A DNA stretch of 52,375 nt. Origin: an uncultured Desulfomonile sp. GTDB taxonomy: Bacteria; Desulfobacterota; Desulfomonilia; Desulfomonilales; Desulfomonilaceae. The DNA lies in assembly GCA_903952205.1 (NCBI GenBank), contig CAJBEZ010000068.1, forward strand, positions 1 to 52,375, written 5' to 3'. Within the stretch, counting starts at the first letter, position 1; the number at the start of each line of letters is the position of its first letter. This document shows positions 1 through 52,375 of the stretch, piece by piece. The position numbers and the translations under genes are program-made. The notes under the pieces are model-generated. The model was not told the DNA's origin, did no database searches, and saw only the letters and a program-made list of their open reading frames with translations.

Positions 1-123
1 ACTGGGGCTGTCTCCCACGATCTTTGTGGATCCTAGAGCAGGATTCGTTCCAACAGCAAATCCTTTAACAATTCCAGGACCGTCGGGATAATTCAACCCG
101 GACATGACTGACTTCTTATTCAT
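1..123 (-). CDS. 5' end of an unrecognised gene, cut by the window edge
   Basis: An ATG at 123 on the minus strand opens a frame that stays open to the window edge (41 codons). A GGAAG lies about 8 bases before it, a reasonable ribosome-binding site. The visible residues include NYPDGPGIVKGFAVG and NPALGSTKIVGD, which I do not recognise. The gene is divergent from the PAS protein that starts at 496. With so little sequence it could be a chance frame. Confidence 0.35.
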   Translation of the reverse strand, partial: MNKKSVMSGLNYPDGPGIVKGFAVGTNPALGSTKIVGDSPS

Positions 124-495
124 TGATGGCGCTTCCAATGCGCGTCAGTTCTGCCTCGAGAATTGAGTAACGGTCTATTTGCGTACGCTTTTCCCAGAAC
201 CATAAGCGGCCGGAGACAAACATGAAAAACACACAAAACAAAATCCGCTCAAACCCTCCAGAAACGTAGTCAAACTGACTGAGTGCGGAACATCCCGAGA
301 CTTACTCGGGAAAATAGCCCGTCGCACACACCTGATGGCGCGGAACGTAAGGTATAACATGAGTCAACTTTTGACTACGGTTCGCGAGATCCTGGACAAG
401 GATTGATATGAAAAGGCTTTGCCTTTCACACTAATAAATGCAAATAGGAATTCAGTGTCTAACTTTCGTTAAATGAAGCTTAATTGGAGGCAAAA
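124..495. other. Intergenic region between divergent genes
   Basis: I see no convincing gene here. A 61-codon minus-strand frame at 175-360 lacks a ribosome-binding site and reads as Cys/Ser-rich chance sequence. The stretch presumably holds the promoters of the divergent genes on each side, but I could not pick out convincing -35/-10 boxes. Confidence 0.4.
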
Positions 496-1620
496 ATGCA
501 AGATCTTTCGGACTTGGCGTTATCGCAAGAGGACTGGCTGATGAAACGTGTCCTTCAATACGCTAAAGACCAAGGATATGTGAAATATACATCAACACTT
601 GTGGAAGCCTGGCGAACCTCCATTGTCGGACTATCAGAGGCTTTGCGTCAAAGCGTTAAGATCTACAATGACGCTCCGGATTTTGGCCCTGATGAGGATT
701 TCAAAAAGGACCCCATAGCATCCTTCGGTATCCTTGAAGCGCAACGTCATCGCTGTCGAGGAATTACCCTGACCATGTTTCTTGGTTTGATGAAGTACTA
801 CAGGCAGAGCTATGTCGATCTTGTCATGACGAAAGGACCGGGCGGACCAAGCGCAGAGAGAAACAAACTGTATCTTGAACGATTTTTCGACCGCATAGAA
901 CTTGGATTTGTGACCGAGTGGGTCCAGCAATCCGAAAACGACCGTGTGCCGGAGTTACAGAATGCAAATCGCTTGATGACGAACGAAAAGAACAAGTATT
1001 TGACTATATTTGAAAGCCTGGCAAACCCTGTAATTCTTATAAGCGCCAGAAACAAAATCGAAAACATGAATCACGCCGCAATACAGTTGTTTTCACACGG
1101 GGAGGTTTCCGGGGCATATTATTATGGTAAAGAAGACGGCCCAAAAGATCTAGAGTGGCTTTCTAACGAACTGGGAGATTTTGCCGAGAAAGATCAATTG
1201 GAAGTTTTCTTGGAAAAAGATCTGAACCTACGGGAATCGAAGCGTCATTTTGAAATCAAGTTCAAACGTATGTTGGATGTAAGCGGGAAGTTTTCGGGAA
1301 TAATAGTCATACTCAACGACATAACTGAACGTAAACAGGTAGAGGAAGAAAAGTCCAACCTTATAGTCGAGCTTAAAAACGCCCTTACTCAAGTAAAGCA
1401 ACTAACCGGATTTATTCCTATTTGCTCTTCCTGCAAAAAGATAAGGGATGACCAGGGTTATTGGAGCGAAGTGGAGAGATACATAAGTGAACATTCGGAA
1501 GCCGAGTTCAGCCACGGAATTTGTCCTGAATGTATGAGAAAACTGTATCCGGAGATTGCTGATGATGTGCTCGGCCGCTTGGAGAAGGACGAAAAGGACT
1601 CAAAGGGATTTTACGCATAA
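496..1620 (+). CDS. PAS domain protein with C-terminal CxxC zinc-ribbon-like tail
   Basis: 374 residues. I place the start at ATG 496 because GGAGG (486-490) sits five bases before it; a TTG at 484 would overlap that site. Residues 1-150 are predicted helical, a PAS fold covers about 165-280, and a short coiled coil (about 280-300) leads to a tail with C310-x2-C313 and C343-x2-C346 around KIRDDQGYW and GICPECMRKLYPE. Tails of this type are known at the end of many PAS and receiver proteins of deltaproteobacteria and may bind a metal. There is no histidine kinase, GGDEF or HD output domain, so it probably works by protein contact. It lies 72 bases before a hybrid kinase in the same direction and may share its pathway. 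Confidence 0.75.
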   Translation: MQDLSDLALSQEDWLMKRVLQYAKDQGYVKYTSTLVEAWRTSIVGLSEALRQSVKIYNDAPDFGPDEDFKKDPIASFGILEAQRHRCRGITLTMFLGLMKYYRQSYVDLVMTKGPGGPSAERNKLYLERFFDRIELGFVTEWVQQSENDRVPELQNANRLMTNEKNKYLTIFESLANPVILISARNKIENMNHAAIQLFSHGEVSGAYYYGKEDGPKDLEWLSNELGDFAEKDQLEVFLEKDLNLRESKRHFEIKFKRMLDVSGKFSGIIVILNDITERKQVEEEKSNLIVELKNALTQVKQLTGFIPICSSCKKIRDDQGYWSEVERYISEHSEAEFSHGICPECMRKLYPEIADDVLGRLEKDEKDSKGFYA

Positions 1621-1692
1621 GCCGTTTGTGATAGATCAATTACTGAACGAGGCTCGTTCTGTTATGGGTATTGACTAAAACAGGGATTCCCC

Positions 1693-4581
1693 ATGAACTC
1701 ACGAACAATTGTACTGATGTTGGCGCTTATCTCGCTGATATCCACGGCAACGGGCGGGTATCTCTACTATCATGCCGCTCAGGAAACCGCTGTAATAGAA
1801 ACTGAAAGGGAACTTGCAGGAACAACCAGTGATTTGAAGGATGACATTGATAGACTAATCTCCGAGAATCAAAACCAGGTCCGGGTCATGGCCCGATTTG
1901 AACAGTTCCACAAAGCCATACTGAATCAGGACCACGCGTCCATCTCTAACGCTGACCGAGTCCTGGACCATTTCGCAGGAGGTCTTTCCTGCGACGTTTG
2001 TTATCTGATGGATGGCGCAGGCAAAACCATTGCGTCCAGCAACCGTAATACTAAGGACAGTTTCGTTGGACACGATTATGCTTTTCGTCCGTATTTTATT
2101 GATGCGATAAAAGGCAGACCGGGCGTTTACCTGGCTGTTGGGGTGACATCAGGGATGAGAGGAATTTTCTTCAGCCACCCTGTTTATCTCCCAGAAGGAG
2201 GGCTTCCCATAGGAGTGGCGGTAATCAAAGCATCGACGCGAGAACTGGACAAGATGCTTTCGCACAAGAAAACGGGAATTGCACTGCTAGTGCACAGCAG
2301 CGGGATTATTTTTGCTTCCAGCAGTGACAACTCGACTTTGAAGCTCTTGTGGAAAGCCACGCCCGAGGAATTATCAAATATAGCGGAAACGAAGCAATTT
2401 GGAAAAGGACCGTGGAATTGGTCAGGATTGGAGGAAAAAACCGCCAATCAGGTAATGGACGGGTTGGGAGAAACGTATCTAATCGAGGAGATCGGCCTTG
2501 GAAACCTTCCCGGATGGAGAATTGTTTACCTGTATAGCCTTAAGGAAATCTCTGGGAAAATTGTTGATCCTTTGGTGGGTAAAACCGCCCAGGTAGCTAT
2601 TTTACTGTGTTTGGTCGTTGGGGGAGCGGTCGTTCTTCTCTATGTCATGGCTCAAAAGGACATTCGTAGACGCAAGCACGCCGAACAGCGTCTTGAGAAT
2701 TCTCTCTCACTTCTCCATTCAACCCTTGAGTCGACAGCCGATGGAATTCTTGTGGTGGACAGCAAAGGAAAAATCTCTGCCTTCAATCAGCGATTCTTAA
2801 CTTTGTGGCAAATTCCTAATGACATTCTTGAGTCAAGAGACGATGAGAAGGCTATAGCTATTGTTTTGGATCAACTATTAGATCCTGAGGCCTTTCTTGA
2901 AAAGGTAACATATTTGTATGGACGACCGGAAGAAGGCAGCTTCGACCTGATCGAATTTAAAGACGGCAAAATATTTGAGAGATATTCTCTGCCGCAAAAG
3001 ATAGGGGACACAATTGTCGGTCGGGTTTGGAGCTTTAGTGACGTTACTGATCGAAAGCGATACGAGGAGCAATTGCGGGATTCAGATGAAAAGACGCGAC
3101 TGTTGGTAGAGCAGTCCCCTGTCGGTATCGCAATATTCCAGGACGGCAATTACTGTTACGCTAATCCGGAGCTTCTCACGATCTTAGGCTGCGAAAGTGA
3201 GGATCAAGTTATAGGGCAGCCGATCATCCGGTTTGTCGCACCGGGCCATCAAAGACTCTTCATTGAACGCTGCAAGAGACATCTTGAGGGTAAGAGCGGC
3301 AGGCCATCTTACCAGGTGGAAGGGATCAGAAGAAACGGCGCATTGTTGGACATGGTTCTATGGCCGAGGAAAATTGATTACGGAGGACAACCGGCAATAC
3401 TGGCTTTTGTGATGGATGTCACCGAGACAAAAAACCTGAGGAATCAACTCGTGCGAGCCCAGAAGATGGAGGCGATCGGAACGTTGGCAGGGGGGATCGC
3501 CCATGACTTCAACAATCTGCTTCAGGTCATAATCGGATACTCTGAACTCATCGCCATGAATCCGGCTTTGCCTGATCAATTTAGTCGAGGCGTTAAATCG
3601 ATCAATAACGCCGCTGTGAATGGAGCTGATTTGGTTAGGCGGCTACTCACATTTGCCAGAAAGACCGAAAGCAGCGCTGAGCCTTTAAACCTGAATGACA
3701 AGATCAAACAAATCCGTGAACTTCTCGACAGAACCATTCCGAAAATGATTCAAATTGAACTCAAGCTCTCGAAGTATCCAGCCGAAATCAATGCCGACGC
3801 CTCCCAGATTGATCAGATCATTATGAATCTTGCGGTCAACGCGGGTCATGCAATGCCGGAAGGTGGCAATCTGGTGATTGAGACAAAAGCCGTCAGTCTT
3901 GATAGGGCCTATTGCTTGGATCATATAGAAGCTACAATAGGCCCGTACATTTTGCTCAGTGTGTCCGATACGGGTCACGGGATTGACAAGAAGACCATGG
4001 AACGAATTTTCGAACCATTCTTTACCACCAAAGGGCCCGGCATAGGGACCGGGCTTGGTCTTTCCATGGTTTACGGCATCGTCAAACAGCACGGTGGCCA
4101 TATCACATGTTATAGTGAACCTGGAGCAGGCGCAACGTTCAAGATATATTTCCCTGCGATAGATTCTGAAGTCAAATCCGAGAAGGCAACGGATTCGGTT
4201 GTCCCACAAGGAGGGACAGAGACGATTCTCCTGGTAGATGATGATGACAGTGTGCGTGATGTCGGCACGCAAATGCTTGTTGAATACGGTTATCGTGTGA
4301 TTACGGCGTCAAACGGGAGAGAGGCGCTTGAGATATACAGCGCCAGGAGAGAAACTATATCGCTTGTCATTTTGGATCTGTTCATGCCGGAGATGGGGGG
4401 TAAAGAGTGCCTTCGGGCATTATTGAGAATGGACCCGAAAGTTAGTGTCCTTGTGGCAAGTGGATTCACTCAGAACGGTCAGATTGCGGAAGCACTGGAT
4501 TCAGGAGCCAGGGGCTTCATCGGGAAGCCGTTTGATATACCCCAACTACTTGAGGAGATCCGGAAGATTATTGCAGGATGA
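1693..4581 (+). CDS. Membrane hybrid sensor histidine kinase (dCache-PAS-PAS-HisKA-HATPase-REC)
   Basis: 962 residues. An N-terminal membrane helix (about 5-25) and a second (about 298-322) bracket a periplasmic domain of about 270 residues with the look of a double Cache ligand sensor. Two PAS domains follow (about 340-450 and 465-580). The dimerisation box [11 protein letters not shown] carries the likely phospho-accepting His604, followed by ATP-binding motifs DTGHGI and GTGLGLS. A C-terminal receiver begins at [10 protein letters not shown] with phospho-acceptor Asp895 in [10 protein letters not shown]. The AHDFNN type of kinase usually works with a separate regulator or through its own receiver. 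No DNA-binding regulator is adjacent, so the target is unknown. Confidence 0.9.
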
Positions 4582-4664
4582 TCAAAATAAATCTGTGTTA
4601 TTATAAACTTTAGAATGATTTAATGAACTTTCTGATTCATATTATAAGGTTAAAGGTCTAACTA

Positions 4665-4682
4665 AGCTGATTAATATCAGCT
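4665..4682. terminator. Hairpin between convergent kinase genes, possible bidirectional terminator
   Basis: AGCTGAT (4665-4671) and ATCAGCT (4676-4682) form a perfect 7-bp stem with loop TAAT. An AATTTTCT tract follows on the plus strand. It lies in the AT-rich gap between two convergent genes. The stem is AT-rich and weak. Confidence 0.35.
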
Positions 4683-4748
4683 AATTTTCTGTTAAATTTT
4701 AATCTGGTTGTTTGTAATTACCTCATTGTACTGTTTCTTCAGGGTGAT

Positions 4749-7496
4749 TTACCTAATGTAAAGTTCTATATTCTCAATCGCTTTAAATAATTCTTCAGTA
4801 TTGATGGGCTTGGAAATGTATCCGTCCATTCCGGCTTCAATGCATCGATCACTGTCACCTGCCATGGTGTACGCAGTCATTGCCAGGATCGGGACACGCT
4901 GTCCTCCACGAGACGCCTCTCTTGCACGAATGGCCGTAGTAGCCTCTAAACCATCCATTTCAGGCATTTGAACGTCCATTAGTATGAGATCAAACTGTTC
5001 CGCTTCGGACTTCTCAACAGCCTGTCTTCCGTTTTGAACCACAGTGACGCTATGCCCCATCTTTTGGAGCAAACTGATCGCCATTTTCTGATTAATGAGG
5101 TTGTCTTCAGCCAAAAGGATATTTCTGCGTCGTGCGCTCTCTCGAATTGAATGTCTAGTAAGCAGAGAAGGCCGGGTTTGTACGCCAGCCGTCTTTTGCA
5201 TGGAGGCGCAGATGGTCTCCAACAACTGCTGTTGATTAATAGGCTTGAGCAAGTATGCTGAGATGCCTAACTCCAGGCACCTAGCAGCATCACCACGCTG
5301 ACCTGCGGACGTGAGAATTAACATGATCGGATTAACCAAATCAGGATCGTCTTTGATCTTTTGAGCCAGTTCGAACCCGTCCATTCCGGGCATCATGTAA
5401 TCAATCAGAGCGATAGGAAAGGGACTGCCCGAGGTTTGAGCCAGCTTCATGACCTCCAGCGCGGTCTTGCCGTCAGCCGCTAATGTCGGCTTCATACCCC
5501 AGGATTTGAGTAATTCTTCGAGAATTCGTCTATTGGTTAAATTGTCGTCGACAACCAAAGCAACTAAGTCTTTGATAATTGATGTCTCTAAAGGAATCGA
5601 CCTGGGCGCTGGTTCAGTTGCTAGTGAGAAACAAACAGTGAAGTGAAACACGCTTCCTTTACCGACTTCGCTTTCTACCCAGATTCGTCCGTTCATCATC
5701 TCAACCAATCGGGCGGATACTGTCAAGCCTAACCCTGTGCCGCCATATTCCCTCGTGGTAGAGCCGTCGGCCTGTTCAAAAGCGTGAAAGATTTTTGCCT
5801 GCTTTTCAGGAGGTATTCCTATACCGGTGTCTGTCACGGAAAAATGAACACATACTCCGTTATCTGTTTCCAGTTCCAATTCAGCGTTGATAGCGATCTC
5901 ACCTTTAGCTGTGAACTTGATGGCGTTGCCGACTAAATTCACGAGCACCTGGCGAAGTCGTCCAGGATCGCCGACAACTGCGTCTGGAATACTCGTGGGA
6001 ATTCGGTACACTAACTCAAGTCCTTTATTGTCGGCCCCAATCGCCAATGAGGTCAAGGTGTTAGAAACACAATCCCTCAAGCTGAATGTGATCGTTTCCA
6101 GTTCCAGCTTCCCGGCTTCTATTTTGGAAAAGTCCAATATGTCATTGATCAATGCAAGGAGAGAATCAGCGGAGATCATAACCGAATGGAGGTAATCCCG
6201 CTGCTCATCGGACAGTCGGGTGTTTAACGCAAGTCCGGTCATGCCGATTATGCCGTTCATGGGAGTCCTAATCTCATGGCTCATATTAGCCAGAAATTCA
6301 CTCTTGGCGACACTGGCCAGTTCGGCGGACCTACGTGCCTCTATAAGATCTGTAATGTCCACGAAAGACTCCACACACCCGACAGCTATTTCGGTTTCAT
6401 TTCTCGTAATAGTCGCATTTTTCAAGACTACTCGTTGTTTACCGTCATTGGTTTTCAGTGTGCATTGCTGCCTGAATACGCTATCATCAGAACCCGGATT
6501 CAACACCGGGCATGCTACGGAACAGGACTCCTCGCAAAAAAAATCACAGCGTTTTCCTACTATGTCGCTTTCTTCAAAACCTGTTATTCTCGAGAACTCG
6601 GCATTCACTCCTGTTACGATCCGCCCGGAGTCGACGGTGAATATCCCTGTAGCGGCTGTGTCCAAGAATTGTCGCTGTAGTTTATAAGCGCTATTCAGTC
6701 GGTCTTCCCCCTCTTTTCGCTTTGAGAGCTGTTGTCTTATATTGCTTCGCCCGAATACCAAACCCAGAATTCCCAACAACCATATTCCACCATAGGCAAA
6801 AGCTTCGGAGCGGATCTGGGCATTCAGGTTTTTCTCTATAGGCCCCCATGGTGTAGAGATGCTTATTCCCCCTATAATGTCTCCCAATTTGTATCCCTGG
6901 CTGGTGTGGCATTTCAGGCAACCCTGCTCCACAAAATGCGGGCGCATGAGACGTAAATAAGTTTCATCTCCTATAGGCTCAATGGATGATACTTCCTGTA
7001 GTCCCTGGTCGAATGCGAGTAAAACCTTTTTTTCCCAATCGTCTGGAGCGTTTTCGGGTCTCAAAGGCTTGAGGCTGGTAGTATGACCTTTATGGCTATA
7101 TTGTTTCTCTCCCAACTCCTGGACCTGGCGGGTCATATAGGCCCCATTCATCAAGGTAAGTTGTTTCCCTGAAGGGGTTTTGATATCTCTTTCCGGAAGG
7201 TGCGCCAGGTAAGGGTTGGGTGGCGTTTGGGCCGTAACAGGAACGTAAACTCCGCCGTGGACGGCCGCCCAGCTACGGAAAGCCAGTTCCTTGCTGTAAC
7301 TGTGCAAGAGTCCTCCCCGGGCGATTGCCATGGCAGATGAATATGCTTCCCGATAATGCAATCCAGCAGTCGCAAGAATTACAATGGTCCAGAATACGGC
7401 AATCATAAGGAAGAACCTGTCGATGCGGGCCTGAACATCGCCCACGGCTCCGGCCGGCGGATTAATGGCGTCCATTTTTCCCGATTGTTTTTTCAT
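4749..7496 (-). CDS. Hybrid sensor histidine kinase with c-type heme motif domain and two receivers
   Basis: 915 residues from ATG 7496; GGAG lies seven bases upstream, while a GTG at 7511 has no such site. One membrane helix (about 27-47), then a periplasmic Tll0287/DUF3365-like domain holding one CLKCH heme c motif (Cys193, Cys196, His197), then a second helix (about 233-250). A PAS domain (about 270-385) holds a Cys cluster in [17 protein letters not shown]. Next come HisKA ([13 protein letters not shown]), HATPase_c (DTGIGIP, GTGLGL) and two receivers with Asp in [11 protein letters not shown] and [11 protein letters not shown]. No HPt domain is present, so a separate phosphotransfer protein is expected. 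Likely role: sensing redox or a small ligand such as NO or CO at heme. Confidence 0.9.
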
Positions 7497-7906
7497 TTTA
7501 AAACTCCACACCGCATGCCGTTCGAGTTCAGGCCAAAGGCGTTAAGAATTTGTCCAGCTAAAAAAGCATCTTTCCAGTGGACCTTGGGCCGAAAGTTAGA
7601 CAGGAAGTGCGGGCCGAAATGAGGATCTCTGTTTGTACTCCTGCCAACTTTTCTAGGTATAGTTTCTATTCTTCCGTTTCTCTCAATGCATTCTTGGTAT
7701 ACTAATACCTCAGTGAGCGCCAAAGATGTGACATAAATTTTACTTGGAAAAGCGTTTTTTGATTTTAACTCAGGGGTTACTGTCACGACAAATATTCTGT
7801 TTGAATTTTATCACGCTTTGTGTTCAGCTATACAGATTATACAGAACCAATCATCGGGTATCACTAAGTTGGGAACACTTGTGGCCTGACCATCAGGAGG
7901 AATGTC
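7497..7906. other. Divergent intergenic region
   Basis: About 400 bases between the heme kinase (minus) and the flavoredoxin gene (plus). I see no gene. It should carry both promoters. AT-rich stretches occur around 7690-7740 and 7795-7830, but no promoter pair stands out clearly. Confidence 0.4.
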
Positions 7907-8476
7907 ATGAAAAAGTCTATAGGGGCGAAAACCATTCTCTACCCTACGCCCGTTTTGATCGTTGGCACGTACGATAAGACCGGCAAGCCTAATGTCATGA
8001 CCGTCGCCTGGGGTGGGATTTGCTGCACCACTCCACCGTGCGTCTCCATATCAGTTCGGGAGGCTACCTACACTTACGGCAGCCTCATGGAACAGAAAGC
8101 CTTCACGATAAGCATCCCCCCGGAGCATTACGCGAAGCAGGCTGATTTCATCGGTCTGGTATCGGGGAAAGATACGGACAAATTTGTAGCGACGGGACTT
8201 ACACCTATGAAAAGCGACGTGGTAAACGCTCCGTATGTTGATGAGTTTCCCTTGGTCCTGGAGTGTAAGGTTATCCATTACCACAAGATTGGCATCCACA
8301 CACAATTCATTGGTGAAATTCTGGACATAAAGGCGGACGAGGAGGTTTTGGGTGAAAAGGGCCCTGAGATCGAAAAGATAAAGCCGTTTATGTGGGCCCC
8401 TGACTCTCATCGAGGTTATTACGCCGTCGGTCGGCATCTTGGCAAAGCGTTCTCGATTGGCAAAAAACCAAAATAG
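7907..8476 (+). CDS. Flavoredoxin / flavin reductase-like FMN-binding protein
   Basis: 189 residues. AGGAGG stands just upstream of ATG 7907. The sequence carries the flavin reductase-like split-barrel features: [12 protein letters not shown] near the N-terminus, the [10 protein letters not shown] segment that contacts FMN, and a C-terminal [13 protein letters not shown]. In sulfate reducers this family includes flavoredoxin, a soluble FMN electron carrier implicated in thiosulfate and sulfite metabolism. Exact partners cannot be told from the sequence. The gene stands alone between divergent and convergent neighbours, so it is probably monocistronic. Confidence 0.85.
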
Positions 8477-8603
8477 TCTCTTCATGTGTACTGACATCAG
8501 GGATGCTCAGAAATGTAATATCTAGAACCAAATCTGACATTTCTATGTTGTCGGATGACGTCCCGTCTATTACATTCCGAGCAAGCAAAGATCGACGGGT
8601 TGG

Positions 8604-9158
8604 CTACATCTTGTCTTTTTCTTTTACTGAATTCGCCTCTGTTTGAAGGGTCTTCAGCCCGTCAGCCACCTTCTTGTGGCCTTCCTCGATCATTTTTACG
8701 CCTTCTGAAGTGTCTTTTTCATTCTTGATCATACTATATCCGCGCATCATCATGGCGTGTCCTTCATGTATGGATTTCTTGGAACCAGTAAATTCCTTGT
8801 CCTTCTTGGCCCATGCGCCTTCACAGTTGGCCATCATTTTATGCCCTTCCAGCATCATCTTCATCCCGGCTTTATCCTTTTTGCCATGAGCAATTTCAAA
8901 GCCTTGCATGAATGTATCAGAGCCATTTTTCATCATTTCGGTTGGGTCAGTGTGTTTTCCTTTGGATGAATGAGGTTTCTTGCTCTTTGTGTCAACCGGC
9001 GCAGGTTTGTGATCAGCAGGGGGCATAGTGGCTTCAGGAAGTTTGACGTTTCCCTGTTCCGCAACTGCCAAATGAGGTATCGCAAGCCCAAGAACAACCG
9101 AGAAAAAAATCGCTGTAAAAATAGCCACGACTTTACCAAAACTGTTCTGTTTTTCCAT
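8604..9158 (-). CDS. Exported protein with EGHxMM-type Met/His repeats
   Basis: 184 residues from ATG 9158, chosen because AAGGA lies upstream and the signal peptide then starts cleanly with MEKQNSFGK. A hydrophobic segment and an ALA-type cleavage site (HLAVAEQG) suggest export to the periplasm. A Pro/Lys-rich linker follows, then a helical domain with a recurring pattern of Met, Gly and His: MKMMLEGHKMM, IHEGHAMMMRGYSM and VKMIEEGHKKV. Methionine and histidine on one helix face are typical of copper- or heme-contacting periplasmic proteins, but I cannot name the family. It is convergent with the flavoredoxin gene, and I see no operon partner. Confidence 0.7.
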   Translation of the reverse strand: MEKQNSFGKVVAIFTAIFFSVVLGLAIPHLAVAEQGNVKLPEATMPPADHKPAPVDTKSKKPHSSKGKHTDPTEMMKNGSDTFMQGFEIAHGKKDKAGMKMMLEGHKMMANCEGAWAKKDKEFTGSKKSIHEGHAMMMRGYSMIKNEKDTSEGVKMIEEGHKKVADGLKTLQTEANSVKEKDKM

Positions 9159-9368
9159 TCTCGAAATCCTTTTTCTGAAGTTTAGGATCATGGTCTACAT
9201 GGCCCCACGAAAGGGTCGTATTTGTTTTCCTTTCGCTGCAACGGGCTCAAAGTTTGCCATAACTTATTTCGGTGACAACGAGTCACATCGTTTGTTTCCC
9301 AAAGATGAAAATATTGGCGTCGAGCTTTTAAGCCAAGGAAACAACGTCACAGTAACTTGGTAAAATTG

Positions 9369-9381
9369 TCACGAATCGTGA
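9369..9381. promoter_or_regulatory. Palindrome upstream of the TPR gene
   Basis: TCACGA-A-TCGTGA is a perfect 6-1-6 palindrome about 85 bases before the TPR gene and between two divergent genes. It could be an operator. No second copy was noticed in the window. Confidence 0.25.
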
Positions 9382-9463
9382 TTTGTGATAATGTAACAAG
9401 AAAGTATGCTCTTCATAATGAGTAGTTCTTTCCTTTTGGCGAACTGCTCAAAAGGGGACGGAA

Positions 9464-9943
9464 ATGCGAACGCGGTTATTTCAATGCTTTCTTATTCTAG
9501 CTCTGGTCTCGATTGTTATCCCGCAAAGCTGTTGGTGTTCGAACGCAGAGGATTATTTCCGCGAAGGTTATGTAGCCTCCATGAAGAGGGAATGGAATTT
9601 GGCCATAGATCTCTTCAACAAGTCGATAGATCTTAATCCTGATAACCCAGGATTTTATGTACAGAGGGCTTCAGCCTATCAGATGACGGACAGGGTCGAT
9701 GACGCTATACGTGACTATGAAACCGCTTTGAGACTGAGGCCCGATTATTATCTGGCAATGGAATATTTAGCCGGTCTCTATGAAACCAAGAATGAGCATT
9801 CAAAGGCGCTCGAAGTGTACAACCGGGCCCTTCCATTGATACGGGATTCGAAATGGCGCTCAATAATTCAGTGGAAGATCTCTGAAGCCAGGAAAAAAGC
9901 CGCCAATGTGAGGGCGGATCAGGGCAGGCAGACAGACAGATAG
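9464..9943 (+). CDS. Exported TPR-repeat protein
   Basis: 159 residues. ATG 9464 follows AGGGGACGGAA. A signal peptide (about 1-26, ending SCWCS) directs it out of the cytoplasm. The rest is about three tetratricopeptide repeats, for example AEDYFREGYVASMKREWNLA and NPDNPGFYVQRASAYQ, so it is a protein-protein interaction scaffold. It ends 13 bases before the convergent permease gene. An AGATAGG/CCTATCT inverted repeat (9938-9962) spans the two stop codons and may fold in both transcripts. Confidence 0.75.
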   Translation: MRTRLFQCFLILALVSIVIPQSCWCSNAEDYFREGYVASMKREWNLAIDLFNKSIDLNPDNPGFYVQRASAYQMTDRVDDAIRDYETALRLRPDYYLAMEYLAGLYETKNEHSKALEVYNRALPLIRDSKWRSIIQWKISEARKKAANVRADQGRQTDR

Positions 9944-9956
9944 GGAGTGCCGGTTC

Positions 9957-11117
9957 CTATCTCAACGCGTCGACAATTTTTATTCCAGAGGCTCTAATCG
10001 CGGGCAACATACCCCCAACCAGCCCCATAGCCGTGGCAAAAACCATACTCTTGATGAACACCGGCAGGGTCAGTCTGAAAGAGAACGCTATCTCTGAAAA
10101 AGTTTCCCAGTTTAGCGTTGATATCGTAAGAAGCTGAAGAGAAGAACTGGCAATTGTTCCCAAGGATCCTCCAAGAATACCGAGGAAAAGGGATTCAGTC
10201 AGGAAAGCTACCAGTATGTTGTGACGGCTGAACCCAATCGCCCGAAGAGTTCCGATTTCTCGTGTACGGTTTGCTACGGCTGAATACATTGTAACCATGG
10301 CGCCAAGAACAGCCCCGACGCTAAAGAAGAGAGTCATGGCAAACCCGAGTAACCTGATGAACTTGGACATCATTTCAGACTGCTCTTTGTAAAAATCTAC
10401 CTCCCGTTTTACCTGTATACTGAGTCTCGGGTCCTTCTCGAGTTGGTCTTTCAGTTCTTTGAACCTCTTCTGACCAGGGACGCGCATTACTACCACCGAA
10501 TAACTGTTACGGCGGAATGCAGACATGATTTGGTCGCCATCAGCCCACAATTCGCTGTTAAATGCGGTGTTGCCGGCGTCAAAGATCCCGACCACTTTCC
10601 AGGAAACCATTCCTAATCTTAACATCTCTCCAAGTGTAGCTCCCTCAATCCCTTTCGATATGTTCATACCGGCCATAACTTCATAACTGCCGGGCTTGGG
10701 AGTCCTACCTGACAGTAGTTTGATTTGTGGGCGTAATTCAAGGGAATGTCTTGACGTTCCGCGAATTACAACATTGGTCGGGTTTGCCGTCTTTCTCTTT
10801 GGCAAGGTCACCAGCACCAAAGTTTCTTTCGCTGCTACTCGGTCTCCTTTTGAGTCTTCTTCGACTTCCGGTTGAACTTCTATTATGTCAGCCTGTTTTC
10901 TCTCTATTGAGCTTGAAACTTCAGTTTCCGCAGCGCCCCTCAATACAATAACGTTGTTGGGCGAACCACTATCCACAAGAGTTTGTTCCAATCCTTCCGC
11001 CAACATCATTACCGCCGAGAACACAAAAGTAACCAATGCCATTCCTCCGGCGGTCAGAATGGTTGTAAACTTTCTGTTCGACAGATTCCGTATGCTGTAA
11101 TTTAAAGGGACCGCCAA
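9957..11117 (-). CDS. FtsX/MacB-like ABC transporter permease, orphan
   Basis: 386 residues from a TTG at 11117 with GGAGG about ten bases upstream. One N-terminal membrane helix (about 18-42), a periplasmic MacB-core-like domain of about 220 residues, and three C-terminal helices (about 258-380) give the type VII ABC (FtsX) fold. ANRTREIGTLRAIGFSR is the typical cytoplasmic coupling segment that meets the ATPase. No ATP-binding subunit or membrane fusion protein is adjacent. Either it borrows an ATPase from elsewhere or its operon has been split. Confidence 0.85.
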   Translation of the reverse strand: MAVPLNYSIRNLSNRKFTTILTAGGMALVTFVFSAVMMLAEGLEQTLVDSGSPNNVIVLRGAAETEVSSSIERKQADIIEVQPEVEEDSKGDRVAAKETLVLVTLPKRKTANPTNVVIRGTSRHSLELRPQIKLLSGRTPKPGSYEVMAGMNISKGIEGATLGEMLRLGMVSWKVVGIFDAGNTAFNSELWADGDQIMSAFRRNSYSVVVMRVPGQKRFKELKDQLEKDPRLSIQVKREVDFYKEQSEMMSKFIRLLGFAMTLFFSVGAVLGAMVTMYSAVANRTREIGTLRAIGFSRHNILVAFLTESLFLGILGGSLGTIASSSLQLLTISTLNWETFSEIAFSFRLTLPVFIKSMVFATAMGLVGGMLPAIRASGIKIVDALR

Positions 11118-11198
11118 TGTTGGCGTGCCTCCCAGTCCGACATGAATATGAATGTCTTTCGAAAAGAGTGGGAACTCTGGGAATGGATGATTGTCTTT

Positions 11199-11271
11199 GT
11201 TTCTCCGGGCTTTTACAGAAGAATTATTGTAGTAATTCTACGACTCAATGTTATAAAAGCCCAGGAGAAAC
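11199..11271. repeat. Long imperfect inverted repeat with nested hairpin
   Basis: GTTTCTCCGGGCTTTTA (11199-11215) pairs with TAAAAGCCCAGGAGAAAC (11254-11271) with a single bulged base. Inside the loop GAATTA and TAATTC (11221-11238) form a second stem. It sits between the thiolase stop and the permease start, both minus strand, so it may end thiolase transcription or be a small inserted palindromic element. There is no clear U-tract. Confidence 0.5.
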
Positions 11272-11288
11272 TCGATTAAACCAGTTCT

Positions 11289-12473
11289 CTAAATCTTCTC
11301 AACTATAAGGGCGTGCCCCATGCCACCACCCACGCACAACGTGGCCAGCCCAAATTTCGCATTTGGCTGTTTCTTGAGTTCATACAATAAAGTCGTCAGG
11401 ATCCTGGCTCCAGAAGCGCCAATTGGATGACCAAGCGCAATGGCTCCACCATTCAGGTTAACCTTGTTCATGTCCAGATTCAAATCCCTGGCGACCGCCA
11501 AGGCTTGAGAGGCAAAAGCTTCATTGGCTTCTATGACGTCCATGTCCTCGATCTTAAGGCCGGCCTTCGCGAGAGCCTTACGTGTGGATGGGATGGGACC
11601 GGTGCCCATGATCTTTGGGTCAACCCCTGCTGAAGCATAGGCGACTATTCTGGCGATGGGTTTATAGCCTTCTTTTTCCGCCCGATCTCTTGACATCACC
11701 AATAAGGCGGCGGCTCCATCGTTGATACCGGAAGCGTTACCCGCAGTAACCGAACCATCCTTTTTAAAAGCGGGTTTCAATTTGCTTAGGACTTCCTTTG
11801 TGGTCCCAAATTTCGGATGTTCATCAGTGTCGAAAATCTTGGGCTCACCCTTTCTTTGTGGAATCGGAACCGGAACAATTTCGTCCTTGAATCTTCCTTC
11901 CTTGACTGCCTTTTCCGCGAGGGTTTGGCTGCGAAGGCTAAACTCGTCTTGTTGTTCACGGGTTAGTCCATATTGGTCGGCCACGTTTTCTGCGGTCATC
12001 CCCATATGATAATTGTTGAATATTTCCCATAGACCGTCTTGAATCATCAAGTCAACCAGAGGAGTGTTATTCATCCTCGCTCCCCACCTCGCAGCGGCCG
12101 TTGCGTAAGGGGCGGCCGACATATTTTCCGCGCCCCCGGCAATTACTATTTCTGCGTCACCAGCCTTAATAGTCTGGGAAGCGAGAGATACCGCTCTCAG
12201 TCCGGAAGCGCAAACCTTGTTGATTGTCATTGCAGGAACTTCCATAGGGATGCCGGATCTTATGACTATCTGTCTTGCGACATTCTGTCCCTGTCCAGCC
12301 TGAAGCACGCACCCAAAAATTAGTTCATCCACAGTGGAAGGGTCCAGCTTGTTTCGTTTAATAATCTCTTTGACCACTATTGATCCGAGTTCTACCACGG
12401 GAATAGTCTTCAACGCTCCGCCAAAAGATCCCACAGGGGTGCGGATAGCGTCCACAATTACAACTTCTTTCAT
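11289..12473 (-). CDS. Thiolase, acetyl-CoA C-acetyltransferase
   Basis: 394 residues from ATG 12473 ([15 protein letters not shown]), with GGAGG eight bases upstream. The active-site nucleophile Cys88 lies in [11 protein letters not shown], the general-base His is in [12 protein letters not shown] (about 349), and the second Cys is in [12 protein letters not shown] (about 380). Length and motifs match degradative or biosynthetic acetoacetyl-CoA thiolases. It condenses two acetyl-CoA or cleaves a 3-ketoacyl-CoA. It is 23 bases after the TAXI lipoprotein gene on the same strand, so the two may be co-transcribed. Confidence 0.93.
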
Positions 12474-12496
12474 AAGATTGACCTCCAAAAATTGAA

Positions 12497-13570
12497 CTAA
12501 TCGACATTTGGCGGAAGCAGCGCTTCCGGTATCTGCATTTTTTTCTCCCTGTAATAACGGATTGCTCCAGGATGCAATGGAGCTACCAATCCGACCAGAG
12601 CGTTCTCCAATGATACGCCCTTAAATGCCGGGTGAAATTTGGCCAACTGATCAACATTTTCAAAGAGGCTCTTTGTCAGGTCATAGATAACTTCCAAATC
12701 CAGTGATGAGGTTGTTACAAGGAGTGTGTTCTGTCCTACGGTGTTCACCGGTATGCGTTGACCAGGATATGTTTCGGGAGGAATCACAATCCTTTGACAG
12801 GTTGTCCAGCCACGTTCCTTCACGGCCTGGAGTTCTGTGTCTGTTATTTCAATAAAGCTGAACAATTGAGGACTTGGCTGCAGAAGATTTGTCACTAGCG
12901 CCGATGGAATCGCTGAAGTCACCTCAGCCGACTGAATTGTCCCAAGCCTCAAAGATTCAACAGCGGAACCGTAATTCATGAATTTCAGCTTGATGTTATG
13001 TTTAGGTTCCTTGTTAATGCGTAAAAGCATTTCCGTAGTGAATCTGTTCCCGCTTTCAGGCAAGCCGGTGGCGACTGTGAGACCTTCCAGGTCGTCAAGG
13101 CTGGAACTCCTGTTTTTATCTGATCTAATGATCAAATGAGCGGCTTCAGGCCAGAGGTTTGTAATACTTCTCAACTCACTGTTGATCTTATTCTTGAAAT
13201 TACCGGCTCCTTTATAAGCCAAGGAACACGAGAGAGCGTCAACCAGTATCAGCTCTGCGTCCTGAATTCTGATTGCCTCAATATTTTCTCTGGCCCCTTC
13301 CGATATCGCTCCGGATACTCTTATTCCGAGTTTTCTCAGTTTAGTGGTCCAGAGCGAAGCCATCGCCAATCCGAGTTGATGATAAGACCCTCCAGGCATA
13401 CCCGTCACCATCAACAGAGAGATACGGGACCCTGTCGAACCCGATTCGGCGCGGGAAGTTCCGGCGGTTGCTCCGATAGTGTCAATACATGCCGCAAGAA
13501 ACAAGATTGTTAAAACCATGAACATCTTATTCGGGGCTTTTCGCAAAAATGGATTCGATTTCTGAAGCAT
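12497..13570 (-). CDS. TAXI-family TRAP transporter solute-binding lipoprotein
   Basis: 357 residues. The N-terminus has a basic stretch, a hydrophobic core and a lipobox-like FLAAC, so the mature protein is probably lipid-anchored at about Cys28. The body is a TAXI-type periplasmic binding fold: [17 protein letters not shown] near the start, and the family's C-terminal [13 protein letters not shown]. It should capture an organic acid or amino acid for a DctQM-type permease. No permease lies next to it; the fused permease at 26733 is the nearest candidate partner. It precedes the thiolase gene in a probable two-gene unit. Confidence 0.85.
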
Positions 13571-13867
13571 AAAATTCTAAAACCAGAGGTGTGTTCTCAC
13601 ACGGGGACTCAAAGTATAAAATGAGCGCCCCTATCAGGGTAGTAGATTCTAGTTTAAAAACAGAAGTTTGAAAAGCCGCTTTTTTATTTGGGGGTTTCCA
13701 GACTCTGTGGATTGGTTTAGATTTATGCGGTGAAACTCTTTTACAGATTATGATTGACAGCAGCCGGCGGAAACGGTTGATGTTACAGCCAACACCCTGA
13801 TTAAATTACTCAAACCTAAGACGTCGGACATTGGGTAACCACAGTCTTGCAAAATGTGAGGTAAAAA
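13571..13867. other. Divergent intergenic region
   Basis: About 300 bases between the TAXI lipoprotein gene (minus) and the acyl-CoA dehydrogenase gene (plus). I see no gene or clear hairpin. It presumably holds both promoters. Confidence 0.4.
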
Positions 13868-15106
13868 ATGTTTGAATTCTTACTCTCGGAGGATCAGAAA
13901 AAGGTGCGTGACGAAGCTGGAGAACTCGTCAAATGGGTCCCTCGTCAGATGATTCTGGACATGGACAACGATAAGATAAAATTCCCGACGGAATTTCTAA
14001 AAGAAGCGGGCAAGAGAAATTTGCTCGGCACCAGGTATCCAAAACGCTGGGGCGGCCGGGACATGAATTGGGTCGCAACAGCGGCGGTAATGGAAGAAAT
14101 TGGTACCCTGGGATACATCTTTTCGTGTGTATTTGGGGTTGGAGCGGAACTTGTTTGTGACGCCATAATTTTACATGGTTCAGATTTTCTTAAAGATAAA
14201 TATGTTAAACCTTTACTTCGAGGAGACATTTTTGCGGCTGAATGCTTGACAGAGCCACGCGGTGGTTCGGATTTTTTCGGTACCTCGTCCATTGCGGAGG
14301 ACAAAAACGATCATTTTCTGTTAAATGGACAGAAAAGGTTTATTGTAGGAGCCGAGGGAGCTGATTATTTTCTTGTTTACGCGAAAACCGACGCTACTGC
14401 CGAGCCGCACAAGGCGCTGACTTGCCTTGTAGTTGATCGTGGTCCAGGCGTGGATGTCAAATATGTTTACGGTTTGATGGGGTGCCGCGGTGGTGGGGCT
14501 GGACGAATTGTCTTCCGTGATGTCAAGGTGCCAAAGGAGAATGTGGTTGGCCGGCTTAATGGAGCATACTCAGTCTTTAACACTATGATGATTCCAGAGA
14601 GATTGGGTACAGCGGCCATGACAATAGGTGCAGCTAGGCCCGCCCTGGAAATAGCCGCCAGATATTCCACCAGGAGAAAGGCGTTTGGAAAGACGATAAA
14701 CCAGTTCCAGGGAGTCAGTTTTCAGATCGCCGAGGCTTCAACATTGCTGGATGCGAGCCGAGCGCTCGTATATGCGACTTGCATGGCGGTTGATTCAGCA
14801 CAAAGTCCCAACCTGGTCCGGAAGATGGTGTCGGAGACCAAGAAATTTGTCACAGAATCATGTCAAAAGGTTTCTCACATAGCAATGCAAGTTATGGGAG
14901 GGATTGGCTACACCAACGTTTTCCCGATCGAGAGAATTTTTCGTGATCTCAGGCTTGCCTCAATATGGACCGGTACAAATGAAGTCATGTCCGCGATCGT
15001 AGCCAATGAGTATTATAAGGAACTGACCAGGGTCAAACAGGAAATACGAGATTACGAAGCTGATTCTGAGGCGGCGAATGAACTCGAAGAGAAGATCTTC
15101 GAGTAG
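13868..15106 (+). CDS. Acyl-CoA dehydrogenase
   Basis: 412 residues. ATG 13868 follows GTGAGGTAAAAA. All three family parts are visible: helical N-domain, beta middle domain with FAAECLTEPRGGSD, and C-domain with RKAFGKTINQFQ and QVMGGIGYTNVFP. The usual catalytic Glu of the IYEGT motif is replaced by Thr368 (IWTGTNEVM). Instead Glu244 in IPERLGTAAM aligns with the base on helix G used by isovaleryl- and long-chain acyl-CoA dehydrogenases. Oxidation of an acyl-CoA with electrons to ETF is expected; the substrate is not predictable. It is divergent from the TAXI gene. Confidence 0.9.
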   Translation: MFEFLLSEDQKKVRDEAGELVKWVPRQMILDMDNDKIKFPTEFLKEAGKRNLLGTRYPKRWGGRDMNWVATAAVMEEIGTLGYIFSCVFGVGAELVCDAIILHGSDFLKDKYVKPLLRGDIFAAECLTEPRGGSDFFGTSSIAEDKNDHFLLNGQKRFIVGAEGADYFLVYAKTDATAEPHKALTCLVVDRGPGVDVKYVYGLMGCRGGGAGRIVFRDVKVPKENVVGRLNGAYSVFNTMMIPERLGTAAMTIGAARPALEIAARYSTRRKAFGKTINQFQGVSFQIAEASTLLDASRALVYATCMAVDSAQSPNLVRKMVSETKKFVTESCQKVSHIAMQVMGGIGYTNVFPIERIFRDLRLASIWTGTNEVMSAIVANEYYKELTRVKQEIRDYEADSEAANELEEKIFE

Positions 15107-15173
15107 ACGACTTTCTTAGAATGATCGGACTGAGCTACTATAACTTCTAAAGTTTCGCTAAAGGAGCAGATTA

Positions 15174-15518
15174 ATGAAAAAGGTCGCGGTAGTAGGCTGT
15201 GGAGCGTACATGGAAAGTGGTTATGGCTGTCCTGGCGAGTGGAGATGCCTCAAGGCCGCCGCAATGGGTGAAGGAAGCTTTGAAGAGCCGTCTTCGGTTG
15301 TTTCGTTCGTGAGTTGCGAATGTCCCGGTAGATCTGTGATTCCAACTTTGGGGATGGCTGCCAAGCTTTCTGAGATAAAACCGGATGTGATTCATTTCAG
15401 CACCTGCATGGCGTCGGCAAAGCCCGAATGTCCATACTTCAAACCAGAGGAATTGGCGAAGATGGTTGAGGCCAAAACCGGAATCAAGGTGATTCTGGGA
15501 ACACACGATTATCACTAA
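15174..15518 (+). CDS. CGGC-domain small redox/metal protein
   Basis: 114 residues with AGGAG eight bases before ATG 15174. It starts KKVAVVGCGAYMESGYGCPGE and contains SCECPGR, FSTCMAS and CPYF, a pattern of conserved cysteines typical of CGGC-domain proteins, which are predicted to bind metal in anaerobes and archaea. It follows the acyl-CoA dehydrogenase by 67 bases on the same strand but has no obvious functional tie to it. Confidence 0.7.
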   Translation: MKKVAVVGCGAYMESGYGCPGEWRCLKAAAMGEGSFEEPSSVVSFVSCECPGRSVIPTLGMAAKLSEIKPDVIHFSTCMASAKPECPYFKPEELAKMVEAKTGIKVILGTHDYH

Positions 15519-15643
15519 CTCCACGTCTTGGCATTAATAGTATTATCATGTTTAAATTCAAAGTGTTGATCTATTTTTATTAAGTTATTATTCCGGATGT
15601 ATGATAAGATGTTGATTGATTTGGGATCGGACGGTGAATAATT

Positions 15644-15952
15644 TTGATTTCGCTCAGCCTTTTACGCCTTGCAGTGATTTTGTTCAGCGTCGGTGTACTT
15701 TGTTCTTGTGGCGGCAAGATAGCCAAGACTGGAATAGGTTTTGTCGGTGATGTGAACGATTGCGGGGTTTTCAGATTATCTCACTCTGATGGGTCTCAAT
15801 CGTGGAAACGGCTGCAACCAGACAGCAGCAGAAAAGACCTCAAAGCCGTTCAACAAAATACTATGAAGCCGGCAAAATATGTTGAGACTCCGAAAGGCGG
15901 AACTCTGACATTTCAAGACGGTTTGACGGTTATTTACCAGGACATCAAATAG
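15644..15952 (+). CDS. Small putative lipoprotein
   Basis: 102 residues if it starts at TTG 15644; in-frame stops lie just upstream and there is no ATG near the N-terminus. GGACGG is about nine bases before. A signal peptide (LLRLAVILFSVGVLCSC) ends in a lipobox-like LCSC. The mature part is polar, ends with a Gly/Thr-rich TPKGGTLTFQDGLTVIYQD, and matches no family I know. Confidence 0.55.
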   Translation: MISLSLLRLAVILFSVGVLCSCGGKIAKTGIGFVGDVNDCGVFRLSHSDGSQSWKRLQPDSSRKDLKAVQQNTMKPAKYVETPKGGTLTFQDGLTVIYQDIK

Positions 15953-16073
15953 GAAGTCCGTCGAGCTAGTGATATATAAATCAATTTGATCAAAATACAT
16001 GCCTGATTGGTTGCATCTTAGACCTTCAAGAGGCATCTTATAGAATTAGAACGTCTGCTGGAGGATTATGTTA

Positions 16074-16295
16074 ATGCCCATTTACGAATACAGATGCGAG
16101 AACTGTGATAACGATTTTGAAACTCTGGTTTTTGGAACGGAAGATATTTGTTGCCCTAAATGTAAAGGACCAGTGGAGCGCGTTATGTCCTGCTGTAGTT
16201 TCAAGAGCGGGGCTGGTGATTTCAAATCATCCTCGGGTTCAGGAAAATCAAGTTGCGGGACATGCTCTTCGACCTCATGCGCTTCCTGTCATTAG
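16074..16295 (+). CDS. FmdB-family zinc ribbon protein
   Basis: 73 residues. Of two nearby ATGs, 16074 gives nine bases from GGAGG (16060-16064) and the canonical N-terminus MPIYEYRCENC; the ATG at 16068 is too close. C-x2-C pairs (CENC, CPKC) form the ribbon. The tail is Ser/Gly/Cys-rich (SCGTCSSTSCASC), as in many deltaproteobacterial members. The family is a putative regulator first seen near formamidase genes, and its function is not established. Confidence 0.88.
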   Translation: MPIYEYRCENCDNDFETLVFGTEDICCPKCKGPVERVMSCCSFKSGAGDFKSSSGSGKSSCGTCSSTSCASCH

Positions 16296-16332
16296 AACGG
16301 AGACCCATGTTTATTAAGCGGAGGCGCAGAAA

Positions 16333-16758
16333 ATGAGTCAAACAGAAAGCTACCACTTAAGACTTCAAAGACAAATCGATTGTCAACTCGAAGTAAAACC
16401 GAAAGATGCCTTGGTTGCTTGGGAAAATTCCGGATGGAACGAGGAGTCAGGGACTGATGGTGATGAAGCGCCACTCAAGTACCTGGCGTTGGTTTTGTTG
16501 GAGGCGATAGAGAGTCGGTCAGTAAGGCTATCAATTGACAGGGAAAGAGGAGTTACTATTTTTGGGGACTCAACCTACATGTTGCCCAAAGCGCCGTCTA
16601 TGTACATAGCAAGAGGTTTGGAAATCCTAAGAGAAATAGCTGGTATGGATAGTCCTGATGCCTTGGGAAGAATATCGCTTGGTATTCGGAACGACTCCCT
16701 GGAACTGATTATACAAAAAGAAGCCGGTCTCCACATAATAAATATCCCAGGTGTCTAG
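16333..16758 (+). CDS. Conserved-looking hypothetical protein
   Basis: 141 residues, ATG 16333, 37 bases after the FmdB gene on the same strand and perhaps co-transcribed. GGAGGC lies upstream (16320-16325). The sequence is acidic and soluble with a central helix (LKYLALVLLEAIESRSVRL) and a beta-rich C-terminal half. I do not recognise the family. Good codon structure and a ribosome-binding site argue that it is real. Confidence 0.65.
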   Translation: MSQTESYHLRLQRQIDCQLEVKPKDALVAWENSGWNEESGTDGDEAPLKYLALVLLEAIESRSVRLSIDRERGVTIFGDSTYMLPKAPSMYIARGLEILREIAGMDSPDALGRISLGIRNDSLELIIQKEAGLHIINIPGV

Positions 16759-16806
16759 TGCGACCATTTGGTTTTAATATATGGCGCGCCGGTTTCACCG
16801 TTAATT

Positions 16807-17625
16807 TTATTTCAAATCATGTTTTTTCAATTCTTTGGCCTCATTCCAATACCTCTCCATTTCATCCAGGGTGGTTTGGGGCCAAGTTTTATCTTCTTTA
16901 GCCAACTGTTGTTCAATGTGTTTGAAGCGGCTTTCAAATTTGTCTGTAGTTTCATTCAGGCAGGCCTCAGAGTTTATTCCAAGTTTACGTCCCACATTAA
17001 CCATGACAAAAAGTATGTCCCCTAATTCATTGCGAATGTGGTCAATTTGCTCCGTTTCAAGAGCTTCCTTAAATTCCTGAATCTCCTCGTCTATCTTTGG
17101 CAGCATGTCTTTGACGTCTACCCAGTCGAAACCGACCTGCGACGCTCGAGAAGATATCTTTTGGGCCCTGTTTAGGGCCGGGAGCGAGCGCGGAATCCCA
17201 TCCAGAACGGACTTTCTCATCTTTATCTTTTCTTCTGACGCTTTGATCTTCGTCCAATTTTCAATGACTTCTTTGTCATCAGCTACAGAAACGTCACCGA
17301 AGACATGTGGATGCCGGCGTATCATCTTGTCCACAACCCTGGCTAATATTTCGCCGACACTGGAGTTTCCTGTTTCTTGAACCATACAGCACAAAAATGT
17401 TACCAGGAAAATCAGGTCACCCAGTTCTTCCACGACATCATCCCTGTCCGAGTTGTTAATCGCATGCGCCAACTCATGATATTCTTCGAGAACATACGGG
17501 TGAAAGCTCTTGAGTGTTTGTTTCCTGTCCCATGGGCAGCCATTCGTAGACCGGAGCGACTTGATGAGATCCGTCATCTGAACGAAGATGGAACCAGGTT
17601 CTTCATTCGATTGTGATATGGACAT
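16807..17625 (-). CDS. mazG: Nucleoside triphosphate pyrophosphohydrolase MazG
   Basis: 272 residues from ATG 17625; GGGGA lies eight bases upstream, while the TTG at 17640 overlaps this region. Two MazG folds are present, the first with CPWDRKQTLKSF and EELGDLIF, the second with NELGDILF. The EExxD-type acidic residues bind magnesium. The enzyme hydrolyses NTPs to NMP and pyrophosphate, cleaning abnormal nucleotides and, in E. coli, damping the stringent response. Length is close to the usual 260-270. It stands alone on the minus strand, convergent with the preceding hypothetical gene. Confidence 0.93.
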   Translation of the reverse strand: MSISQSNEEPGSIFVQMTDLIKSLRSTNGCPWDRKQTLKSFHPYVLEEYHELAHAINNSDRDDVVEELGDLIFLVTFLCCMVQETGNSSVGEILARVVDKMIRRHPHVFGDVSVADDKEVIENWTKIKASEEKIKMRKSVLDGIPRSLPALNRAQKISSRASQVGFDWVDVKDMLPKIDEEIQEFKEALETEQIDHIRNELGDILFVMVNVGRKLGINSEACLNETTDKFESRFKHIEQQLAKEDKTWPQTTLDEMERYWNEAKELKKHDLK

Positions 17626-17962
17626 GAAGTTATTCCCCAATTTCTTAATAAATCTTAAATCAGATCACAATAAGTATTGTTGTTCGGGACAGTTCCAGTC
17701 TAAAAAGCCCATGTCCCGTTGGTGGAAACTATTTTGGACCTGTTGTCGACTTTGTTAATCTAATATAATACTCAAAGCAACAGATTTTCAGATTTCCGGA
17801 ATCCGAAAGGCGACGATCGCCGTCCACGCAGGCTCTTTATTGAAGGGTATCATTAATTATGTCCTCATGAGCCTTGACTGGAAAGTATTATGGCCTTAAA
17901 TGATGCAAGAGTACCGAAGCTGAGAGTTTTAAATATTATGGCGGGTTAATCCCGGAGGACAT
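17626..17962. other. Divergent intergenic region upstream of the phoH operon
   Basis: About 335 bases without a gene, between mazG (minus) and phoH (plus). GGCGA-CGA-TCGCC (17809-17821) is a short perfect hairpin. The region must hold the promoters of both units; no sequence strong enough to call stands out. Confidence 0.4.
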
Positions 17963-18964
17963 TTGACTTCAGAAATATTGACGGACAAAAATTACTCGCC
18001 CAGACGTATAAGTTTCGACAATATCGGGGCCTTTCAGGCGTTAGTTGGGGAGTTCAACAAGAACATAAAAAGAATAGAAAAACTTTTAAAAGTCAGCATA
18101 TCTGTAAAGGGAAACAGTCTTAGCATAGAAGGAGACACTCCTGTCGATGAATTGGCTGAACGCCTCATCAAGCAATTGTACTCGCTTGTTAGGGAATCTT
18201 ACCCCATCCATCTAGCCGATATAGATCAGGGGGTCAAGATGCTGTGCATGGACCCCGGTGCCAAGATACGAGAAGTCCTCAAAGAGGTCATCTTTACTTC
18301 CGACAACAAAAGACCGGTAACCCCGAAAACATGGAACCAGAAACAATACATACAAGCAATAAGGAGCTTTGATATTGTTTTTGGGATAGGCCCAGCCGGG
18401 ACTGGAAAAACATATCTGGCGATGGCGATGGCCATGTCTGCTTTTTCCAAAAAGCAACTTAGAAGAATTATTCTGGCTCGCCCGGCTGTAGAAGCCGGAG
18501 AGAAGCTGGGTTTTCTGCCGGGGGACATGCATGAGAAGGTTAACCCTTATCTTAGGCCGCTTTATGATGCGCTACACGACATGATCGACTCTGAGAAGGT
18601 GGCGCGCATGATTGAGCGTGGAGATATAGAAATAGCTCCAATTGCTTTCATGAGGGGCAGAACACTCAATGATTCGTTCGTCATACTGGATGAAGCTCAA
18701 AATACAACGTCGGAGCAGATGAAGATGTTCTTGACCCGGCTGGGTTATTCGTCAAAGGCGGTTATAACCGGCGATGTGACACAGATTGATCTTCCGGATG
18801 GAGTTAGGTCGGGGCTAGTGGAAGCTCAGGAAATACTTCAACATATAGAGGGTATATCTTTTGTGCAGTTTTCTGATCAGGATGTGGTTCGCCATCCACT
18901 TGTTCAGGAAATAATTAAAGCGTATGAAAAGAGTGGGCCTAACGTAAGGGATCGGAGATATTGA
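17963..18964 (+). CDS. ybeZ: PhoH-like ATPase (YbeZ)
   Basis: 333 residues starting at TTG 17963; GGAGG (17954-17958) is four bases before it and no ATG lies near. An N-terminal region of about 110 residues is followed by the PhoH ATPase: Walker A in GPAGTGKTYLAMAMAMSAF, Walker B in FVILDEAQNTT, and sensor residues in AVITGDVTQIDLP. YbeZ works with the endoribonuclease YbeY in rRNA maturation and ribosome quality control. Here ybeZ, pgpH and ybeY follow each other on one strand, the order common in Firmicutes and deltaproteobacteria. Confidence 0.92.
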   Translation: MTSEILTDKNYSPRRISFDNIGAFQALVGEFNKNIKRIEKLLKVSISVKGNSLSIEGDTPVDELAERLIKQLYSLVRESYPIHLADIDQGVKMLCMDPGAKIREVLKEVIFTSDNKRPVTPKTWNQKQYIQAIRSFDIVFGIGPAGTGKTYLAMAMAMSAFSKKQLRRIILARPAVEAGEKLGFLPGDMHEKVNPYLRPLYDALHDMIDSEKVARMIERGDIEIAPIAFMRGRTLNDSFVILDEAQNTTSEQMKMFLTRLGYSSKAVITGDVTQIDLPDGVRSGLVEAQEILQHIEGISFVQFSDQDVVRHPLVQEIIKAYEKSGPNVRDRRY

Positions 18965-18967
18965 GCG

Positions 18968-21463
18968 ATGCCTGAGACATCGTCGAGAAATAAAAATTCA
19001 TCAAAGAACTCTTTTAGGGAAAAGAACCGGGATTCTTTTATAAAAAGGAATAGCGCCCTTAGTAGATTCCTCCCTGAAAGGTTTCATCGTCTGCTTGATC
19101 CGAGAGTTAAGAGATGGGCTCTCCTGATAGGGGTCTGTCTACTTTCGGCGTTTTTGATCGCCCCAAGGTCTTTTCAGGTCTATTCGCTCACAATCGGAGA
19201 GCCGTCTACTGAAACAATATTGTCGCCCATGACGTTTCAAGTGATTGATCAGGCGGCTACAAACAAGAGTCAGGAAGAAGTGCTAAGGTCTGTTCTGCCG
19301 GTTTATGATCTTGATGAAGAGCTTGTCGATGACGTTCAGTCGCGCATAGCCGTAGCCTTCAGTTTCATGAAGAATTACATGGCTGCAGAAGCCGAGAATA
19401 GGGCGAAGGAAGCCGACAAACCGAAAGAAGATAAACCGCCGGCAGATCCCAAGGGTTCAGTTCCAAAATCGTTTCAGCCAATGGATGAAAAGGACCTCAA
19501 ATCAAGGTTCGAAACTCTTTTAGGGGCAGATGTCTCGTTGTCGAGTTTCAATGCCCTAAAATCAACCGGTTTCAATCCCAGAACTCAGCGGGATCTCCAG
19601 TCGCTGGTAGTGCCACTGCTGCTGAGAGGAGTTGTCCTGAGCAGAGAACTGCTATTGAGAGATGGTAAACAGGGGATACTCGTAAGGTCAAAATCAAAAG
19701 AAAAACTAGAGCCTTTGAAGGATGTTGCCGCTCTATACGATTTACGGGAGGCCATGGCCAAGATAAATGAGCAAGAAGGAGACACCGCCGAAGACACCGA
19801 ACTTTCGGAGGCGATAAAGAAAATCGCGACGGACCTCATAAACGTCAATTTGACGCACAATCGGGAGAAAACGTCGTCTTTACGTCAGGAAGCGCTTGCA
19901 TCAGTCAAGCCAGTTTATTTTCAGGTTGCAAAGGGAGAGCCAATAGTTCGTGAAGGCGAACCGGTGAATGAGGCTCACTTAAAAAAGTTGGACGGACTGA
20001 ACAAGGCCAATCCTGCATACAGCCGTTATGGGATTGTGTTTGGCATGGGACTGCTCCTGATACTCCTGGTCAGGTTCTGTTTTTATTTTTCGGAAAACTA
20101 CCTGGAAAGAAACAGGCACTCTTCCGAGGATCTTGTCCTGTTCAGTGTGCTTATTATCGGGACAATTCTCATGATGAAGATCTTTTCCCATATTTCGAAT
20201 TCAATTTCAGTGTCTTTCAACAATGTTAATCCTCAAGCAACCTTTTTTGCGGCCCCTGTCGCGATTTCAGCAATGCTCGCCTCACTGATGGTCGATCCCA
20301 GGCTTGCTTTTCTATTTTCAGTCATGACATCATTGGTGGCTACCCTGGCTGTGGAGGGGGATGTATATCTGTTTGTTTTCTTCCTTATTTCATGCGTCGT
20401 AGGATTGCATGGAGTCAGCAAGGTTTCTGACCGAACCGCCATACTCAGGGCAGGTCTCGTGATAGGACTGGTCAACATGGTTTCGGTCTTGAGCGTCAAG
20501 ATGGCGCTTTTCCAGATGCGCAAACCAGAGGATATCTATGAAATAGGATTGGGATTCCTTGGAGGAGTCATTTGTGGCCCAATAACTTTTGGACTAACTC
20601 CCTTGCTAGAAAGGCTGGGGTTTACAACAAACATCAGACTTCTTGAAATAGCCAACCTCAACCACCCGTTACTTAAACGGATGGCAATTGAGGCGCCGGG
20701 GACCTATCATCATTCAATGATCGTTGGGAACCTGGCCGAAAACGCTGCGGAAGCGATTGGAGCCAATCCATTACTTGCAAAAGCGGGAGCGCTCTATCAC
20801 GACATTGGGAAAATCGCGAAGACATCAAAGCCAACCTATTTCATAGAAAATCAAATTCGCGGTATAAATCCACACGACCGTTTAGAACCAAGCATGAGCG
20901 CTCTCATTTTGGTCTCTCATGTCAAGAATGGGGTTGAAAAAGCCAAGGAATACCAATTAGGCGCCCCAATTATCGATATCATACAACAACACCACGGAAC
21001 TGGTCTCATAAAGTTCTTTTATAACAAGGCCCTGGAAAAGGCTGAGAAAACTCATCTACCTGTTGCTGAAGAGAAATACAGATATCCTGGACCATTACCC
21101 GATAGTAAGGAAGCTGCCTTGGTAATGTTGGCCGACGTTGCTGAAGCCGCATGCAGAACCTTGGGCGATCATAGTCCGGCCACAATTCAGAAGAAAGTTC
21201 AAGGTTTGATTATGACTCTTTTCACAGAAGGGCAGCTTGATCAATCCAGCCTGACCCTGAAAGACATTGACGCGATAACAAGATCCTACGTGAGGACCTT
21301 ACAGGGGGTGCTTCACTCTAGAATAGATTACCCTGATGATTCAGGGTCTCAGGACAAGAATGATGGAAATCGTCTTAGATTGGCGTCAGATAGAGCCGCA
21401 GGTGGATCTGAACAAATGCGGGCGGAGGACGGAACAAATATTACGAAGCTTGGGCTGCGATGA
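18968..21463 (+). CDS. pgpH: 7TM-HD phosphohydrolase, PgpH-type cyclic-di-AMP phosphodiesterase
   Basis: 831 residues, starting three bases after the phoH stop. One N-terminal helix (about 50-70), a large extracytoplasmic 7TMR-HDED domain (about 75-340), seven membrane helices (about 350-550), then a cytoplasmic HD domain with GTYHHSMIVGNLAENA and LYHDIGKI, whose His/Asp residues hold a dimetal site. PgpH of Listeria hydrolyses c-di-AMP to pApA; that activity is inferred here. The 3' end overlaps ybeY by about 100 bases, and the last 45 residues read as a low-complexity polar tail. Confidence 0.9.
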   Translation: MPETSSRNKNSSKNSFREKNRDSFIKRNSALSRFLPERFHRLLDPRVKRWALLIGVCLLSAFLIAPRSFQVYSLTIGEPSTETILSPMTFQVIDQAATNKSQEEVLRSVLPVYDLDEELVDDVQSRIAVAFSFMKNYMAAEAENRAKEADKPKEDKPPADPKGSVPKSFQPMDEKDLKSRFETLLGADVSLSSFNALKSTGFNPRTQRDLQSLVVPLLLRGVVLSRELLLRDGKQGILVRSKSKEKLEPLKDVAALYDLREAMAKINEQEGDTAEDTELSEAIKKIATDLINVNLTHNREKTSSLRQEALASVKPVYFQVAKGEPIVREGEPVNEAHLKKLDGLNKANPAYSRYGIVFGMGLLLILLVRFCFYFSENYLERNRHSSEDLVLFSVLIIGTILMMKIFSHISNSISVSFNNVNPQATFFAAPVAISAMLASLMVDPRLAFLFSVMTSLVATLAVEGDVYLFVFFLISCVVGLHGVSKVSDRTAILRAGLVIGLVNMVSVLSVKMALFQMRKPEDIYEIGLGFLGGVICGPITFGLTPLLERLGFTTNIRLLEIANLNHPLLKRMAIEAPGTYHHSMIVGNLAENAAEAIGANPLLAKAGALYHDIGKIAKTSKPTYFIENQIRGINPHDRLEPSMSALILVSHVKNGVEKAKEYQLGAPIIDIIQQHHGTGLIKFFYNKALEKAEKTHLPVAEEKYRYPGPLPDSKEAALVMLADVAEAACRTLGDHSPATIQKKVQGLIMTLFTEGQLDQSSLTLKDIDAITRSYVRTLQGVLHSRIDYPDDSGSQDKNDGNRLRLASDRAAGGSEQMRAEDGTNITKLGLR

Positions 21464-21809
21464 GGAATCAGTTCTTTCCATAATCGTGGTTAATTCGCCT
21501 TTCATGGCTGATATGAACCTTAAATATCGCGGGAAGGATGGACCAACTAATGTACTGTCATTTGCCCAGAGAGAAGCGGGAATTTCGTCAGGAGACCCCA
21601 ATCTGCTCGGTGATGTCGTGATTTGTTGGGATAGGGTGGTGTCTGACTCCGATTCTCTTGGATACACCATCGAAGAAATGTTCACCTATTTTTTGATCCA
21701 CGGGATATTGCACATAGTAGGCTTTGATCATGATTCTTCGGAACACATGGAAGAGATGGAATCGAGAGTGAACAACATATTTAATGATTTATTCCCTGAG
21801 AGTGCATAG
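21363..21809 (+). CDS. ybeY: Endoribonuclease YbeY (rRNA maturation factor)
   Basis: 148 residues from ATG 21363, eight bases after AGGA (21351-21354); ATG 21360 is nearly as good, and ATG 21336 would add a non-family extension. The signature HGILHIVGFDHDSSEH supplies the three zinc-binding histidines, and TNVLSFA is the other conserved segment. YbeY acts in 16S rRNA 3'-end processing and 70S quality control. It overlaps the pgpH reading frame by 101 bases in a different frame, so the genes are translationally coupled. Confidence 0.92.
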   Translation: MEIVLDWRQIEPQVDLNKCGRRTEQILRSLGCDEESVLSIIVVNSPFMADMNLKYRGKDGPTNVLSFAQREAGISSGDPNLLGDVVICWDRVVSDSDSLGYTIEEMFTYFLIHGILHIVGFDHDSSEHMEEMESRVNNIFNDLFPESA

Positions 21810-21817
21810 GCGTTGAT

Positions 21818-22045
21818 ATGAGAAAACCTAAAGAAAAACAGATTTCTCTGCGTGGTGATCAACTTCTGCGCGGGGGCGATATAGTTCACGTCATGGACGA
21901 CGGGAACCCAACCAAGTGTAGGGTTTTGTCTTGTCTTGGGACCGAGAGCGGGTCATGCTTGGCAAGTCTGGAAATACTGGAAGGACCTAAAAAAGGAACA
22001 AGAATGGACACAACTCTGGTGGCGGGCGCCATAAAGCAGGAATAA
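21818..22045 (+). CDS. Small hypothetical protein after ybeY
   Basis: 75 residues, ATG 21818, eight bases downstream of the ybeY stop. The protein reads as a small beta barrel (GGDIVHVMDDGNPTKCRVLS) with a basic N-terminus. I do not recognise it. Close spacing suggests it is the last gene of the phoH-pgpH-ybeY unit. Confidence 0.6.
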   Translation: MRKPKEKQISLRGDQLLRGGDIVHVMDDGNPTKCRVLSCLGTESGSCLASLEILEGPKKGTRMDTTLVAGAIKQE

Positions 22046-22200
22046 TTGCCACCAGGTTGCTTACCAAAAGGAAATACGTACGGGCTATCATGACTGAAAA
22101 CCCTTGCTGTCATTCACATTAGTGAGTTAGGCCCTGGTTGAGGTCAACCGCCATAATGTTGTGATAACCAAAATTACTGCGTCATCTGGATTTAATCAAG

Positions 22201-22713
22201 TCAGGCGATACCCGCAATGCCGGCTTCTGAAAGATTTTTTGCCGCCATTGTGAGCATCTTGACATGTTCCATTTCAGCTCTAATGAGCTGATCTATCTCT
22301 ATCTTGCCCTCGGGATCCGGCAAAAGTTCTTTCATTCCCAAGAAGAAACTAACGGAATCTTTTTCAAACTGTATAGCCATATTTAAGGCTTCCTGAGATG
22401 TCGTAATTCTGGACAACCTTGAACTGGCAGCCTCTACAGTGAAAATGTGAGTGTCCGCCGTGGCCTGGAGGTAACTTTCGGCCAACCCTTCGGGGTCCCA
22501 AACTCCGGCAGACAAGGCTGATTGCGGAAGAGACCCTCTCAGTGTTTTGAACGACTCAATGTGATTAGCCTCCATTTCGGCCAAATCTTCAAACAGTTTC
22601 TTGGTTTCAGGGTCACTAGATTTTGCAGCGGCGCCCGCATAAAAGGCGTGCCCATTTTCCTCAATGCGGACCGCCATAGTGAAAACATCCTCCGCTGTTC
22701 CAAAAACAAACAT
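22201..22713 (-). CDS. Rubrerythrin/ferritin-like diiron protein
   Basis: 170 residues from ATG 22713 with GGAGG five bases upstream. A four-helix bundle carries the diiron pattern: Glu in RIEENGHAFY, EMEANHIESF, QFEKDSVSFF and RAEMEHVKM. This matches the rubrerythrin-like ferritin superfamily found in anaerobes, where it handles peroxide or stores iron. The C-terminal rubredoxin domain of classical rubrerythrin is absent. The gene stands alone. Confidence 0.85.
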   Translation of the reverse strand: MFVFGTAEDVFTMAVRIEENGHAFYAGAAAKSSDPETKKLFEDLAEMEANHIESFKTLRGSLPQSALSAGVWDPEGLAESYLQATADTHIFTVEAASSRLSRITTSQEALNMAIQFEKDSVSFFLGMKELLPDPEGKIEIDQLIRAEMEHVKMLTMAAKNLSEAGIAGIA

Positions 22714-22838
22714 ATGAACCTCCGATTCACTTCTTCGTGTAAAATCGAAACTTAACAAACGATCATATTATTATTTAAATTTTCAATGGATCAAAAGCAA
22801 GGGCTAGCTTTCGGCAATAGGCATTGAAGGTCAAGTTT

Positions 22839-23804
22839 CTAAATTGTCTTGTAAACATTCAGGCCTATTTTTTCAGATCTTCCGAAAACTAACTGATTTC
22901 CGCCAGTGGATCCAATGATAATTGTTTTTCCCGATTTAGAAGGCCCCAACTCTTTCGAAAGATCAACTTTGATGATCAGGCTTTCTCCACTCAATTCCAT
23001 TTCCATATTCTTGAAGGATGTCTTATTTCCGCATTTTTTCACAGCGCTGATATCTTTGTAAACGTTAAGGCCAACCTTCTCTGAACGACCTGGTAGCGTC
23101 TTGTTTCCTTCAGTTGACGCCACTATAACTGTCTTTCCCGATTTTGACGGCCCGAATTCTTTCGAAAGGTCTACTTTTATGATTAGGACTTCTTCCTGTG
23201 TCTCGAACTCCACATTTTTCATTTTTGGAGTCCCTTTAGCAGGGAGTTTCTTTTGAAGATCCTTTTTTTGTTCATCGCCGTCAGTAGCTTTCTTAACAAT
23301 TTGAATCGATTTGTTCAAGGGCCAATTCAGGAAGGCAAAATCATCATTTGCCAGAAGATCAGCGGCCTTTGGAGTTATCTTAAAAACTTCTTTCAGTTCC
23401 TGGTCCGACAAATTACCGGGAAATTTGGCAGATTCTTCAAGCAATTTACGAATCCTTGGGATTCCTGATTCATCCCTGACTCCATCTGTCTTGAACAGGC
23501 CGTTCAAAAAAAGTCTGGCCTGGCTGAAATCCTGGAATGCTCTCTTGAAAAGATTGATCATGTCCACAGCCTCGTTGGCCACAAAAGTTTCAATCTGTCC
23601 TGAAACCGGCTCAGTTACAAATATCTTCCATTTTTCCGGAGTAGGAGATTTTTTATCCCGGTAATATTCGCGGAAGTCTTCGGAACTCACCCAGAATTCA
23701 AAGCCATTTTCTGTTCTGACTTTAAAAGGCGACTTGTCATCACTCATCAGCTCCACCACCAATCCGGGGGTCGAACCTAGAAACTGTTGATATTTCTCTG
23801 ACAT
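22839..23804 (-). CDS. Hypothetical protein with two tandem GPSKSGKT domains
   Basis: 321 residues from ATG 23804, with AGGAG five bases upstream. Residues 1-190 are a mixed domain rich in charged residues with no recognised family. Residues about 197-253 and 265-320 are two copies of one beta-rich domain, more than half identical, each with LIIKVDLSKE, GPSKSGKT and GRSEKxGLNVYK. GPSKSGKT fits the Walker A consensus GxxxxGK[ST], but each repeat is far too small for a normal P-loop fold. I know similar short domains as stand-alone proteins of unknown function. The gene is monocistronic. Confidence 0.75.
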   Translation of the reverse strand: MSEKYQQFLGSTPGLVVELMSDDKSPFKVRTENGFEFWVSSEDFREYYRDKKSPTPEKWKIFVTEPVSGQIETFVANEAVDMINLFKRAFQDFSQARLFLNGLFKTDGVRDESGIPRIRKLLEESAKFPGNLSDQELKEVFKITPKAADLLANDDFAFLNWPLNKSIQIVKKATDGDEQKKDLQKKLPAKGTPKMKNVEFETQEEVLIIKVDLSKEFGPSKSGKTVIVASTEGNKTLPGRSEKVGLNVYKDISAVKKCGNKTSFKNMEMELSGESLIIKVDLSKELGPSKSGKTIIIGSTGGNQLVFGRSEKIGLNVYKTI

Positions 23805-24075
23805 CAATTCTCCTGGCTAACGCTAGTGAGATTTTCACTTATACATCACAGTGGTGATAAGGTCCAGCGAGAACGAGTTTAGCTTGAACGGCATGCAAAA
23901 ATGTTGAAAATCAATCCGATCACCTGTGTTGAATGGATCTTGCCCGGTTCTACCCCCTCTATGATCGGCGATTCTTGTTGACAATCCTGATAGAGCTATT
24001 TACCAATAACAAGATTTGTAATTCTTAAACTGGTCAATAAAATCTTCTAAAATCCGCAATAAGGAGCGTTAAGAG

Positions 24076-25059
24076 TTGGGAAAAAACAACGTCCTTGCAG
24101 AGAACGTCCTCAAAGGAGATGTTCGGGCCACCGCTCAACTCATTCGAAGAATCGACGACGGAGACAGGGAAATATTACCTGCCCTCGCCCAGATCTACAG
24201 ACACGCAGGGAATGCCTATATAATTGGTTTTACAGGATCTCCCGGAGTCGGCAAGTCAACTTTGGTCGATCGAATCATAACTAAATTTCGCGAGGATGGA
24301 AAAACCGTTGGGGTCCTTGCGATAGATCCCACCAGCCCTTTCTCCGGTGGAGCTATTCTTGGGGATAGGATAAGAATGCAGAGACATTTTCTGGATGAGG
24401 ATGTCTTTATAAGGTCTCTTGCTACGAGGGGAAAATTTGGAGGACTTACGAGGTCTACGGCCGACGCCATTGTTGTGCTGGACGCTATGGGTAAGGATGT
24501 CATCATTGTTGAAACTGTGGGTGTGGGACAGGATGAAGTGGACATAGTCAACAACGCCCACACTACCATCGTAGTGACAGTCCCCGGAATGGGGGATGAC
24601 ATACAGGCCATCAAGGCCGGATTAATGGAAATAGGGGATTTATTTGTGGTAAACAAGGCGGATCGTGAAGGTTCCAACAAGACGGTCCGGGAAATCCTGT
24701 TTATGCTTCAAATGAACGATGAACGAAAACGACTTGAGGGATGGGAGCCTCCTGTTGTGGAATGCGTCGCGACTCAAAAAATCGGAGTGGACAAAGTTTA
24801 TTCGGCAATTCTAGACCATAAACTGTATTTGGGAGATCGTGGAAAGAACCGACTGGAAAGAATCGAAAGAAGTAGGATCTTATCGCAGTTTATGGATCTC
24901 TTTAGAGAAGGGCTCATTGAGAGGGCTTTGGAAAAGATCGGGGGAGAAGAAGCCCTGGACAAAGTTGTTCTGGATATAATGTCCCGAAGCAATGACCCGT
25001 ATCGCGCCAGTTCGGAATTCCTCGACGCAGTCATGAACGATGGGTCCGACTCGCTCTAA
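24076..25059 (+). CDS. meaB: Methylmalonyl-CoA mutase-associated GTPase MeaB
   Basis: 327 residues starting at TTG 24076, nine bases after AAGGAG. G-protein motifs are complete: GSPGVGKSTLVD, the AIDPTSPFSGGAILGDRIRM segment, ETVGVGQDEVD and NKAD. MeaB loads and protects adenosylcobalamin in methylmalonyl-CoA mutase during propionate or succinate interconversion. The mutase subunits are not in this window, but an epimerase-like gene lies 3.8 kb downstream. It is the first gene of a co-directional run with rdgB and the TRAP genes. Confidence 0.93.
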   Translation: MGKNNVLAENVLKGDVRATAQLIRRIDDGDREILPALAQIYRHAGNAYIIGFTGSPGVGKSTLVDRIITKFREDGKTVGVLAIDPTSPFSGGAILGDRIRMQRHFLDEDVFIRSLATRGKFGGLTRSTADAIVVLDAMGKDVIIVETVGVGQDEVDIVNNAHTTIVVTVPGMGDDIQAIKAGLMEIGDLFVVNKADREGSNKTVREILFMLQMNDERKRLEGWEPPVVECVATQKIGVDKVYSAILDHKLYLGDRGKNRLERIERSRILSQFMDLFREGLIERALEKIGGEEALDKVVLDIMSRSNDPYRASSEFLDAVMNDGSDSL

Positions 25060-25118
25060 CATGCTAATATTAATTATCTTATTAGGCGTATAATCAAACG
25101 GGGAAAGATCAATAACAC

Positions 25119-25742
25119 ATGGTGACTAAACTGGACAGACTTGTACTTGCCACACAAAACAAAGGAAAATTTGTAGAGATCCAAAAGCTTCTTTACGGAA
25201 CAGATGTTGATTTACTATCCTTGGCCGATTTCCCAAATGTGTCCGATATAATTGAAGATGGAGACACCTTCGAGGAGAATGCCCTTAAGAAAGCAAGGTT
25301 CGTAGCCGACACTCTGGGCTTACCTGCGCTGGCTGATGATTCCGGACTCTGTGTGGACGCATTGTCAGGACGGCCGGGAGTGATGTCGGCCCGTTACGCC
25401 GGGCCAAATTCCGATGACAGACTCCGCTACATTCGGGTCCTTGATGAAATGAAGGAAATTGAGGATCCTCTCAGGACAGCAAGATTTGTCTGTGTATTGG
25501 CCCTGGTTTTTCCGGGTGGAGAGGAAAAATTGTTCAGGGGAGTCTGCGAGGGTCTCATACTGAGGGAACCCAGAGGCACAGGTGGTTTTGGTTACGACCC
25601 AATTTTTTATTATGAAGAATTAGGTCTATCTTTCGGTGAATTGACACTCGAAACGAAAAACCTCGTAAGTCATCGTGGAAACGCTCTCAGGCTTTTTGCC
25701 CATTTTATGGAAAACAGGATTGGCCTGCGGGAGGAAATATGA
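25119..25742 (+). CDS. rdgB: XTP/dITP diphosphatase (RdgB/HAM1)
   Basis: 207 residues. LVLATQNKGKF near the start is the nucleotide-binding SxNxGK-type motif; LADDSGLCVDAL and GGFGYDPIF are the other signatures, and SHRGNAL closes the domain. It removes deaminated purine nucleoside triphosphates. Its stop overlaps the start of the TAXI gene by four bases (ATGA), indicating translational coupling to a transporter with no evident functional link. Confidence 0.93.
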   Translation: MVTKLDRLVLATQNKGKFVEIQKLLYGTDVDLLSLADFPNVSDIIEDGDTFEENALKKARFVADTLGLPALADDSGLCVDALSGRPGVMSARYAGPNSDDRLRYIRVLDEMKEIEDPLRTARFVCVLALVFPGGEEKLFRGVCEGLILREPRGTGGFGYDPIFYYEELGLSFGELTLETKNLVSHRGNALRLFAHFMENRIGLREEI

Positions 25743-26722
25743 ATAGGCTTTTTCAACTAATCACCCTGTGTCTATTGACGCTTTTACCATTTGGATACGG
25801 TTTCGCCGCGAACAAATTCCTCACTATCGGCACAGGCGGTGTTACAGGAGTTTACTATCCGACAGGGAGCGCCATAAGCAAATTGATGAACCAAAAGAAG
25901 AACGTTTACGGTTTCAAGGTAACGGCCGAAGCGACGGGAGGATCAGTTTTCAACATTAACGCCCTGGGAGCCGGTGACCTGGATTTTGCGTTATCCCAGT
26001 CCGATAAGGCTTCCCATGCGTGGACTGGCAAAGAGGAATGGTCAGAAAAAGGCCCGAGAAAAGAACTTAGAGGACTGTTCTCTTTGAACTCGGAAACCGT
26101 TTGTCTCATTGCCTCCGTCAACAGCGGAATAAAATCATGCGCGGATTTAAGGGGCAAAATAGTGGGCGTGGGTAATCCAGGTTCCGGGACCCGGCAGAAT
26201 GCGCAGGACGCCCTTTCCACCTGTGGACTGAATTTCGGAGATCTTGCTCAAGCGGAAAGTCTAAAACCTGTAGAGGCAGCGGCGTTACTCCAGGACGGTC
26301 GCCTCGACGCTTATTTCTACACAGTAGGGCACCCTAACGGTTCTATTAAGGAAGCCGCTGCCGGTGCGACCAAAGTTCGATTTATCCCGTTTCCCGATGT
26401 AGAAGCGCTCCTTTTGAAGGACCCTTTTTACAGCAAAACATCTATACCTGTTAGTCTTTACTCCGGGTTTGATAATTCAGGAGATGTCCCCACATTTGGT
26501 GTAAGGGCCTGCTTCCTTACAACAGACAAAATGACGGATGAGGTAGTTTATAGCTTTACAAAAGAAATATTTGAGAATTTTGAAACATTCAGAAATCTTC
26601 ACCCTTCGTTTGCGGATCTCAAGAAAGAGGATATGGTCAAAGGATTACCCGTTCCGTTACATCCTGGAGCGCTCAAGTATTACAAGGAAGTTGGGTTGGA
26701 CGTGACTGCAGAGGGAAGATAG
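25739..26722 (+). CDS. TAXI-family TRAP transporter solute-binding protein
   Basis: 327 residues with a cleavable signal peptide (LCLLTLLPFGYGFAANKF). The TAXI signatures TIGTGGVTGVYYPTGSAI and GNPGSGTRQNA mark the ligand site, and it ends with PLHPGALKYYKEVGL, the same motif as in the TAXI lipoprotein at 12497. It delivers a substrate, in characterised relatives glutamate or a dicarboxylate, to the permease encoded ten bases downstream. The start overlaps the rdgB stop. Confidence 0.93.
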   Translation: MNRLFQLITLCLLTLLPFGYGFAANKFLTIGTGGVTGVYYPTGSAISKLMNQKKNVYGFKVTAEATGGSVFNINALGAGDLDFALSQSDKASHAWTGKEEWSEKGPRKELRGLFSLNSETVCLIASVNSGIKSCADLRGKIVGVGNPGSGTRQNAQDALSTCGLNFGDLAQAESLKPVEAAALLQDGRLDAYFYTVGHPNGSIKEAAAGATKVRFIPFPDVEALLLKDPFYSKTSIPVSLYSGFDNSGDVPTFGVRACFLTTDKMTDEVVYSFTKEIFENFETFRNLHPSFADLKKEDMVKGLPVPLHPGALKYYKEVGLDVTAEGR

Positions 26723-26732
26723 CCTCCTAATC

Positions 26733-28781
26733 ATGGCGCGACAGAAAGTTCACTCGAAAACAGAGTCTCCAAAAACCGCGGACCCAATAGGTCCCTATCT
26801 CTCAGAAGTTTCCTCCCAACGGGAGAGTTATGGCTCACTCATCGGCGTGATAGCCCTGTGCTGGTCCATCTTTCAACTCTCCATTGCAAGCTGGCTCATT
26901 CTTGACAGTCTCGCTATCCGGGCTATCCACCTCGGTTTTGCAATGCTTATGGTATTTATCGCCTATCCTTTCAGGAAACGACGAGCAGGGGGAATGTTTC
27001 AAACGCGACCCGACCTTCGTCTCTTTATTCGGGCGGTTATAGCCGTTGTGGCGTGTGTGGCGGCCATATATATCTTGCTGGATTACAACGGAATCAGCTC
27101 ACGCCAGGGAGCGCCTATAGAAAGAGACGTTTTATTCGGGATGATATTGTTGATCCTTCTCCTCGAAGCTGGAAGAAGGGCCATAGGCCCGGCGCTTCCC
27201 GCAATATCCATCTTCTTCATCGTCTATGCTCTCTATGGCAGTCATCTTCCTGATTTTCTTGCTTTCAAGGGAGTTTCAGTGAATCGTCTTCTCGGTCAGA
27301 TGACAATGTCTACCGAAGGAATATACGGTATACCTCTGGACGTATCCGCCAACATTGTTTTTTTGTTTGTTCTTTTCGGCGCCATGCTGGAAAAGGCTGG
27401 CGCCGGCGGCTATTTCATCTCTGTAGCGCTGTCACTTCTTGGCAGGTTTCGTGGAGGCCCAGCAAAGGCTGCCGTCCTGGGAAGCGGGTTAACCGGGATG
27501 ATTTCCGGCTCCAGCATCGCCAACGTAGTGACAACAGGCACTTTTACCATACCTCTTATGAAAAAAGTCGGTTACCCTGCCGTGAAAGCGGCCGCAATAG
27601 AAGTCGCCGCAGGTATTGACGGCCAACTGATGCCCCCCGTAATGGGAGCGGCGGCATTCATAATCGCAGAATATGTCAACGTTCCTTATGTGGAAGTTGC
27701 AAAATCCGCTTTGATTCCGGCGCTAGTTTCCTATAGCGCACTTTTTTACATCACCCATGTGGAAGCGTGCAAATTGGGAATCAAGGGAATGGACAGGGAC
27801 GAGATTCCCCGTTTCAGACAGACCTTTTTAGGCGGATTGCACTATCTGATTCCGCTCGCCGTTTTAATCGTAGAACTGATTTATTACAGACATTCCGCTC
27901 AAATGGCCGCCTTTAGGGCTATCTTGACACTGGCCTTTATCATTGCGCTTCAACACCCTATTGAAGCGCTATCGCAGGGACGGCCATTATTGACAGGCAT
28001 AAGGAAATCGGCTGCGGTCCTTATTGACAGCCTCATTGGCGGAGCGCGCAACATGGTCGGCGTGGCCATTGCCACAGCATGCGCAGGGATCATCGTTGGA
28101 GTGGTTACCCTGGGGCTGGGAGGACTGATAACCGAGGTGATTGACCGTCTCAGCGGAGGCAATCTTTATTTAATGCTTCTGATTACCGCATTCGCTTGTC
28201 TAATAGTCGGCATGGGATTGCCCACCACGGCCACCTACATTGTAGTAGCTTCCCTGACTGCTCCGGCAATGACGCTTTTAGGTGAGGCCAACGGGATTAT
28301 CATTCCGCTCATGGCTGCGCATCTTTTTTGCTTCTATTTTGGGATCCTGGCGGATGACACCCCTCCAGTCGGCCTGGCGTCTTTCGCCGCCTCGGCTATA
28401 GCCGGTTCCAACCCGGTCGCTACGGGTCTGCAGGGCTTCATGTACCACGTCCGCACAGCGATTTTGCCATTCATATTCGTCTTCAATCATGATCTCCTTC
28501 TCATCGGTGTAAATAGCGTTGCCCATGGGGTCCTTATCCTCTTTTCATGCGTCCTGGGAATTCTGGCGTTTGTATCGGCGACCCAGGGCTGGTTTGTAAC
28601 TTCAAACCGCTGGTACGAAGTCCCTTGCCTCCTTGCCGTAACTCTTGACATGATGAGACCTGATTTGACGGCATCCTGGTTCGGAGTCCCCTACGACTAC
28701 CGATATTTCATGTTTTTCCCAGGAGTGGCTCTATGGTTGGCTATTTATTTTCTACAGCGCCACCGGGCGACTTGCGCGTGA
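26733..28781 (+). CDS. Fused DctQM-type TRAP transporter permease
   Basis: 682 residues, largely hydrophobic. Four N-terminal helices (about 35-150) correspond to the small DctQ subunit, and the rest (about 150-680) to the DctM subunit with family segments such as GSGLTGMISGSSIANVVTTG, DGQLMPPVMGAAAF, GMGLPTTATYIV and DDTPPVGLASFAASAIAG. It should import an organic solute by sodium or proton symport with the TAXI protein encoded just upstream. Confidence 0.93.
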   Translation: MARQKVHSKTESPKTADPIGPYLSEVSSQRESYGSLIGVIALCWSIFQLSIASWLILDSLAIRAIHLGFAMLMVFIAYPFRKRRAGGMFQTRPDLRLFIRAVIAVVACVAAIYILLDYNGISSRQGAPIERDVLFGMILLILLLEAGRRAIGPALPAISIFFIVYALYGSHLPDFLAFKGVSVNRLLGQMTMSTEGIYGIPLDVSANIVFLFVLFGAMLEKAGAGGYFISVALSLLGRFRGGPAKAAVLGSGLTGMISGSSIANVVTTGTFTIPLMKKVGYPAVKAAAIEVAAGIDGQLMPPVMGAAAFIIAEYVNVPYVEVAKSALIPALVSYSALFYITHVEACKLGIKGMDRDEIPRFRQTFLGGLHYLIPLAVLIVELIYYRHSAQMAAFRAILTLAFIIALQHPIEALSQGRPLLTGIRKSAAVLIDSLIGGARNMVGVAIATACAGIIVGVVTLGLGGLITEVIDRLSGGNLYLMLLITAFACLIVGMGLPTTATYIVVASLTAPAMTLLGEANGIIIPLMAAHLFCFYFGILADDTPPVGLASFAASAIAGSNPVATGLQGFMYHVRTAILPFIFVFNHDLLLIGVNSVAHGVLILFSCVLGILAFVSATQGWFVTSNRWYEVPCLLAVTLDMMRPDLTASWFGVPYDYRYFMFFPGVALWLAIYFLQRHRATCA

Positions 28782-28901
28782 CGAATGTCACATAGACTGC
28801 GCTGCGCCGCGCTGTAAACTGTCTGTGTCAGAAAGCCCTTGCCTGTCATTTCTTGACATCATGCGCAAAGGCTATTGCTACGAATTGTCGTGGAGGCGAC
28901 C

Positions 28902-29297
28902 ATGAAACTCGAGAGAATTGATCACATTTGCATTGCTGTTAAAGACCGAATAGCTGCGGAAGCTCGTTTCAAAGAGATCTTTGGTCTTGACCCAGATCTC
29001 AGATACATCGATGACAAGGAGAAGATAGACGTCGCCCGTTATTATATAGGGGAAGTGGGAGTGGAGTTAGTCGCTCCGACGGATGAAGAGGGCGAAGTGG
29101 CCAAATTCCTCAGGAGCCGGGGTGAGGGGTTCTTTTTGCTCTCCCTCAAAGTACCGGATACTGTTCAAGCCCTTGAAGAACTGAAGGGAAAACCGGTTAG
29201 TCTCGTGGATCAAACCCCACGTCTATGGGGTGACCATAGATTTGCCTTTATCCACCCTCGGTCATTGTTTGGAGTGTTGTTAGAAATCATTGATTGA
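28902..29297 (+). CDS. Methylmalonyl-CoA epimerase-like VOC protein
   Basis: 131 residues from ATG 28902, five bases after GGAGG. The VOC fold and order of motifs match methylmalonyl-CoA epimerase: RIDHICIAVKD, VELVAP, KFLRSRGEGF and HPRSLFGVLLEI. However, the family's GEGxHHIAF metal-ligand His is lost (GEGFFLLSL), while the first His and the C-terminal Glu remain. It may be inactive, bind metal differently, or act on another acyl-CoA. With MeaB upstream, a role in propionyl/methylmalonyl-CoA metabolism is likely but unproven. Confidence 0.75.
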   Translation: MKLERIDHICIAVKDRIAAEARFKEIFGLDPDLRYIDDKEKIDVARYYIGEVGVELVAPTDEEGEVAKFLRSRGEGFFLLSLKVPDTVQALEELKGKPVSLVDQTPRLWGDHRFAFIHPRSLFGVLLEIID

Positions 29298-29434
29298 TAA
29301 TTTGGGGACCGACGTTGCCTGGACGCTCAGCGAGTTCACCCGATATCAAACAGATTTCGGAGAATCGACCAACTGAATTCAACTCCTCCTTTGCATAGCC
29401 GCTGCTAAGGACAAGATGTTTGGGGCGAGAAGAG

Positions 29435-29460
29435 AAAGCCCGTTTCGTTATTCGGGCTTT
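29435..29460 (+). terminator. Hairpin after the epimerase-like gene
   Basis: AAAGCCCG (29435-29442) pairs with CGGGCTTT (29453-29460), a perfect 8-bp stem with a ten-base loop. It lies 138 bases after the stop codon. Only the three T of the stem give a U-tract, so efficiency as a terminator is doubtful. Confidence 0.35.
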
Positions 29461-29517
29461 GAAAGATTTCAGTAGAAGTCTATTAGAAAAAAGTAAAAAT
29501 CTCACACAGGAATGACA

Positions 29518-31083
29518 ATGTTAATTACGGAAATGTTAGCGGAAAATGCCAGGATATACGGGGACGAAATTGCGCTAATTGAGCTTGAGCCGGCTAAAGA
29601 GAAACGAACAGAAATTACCTGGAGAATGTTCGACGCACTCGCGAACAGGATATGCGACGCACTGATAAAAGCTGGTATCAAAAAGGGGGACACGGTAGTT
29701 CACCTGATGAAAAACTGTTTAGAGTGGCTACCTATTTATTTTGGAATTCTACGGACTGGAGCGTTGGCTGTCCCCTTAAATTTTAGATTTGATCCTGATT
29801 CAGTAAGAAGATGCGTAGACATAGCCGAGGCCAAGGCCTTTTTCTTTGGAACGGATTTTATCCAACATGCCAATTCGGTCAAAAATAATTCCAAAGGTCT
29901 TGAGAACTTTATATTCCTGGGCCCTGGTGAAATGAAACCTGACTTTGCAATCTGTTATGAGGATTTTGTTGCTTTAGGAGAGGGCATAGGTCCCCAAATT
30001 GATATCAATTTATTCGATTCCGCATGTCTCTATTTTACTTCCGGCACAACGGGAAAACCCAAGGCCGTACTATTGACCCACAGGAACCTGGAGTTCGCAT
30101 GCTACGTTGAACAAAATCATCACCAGCAGACTCACAGTGACAATTTCCTGTGCATTCCGCCTTTGTACCACACAGGAGCAAAAATGCACTGGTTTGGAAA
30201 CCTGATGGTGGGAGCAAAGGCCGTGATACTGAAAGGCGTTAAGCCGCAGTGGATTTTGAAGGCCATATCCGACGAAAAAGTCACGATTGTTTGGCTCCTT
30301 GTGCCGTGGGCGATGGATATCCTTTTTGCATTAGAAAACTGGGATATCAACCTCCTGGATTATGACCTTGGTAGCTGGAGACTGATGCATATCGGAGCCC
30401 AACCTGTTCCTCCCAGCCTGGTTCAGGAATGGAAAAAGGTTTTTCCCAATCATCAATATGACACGAATTATGGTTTGACTGAATGCACAGGGCCAGGATG
30501 CGTTCATCTGGGGATGGAAAATATTCATAAGGTTGGAGCTATTGGATTACCAGGACTGGATTGGGAAAGCAGGATCATTGATTCCGATCTTAATGAGGTT
30601 CAGCGGGGAGAAGTGGGTGAATTAGCTGTCAAAGGCCCTGGGGTGATGAAGGAGTATTTTAGGGACCCAGAGGCTACAGAGGAGGTGATGAAGGAAGGTT
30701 GGCTTTTAACCGGAGACATGGCTCGTAAGGATGAAGATGGGTTTATCTGGCTAGTGGACAGGAAAAAGGACGTGATCATCATGGGTGGGGAAAATTTGTT
30801 TCCTGTTGAGATTGAAAGCTTCCTTCAATCCCATCCACAGGTTCAGGATGTTGCCGTAATTGGTCTTCCTAATGAACGTTTGGGCGAAATTCCAGTTGCT
30901 GTCGTTCAGGTCAAAAAAGGCCAGGAACTCACTAATGAAGCCATAAATGAATATTGCGGAAGCCTGCCCAGATACAAAAGACCTAGAAAAGTCATCTTCG
31001 CTGAAGTGCCGCGCAACGAGACGGGTAAAATAGAAAAACCCAAACTGCGAAAACAATATGGCGGGAGCCAAGAAGGCTGTTAA
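29518..31083 (+). CDS. AMP-forming acyl-CoA synthetase/ligase
   Basis: 521 residues from ATG 29518; ACAGGA ends six bases before it, whereas ATG 29512 touches that site. ANL-superfamily motifs are complete: LYFTSGTTGKPKAVLLTH (P-loop), YGLTECTGPG, GWLLTGDMARKDEDGF, VDRKKDVIIMGGENLFPVEIE and the catalytic Lys in NETGKIEKPKLRK. It activates a carboxylic acid as acyl-AMP and transfers it to CoA; the chain type cannot be told. It is the last ordinary metabolic gene before the repeat-rich region. Confidence 0.92.
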   Translation: MLITEMLAENARIYGDEIALIELEPAKEKRTEITWRMFDALANRICDALIKAGIKKGDTVVHLMKNCLEWLPIYFGILRTGALAVPLNFRFDPDSVRRCVDIAEAKAFFFGTDFIQHANSVKNNSKGLENFIFLGPGEMKPDFAICYEDFVALGEGIGPQIDINLFDSACLYFTSGTTGKPKAVLLTHRNLEFACYVEQNHHQQTHSDNFLCIPPLYHTGAKMHWFGNLMVGAKAVILKGVKPQWILKAISDEKVTIVWLLVPWAMDILFALENWDINLLDYDLGSWRLMHIGAQPVPPSLVQEWKKVFPNHQYDTNYGLTECTGPGCVHLGMENIHKVGAIGLPGLDWESRIIDSDLNEVQRGEVGELAVKGPGVMKEYFRDPEATEEVMKEGWLLTGDMARKDEDGFIWLVDRKKDVIIMGGENLFPVEIESFLQSHPQVQDVAVIGLPNERLGEIPVAVVQVKKGQELTNEAINEYCGSLPRYKRPRKVIFAEVPRNETGKIEKPKLRKQYGGSQEGC

Positions 31084-31529
31084 AAATAATGCGCTAACGA
31101 TAATGTGTTGAATCTAAGATTAAAAGCTCCATCTGACCTTCCCAATTCGATGACAAAGCGATTTTCAGCCTGTTGTCTAATAGTTTCTCAATAATGGATA
31201 ATTCGATCTTTGGATTAGATCAGTATTCGTTTCGAAACAAGCTTGTCCGATTTCGAGGAATTGACTTTAGTGGCGGCCGGGAACAAATTCCACGAATCGT
31301 TTCTGTGCTATCTATAAACTTCTCTTCTGTGGCGCACACCGGATATGATTATTTGATGAGCCTTAGAGTCAATTCGATTGACGATTCTGTAATCACTGTA
31401 GCGAACCTCCTTACAGGGCAATTTTAATGATCTTCCTGTTATCCGTCAAATTCTTTGAGTTTCAATGTTGGTCTTGAACGTTGACATAAACCAGAATCAG
31501 AGCCAAACTTCTGAGTAGAGGTGTATCAA
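31084..31529. other. Gene-free stretch at the left edge of the accessory region
   Basis: About 445 bases. Most of it is repeat copy A1. An 84-codon plus-strand frame (31173-31427) lies over the repeat, has no ribosome-binding site and is best read as an antisense frame of the decayed repeat. Confidence 0.5.
31139..31340 (-). repeat. Dispersed repeat family A, copy 1
   Basis: Shares with copy 2 (32854-33090) the segments CCCAATTCGATGACAAAGCG-like and GGAATTGACTTTAGTGGCGG-like, and with copy 4 the piece GATTTTCAGCCTGTTGT. Read on the minus strand it gives remnants (FPAATKVNS, QQAENRFVIELGR) of the same protein segment as the other copies, interrupted by stops. It lacks the 'GYDPxNWQ' half. Confidence 0.6.
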
Positions 31530-31742
31530 ATGCCCGTATCTGCTCGTAAAGCATCGAGGGTTCCAAAAGAAGAGTTGATTAAACATCAGTTTGACGATTC
31601 CGAACTCCAGGCAGAGTTTGATGCGCTAAGCTCTAACGAGGACAGGTCAGATTATATTGAAGCGTTAAAGAGTTTCCGCCAGCTGGCCTCTCGAAGAACT
31701 TTTTCTCACGAAGAGGTTAAAGCACTTTTAGGTTTGGATTGA
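31530..31742 (+). CDS. Antitoxin-like small protein, no partner
   Basis: 70 residues from ATG 31530, six bases after GAGGTG. The sequence (MPVSARKASRVPKEELIKHQ, then an acidic helical half ending FSHEEVKALLGLD) has the basic-then-acidic layout of type II antitoxins that bind RelE- or VapC-type toxins. No toxin follows; the stop codon abuts methyltransferase debris (family B). Function is inferred from size and composition only. Confidence 0.5.
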   Translation: MPVSARKASRVPKEELIKHQFDDSELQAEFDALSSNEDRSDYIEALKSFRQLASRRTFSHEEVKALLGLD

Positions 31743-32006
31743 ACCTGATAGAAATAGAATGCCATCCGGCGCAACGAGGTCCCTAATCTGGGAAGCAAAC
31801 TCGAAAAGCTACTGTCTGGCCTGTCTGTATGCTTCCATTCGAACTATTAAGTAATCCTTAATAGTTGAGCCACGCTCACCTTCTTGGTATATGTTTTTCA
31901 GATGAATGTTTTCTCCAAGCAAATGCCTTTCCTCTGGAATCGTCAAATATTTCTTAACGGTTGTATCCTGCAGCGGCGTAACCAGCCAAATTGAAAAACA
32001 CGATGA
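31739..32006 (-). pseudogene. RhuM N-terminal fragment fused to methyltransferase fragment (family B, copy 1)
   Basis: Read on the minus strand the frame gives IWLVTPLQDTTVKKYLTI, ENIHLKNIYQEGE and STIKDYLIVRMEA, which resembles the N-terminal HTH part of RhuM (compare HLKNVYEQREVTPEATIRKF in the intact gene at 41845). After an in-frame TAG it continues as LFEFASQIRDLVAPDGILFL, the core of a class I methyltransferase (compare 38851-39411). The same chimeric junction recurs at 42000-42150, so an already fused remnant was duplicated. The palindrome AACTATTAAG-TAATC-CTTAATAGTT (31842-31866) lies at the RhuM end. Confidence 0.55.
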
Positions 32007-32197
32007 CTATGACTCATTGACCGTAAAGTTGGTCCGCAGTCTTTTTAACAGGTCACATTAATATTCTACGCGAACCTAACTGTGGTCCATCGAGATCAGG
32101 TCATGAATGAGCTGGTGTCATTTTCTTGAGGACCTTCACTGTATCTCCCGAACATTTTAGCTTGAGTCATTCAGATTTCTTTCATAAACTCTCCATT

Positions 32198-32482
32198 ATG
32201 ATAAAGAGTTTTAGGACGAGGGATCTCGAAATATTTTTTCATAATGGCGATGTCCCCAACTACAGAAATATTGCTAACCCATTAACCAGGAAACTGCGCT
32301 TACTTAATACATCGGAAAATTTGAACGATTTGAGGGTTCCGCCAAGGAACAATTTAGAAAAACTACAGTCAGACAGGGAGGGTCAATATTCCATTAGGGT
32401 GAATGACAGGCTGAGATAGTGTTTTGTTTTTAAGAATGGTAACGTATACGAATTGGAGCTTGTGGATTACCACAAAGGATAA
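32198..32482 (+). pseudogene. higB: HigB-type toxin with an in-frame amber codon
   Basis: From ATG 32198 the frame reads as a HigB/RelE-fold mRNA interferase (IKSFRTRDLEIFFHNG, RKLRLLNTSENLNDLRVPP) until TAG at 32417-32419. The same frame continues CFVFKNGNVYELELVDYHKG to TAA 32480, exactly the usual HigB C-terminus, giving a normal length of about 94 codons. A single change from TTG (Leu) would create this TAG. Truncation removes the last beta strands needed for catalysis, so the toxin is probably dead. The antitoxin gene six bases downstream is intact. Confidence 0.8.
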
Positions 32483-32488
32483 GAGATA

Positions 32489-32776
32489 ATGGGCACAAAA
32501 CCATTGATAACACCTGGTGAGATTCTCCTTGAGGAGTTTATGATTCCGTTGAATTTAGGTAAAGAGGATTTATCTGCCCAGCTAAACATGTCTCTTATGG
32601 AAATATCTGACATTCTGGAATGTAAGAGAGCTATTGATGTAGGCCTTGCTAAAAAGCTCTCTAAAAGGTTTGGCAATTCTCAAAAGTTCTGGCTGAATCT
32701 TCAAAGTGATTATGAATCCGACAAGAAAGAGATTTCGGAGAACCAATCAACTGATCTCAAATCCTGCTATGCATAA
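32489..32776 (+). CDS. higA: HigA-type antitoxin (XRE family)
   Basis: 95 residues, ATG 32489, six bases after the higB frame ends. Begins with the HigA signature ITPGEILLEEFMIPLNL and has the helix-turn-helix with KRAIDVGLAKKLSKRFGNS and the FWLNLQSDYE segment. It should neutralise HigB and repress the operon promoter. With the toxin interrupted it may survive as a regulator or as an antitoxin against related toxins. GGATAAGAG upstream is the ribosome-binding site. Confidence 0.88.
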   Translation: MGTKPLITPGEILLEEFMIPLNLGKEDLSAQLNMSLMEISDILECKRAIDVGLAKKLSKRFGNSQKFWLNLQSDYESDKKEISENQSTDLKSCYA

Positions 32777-33283
32777 GCCGCTGCCCGGCAGTTGACAACA
32801 TCTTATTCGCTCGTTTTCTATTCATTCTTTCCCTGATGTCAGCTTCCACTCAGTATGGTTCCCACCGAATCAGCCCCCTTTGCAACGCCAATGTCGCCAC
32901 GTTGCGGATCAGGCCTGCGAACGCCGGCCCCTGCCAGTTCGCGGGGTCATAACCCGATGAGCCTACCAGCGACCGCCCCAATTCCATGACAAAACGATTT
33001 TTAGATGGAAACAAGTTTGTCGGATTTGGATGAATTGACTTTAGTGGCCGCCGGAAAAACATTCCACATGTCGTTACTGCGCCACACACTAAAAGGGATT
33101 GCGTGACCAACTGCAAAACCTTTTTCCAGGGAAACATGGGCGAACAATTCGGTACATTTGGTGTCTAAAACAGCAAAAGATTTGACAACGCTGTCTTGTC
33201 GAGTATACTGTCTTTGTCCTTTACCAAAGGTTTGGGACCCTCAAAGGTTTGAGCCGCTGAACCAAATCAGCGGTTAACCATTT
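32777..33283. other. Gene-free stretch holding repeat A2
   Basis: About 500 bases without an intact gene. Most is repeat copy A2. The rest (33100-33283) shows nothing I can name. Confidence 0.5.
32854..33090 (-). repeat. Dispersed repeat family A, copy 2
   Basis: Best-preserved copy. On the minus strand it encodes FVMELGRSLVGSSGYDP, then NWQGPAFAGLIRNVATLALQ and RGLIRWEPY followed by a stop. Copies 3 and 4 give the same string with mostly conservative changes, so the repeat derives from the 3' end of a once-translated gene. The upstream half shares FPAATKVNS-type codons with copy 1. The parent protein is not one I recognise. Confidence 0.65.
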
Positions 33284-33715
33284 TTAACACCATGTCAGGT
33301 TACTCCTAATTTTAGCTAAAACACCAGCGCTGTTGACAGTATACGCGGTAACAAATTGGGCTCGACTTACATTCCGCTCCACCTGTATGATAACCGCATA
33401 ACTCTCGCTTGAAACCAGCGCTATCCTTCGTAGCTTCCGATCCGGCATAAGCCGTCGATACAGTTCCACTGTGCCGTGAGATAAAACCACCGAAATCCAA
33501 TCCATCCGCTCAGCACGAACCCGATCAAATTTGTCTTTTTTGCCAGATCCTCTGTCAACCTCGGTAAAGAACGCATGAACAAAATTCATTTCGAAAAATC
33601 TTACATCTATCCCGTCAAAGGTTCTTAGTGAGCCTGGTGTCACATATGTCTGAATCCAATGAGCCTTGTAAGCGCTTTCGTCGGGTAGGACTAACAGCGG
33701 CGGGAGATCCATCAC
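33284..33715 (-). CDS. PBECR-like nuclease/toxin domain protein
   Basis: 143 residues. Motifs FEMNFVHAFFTE, RAERMDWISVVL and AQFVTAYTVNS, with the spacing of a small single-domain protein, resemble the PBECR group (phage-linked Barnase-EndoU-ColicinE5/D-RelE-like RNases). The conserved His and the late Thr-Ala-Tyr would be catalytic-site residues. The start overlaps the stop of the DUF3800 gene by four bases (ATGA), so the two are coupled. A role as toxin or effector is inferred. The family assignment is from memory of motifs only. Confidence 0.55.
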   Translation of the reverse strand: MMDLPPLLVLPDESAYKAHWIQTYVTPGSLRTFDGIDVRFFEMNFVHAFFTEVDRGSGKKDKFDRVRAERMDWISVVLSHGTVELYRRLMPDRKLRRIALVSSESYAVIIQVERNVSRAQFVTAYTVNSAGVLAKIRSNLTWC

Positions 33716-34407
33716 CAGCCCCCGCCGGATTTGAAAAGAAAAACGTTAAATTTATTCTCGCTTCGCCAAGTTGGAACGATTTCTTTTCCCAGACACCTCT
33801 CGATCTCAGCCAAAACGCTCATTTTGGCAGCGCTAGTGTCCCTTCTATGAAATTTATAGCTGACAGCCCCTATCAAGACATCAACTAGTTGAAGCAGATC
33901 AACCTCATGGGAGGGCAATGCCTGGACTTCTACGATTGATGAAATGTTCGCGGATCTAAGACACTTTTCCAATATTTGTATTCTATTGTGAACTCGATTG
34001 GTTTTCGTATCCACGAAAACTCGATAGCGATTGAAATCCAGTATCCAGTGATGAAGTGCTTGGTAATAAAACTTGTAAAATATAAGTTCATTGTCGGACT
34101 CATGGAATCTAACGGCATCCATTTCGTCTGCCCGAAGAACGACAACACGGAATCGCATCTCGTCTCTTTGATCAAAAAAGAATCGGACGAGTTCTAGGAA
34201 AAAATTTAGACGTGACGGGCTGACTCGCTTCCACTTGAATTCACCGCCCACTTTATATTTATGCCGGAGTTGCTCTATATGGTCCTTGTAAGCTTTTCGG
34301 TTCTCTGCCCTGATCCAAAGGCCCCCAATTAGGACATAATGCTCGCCTGTGGGTCTTGTCCCGAAGAGTTCTTGTCCGCTTTCATCGCAATAAACTTCAA
34401 AATCCAT
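33712..34407 (-). CDS. DUF3800 domain protein
   Basis: 231 residues. The N-terminus EVYCDESGQE, the HYVLIGGLWI strand, VFVDTKTNR and HEVDLLQLVDVLIGAV are the DUF3800 signatures. The fold is thought to be RNase H/integrase-like with acidic residues at DES, VDT and LVD positions. Members are scattered in accessory DNA and near defence genes; their activity is not established. It is the first gene of a two-gene unit with the PBECR-like protein. Confidence 0.8.
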   Translation of the reverse strand: MDFEVYCDESGQELFGTRPTGEHYVLIGGLWIRAENRKAYKDHIEQLRHKYKVGGEFKWKRVSPSRLNFFLELVRFFFDQRDEMRFRVVVLRADEMDAVRFHESDNELIFYKFYYQALHHWILDFNRYRVFVDTKTNRVHNRIQILEKCLRSANISSIVEVQALPSHEVDLLQLVDVLIGAVSYKFHRRDTSAAKMSVLAEIERCLGKEIVPTWRSENKFNVFLFKSGGGW

Positions 34408-34962
34408 TGTTATCGCCCAATACTATTTCCAACTGAAACTGAAAACATTGTACACAAGATATGCGCGCTTTGTGTGATTTTTGCATGTCACGAGCGCTTA
34501 GAGACGATCCTCAAGTTCAGAAAATGGCTCTTTTGCTTGATGCCCCAACCGGCGTCTGTGCCGTGAACCGTGTTAAGTCACCCTTTTTAGTTTCGGGTTG
34601 TCATTTTCGTTGCTTCTATGGTCAGAGTGGATCAATCTTATATGCTCATTTCCTATTCTTTTTTTCCTGATGCCAGCTTCGAGTCACTATGGTTCCCATC
34701 GCATTAACCCCCTCTGCAACGCCAGGGTTTCGATATTGCGGACCAGACCGGCGAACGCCAGCGCCTGCCAGTTTCCGGGATCATAGCCGGAAAATCCTAC
34801 GGGCCATCTTCCCAACTCGACCACAAAACTTTTCTGATGGGAAACTCGTGTCCTTTGCCGGCACGGAAAAATTTCTATTCGAACTATTAAGAATTCCTCA
34901 ATAGTTAGACCAGCCTTGAATGCCAATCTCAGATTTTACAGGGGCATTTGCACATTTCTTCT
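34408..34962. other. Gene-free stretch holding repeat A3
   Basis: About 550 bases. Repeat copy A3 with an attached RhuM-like scrap covers 34689-34912. The rest shows no gene I can support; several overlapping 60-75 codon frames lack ribosome-binding sites. Confidence 0.5.
34689..34912 (-). repeat. Dispersed repeat family A, copy 3, with RhuM scrap
   Basis: Minus-strand reading gives KSFVVELGRWPVGFSGYDP, NWQALAFAGLVRNIETLALQ and RGLMRWEP plus stop, the family A string. Upstream of it on the same strand is GLTIEEFLIVRIE, matching the RhuM fragment at 31842-31866. The palindrome AACTATTAAG-AATTC-CTCAATAGTT (34882-34906) has one mismatch here. Confidence 0.65.
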
Positions 34963-35148
34963 TTAGGGCGCTGGTATTTGTAGGTCTCGGCAAATTTTTC
35001 TTATAAGGAATTCGTTGATCTCTCGATGTCGCGGTACCGCTGAAACTGATTTGGCGATTCGGTTAACATATATCGAGTGATTACCTCCTTCGCGAAACAA
35101 CTCGCAGCCGATTTTTACTAAATGGGCGATAAAATCAAGCCGCTTCAT
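34963..35148 (-). CDS. hicA: HicA-type toxin
   Basis: 61 residues, a typical HicA length. The double-stranded-RNA-binding-like fold carries KIGCELFREGGNHSIYVN, with the catalytic His in GGNHS, and a basic C-terminal helix. Relatives cleave mRNA when free of HicB. Its start overlaps the hicB stop by four bases. Order hicB-hicA is the reverse of the classical one but common in the subfamily with short HicB. Confidence 0.85.
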   Translation of the reverse strand: MKRLDFIAHLVKIGCELFREGGNHSIYVNRIAKSVSAVPRHREINEFLIRKICRDLQIPAP

Positions 35149-35363
35149 AACGTCGCCAAATCTAAAGCTTCTCTTATTACCTCTTGGCCTAGCAGAGTTT
35201 CCTCGGAAAGAGATCTGTTCGCTTCCATTACCATGGAGATAGCCTCAAGCAAATTTCTCTTGGTTTCTTCCAAAGTTTCGCCTTGAGTATTGGCGCCTGG
35301 TAATTCCTCAACAAAACCAATGTAACCTTCAGGGACTTTCCGGAATACAGCCGTGAGTTTCAT
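35145..35363 (-). CDS. hicB: HicB-type antitoxin
   Basis: 72 residues. The partial RNase H fold of HicB is seen in TAVFRKVPEGYIGFVEELPG, ANTQGETLEETKRNLLEAI and the helical VMEANRSLSE. There is no separate DNA-binding domain, so autoregulation would depend on the complex. It precedes hicA in a two-gene operon on the minus strand. Confidence 0.85.
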   Translation of the reverse strand: MKLTAVFRKVPEGYIGFVEELPGANTQGETLEETKRNLLEAISMVMEANRSLSEETLLGQEVIREALDLATL

Positions 35364-35403
35364 AATTAGTCTCCATTATTGCTGGTGATTTTCATTGTAA
35401 ACG

Positions 35404-35550
35404 AGTTCCAGATCACAATCCAGTGATGAGTTCTATGCATGCATTCCGCATGACCAGACTGAACCATTTTACAGGGCGGCCGAGAGCGTTGTCGTTCTGG
35501 ACCCTGGTCAGCGACTGTAATTCGACACGTTCAAAAAGTAGCTGTATTTC
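35404..35550 (-). pseudogene. Methyltransferase 3'-end fragment (family B, copy 2)
   Basis: Aligns by eye with 38844-38990, the 3' end of the methyltransferase remnant: both share ACCAGACTG-ACCATTTTA, GGGCGGCC, TTCTGGACCCTGGTCA and AGTAGCTG/AGCAACTGGAT pieces. No open frame survives. It sits between hicB and the DUF6933-like gene; the further 230 bases to 35780 show nothing. Confidence 0.6.
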
Positions 35551-35780
35551 CTGAGGGATTCTTTATATTGCGGGGCTCTAACGCGATTTCCACGAAATTT
35601 CTGATAAAGTAACGGGGAAAATAATGTTCCAATAGGACAAAATCGCGGAGAATTCATTTTGGACGAGGTTTCGGCGCCCGGGGACATTAGACGCAAGTTT
35701 TAGGTCAAATAAATCAGCTCTCTTTAGAGCCCGCTTGTATTTCGTTGAAAATCAAGCAGCGGTGAAGATATAAGAATCTA

Positions 35781-36284
35781 ATGATAATCCGTTGCACACA
35801 GAAGTTGTTGGCCGAATTGAAGGCTCATCCAGAACCGCATGAGCCTGTCACAGAGTCATTCATGGACTGTCATGCGACCCTGTTCCTTATTCAGCGTCAC
35901 AAATGTGTCATGATCTCCAATGATTCAACTTTGTTTTCCCTCTTCATTCCATTTCTCACGAAACAGGAGTTTAAGTTCTTCCATCAGGTCGTAAGTGAAC
36001 ATTTTTTCAAGAACCTGCTTCATGAAAATATTCCTCAACCACAAATTGAGGCTGTCTTGTCTGAATTTCAGAATGTCAGTTACCAGAAGACCTGTAATCG
36101 TAGGGTTCTCGGCTCCATGAATGACCTCAGGAAAGCTGTCGAATATCGAGTCTATGAAGCAGGAAGTCTGGAAAGAATAAATCTCTATAAATTGAATGAG
36201 AAGCTCAACCGAACCATTTTAAAAGCCATTTACCCAAAGTATTCTATAGAGATGTTCAGCGAGACATTGAAAACAATGGGATAA
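35781..36284 (+). CDS. DUF6933-like hypothetical protein
   Basis: 167 residues. MIIRCTQKLLAEL at the start, the WHATLF-like CHATLFLIQRHKCVMISND segment, TLFSLFIPF, and NRRVLGSMNDL near residue 112 follow the pattern of DUF6933 proteins, which are scattered in bacterial accessory DNA and have no known activity. Only a weak ribosome-binding site (GAAGATATAAG) is seen. It stands alone among repeats. Confidence 0.6.
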   Translation: MIIRCTQKLLAELKAHPEPHEPVTESFMDCHATLFLIQRHKCVMISNDSTLFSLFIPFLTKQEFKFFHQVVSEHFFKNLLHENIPQPQIEAVLSEFQNVSYQKTCNRRVLGSMNDLRKAVEYRVYEAGSLERINLYKLNEKLNRTILKAIYPKYSIEMFSETLKTMG

Positions 36285-36612
36285 AGTCGTTTAGTGACAT
36301 AATTTAAAATATTATTAAGTTGTTACAATCTGAACCTGAACTGGCTGTATGTCAAGCGAACTGCCTTGCAGCTCGCGGATTAAGAACCGCTCTAACCTCA
36401 GGGACAGGGGATCAATTGCCAACATGCGTAAGTGTAATTGAAGTCGGGCGCTCTACTTTTCCTCTTGATATTCTTCCCCCTTAAAATACCTCAAATCCGG
36501 CAATATTGCTCTTACACGATAAGCAGGTTTGTCATTCATTGCGGGCTGGCTTCTCTCCAATCTTTTATAATCCTTGGCGTTAGAAAGAATCCTGACCTCT
36601 TTCCATTTAGAC
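36285..36612. other. Gene-free stretch
   Basis: About 330 bases between the convergent DUF6933-like gene and the split GAF gene. I see no gene, repeat copy or strong hairpin in it. Confidence 0.4.
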
Positions 36613-37512
36613 TCAGTCATTTGATCTGTCTCCAGTCTGTCGAATAGTATTTGTCTCTGATACGAATTTTTCGGTAATCATTGTTGCCTGGTTGAAATAA
36701 TGGTACAAGTCGTCACCAAAAGAAAGCATTAGTTGAGCATACATGGAAATATTTCTTTGGGGGAATGCCCCTGTAGACAGAGAATCGGCACAGAGGAAAC
36801 CTAAGAAATCATATCCCGCATCTGAATTTTTTAGTCTCGCCGCGTCAATTCTAATTGGAGCAACTATCGTAGTGTTGTAAAAATCGTACCAGTTTCTGGT
36901 TGAATTCATGTATCCTTCAGTAACGCCTACCTTTCTTAGGTCTCTGTCATACTTCCTTAAATCGGGGATGGCGACCACATCAAATTTATTTTCCATTATC
37001 TGCAAAAAATCAGTGTTTTCAGAGATGGGAACATGTTTAGGTGCTTTGGTTGGACGAGGTTTGCTTTTAGGGCTTCGGCAAAGTGTATAGACCAAAATAT
37101 TCTTCCAGTCGTCCGTTCCTTGGACAATCTGCCTAGGATTAACAATAGCTTTAATACAAACATTCACTTGTTCACCGGACAAAGACGTCAACAGTTCAGA
37201 AATCAATGTAACGAATTCCCTCCCGGTATTCTCTAACTCTGTGGTAACCTGGGACAATAAAATATTATTATCAGTGTGTTGACCTGATATTAGCATAAGT
37301 TCATAAGTTTTGTCCCTTAATAGATGAGATGCCTTATGTTACATTTCGCTGGCCACAGACAAATGCTCGATGAGTCTTTTCTTTTTGAGGTATAGATATA
37401 AACAGAAAAACGTAGTAGGGGCTATGAATGCAGCAATTGTATTCCAAGAGGTTGAGACAAGAGTCAGAAAATTAGACAACACAGAAAGAGCTCCGATTAT
37501 AAAGGCTCCCAT
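36613..37512 (-). pseudogene. Two-TM GAF-domain membrane protein split by an in-frame TAA
   Basis: From ATG 37512 (GGGGG six bases upstream) the frame encodes two hydrophobic helices (GAFIIGALSVLSNFL, TIAAFIAPTTFFCLYLYL) and KKKRLIEH, then TAA at 37339-37341. The same frame continues without shift as HKASHLLRDKTYEL into a 227-codon open frame starting at ATG 37296, with a coiled coil and a GAF-like domain (NTTIVAPIRI, GFLCADSLSTGAF, ISMYAQLMLSFGDDLYHYF). Together they give about 299 residues, the usual layout of a family of membrane GAF proteins of unknown role. Either a pseudogene or two polypeptides by re-initiation. Confidence 0.65.
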
Positions 37513-37837
37513 ATTCAGCCCCCATGTGCCAAACTTTAGTTTGTGTAAAACTTACCCTGTGAGGTTTTAGGTATTATAAACATTGAGCAATACCTTCTTG
37601 GAAGATTTACCGTATTGACACTCTGCCGTCAATTATATTTTTCATAATGATGTAAACAGAAAATAGAAAAGACCAGCAGTTTCGGCATGGTGAGTCTCAA
37701 AAAGTCGGATCGCCAGATTGGAGTCTGTGCGCTACTTCTCTATTCGAAGGGATTCGATCTACTGGCATAGGCCAGCCACCACCTACCATGTTATCTCGAG
37801 CGAGCGTTTGCGACGAGATCTTACCAAGACGGCCATG

Positions 37838-38043
37838 AGGCGAGCCATAAAGTCTTATGAACCAATAGATTACGACCCGTCTGACCATTTTCGTAGAGTC
37901 ACGAAAATGGTCAGACGGGGCAGCGAGGCCGAATGTGCCATTATTGAATTCCTCTACAACTCCCGAATCGTAGTGGGAGCGGCGTCCCTGCCGGTCATTT
38001 GTCTTCACAGCAAACATCCTGATTCAAGCAAGCCAATGAACGG
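37838..38043. repeat. Dispersed repeat family C, copy 1, with 19-bp perfect hairpin
   Basis: About 200 bases matching 40250-40447. Its core is a perfect inverted repeat: left arm 37876-37894 (CCCGTCTGACCATTTTCGT), loop AGAGTC, right arm 37901-37919. Further on it carries GTGGGAGCGGCGTCCCTGCC, a GC-rich motif whose complement GGCCGCTCCCAC appears at 40447-40460 and 51068-51082. Such structure resembles REP/MITE-type elements. Confidence 0.65.
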
Positions 38044-38166
38044 CACAGGGAATCATCCGCCGGCAATGGTGAGATGTGCGTATTATAACAAGACCCGGAC
38101 AGCCTTCGCTCGATGACCGATTTTGAATACCCGAAAACGCTAAATTAAATGGCAAACTGTTCTAAG

Positions 38167-38425
38167 ACGGTTCCCACCGCATCAACCCCCTCTGGAGAGC
38201 CAATGTTTAGATATTGCGGACCAGACCGGCGAACGCAGGATCCTGCCAGTTCCGGGGATCATAGCCCAAAATCCTACGAGCGATGGCAGCAATCCCACGA
38301 CAAAACGATTTTCAGCCTGTTGTTTGAGTGTCTCCCAATAGAGGATTGTGGCGATGTCCAATTTTGCAGTAACATTTCTTGGGACAAGCTTTGTTGTATT
38401 GCCAACTAATAAAGTAGATTCTATA
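38167..38425 (-). repeat. Dispersed repeat family A, copy 4
   Basis: Minus strand: YWETLKQQAENRFVV, then after a one-base shift ILGYDPRNWQDPAFAGLVRN, a TAA, and TLALQRGLMRWEP. It extends further upstream than copies 2 and 3 (SSIESTLLVGNTTKLV), giving the longest view of the parent coding segment. Frameshift and stop show it is dead. Confidence 0.65.
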
Positions 38426-38465
38426 CTAGAGCAACGAACCATTACTAAAATAAGGAGGCATGGGC

Positions 38466-38687
38466 ATGATTCGAACAATTGAAGCCACAATCGATGAGTG
38501 CGGAAATGTGAGACTTTGTGAACCTGTCCAGCTCCAGTCTAAACAACGTGCTCTCGTAACAATTCTTGAAGAGGTTTCACTTGTAACAGCGGACGAAACC
38601 CTTTTATTGAGCGAACCAGCCCTGGCAGAGGACTGGAACCGTTCTGAGGAGGATGAGGCGTGGTCACACTTGCAGCCGGCACAGTAG
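38466..38687 (+). CDS. Type II antitoxin of the MazE/PemI-like class, toxin lost
   Basis: 73 residues from ATG 38466, seven bases after GGAGG; ATG 38460 is too close. RTIEATIDECGNVRLCEPV, QRALVTILEE and LSEPALAEDWNRSEEDEAW match a widespread antitoxin family usually followed by a PemK/MazF toxin. An overlapping frame from GTG 38660 (VTLAAGTVALL) has the look of a PemK/MazF start but stops at 38722 after 21 codons, so the toxin appears truncated. Toxin identity is inference. Confidence 0.7.
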   Translation: MIRTIEATIDECGNVRLCEPVQLQSKQRALVTILEEVSLVTADETLLLSEPALAEDWNRSEEDEAWSHLQPAQ

Positions 38688-38850
38688 CGCTTCTCTATGT
38701 GAAACGATGTCTCTTTACATAAAAGAATCACCGATTCAAAAAGTGTCTGTTGATCCTAAATAGCTTCCAGATCCATCGCAGCCTTGAACGCCGTGCCGTA
38801 TATCCTTCTTCCAAAAGTCTGAGCATAAATTTTGTATTTCATTAAGCTTC

Positions 38851-39411
38851 TCACAATCCAGTTGTGAGTTCTGTGAGTGCTTTTTGCATTACCAGACTGT
38901 ACCATTTTATCGGGCGGCCAAGGGCGTCATCATTCTGGACCCTGGTCAACAATTGGAATCCCAGGCGCTCAAAAAGCAACTGGATCTCTTCGGGGACTCT
39001 TTCTATGATCAGTCGACCGTTATCATCCCTGGATGTCTGCGAAGGTCGGTTTCGCATTGAACCTGAGAGGAAGAGAATACCCTCCGGGGCAACCAGATCG
39101 CGTAACTGGGAAGCGAACTCAAAGATATCGTGCTCCGGCACATGGATTATGGTACCGATACACACGACAGCCCCGAACTGACGCGACAACATACTGTCAG
39201 AATCCCGGAGCGGCAGGCTGGCCAGAGTGATACGACCAGCCATTTCAGGATGAAGACTTTGGGCCACCTCTATCATTTTTGGCGCAGCTTCCACTGCCGT
39301 AACATCGTAACCCCTGGATATCAGGAATGCGGCGTCACGACCAGAACCGCATCCTATTTCCAGGACACTCTCTCTTTCGGGTAAGAACCGTAGAAGCGGA
39401 TCAATCGACTC
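38851..39411 (-). pseudogene. Class I SAM-dependent methyltransferase remnant, N-terminus missing (family B, copy 3)
   Basis: The frame is open from about 39411 to the stop at 38851. It shows SAM motif I in SVLEIGCGSGRDAAFLIS, then DVTAVEAAPKMIEVA, motif II-IV region QFGAVVCIGTIIHVPE, LRDLVAPEGILFLSGSMRN and the C-terminus IKWYSLVMQKALTELT. The first 30-40 residues expected of this family are missing, because the frame runs back into the 3' end of hicB in a different frame. No start with a ribosome-binding site is present except the internal ATG 39294, which would lose motif I. Probably inactive. Confidence 0.65.
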
Positions 39412-39802
39412 TGGCCTCTGATGACATCGAACGTTTCGCTGCTGCGAGCAGGAAAGCTGACCGAGACATTTTACGCTTCCGGGCGTAAGCGTCTATTTCC
39501 TCCAGGTCTGATTCCGGAATTGTGACATTTATTCTCTTGGTCCTCATGCTTGTAATAGGTACTAAAAACGGCGTGGTGCCTTTGTTATGAGGATTTTCAA
39601 GAATATATGTCAGCGAACTGGGCTCAGGGATAGGTTCTCCATCGGCAATCATACCTTTGATATGGAACCGTAACGCCTCTGACGCCCGCCGATAAGCTTC
39701 TTCCAAAGTGTTCCCCGCTGTGATACAGCCTGGAAAATCGGGGAAATCGACACCAAAGCCACTATTTTTATCCTTCCGGATGAGCCCGATGTAGGTTAGC
39801 AT
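39401..39802 (-). CDS. hicB: HicB-type antitoxin with ribbon-helix-helix tail
   Basis: 133 residues. N-terminal HicB fold (YIGLIRKDKNSGFGVDFPDF, GCITAGNTLEEAYRRASEAL) and a C-terminal ribbon-helix-helix (RINVTIPESDLEEIDAYA, RSAFLLAAAKR) that would bind the operator. Starts four bases after the hicA stop in the classical hicA-hicB order. Its last codons overlap the methyltransferase remnant. Confidence 0.9.
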   Translation of the reverse strand: MLTYIGLIRKDKNSGFGVDFPDFPGCITAGNTLEEAYRRASEALRFHIKGMIADGEPIPEPSSLTYILENPHNKGTTPFLVPITSMRTKRINVTIPESDLEEIDAYARKRKMSRSAFLLAAAKRSMSSEARVD

Positions 39803-39806
39803 TTGA

Positions 39807-40025
39807 TTACCTTTCCTTTTTCAGTGACTTGAGATTTTCCCGTAAGGTAAGGCCCGACTGCCTCCGTATGCTCCCTAGTGTTCCGTCAGGAATGTATTTC
39901 ACTGGATGCGGAATTGTAACACGCCCAGACTTGTCAGGATGCTTGAACTGAAGATGGTCACCTTCCTGGGCCACCTGGAACCATCCGTCGGCGATAAGCA
40001 GTTGTATGATTCGCCTACTGTCCAT
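39807..40025 (-). CDS. hicA: HicA-type toxin
   Basis: 72 residues from ATG 40025 (MDSRRIIQLLIADGW), the family's usual start; an upstream GTG at 40046 would add residues overlapping the promoter. The catalytic His is in GDHLQFKHPDKSGRVTIPHP. The toxin is an mRNA interferase held by the HicB encoded four bases downstream. No ribosome-binding site is seen and the predicted promoter sits so close that the mRNA may be leaderless. Confidence 0.9.
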   Translation of the reverse strand: MDSRRIIQLLIADGWFQVAQEGDHLQFKHPDKSGRVTIPHPVKYIPDGTLGSIRRQSGLTLRENLKSLKKER

Positions 40026-40032
40026 TGGAAGT

Positions 40033-40060
40033 AATATACACACCAATACATATAAGTCAA
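40033..40060 (-). promoter_or_regulatory. Predicted sigma-70 promoter of hicAB
   Basis: On the minus strand TTGACT (40055-40060) and TATATT (40033-40038) are separated by 16 bases. Transcription would start about seven bases later, at or next to the hicA ATG (40025). Confidence 0.5.
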
Positions 40061-40249
40061 TTACATGACAAACTGACCCTTGTTATTAGCGACTGACAGA
40101 ATTGGGAAGCGATCCTCAGAAAATTCACTCGATGATGAACCCCCCACATTTGACAACTACCTTTCAAAAAAGCATTGGTATAATAGCACAATGTTTGGAT
40201 TTTGCTGACTCGATCTGATTTCAATCGGCGGGCACAGCCTGCTACCCGT

Positions 40250-40447
40250 TATGTCCTATGAAACAATAGGTTAAGACCCGGACAACCATTTTCGTAGAGT
40301 CACGAAAATGGTCAGACTGGACAGCGGGGCCGAATGTGCCATGAAGGATTTCCATATAAAACTCCCGGATTGTAGTGGGAGCGGCGTCCCTGCCGGTCAT
40401 TTGTCTTCAGGGCAAACAGCCCTATTCAAACAAGCCAATGAGCCTAA
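40250..40447. repeat. Dispersed repeat family C, copy 2
   Basis: Matches 37838-38043 over about 200 bases with scattered changes. The hairpin survives as CCATTTTCGT-AGAGTC-ACGAAAATGG (40286-40311); its outer nine base pairs are decayed. GTAGTGGGAGCGGCGTCCCT follows as in copy 1. Confidence 0.65.
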
Positions 40448-40649
40448 CAGAGGCCGCTCCCACCGTTACCATTGACCATGCCACTACCTCTTCAGTAGTG
40501 CCAGGCGTCTCCGCCTGAAGTCTCTATTTCATGAAGCGTCGCAGTACCTGCCCGGCTAATCGACATCGAAATTCGAGCGTAGGCTGGACCGTGTCCAACA
40601 GTCCCCTTGTCCCCTCGTGGGTTCACCGAATTCTGGAACTCCGCACCTG

Positions 40650-40712
40650 CCCTAAGAGCGCCCATAGCGTTTCTATGGGCTTTTCTGCGTAACCCCAGGG
40701 TTAATATGATGT
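40650..40712. repeat. Partial copy of dispersed repeat family D
   Basis: CGCCCATAGCGTTTCTATGG and CCCCAGGGTTAAT resemble the middle of repeat D2 (51765-51812). CCCATAG-CGTTT-CTATGGG is a perfect 7-bp hairpin. Confidence 0.45.
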
Positions 40713-40753
40713 GCTCGACATGTCAGCCGTTTCATATAATTTTGAACTTCAGT

Positions 40754-41845
40754 TTATTGGCCGCCAGCGTTGTTGTTTGAAGATGATCGCGATTGATTGT
40801 CTTCAGATTCAAGCTGTCTGATGACTTTATCGAAATCGCTCTCGAACAGCCGATCCTGTATGATCCGATATTTTTCGAACTCGCTTTCAGCAAAATCCTT
40901 GGCGATTTGGGTTGTAATCTTCCCATTGTCCAGCAGAATTTCCCGTTCGTAGAATTCTAAGAAAAGGTCCAGCCGCTTTGCCCAATCTTCCATGGTCATA
41001 GGAATTTTCCGCCTCGCTCGGTCTTCGGCCAAGTCCAGGTATGCGTTGACAATCCGTCCAAGTGATTCGAGCTCCTCTTTCTTCAGGTAATTCTTGGCGA
41101 TGGATACATCTGTTTTTAAAATTTTTCCGTGCGGACTGTTTTCCCATGAGGTCAGTCCCATGTTTTTCTTGCTTCTGTTGGCCCGCTTCATAATCAGTTC
41201 GGCGGCGGTATGGCCGTGAATGGCGAAATGCAGCTTGTTCTGAACCTTGGCGAAAAAATCCCGGGTCGTTGGCGCGTCCTTGTTGTAGTCCACGCTGATG
41301 GAGTATATATCCGTAATTTTCTGGTAGAATTTTCGCTCACTTAGGCGGATTTCCCGGATCTCTTCCAGCAGACGCTCAAAATAGTCCTCACCGAGAAAAG
41401 AGCCGTTCTCCAGGCGTTTCTTGTCGAGCACATAGCCCTTGATGGCAAACTCCCGCAGCACTCGGGTGGCCCACTGGCGGAACTGTGTCGCCCGAACCGA
41501 ATTGACCCGGTACCCCACCGAGATGATCGCATCAAGATTGTAAAAATCGACATTCCGGGCAACTTCACGCTTTCCTTCGGTTTGAACTATCCGGAATTTC
41601 CGGATAGTTGCCTCCGGCGTAACTTCTCGCTGTTCATAAACATTTTTGAGATGTTCATTAACCGTTCGCACGTCCACATCGAACAAAGACGCCATCAGTT
41701 TCTGCGATAACCAAATCGTTTCATCCTCATAGCGTGCTTCAATACTCTGTTCTCCCGCCTGACCCGTAAAAATCAGGAACTCGGCCGTGCTGTTGCGAAT
41801 CAGCTTTTTGTCGTCATTCATCCTTCCGCCTCTATCCCTTTTCAT
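40754..41845 (-). CDS. rhuM: RhuM family protein
   Basis: 363 residues. ATG 41845 has GAAGGCGAT before it and overlaps the preceding stop (ATGA); ATG 41821, giving the commoner start MNDDKKLIRNSTAEFLIF, is an alternative. Family motifs: EDETIWLSQKLMASLFDVDV, HLKNVYEQREVTPEATIRKF, FYNLDAIISVGYRVNSVRAT and EIREIRLSERKFYQKITDIY, then a Fic/DOC-like N-terminal linked region and a polar tail. RhuM was named in Salmonella pathogenicity island 3; its role is unknown, and it is often found inside restriction-modification operons. Here the remains of such an operon lie directly upstream. Confidence 0.9.
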   Translation of the reverse strand: MKRDRGGRMNDDKKLIRNSTAEFLIFTGQAGEQSIEARYEDETIWLSQKLMASLFDVDVRTVNEHLKNVYEQREVTPEATIRKFRIVQTEGKREVARNVDFYNLDAIISVGYRVNSVRATQFRQWATRVLREFAIKGYVLDKKRLENGSFLGEDYFERLLEEIREIRLSERKFYQKITDIYSISVDYNKDAPTTRDFFAKVQNKLHFAIHGHTAAELIMKRANRSKKNMGLTSWENSPHGKILKTDVSIAKNYLKKEELESLGRIVNAYLDLAEDRARRKIPMTMEDWAKRLDLFLEFYEREILLDNGKITTQIAKDFAESEFEKYRIIQDRLFESDFDKVIRQLESEDNQSRSSSNNNAGGQ

Positions 41846-42150
41846 ATCGCCTTCACCTCGGTATGCGGCGAAAGCTGCTTGAAGATCTGTTCGACGTTAA
41901 TTTTCACAGCATCGGATATGAAACCGTTGTCACGGAATACGGCTCGCAGTGGCTTAAAGTGTGCCAACTCCTTAACGAGGTTCTCCTTCACCCTGGTTTC
42001 TTGCAAAGGCAGGTTTCGGATTGAGCCTGACAGAAACAAAATGCAATCCGGCGCAACGAGATCCCGAATCTGGGAAGCAAATTCAAACAGATATTGGTCC
42101 GGCCTGGATCCTTCAATTCGAACTATTGAGTAATCCCTAATAGCTGAGCC
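41842..42150 (-). pseudogene. Chimeric remnant: RhuM scrap, methyltransferase core, type III Mod C-terminus (family B, copy 4)
   Basis: One open frame on the minus strand reads AIRDYSIVRIEG (RhuM-like), LFEFASQIRDLVAPDCILFL (methyltransferase, as at 31739 and 38851), then KPLRAVFRDNGFISDAVKIN and EQIFKQLSPHTEVKAI. The last part is the typical C-terminal end of Mod-type DNA adenine methyltransferases of type III systems. No start codon with a ribosome-binding site is present. Its TGA overlaps the rhuM ATG, so the Mod tail keeps its original junction with rhuM. Confidence 0.55.
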
Positions 42151-42409
42151 AGGCTGCCAACAATTTAGAAAACATTGATTGTGATTTTTCCATCCATGCG
42201 GAATCCGCCTCTGTAGCTATCTCAAAAGATGTCGGTTTCCGATAAAGAATGGCCCCGAAGGCTGCTCACATATCAGCGTCAAAACAACTGACCTGGCTCA
42301 TGTCGATCTGTATTTCGTCAAAAAGACAATCCTTGGTTTGCGCATAAAGTTGTGTCAAGGCCATGAAGCCCGAAAAACTATGCTGAATTTCAGGTAACAC
42401 CAGGTTCAA
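42137..42409 (-). pseudogene. N-terminal fragment of a STAS-like/ATP-binding protein with in-frame TGA
   Basis: From TTG 42409 (AGAGGA about nine bases upstream) the frame gives LNLVLPEIQHSFSGFMALTQ, DCLFDEIQIDMSQVSCFDAD, then TGA at 42266-42268, then AAFGAILYRKPTSF to a TAG at 42137. This resembles the N-terminus of a family of anti-sigma-like ATP-binding proteins, where the TGA position is normally Cys. The ATPase half is missing, replaced by family B debris. A dead fragment. Confidence 0.45.
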
Positions 42410-42646
42410 ACTGTGGCATCCTCTACTGTCGTGGCGCTGATTTTTTTGGGATATCGGTAGTTCAAATTATCCCAATGTGGGAACCTGTAATCAAGTCAAC
42501 TTAGACATTGAACACCATTCCGTCATTTATCTTGTTTCTATTTGTGATCTTCGACGCTTCAATCATACTAAATAGCCTCGGCTATGCTCTTACCCTGTTG
42601 TTATTTCTTTGCAGACTATTGCTTCTACAAAGCTCTTACGATCCAT
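42410..42646. other. Intergenic region without a recognised feature
   Basis: About 240 bases between the STAS-like fragment and the small helical gene. A plus-strand frame at 42508-42873 is hydrophobic but overlaps the convincing minus-strand gene, and I reject it. Confidence 0.35.
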
Positions 42647-42946
42647 TCAACAGTACTTTGACTTTAAGTTGTTTAAGCATTCAAACAGTCTTTCGTATTT
42701 TATCATTTCGGCACTCGTATAAACGAACTCGCTTATATCGGCAAGACTCTGACACGCTGCGGCCACTTCCAACATATCCTGAAATAATTCGTTCTTACCG
42801 ACTAAATGTGGGCTCAGTTTGTCGATCCACGTTTCGATGGCACCTTTCGATAAGCCATATAATTCGACGTTGAAGCGACCATTTGAATTGATAAAATTCA
42901 GTACCTTTCGTTCTGCCGCAACCCTATGCATGAAATTATACGCCAT
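42647..42946 (-). CDS. Small helical protein, partner of the nucleotidyltransferase
   Basis: 99 residues. The start overlaps the nucleotidyltransferase gene by 11 bases, so it is translationally coupled. It is almost wholly helical (RVAAERKVLNFINSNG, IETWIDKLSPHLVGKNELFQ, DMLEVAAACQSLADISEF). The size, composition and coupling recall HEPN-type or other helical partners of MNT-like nucleotidyltransferases, but no Rx4-6H HEPN motif is present, so the role is open. Confidence 0.6.
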   Translation of the reverse strand: MAYNFMHRVAAERKVLNFINSNGRFNVELYGLSKGAIETWIDKLSPHLVGKNELFQDMLEVAAACQSLADISEFVYTSAEMIKYERLFECLNNLKSKYC

Positions 42947-43589
42947 CGGATGTCTCCGTCGCGATTGTATAATTTATGTCAAACCATTTTCTCATAGTTT
43001 CTATGTCCGCATTGGTGACGTTCATCTCGCTGTGTTTGGGCTCAATACCTCTGGTCGTTGCGAGGCGGCAATCAATAAGGTGATCGTACACCGAGATTGG
43101 GATTTCAAAATACTTGTTTGAAACCTGATTAGAATAAGGAGAATAACGAGTGAAGTCTAGGCCAGTAGACGCATACCATGAGCTAGAAATAGAGGTGTTC
43201 CGCAGTGAAACATATATCAGTCCTTTCTCATAAATCGGATTTGAACTATTCAGGTTCCCTACACATGTTTCAAATAAATCTCTTAGATTAGATATGTCTT
43301 TTCCAGCATCTTTGTATAAGCTAGGACGTCCAAGTTTATGGATGACGTCGTCCATCCTTGAATCACCGATAAACTTTGCCTCCTTGAAAAGATGCCACAC
43401 AAAAAGGTGACCTTGCGTATGCATGGCTCGTAACCTATCTATGCCATAAACCGAAATATTCGCTTGCTCTCCGACAAACCTTTCTAGAATTTTCTCTCTA
43501 TCTTTTTTCCCTCTAACAATGACAAGAATATCCTTGTCGGATTTGTGGTCATAATCACCTCGCTCCATTGATCCGAACAAATATATCAA
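42936..43589 (-). CDS. MNT-like nucleotidyltransferase
   Basis: 217 residues from TTG 43589, about ten bases after AGGAG. The polymerase-beta-type core is at the very N-terminus: YLFGSMERGDYDHKSDKDIL gives the GS and DxD metal-binding residues, followed by VIVRGKKDREKILERF. The C-terminal two thirds are helical with SLRNTSISSSWYASTGLDFT. Such enzymes transfer NMP to a protein or small molecule; several are antitoxins (MNT of MNT-HEPN) or defence enzymes. It is the middle gene of three. The target is unknown. Confidence 0.75.
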   Translation of the reverse strand: MIYLFGSMERGDYDHKSDKDILVIVRGKKDREKILERFVGEQANISVYGIDRLRAMHTQGHLFVWHLFKEAKFIGDSRMDDVIHKLGRPSLYKDAGKDISNLRDLFETCVGNLNSSNPIYEKGLIYVSLRNTSISSSWYASTGLDFTRYSPYSNQVSNKYFEIPISVYDHLIDCRLATTRGIEPKHSEMNVTNADIETMRKWFDINYTIATETSDGV

Positions 43590-43595
43590 TTGCTA

Positions 43596-44450
43596 TTATC
43601 TCCTGGAGAATCTTTTTAAGAAAACAAAGAGAAACATGCCGATCAGAATATATCTTGAGAACACGAGTAAATATTTTAGGGTTCCTGGTACTAGAAAATT
43701 CCCAGTGGATCCAATCCCCAAGAATTCTTCGAATGCAGCCCGAACGGCATTCATTGAGTAATCACATATGTCTGCTATCATTAAACTAGGCATAGATGGT
43801 AAGTTGCTGAAACAAATCCAGATTGAAGATAAGAAAAGTAAAAAAAGCATTGTTCCTAGAATTCTAATGGGCTTCTCACCATTACCCCATACAAGCTCTA
43901 GGACCAGGAATTTGCCCAATTCAAAACACCCCTTGATCCTTCGCCACCCTTTGTAGTTACCTCTGTAGTACGCTTCGCCACTTAGCGCAACTTTTCGTAA
44001 ATGCTTTTTAGTAGCATTGAGTTCTGCTCTTATACATTTGTTACAACCATCTACATCTCCGATAGATTCAAAGTTTTTTCGTAGACTTCTGACGAATTCT
44101 CTTTGAACATTTTCATATCCCGGCAGACTGTTTAACATTTGATCGCTGCTAACGATCGTGTTGCTAAATCTTGCGTAGTCAAAACGGCAACAATGGAATG
44201 TGGCATCCTTAAAGTTCGAATCGTATATTTTCGCTCCTGTAAAATCACAATCATGAAATGCTGCCTTCCTAAAATAGCAGTCATAGATGCGCGCATAGGT
44301 AAATTTAACATTGTCAAATTTCCGATCCTTTGCCCCGAGATTCTTGATCACTGACGAGGTAAGGTCTACGTTTTCCATGTCCTCCAACAGATCTTGATTC
44401 TCAATTTTGGTTTGAATCTTTTCTTTCAATGGCAAATTTTCATTAGTCAC
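43596..44450 (-). CDS. Pentapeptide-repeat protein with C-terminal membrane helices
   Basis: 284 residues. Residues about 45-105 are pentapeptide repeats with the A(D/N)LxF-like pattern (DRKFDNVKFTYARIYDCYFR, FHDCDFTGAKIYDSNFKDAT). A helical middle domain follows, with basic residues and CNKCIRAE, then membrane helices (ILGTMLFLLFLSSIWICF and LLVFSRYILIGMFLFVFLK). Its stop is seven bases before the nucleotidyltransferase start, so the three minus-strand genes form one unit. Membrane pentapeptide proteins occur as putative effectors in defence loci; here that is inference. Start ATG 44450. Confidence 0.75.
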   Translation of the reverse strand: MTNENLPLKEKIQTKIENQDLLEDMENVDLTSSVIKNLGAKDRKFDNVKFTYARIYDCYFRKAAFHDCDFTGAKIYDSNFKDATFHCCRFDYARFSNTIVSSDQMLNSLPGYENVQREFVRSLRKNFESIGDVDGCNKCIRAELNATKKHLRKVALSGEAYYRGNYKGWRRIKGCFELGKFLVLELVWGNGEKPIRILGTMLFLLFLSSIWICFSNLPSMPSLMIADICDYSMNAVRAAFEEFLGIGSTGNFLVPGTLKYLLVFSRYILIGMFLFVFLKRFSRR

Positions 44451-44902
44451 ACTGCTCTTACCTCCCTCAATCCATTCCCAGCGTTACAAACAGCATCCAA
44501 GGGATCGGAATAAAAGCCGGTCTTGAATTTGACGAATAGCTCACCATGCACGCTTGGGGTGTCCGTGATACCGCTCACAGGTATGAGAATGCTTTTAACG
44601 CCGCAGCAAAACTCCATTTGGAGGGTTTCAGAGCAAATCCCTACTGGAAGACCCTTGCAGTCCTATCTCATGTTCCTTTGTACAATGGTTTGCCTATGAA
44701 CCGATTTCTGACAACCCATAATTGCTCTAAAGCTACCTCAGTCTTTAAAGACGTTCCGTGATTCTTGCAGTTTGCCTTTGGTCTGTTCGTAGCCGTTTTC
44801 CTCACGGTCGGTTTAGGATATTTTACGCCTTAAACCAATTTCCTTTCTCGACGTTTATCCATCTGGTGAAGTGCCCTAAAGCTATCTTTTTATCAATGTT
44901 GT
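44451..44902. other. Gene-free stretch between the three-gene unit and hsdR
   Basis: About 450 bases. A 71-codon plus-strand frame (44546-44761) has no ribosome-binding site and no recognisable features. The promoter of the three-gene unit should lie near 44451-44520. Nothing else seen. Confidence 0.4.
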
Positions 44903-47230
44903 TCATGCGGCAGTCTTTTGCTGATACAGGTATCTCTGGAAGCCAGTGAACACATGCCTGATCACCTCAGGGCGACCGAGGTCAGCTACGGCGTCGTTAA
45001 TGGAGTCATGGTATTTCAATCGCAGCAATGGCGCGAGTTTTTCGCCGTCAAGTTCCTCCACACCTGCACTCACGTAGTGGACCAGCACAAAGTCCAGAAA
45101 AGCCTGTTGTTTGCTATTAAACTGAGCGCTGATACCAATTTTAGCCGTCGCGGCACGTTCCCCCCGCGTGAGAGGCGGGAGGGCGTAGGCCACATATGCG
45201 AGCACGTCAAAAAGGTCGCTCTTTTCAGCGTCGATGATGCGCTGCATCTCGGCCAGTTGATCCTTACCGAAACCTTTATCTGCCAGGCCGTCTAGAAGTT
45301 TCTTGCGAGTATCCGGTTCGCTCCACAAAGCACGTAGTTCGTCTTCGTCCCTGAAAAAATCGGGGAGCTTCCCAAAGAGTAGTTCCATGAACTGATGAGA
45401 AGACATGGGCTTGCCCTCAGGATGCCAGAAGCTCGTGCATATCATGTGCTGTATGGTGCGATCCTTGCCGTCGGCTAGTTTGACTTTGGCCTTCTGCCGA
45501 CGGACCGATTCTTCATCCGGTTTTCCGATGTCATCGTCATTGCCTGTTTCTTCAGGCTTAGGCTGACTTGGTCCAGTCGGCTCCGGTTCGATTGGTTCGC
45601 CATCCCACTCAGGATCGATGAAATGGTGGTGCGCTTCCACGAAGTCATATATCGTGAAGTAATCCTTTCCGTCGTAAAGTCGCGTGCCACGGCCGATGAT
45701 CTGCTTGAACTCAATGATGGAGTTAATTGGCCGCATCAACACGATATTTCGGATGTTACGGGCATCGACCCCGGTGGAGAGTTTCTGTGAGGTGGTGAGG
45801 ATCGTCGGGATATTCTTCTCGTTGTCCTGGAAGTCGCGCAGGTGCTGCTCGCCAAGCGATCCGTCGTTGGCCGTCACCCGCTGGCAGTAATTCGGGTCAC
45901 TACACGTTTTTATCTGATTTATCAAGTCCCGCACCGCCAGCGCATGATCTTGAGTTGCGCAAAAAACAAGCGTTTTTTCTCGCTGGTCAACCTCCTTCAT
46001 GAAGAGCCCCACTCTATACGCTTCACGTTCCCTGATCTCAATGATCTTATTGAAATCAGCTTCGATATAGAGCTTACCCGTCTCAATCTCGCCCTCGATT
46101 AGTTGGTCGTCAGACGTGTAGATGTACTGGTCCAGCGTTGTGGAGATCTGCTTCACCCGGAACGGCGTAAGGAAGCCGTCGTTGATTCCGTCTTTGAGAG
46201 AATAGACGTAGACTGGCTCTCCAAAGTAGGCATAGGTGTCCACATTGTCCTTGCGTTTGGGTGTGGCTGTCAGGCCGAGTTGTACCGCCGGCGCAAAATA
46301 TTCTAGGATACCTCTCCAATTGCTCTCATCGTTAGCCCCACCGCGATGGCATTCATCTATCACAATAAAATCAAAGAAATCTGCGGGATATTCACCGAAA
46401 TAGGGCGAAGGCTTTCCATCTTTGGGCGGTCCACTCATAAAGGTTTGAAAGATCGTGAAAAATATACTGCCGTTCTTCGGTACCCTGCCTTTCTTTCGGA
46501 TATCGTGAGGCGCAATCCGCACCAGCGCATCCTCCGGGAAAGCGGAGAAGGCGTTATATGCCTGGTCGGCCAGGATATTCCGGTCAGCGAGGAACAGGAT
46601 ACGAGGCCGGCGGTTTGGTTCACGACTAAGGCTCCAACGGCTGTGGAAAAGTTTCCAGGCGATTTGGAAGGCGATGAAGGTCTTGCCCGTACCAGTGGCG
46701 AGCGTCAGTAGGATTCGCTGCTGTCCTCCGGCAATAGCCTCCAAGACTCTCTCTATGGCGATGTCCTGGTAGTAGCGTCCCAGGAAGTACCCGCCTCTGT
46801 CCTCAAATGGAACAGCGGCGAAGCGATCACGCCATGCATTTGCTTCGGCGAAAGTCAGGTTCCAGAGTTCAAGTGGGGAGGGATACTGGGCTACGTCCCC
46901 TTCATGCCCGGTAAGCATATCAACGCCATAAATCTGTTGCCCATTTGTGGAATAGATAAAACGCACATCCAGTTTCCGGGCATAAGCCTTGGCCTGCGCT
47001 ACACCTTCAGTGTAGGGTTTCTCCCAAGCCTTTGCCTCAATGACCGCCAGCTTGTGGTTGCGGTACATCAGCACATAATCAGCGACCTCCGGCTCGCCAT
47101 GTTTCCCTGCGCCCATGATTCGGCCGGGAGTAATCATCTCGCGACGTATGCGGCTCCCCTCGACGACACCCCAGCCCACTGCCTTAAGTGCGGGGTCAAT
47201 ATATTCGGCTCTGGTTTCAGCTTCGTTCAT
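44903..47230 (-). CDS. hsdR: Type I restriction endonuclease, R subunit (EcoEI-like)
   Basis: 775 residues. The N-terminal nuclease of the PD-(D/E)xK type shows VADYVLMYRNHKLAVIEAKA. The SF2 translocase motor follows: LATGTGKTFIAFQIAW (motif I), VIDECHRGG (DEAD-like box), LTATPKR (III) and IIGRGTRLYDGKDYF (VI). The C-terminal part contacts the methyltransferase. It cuts DNA lacking the host methylation after ATP-driven translocation. Last gene of the hsdM-hsdS-hsdR operon, nine bases after the hsdS stop. The GC content looks higher than in the repeats to the left. Confidence 0.93.
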   Translation of the reverse strand: MNEAETRAEYIDPALKAVGWGVVEGSRIRREMITPGRIMGAGKHGEPEVADYVLMYRNHKLAVIEAKAWEKPYTEGVAQAKAYARKLDVRFIYSTNGQQIYGVDMLTGHEGDVAQYPSPLELWNLTFAEANAWRDRFAAVPFEDRGGYFLGRYYQDIAIERVLEAIAGGQQRILLTLATGTGKTFIAFQIAWKLFHSRWSLSREPNRRPRILFLADRNILADQAYNAFSAFPEDALVRIAPHDIRKKGRVPKNGSIFFTIFQTFMSGPPKDGKPSPYFGEYPADFFDFIVIDECHRGGANDESNWRGILEYFAPAVQLGLTATPKRKDNVDTYAYFGEPVYVYSLKDGINDGFLTPFRVKQISTTLDQYIYTSDDQLIEGEIETGKLYIEADFNKIIEIREREAYRVGLFMKEVDQREKTLVFCATQDHALAVRDLINQIKTCSDPNYCQRVTANDGSLGEQHLRDFQDNEKNIPTILTTSQKLSTGVDARNIRNIVLMRPINSIIEFKQIIGRGTRLYDGKDYFTIYDFVEAHHHFIDPEWDGEPIEPEPTGPSQPKPEETGNDDDIGKPDEESVRRQKAKVKLADGKDRTIQHMICTSFWHPEGKPMSSHQFMELLFGKLPDFFRDEDELRALWSEPDTRKKLLDGLADKGFGKDQLAEMQRIIDAEKSDLFDVLAYVAYALPPLTRGERAATAKIGISAQFNSKQQAFLDFVLVHYVSAGVEELDGEKLAPLLRLKYHDSINDAVADLGRPEVIRHVFTGFQRYLYQQKTAA

Positions 47231-47239
47231 GGTACGTTC

Positions 47240-48374
47240 CTAAAGCTGGCCATTGAATGCTTCGTGTAGCAGCGATTTTTTTAGTTCATTGAGTGAAGCG
47301 AGCTTTTTCCGATAGAGGGATTCGAGACGTTGGGTTTCTTCGGAGAGTGCATCTAGTGTTGCTACTGCGGCGCTCTGTTGCGGTAGAGGAACATTCGGGA
47401 TCGCGAAACAGCGAAGCGCCCTTAATGAAACTGTCTTTTGAGCCGTTCCGGTCGCTCGTTCGTTTGCTTGGTTAAATACCTGCGGGGACAAAAGAAGGTA
47501 ATAAAGCCACGAGCTGTTTGTCCCCGGCTTTGGTCGAATCAAACCAATGTGACGCTGGAAACAGAATTCTACATCGTCATCCACGATAACGGGGATCCCA
47601 AAGGAACCTGTGACCGTGTACAACAGATCGCCTCTCCTGGGTTTCTTGTTTTGTTTCAGCCCGTAGAAGTATGCGTGCGACACCATGAAGGTGTTGGAAA
47701 AGTCAATCTTGCAAGTGTCTTTCACGATATTGCCAATGGTGATGAACGGAACGCCGGTCAGCGATTTCGGCGGTGGCAAATGGGAGCCGTCAGTAATGTC
47801 CGTTGCTAAGTCCGAAAGAGTCACTAACTTACATGTTTGCCAGACCTCTGCGAAGACGGCTTGCAAATGGCTTTTAAATAGGGCGCGGGCGTTTTGGAGG
47901 TTCTTTTCGGCGTTCGCTTTTGCGGTAGCGATACCCTCAAACGCTTCGTCTAGGATGCCGACGATCCGCTGCTGCTCCGGGATACTAGTGATCGCGACTG
48001 GCAGTTCCACAAAGTGTCGCAACCTCAGTGATTTGACTGTGGCACCGACAGCGACTCGCGGAAAGTAAATCACTCATATGATGCAAAAAGTAGTAGAGAA
48101 ACCTAGGGTCAATTAGATTTGAAAAATCATTTAGAGCATAGGCCCGCTGATGAAGGTCGAACTTGCCTATAAAATGTTTCGGAAGAAACTCCGTTCCTTC
48201 ACCTGGAATGATTAGAGCCTCGCAATCGTAGAGGTAACGCCTGCTTTTCTTAACTGTGCGTGAGCGATCAAAGAACGCATACTCACCGTCTTCGACGGCG
48301 TCTTTGGTGTCAGATTTGCCGCTCTTAATCGAACAGAGTTGCCCCATGCCAATATCCTTCCACGCACTCTTCAT
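47240..48374 (-). pseudogene. hsdS: Type I specificity subunit HsdS, frameshifted
   Basis: Two frames together make one HsdS of about 377 residues. The first (48374 down to about 48070) gives WKDIGMGQLCSIKSGKSDTK and FLYYFLHHMSD; the second (to 47240) continues YFPRVAVGATVKSLRLRHFV, the conserved coiled coil IPEQQRIVGILDEAFEGI, and the second target-recognition domain ending PLPQQSAAVATLDALSEETQ. One extra base in the AAA run at 48067-48069 (plus strand) accounts for the shift. A corrected reading restores DxFPRVAVG exactly. May be a real mutation, a phase-variable site or a sequencing error. The start overlaps the hsdM stop by four bases. Confidence 0.8.
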
Positions 48375-49822
48375 AGCAGCGCCTTGATATTCGCCAGTAT
48401 CTTCATGCTTTCAGCGTCCAGCGCGGAAATCTCGTCCATGATCTCTTCAGTGCTGCGATGTTTTATTTCCTCGCCGTTCGGGTTCTTCACGGAGAGGTCG
48501 AAACTGGTCTGGTCGATGCTCGTTGCTTCTATGCTCCAGCTTTTCGACGAGTCGGCAAAGGTCTTTTGCAGTGAGATAAACTCTGTGAGGTCGTCGTCGT
48601 TGAGCGGGTTGGTCTTGCCAAAGTTACGGCCGGGGTCGAGCTGGTAGAACCAGACCTTGCGTGTCGGCGAACCCTTCTCGAAGAATAGCACCACGGTCTT
48701 CACGCCTGCCCCCTGGAACGTGCCACCAGGGCAATCTAGCACAGTGTAGAGATTGCAGCTTTCCAGCAGACGCTTCCGCAGGCTTATCGAGGCGTTGTCG
48801 GTATTGGAGAGGAAGGTGTTTTTGATGACCACGCCCGCCCGGCCACCAGCCTTGAGCATCTTAATAAAATGCTGGAGGAACAGGAAGGCGGTCTCACCAG
48901 TGCGGATTGGAAAATTCTGCTGGACCTCCTTGCGTTCCTTACCCCCGAAGGGAGGATTGGCGAGGATCACATCAAAGCGATCCTTTTGTTGAATGTCAGC
49001 GAGGTTTTCTGTGAGCGTGTTTGTGTGCAGGATATTCGGCGCCTCTATGCCGTGCAGGATCATGTTCATGATCGCGATCACATAGGCGAGCGACTTCTTC
49101 TCCTTGCCGTAGAAAGTCTGTTCCTGAAGTGTCTTGACGTCCTGAGTGGTGAGGTTCTCGTTCGCCTTCAGGTAATCGAACGCTTCGCACAAGAATCCCG
49201 CCGAACCGCAGGCGCCGTCGTAGATGCGCTCGCCGATGCGGGGCTTGACGACCTGCACTATGGCGCGGATGAGCGGGCGGGGGGTGTAATACTCGCCGCC
49301 GTTGCGCCCGGCGTTGCCCATGCGCTTTATCTTCTCTTCGTATAGGGCCGACAGTTCATGCTTCTCGTTTTGCGATCGGAACTGTAGTTCATCGATATGG
49401 TCGATGATTTCACGCAGGTTATAGCCGCTGGAGATCTTGTTGTTGATCTCGCCGAAGATCTCACCTATTTTGTACTCAATCGTGTTAGGCCCACTTGCCT
49501 TCAGCTTGAAACCGTGGAGGTAAGGAAAGAGCTTCTGGTTGACGAAGTCCCGGAGGTCGTCGCCGGTCACGGCTTTGTTGTGGTCGATCTGTCCTTCCTC
49601 GCCCTTAGGAGCGGCCCACTCTTCCCAACGGTATGGTTTATCCAGAATGAAGCCGTATTCTTTGCCCTCCAGCTCCGCCTCAGTAGCCTTGTCCTGTTCC
49701 AGTCCGTCGAGGTATTTCAGGAACAAGAGCCAGGATGTCTGCTCAGTGTAGTCAAGTTCTGTAGTACATCCAGACTCTTTTCGGAGAATGTCATCGATAT
49801 TTTTGAAGGCTTGTTCAAACAT
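48371..49822 (-). CDS. hsdM: Type I restriction-modification methyltransferase subunit
   Basis: 483 residues from ATG 49822 with AAGG close upstream. N-terminal helical domain, then the N6-adenine methyltransferase: YYTPRPLIRAIVQ, SAM motif I DGACGSAGFLCEAF, catalytic motif NPPFGG and FLFLQHFIKMLKAGGRAGVV. The C-terminal tail contacts HsdS. It methylates the recognition sequence set by HsdS. First gene of the operon; its promoter should lie between 49823 and 49946. Confidence 0.94.
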   Translation of the reverse strand: MFEQAFKNIDDILRKESGCTTELDYTEQTSWLLFLKYLDGLEQDKATEAELEGKEYGFILDKPYRWEEWAAPKGEEGQIDHNKAVTGDDLRDFVNQKLFPYLHGFKLKASGPNTIEYKIGEIFGEINNKISSGYNLREIIDHIDELQFRSQNEKHELSALYEEKIKRMGNAGRNGGEYYTPRPLIRAIVQVVKPRIGERIYDGACGSAGFLCEAFDYLKANENLTTQDVKTLQEQTFYGKEKKSLAYVIAIMNMILHGIEAPNILHTNTLTENLADIQQKDRFDVILANPPFGGKERKEVQQNFPIRTGETAFLFLQHFIKMLKAGGRAGVVIKNTFLSNTDNASISLRKRLLESCNLYTVLDCPGGTFQGAGVKTVVLFFEKGSPTRKVWFYQLDPGRNFGKTNPLNDDDLTEFISLQKTFADSSKSWSIEATSIDQTSFDLSVKNPNGEEIKHRSTEEIMDEISALDAESMKILANIKALL

Positions 49823-49946
49823 GGAAACCTTTCGAATATTTGTTTTTTCGGTCAGTTGTCAAAAGCAATTTCCCAGGTCTAACTGACCAACAGCTTTATG
49901 TGGAGTCCTACTGAACCTACGGGAAAAATACTACAACAGCAAAATG

Positions 49947-50147
49947 TCATCCGTCTAACTGATCGAGGAATCCCTTCAAAGACTTCTTGTACCACTCCGG
50001 AACAGACACATCAAACCCCAAATATTGCCAGCTCAATATAGTGTTTACGGCATACTCATTAATTTTTTCGTTTTCCGTATCCGCCGATATTTCAGAATTG
50101 CTGCGGCCAATTATTATTTCGTTTTGACTTTGATGATAAAGTATCAC
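49947..50147 (-). CDS. Small unrecognised ORF upstream of hsdM
   Basis: 66 codons from GTG 50147. The frame is open for 12 more codons upstream with protein-like sequence (KISVDQFQRVILYHQ) but without a start codon, which suggests the 3' end of a larger lost gene. The C-terminal part (GFDVSVPEWYKKSLKGFLDQ) reads as real protein. Function unknown. Confidence 0.3.
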   Translation of the reverse strand: MILYHQSQNEIIIGRSNSEISADTENEKINEYAVNTILSWQYLGFDVSVPEWYKKSLKGFLDQLDG

Positions 50148-50712
50148 TCTTTGGAACTGGTCAACAGAAATTTTTCGTCCCGATCAGGCTGCCATCCCTG
50201 TCCCTTATGTCAGTAGTTTGTGCAAACGCCGAAACCGGAACCCGGATAACTGCAATTGTTCATCTGTTTCGTGATTCCCTCCTTGCAGAAGCTTTCCTCA
50301 TTTTGCCTTGCGCCAGATTTAAGTTCCGGGTGAAATTCGATCATTTGAGCCATCATTCCGGGCTCCTTTCCGTCATGATGGCCGGATTATCTCCCGGATA
50401 TGCGTCAAATGGGGTCACACGTTCCGGAAATATTTTCGTGGTTGAAATTTTGTTTCAAGAAAATTCACCCATAACTGTGCGTGGGTGCCATGTCGCTGGA
50501 TACGTACATACCCGACCACATAGGTAAAAGCTGTTTAGTTGGATCTCTCGTCGCAAAGCTCTGTCGAGATGACAGCCAACCCCGACCCCCACCCGTGGCG
50601 CTGCTATGGGCTAACATGTGTAACCCTGTCCAGGGTTAATGGGACGTCTCTCAAGAATAATCCATGTGCGCCCCAGGCAGGGGTGGGTCGCTTAGACGCT
50701 AACACGGCTTCT
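50148..50712. other. Gene-free stretch holding repeat D1
   Basis: About 565 bases; a 106-codon plus-strand frame at 50207-50527 has no recognisable feature and partly overlaps repeat D1. Nothing else supported. Confidence 0.4.
50486..50687. repeat. Dispersed repeat family D, copy 1
   Basis: About 200 bases nearly the same as 51662-51856 in direct orientation, from GCCATGTCGCTGGATACGTA to CGCCCC. Shared internal pieces include GATCTCTCGTCGCAAAGCTC and TGTCGAGATGACAGCC. It contains AACCCTG-TC-CAGGGTT, a perfect 7-bp hairpin. Confidence 0.75.
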
Positions 50713-50971
50713 TCACAACAATTCGGTTAACTGGTCGGTGTTAAGTCTTGCCTGCTTGAGAATGTGGGTAAGAGTGGACCGCTTAATTGGATTGTGCGCT
50801 GGAATAGTCAATTTGAATGTTTCCGCTGAGTATATGCTCATCCTCAACAGGTTCGAGATACAGTTCGATGGCTTCCCTGCTATTCCCCTCGCTAATACAG
50901 CCAGGCAGGGAAGGCGCAATTGCGGTATAGCCGCCTTCTTCGCTTGGTTCCAGCACAATTCTGATTAGCAT
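50713..50971 (-). pseudogene. Fused and decayed hicBA remnant
   Basis: From ATG 50971 one frame encodes HicB (LIRIVLEPSEEGGYTAIAPS, LPGCISEGNSR) but lacks about eight residues before EAIELYLEPVEDEHI, then ends in a non-HicB tail (50783). Overlapping in another frame, ETFKLTIPAHNPIKRSTLTH and ILKQARLNTDQLTELL down to 50713 is the C-terminal end of a HicA toxin. The middle of the locus (hicB end and hicA start) has been deleted, joining the two out of frame. Confidence 0.6.
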
Positions 50972-51212
50972 GGCTGTGCTCCCGCTTTAGAATTTCTCCT
51001 ATAATAGTATGTTAATCTTCTGGAGTCTATTCGTATTGATTCACCGATTTTCCGACCACATGAGCGGCACGGAGGCCGCTCCCACTACAAAATCTACATT
51101 CATTCATGAGGGGGTGTTATTGAGGGAATTCAATTTGCGCCATTGAAAATAGGCTTCTAACTCTGTAAGATTGATTCACCGCCATTGGTGGTCTAGATAA
51201 TAAGGATTTAGA
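50972..51212. other. Divergent intergenic region
   Basis: About 240 bases between the hicBA remnant (minus) and hicAB (plus). AGGCCGCTCCCACTAC (about 51070-51085) is the complement of the GTAGTGGGAGCGGC motif of family C. No gene seen. Confidence 0.4.
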
Positions 51213-51410
51213 GTGCCTAGAAAAGTTCGAGATCTCATAGAAGATTTGAAGAAAGCCGGATTTGTGGAACGAGGCGGGAAAGGAAGCCACAGGAATTTTA
51301 CCCACCCGAACGTCAGCAGACCGGTGACTGTTTGTGGAAAGATAGGCGATGATGTCTTACATTATCAAGCAAGAGCGGTCCGACTGGCTATTCAGGAGTC
51401 TGGGAAATGA
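51213..51410 (+). CDS. hicA: HicA-type toxin
   Basis: 65 residues from GTG 51213, six bases after AAGGA. The HicA fold shows DLIEDLKKAGFVERGGKGSH with the catalytic His in KGSHRNFTHP, then a C-terminal helix (HYQARAVRLAIQESGK). mRNA interferase by family. The stop overlaps the hicB start by four bases. Confidence 0.85.
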   Translation: MPRKVRDLIEDLKKAGFVERGGKGSHRNFTHPNVSRPVTVCGKIGDDVLHYQARAVRLAIQESGK

Positions 51411-51646
51411 GTAGAAGCGACAAATATCTTAAGATAGTTGAGTGGTCTGAAGAGGACGGATGCTTCGTAGGTAGTTGCCCGGAATTATTCTACGGAGGTT
51501 GTCATGGCTCGGACGCAAAGGCCGTGTTCGCTGAACTATGTGACATAATTGAAGAAACCATATCAATTTATGAAAAGGACGGCAAAGAGCTACCTGCCGC
51601 GATGTCTGGCCGGGATTTTGTAAATTCCATGCAACAAATAGCGTAA
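51407..51646 (+). CDS. hicB: HicB-type antitoxin
   Basis: 79 residues. KYLKIVEWSEEDGCFVGSCP, then ELFYGGCHGSDAKAVFAELC match the HicB antitoxin fold. No DNA-binding tail is present. Coupled to hicA by an ATGA overlap. The pair lies between direct repeats D1 and D2. Confidence 0.85.
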   Translation: MSRSDKYLKIVEWSEEDGCFVGSCPELFYGGCHGSDAKAVFAELCDIIEETISIYEKDGKELPAAMSGRDFVNSMQQIA

Positions 51647-51661
51647 AATCTAGCGACCTGG

Positions 51662-51856
51662 GCGCCACGTCGCTGGATACGTACATACCCGACCACATAG
51701 ATAAAAGCTCTTTGCTTGGATCTCTCGTCGCAAAGCTCTGTCGAGATGACAGCCTACCCCTACCCATAGCGTTTCTATGGGCTGACATGTGTAACCCTGT
51801 TCAGGGTTAATGGGAAGTCTCTCAAGAGTAATCCATATACGCCCCGGTAGGGGCAG
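51662..51856. repeat. Dispersed repeat family D, copy 2
   Basis: Direct repeat of 50486-50687. Hairpins CCCATAG-CGTTT-CTATGGG and AACCCTG-TT-CAGGGTT are intact here. It begins 15 bases after the hicB stop. Confidence 0.75.
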
Positions 51857-52008
51857 GACCAGAATAGCCTGTGGCTCGTCGTGGGAAAATATGGCTCGGC
51901 GTTCCCGCCGGTGATGTGTTTTCACAAGAAACTTCCTGATTCTGTGCATCCAACTCACATTCCGCGCCTGTGCATGATGTTTTGTGAAGAGTTTTTACGT
52001 GCCCCATT

Positions 52009-52375
52009 TTAGGAACCCTGAAAGAGATAAATTCTTAGATCATCGACGTAGCCTCCGTGTTTGGTGAGCCTGGGAACGCCCAATGAGCGAAGGTAGTCCT
52101 GGTGATTTTCGAATACTGCTCGATTTCAGCGGCCCTGGACCTGTTGATCGGGTGGTCTTCGAACGCAGGAATCTTGAGGATCATCTTGTGGTCTCTCACG
52201 AATCCAATTCTTTGTATGACCCAGGCGTTTTTAACCGTGTGGGTCGATGAATACTCGATTAGAAACATCGAGGATTTTCAGATACTCCAGTTGTGTCGCA
52301 TTCAGACCGTTGGCCAGGAACCTCTTCTCGGGGGTTCGAATCACCACCATAGACAAGAACATATGGATGATCATC
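52009..52375 (-). pseudogene. Broken gene running off the right edge
   Basis: Three minus-strand frames each hold a protein-like piece in order: TPEKRFLANGLNATQLEYLK and VFIDPHG (about 52375-52240), KIPAFEDHPINRSRAAEIEQ (about 52180-52110), and NHQDYLRSLGVPRLTKHGGY plus VDDLRIYLF to a stop at 52009. At least two frameshifts separate them. The family is not recognised. The 150 bases between repeat D2 and this stop show no gene. Confidence 0.4.

Follow-up and report, generated by a model that had tools for sequence, protein, structure and literature searches.

Does a Walker A-like string within a domain of 58 residues mark a nucleotide-binding site, or does it belong to something else? The question is raised by one gene in a stretch of 52,375 nucleotides of DNA from an uncultured Desulfomonile sp. 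(contig CAJBEZ010000068.1; this whole stretch is referred to as the window). Its product carries, behind an N-terminal part, two copies of a small domain, here called the SxSGK domain, each containing GPSKSGKT. The coordinates are collected in Table 1; a TTG one codon upstream of the ATG is an alternative start and would give 22839-23807. The initial annotation had described tandem domains of about 57 residues in which GPSKSGKT, LIIKVDLSKE and GLNVYK are kept exactly while other positions have drifted. It had judged the domain too small for a P-loop NTPase, and had proposed a novel nucleotide- or phosphate-binding module or a coincidental likeness. The stand-alone copies of the domain, the N-terminal part and the basic linker are additions to that description.

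Table 1. Features of the tandem gene and of its downstream neighbor, in window positions
Feature	Position	Strand	Basis
Gene for 321-aa protein: N-terminal part and two SxSGK domains (predicted beta)	22839..23804	-	ORF, ATG at 23804
N-terminal part, residues 1-165 (~165 residues)	23310..23804	-	Weak model
Linker, residues 166-194, basic (pI 9.8)	23223..23309	-	pLDDT <50 at 157-194; charge
Repeat 1 of SxSGK domain, residues 195-252	23049..23222	-	Sequence comparison
GPSKSGKT motif, repeat 1	23130..23153	-	Exact motif
Short inter-repeat linker, residues 253-263	23016..23048	-	Repeat limits; alignment
Repeat 2 of SxSGK domain, residues 264-321	22842..23015	-	Sequence comparison; structure model
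GPSKSGKT motif, repeat 2	22923..22946	-	Exact motif
Rubrerythrin-like gene, directly downstream of tandem gene	22201..22713	-	Pfam Rubrerythrin, E 4.3e-9 (window copy)

Comparison of the two repeats bore out this picture. They are identical at 40/58 residues, whereas no shuffle out of 100,000 exceeded 16, and differ at the other 18; all three strings named above are unchanged between them. Of the 40 shared residues, 17 are also encoded by the same codon, a pattern in keeping with an old duplication maintained by selection at the protein level, and at the DNA level the repeats were 78% alike over 90 nt. Their charge differs, with a pI of 6.2 for repeat 1, which is not basic, and of 9.2 for repeat 2. 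Among 11 tandem orthologues, the mean likeness was 71% between repeat 1 copies and 74% between repeat 2 copies, but 63% between repeats 1 and 2 within a protein. These values, whose ranges overlap and which come from an alignment without a tree, suggest that the duplication is older than the orthologues. Promoter- and terminator-like counts were close to the shuffle mean, tRNA and Rfam scans of the window gave no match, and a 2.2-kb stretch (31084-33283) contained no ORF of at least 100 aa on either strand.

In P-loop NTPases, which have an alpha/beta/alpha core, the Walker A loop connects a beta strand to an alpha helix. The AlphaFold2 model of repeat 2, built from 68 sequences, had a pLDDT of 95.1 and was all beta, with strands at residues 4-9, 12-17, 31-36 and 53-57 and no helix. 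The motif, residues 24-31, lies in a long loop of the model that runs into the third long strand (31-36), whereas a Walker A loop is followed by a helix. A model of the full-length protein was weak (mean pLDDT 66.9); it had the same four strands in both repeats, some of them longer, and its fold matches in the PDB were low. Structure prediction of one repeat, which the initial annotation had proposed as a check, thus spoke against Walker A, and its argument from size is upheld by the 58 residues and the all-beta model. Sequence searches of the PDB, for which the whole protein, its N-terminal part, repeat 2 and two profiles served as queries, returned only motif-length RecA matches and weak ones. 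RecA, the top motif match, has the string G-P-x-x-S-G-K-T in common with the domain, but the RecA chains aligned over the 11-residue motif only, with domain E-values above 600.

The motif was then read against its homologues. Both window repeats matched the full-domain family profile (E 5.3e-28 and 2.3e-25; the profile itself contains both) and carry the family signature, S-x-[ST]-G-[KR], T-x-G-N (T-G-G-N in repeat 2) and G-x-N-x-Y. Among 94 distinct copies found by BLAST or profile searches of genomes, which were fetched best matches first so that weaker matches are under-represented, and which include 16 tandem copies and 7 from genomes first reached through the motif pattern, S26 was present in 94, S28 in 93, G29 in 93, K30 in 94 and T31 in 79. 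Further downstream, G39 was conserved in 94, N40 in 93, G52 in 93, N54 in 93 and Y56 in 91. The copies without Thr at residue 31 have Asn (12 copies, ten of which came from the search of Planctomycetota) or Ser (3 copies). Leaving out the 7 pattern-reached copies gave 87/87 for S26, 86/87 for S28, 86/87 for G29, 87/87 for K30 and 73/87 for T31. In a larger set of 247 distinct copies, S-x-[ST]-G-[KR] was present in 246, GxxxxGK[ST] was present in 193 and absent from 54; this set includes the genome-contig loci (80) and viral loci (80 + 32) found by motif-containing patterns, which inflates conservation.

Two subfamilies were distinguished. Subfamily A resembles the window (MKNVEM...FGPSxSGKT), and subfamily B has PxPSxSGKT, with the first Walker glycine absent in the copies seen. 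Variation also occurs among the tandem orthologues themselves: the one from genome G012 (L293), whose copies stand outside both the 94- and the 247-copy counts, has SGRN in repeat 1 and SGKN in repeat 2 in place of SGKT, and the one at locus L050 has SGRT in repeat 2. The survey of GKT among homologues, a further check proposed at the outset, therefore had a mixed outcome, as K30 was kept in 94/94 copies, but T31 in only 79/94, and Arg replaces the lysine in these two orthologues. Coincidence is a fitting description of the match to GxxxxGK[ST] and not of SxSGK, which is strongly conserved. Overall, the helix-free model, the variation of the motif and the small size of the domain lead us to reject a P-loop NTPase, and we expect no NTP hydrolysis from the SxSGK domain.

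We next considered whether the domain belongs to a catalogued family. The window protein had no meaningful match in Pfam, NCBIfam or PHROGs, the listed matches being at E 0.096 or worse. When 68 family members were scanned at E 0.01, there were two weak matches in Pfam (one to Img2 and one to Sgo0707_N2), one in NCBIfam (YbcJ) and none in PHROGs. Img2, a mitochondrial ribosomal protein, was matched by 1/68 members (E 0.0014) and in another scan by 2/14 (best E 0.032); these scattered weak matches were taken as chance. YbcJ (ribosome-associated, PRK11507) was matched by 1/68 members at E 0.0065 over the G-x-S-x-SG stretch. The same stretch was covered in a PDB profile search by 1p9k (E 0.29), which we take to be YbcJ. 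Apart from Img2, which came from two Pfam scans, YbcJ was the sole name to arise twice, here by different routes. YbcJ has an alpha/beta S4-like fold, in contrast to the all-beta model of the SxSGK domain, and its match falls below significance for 68 members; it was also taken as chance. Motif and sequence strings of the domain were not found in the literature searched. The SxSGK family is thus absent from Pfam, NCBIfam and PHROGs and uncatalogued in the libraries searched; we make no claim of categorical novelty, since fold searches are poorly suited to placing a domain of 58 residues.

The fold searches illustrate this difficulty. Against the PDB, the best Foldseek match of the single domain had an E-value of 4.0, and none of 105 chains reached a VIA-align Z of at least 2; sensitivity at this size is low, as the one clear relative found in BFVD scored only E 1.3e-3. 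That relative, A0A6J7XE12, is an uncharacterised protein of 69 aa from an uncultured Caudovirales phage. Its predicted fold is the same (TM 0.88 on the query, rmsd 1.2) at 30% identity, and its length is that of a stand-alone member, with one domain and without the N-terminal part of the window protein. The fold of the SxSGK domain, predicted to be of the all-beta class, may be new. For the N-terminal part, the weak full-length model had short beta segments within residues 4-39 and helices mainly within 73-152. Residues 1-47, a stretch with a pLDDT of about 42-57, aligned over about 45 residues with the N-terminal parts of myosins (VIA-align Z up to 4.3) and, at lower scores, with SH3 and Tudor-type entries; they are perhaps SH3-like.

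Most homologues of the 58-residue unit are encoded by small separate genes, about 60 codons long. In the window's own phylum, where repeat 2 by itself was the query that recovered the stand-alone members, the domain was present in 37/297 genomes, two of which have the tandem (the window's own and G009). It was also found in 60/198 genomes of Nitrospirota (the phylum of a Nitrospira genome), in 33/246 of Planctomycetota and in 5/251 of Chloroflexota (the phylum of a Chloroflexi genome). On genome contigs, 424 places were confirmed, 80 of which were retained as loci. Contigs classed as viral, some of which may be bacterial DNA, contributed 80 loci, plus 32 for the second subfamily, giving 112. 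Two of these viral contigs (L178 and L180, whose DNAs are 97-98% identical) carry another tandem, outside the window's family, in an ORF at 5896 on the plus strand. No real match to the domain was found among 50,697 annotated phage records. Against annotated phages and plasmids, repeat 2 was unmatched at E 0.01 and a subfamily-B member at E 0.001, and members from loci L019 and L171 gave chance-level matches only, at E-values up to 10. Viral carriage therefore rests on metagenomic contigs classed as viral.

The tandem gene was matched in 12/13 sampled genomes of the Desulfomonile-like family, the one without a match being 81% complete, and in G012 the match was split into two pieces on two contigs, each reaching a contig end. 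Where relatives carry a name, it is Desulfomonile, Desulfomonilaceae, Syntrophaceae or Deltaproteobacteria. The N-terminal part had no Pfam match and was present in 1/247 genomes of the phylum, namely the window's own; it is probably specific to the Desulfomonile family, where it would have been joined to two copies of the domain. By BLAST, a relative of the rubrerythrin-like gene was the next same-strand gene downstream in 11/12 tandem loci, including the window; at the twelfth, L050, the available DNA stops about 0.6 kb past the gene. On the other side of that neighbor, the plus-strand positions 21818-22045 encode a protein of 75 aa with no Pfam match, which lies beside the tandem gene in the window and in 6/11 fetched tandem loci.

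To describe the surroundings of the viral and cellular copies, gene sets were compiled around the loci, with the domain gene kept in 158/160. In the first viral set, 144 of the 185 listed neighbors were scanned, one representative per BLAST cluster. Among the 25 of 195 PHROGs families listed, 18 were named and 14 of these act on DNA by manual count: helicase, primase, clamp, clamp loader, methylase, ParB-like, repair and RNase H proteins. The other named families were terminases, an ATPase and a transposase, and the 25 of 69 Pfam families listed also included an integrase, HTH proteins and several DUFs. In the second viral set (123 neighbors), the 25 of 50 PHROGs families listed included DNA polymerases, exonucleases, SSB, a Gp2.5-like protein, RusA and a clamp, along with terminases, HNH endonucleases and acetyltransferases. 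The neighbors themselves vary: BLAST clustering of 414 of them gave 282 clusters, and that of another 274 gave 221. Around the cellular copies, recurring neighbors were confined to related loci, differed between lineages and did not point to replication, and no one partner was common to cellular and viral copies. In the subfamily-B viral loci, a protein of about 350 aa without a Pfam match (for example, L278:2766-3806) was encoded upstream of the small gene in 8/32 and adjoined it in 7 of those 8.

The sliding clamp was followed up with two iterated profiles, each seeded by one neighboring clamp confirmed by Pfam; because the iteration drew on these very loci, the E-values obtained are not independent. 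A clamp-like gene was found in the fetched flank of 13/112 viral loci, all on the same strand as the domain gene, 12 downstream and 1 upstream. As L182 and L184 do not differ in their DNA, there are at most 12 distinct clamp loci, and the weakest match was at L169. Searching from the clamp side, the domain lay within 3 kb in 7/51 loci; 5 of these had already been collected, and the remaining two have the same DNA as each other. The association of clamp and domain is small, and its figures stand without a matched control gene; phage genomes cluster small genes near replication genes anyway.

From the viral gene context and the conservation of the motif, we infer that the SxSGK domain could be a small beta module that binds nucleic acid or a replisome component on DNA, a tentative reading to which we give a probability of roughly one in three. 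The GPSxSGKT stretch is, by the model, a conserved loop before the third long strand and not a Walker A motif. The S-x-S-G-K loop, T-x-G-N and G-x-N-x-Y would make up one polar contact surface. Weighing against this reading are the diversity of the neighbors, the cellular gene contexts, the rubrerythrin-like partner in the window, the duplicates among the clamp loci, the absence of a match in annotated phage records and the non-basic repeat 1. In the Desulfomonile family, the fusion of two such modules to a family-specific N-terminal part would provide two contact sites. The loop may contact phosphate or nucleic acid. Distinctly less probable is the broader proposal of a new family of separately encoded beta proteins of about 58 residues, common to bacteria and phages. 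Its members would act on DNA or on the sliding clamp at the replication machinery, and their S-x-S-G-K loop would contact phosphate and have an origin independent of the P-loop fold; the window would then represent a lineage that fused two copies into one protein. Known small beta nucleic-acid binders, such as SSB/OB, cold-shock and Sso7d-like proteins, are alike in size and beta content, and the viral copies lie in a replication-region context; nevertheless, none was returned as a sequence or fold match, in a comparison that is insensitive for short domains.

Other readings fit parts of the same evidence. The domain might instead be a protein-protein module, with a sliding-clamp partner on viral contigs and a rubrerythrin-like partner in the relatives of Desulfomonile, its loop being structural or part of the interface. 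The clamp-like genes near the domain in 13/112 viral loci and the rubrerythrin-like gene in 11/12 tandem loci are what such partners would predict, and repeats often mean avidity, but the lack of a partner common to cellular and viral copies makes this reading doubtful.

A convergent phosphate or nucleotide loop on a non-P-loop beta fold, one that cradles a phosphate without hydrolyzing its carrier, be it a nucleotide, a cofactor or a signalling molecule, would be in keeping with the near invariance of S26, G29 and K30 across the two subfamilies and, by reasoning, with a likeness to a glycine-rich anion-binding turn. It is rather unlikely, given that T31 can be Asn, K30 can be Arg and the first Gly can be absent. 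Similarly improbable is that the conserved polar residues are mainly structural, holding tight turns in a very small fold, and that the protein has an unrelated housekeeping or stress role. Short domains often conserve Gly, Ser and Asn in turns, and the neighbors in cells are varied; yet near-invariant Ser, Lys and Asn at several positions exceed what glycine turns need, and the occurrence on viral contigs suggests a portable activity. That the domain is a genuine fragment of a P-loop NTPase with an active Walker A site is extremely improbable, since its match to GxxxxGK[ST] in both window copies is outweighed by 58 all-beta residues, a loop without a following helix, the 54/247 copies that fail the motif, GRN and GKN in a tandem orthologue and RecA matches of motif length only.

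A protein of about 60 residues with a near-invariant motif, confirmed at 424 places on genome contigs and present on 112 contigs classed as viral, is missing from all three of the family libraries searched. It also presents a clear case in which annotation by the GxxxxGK[ST] pattern would wrongly call an ATP-binding site. Its small size and confidently predicted fold would make it easy to express and assay, and the copies that adjoin clamp-like genes offer a first functional hypothesis.
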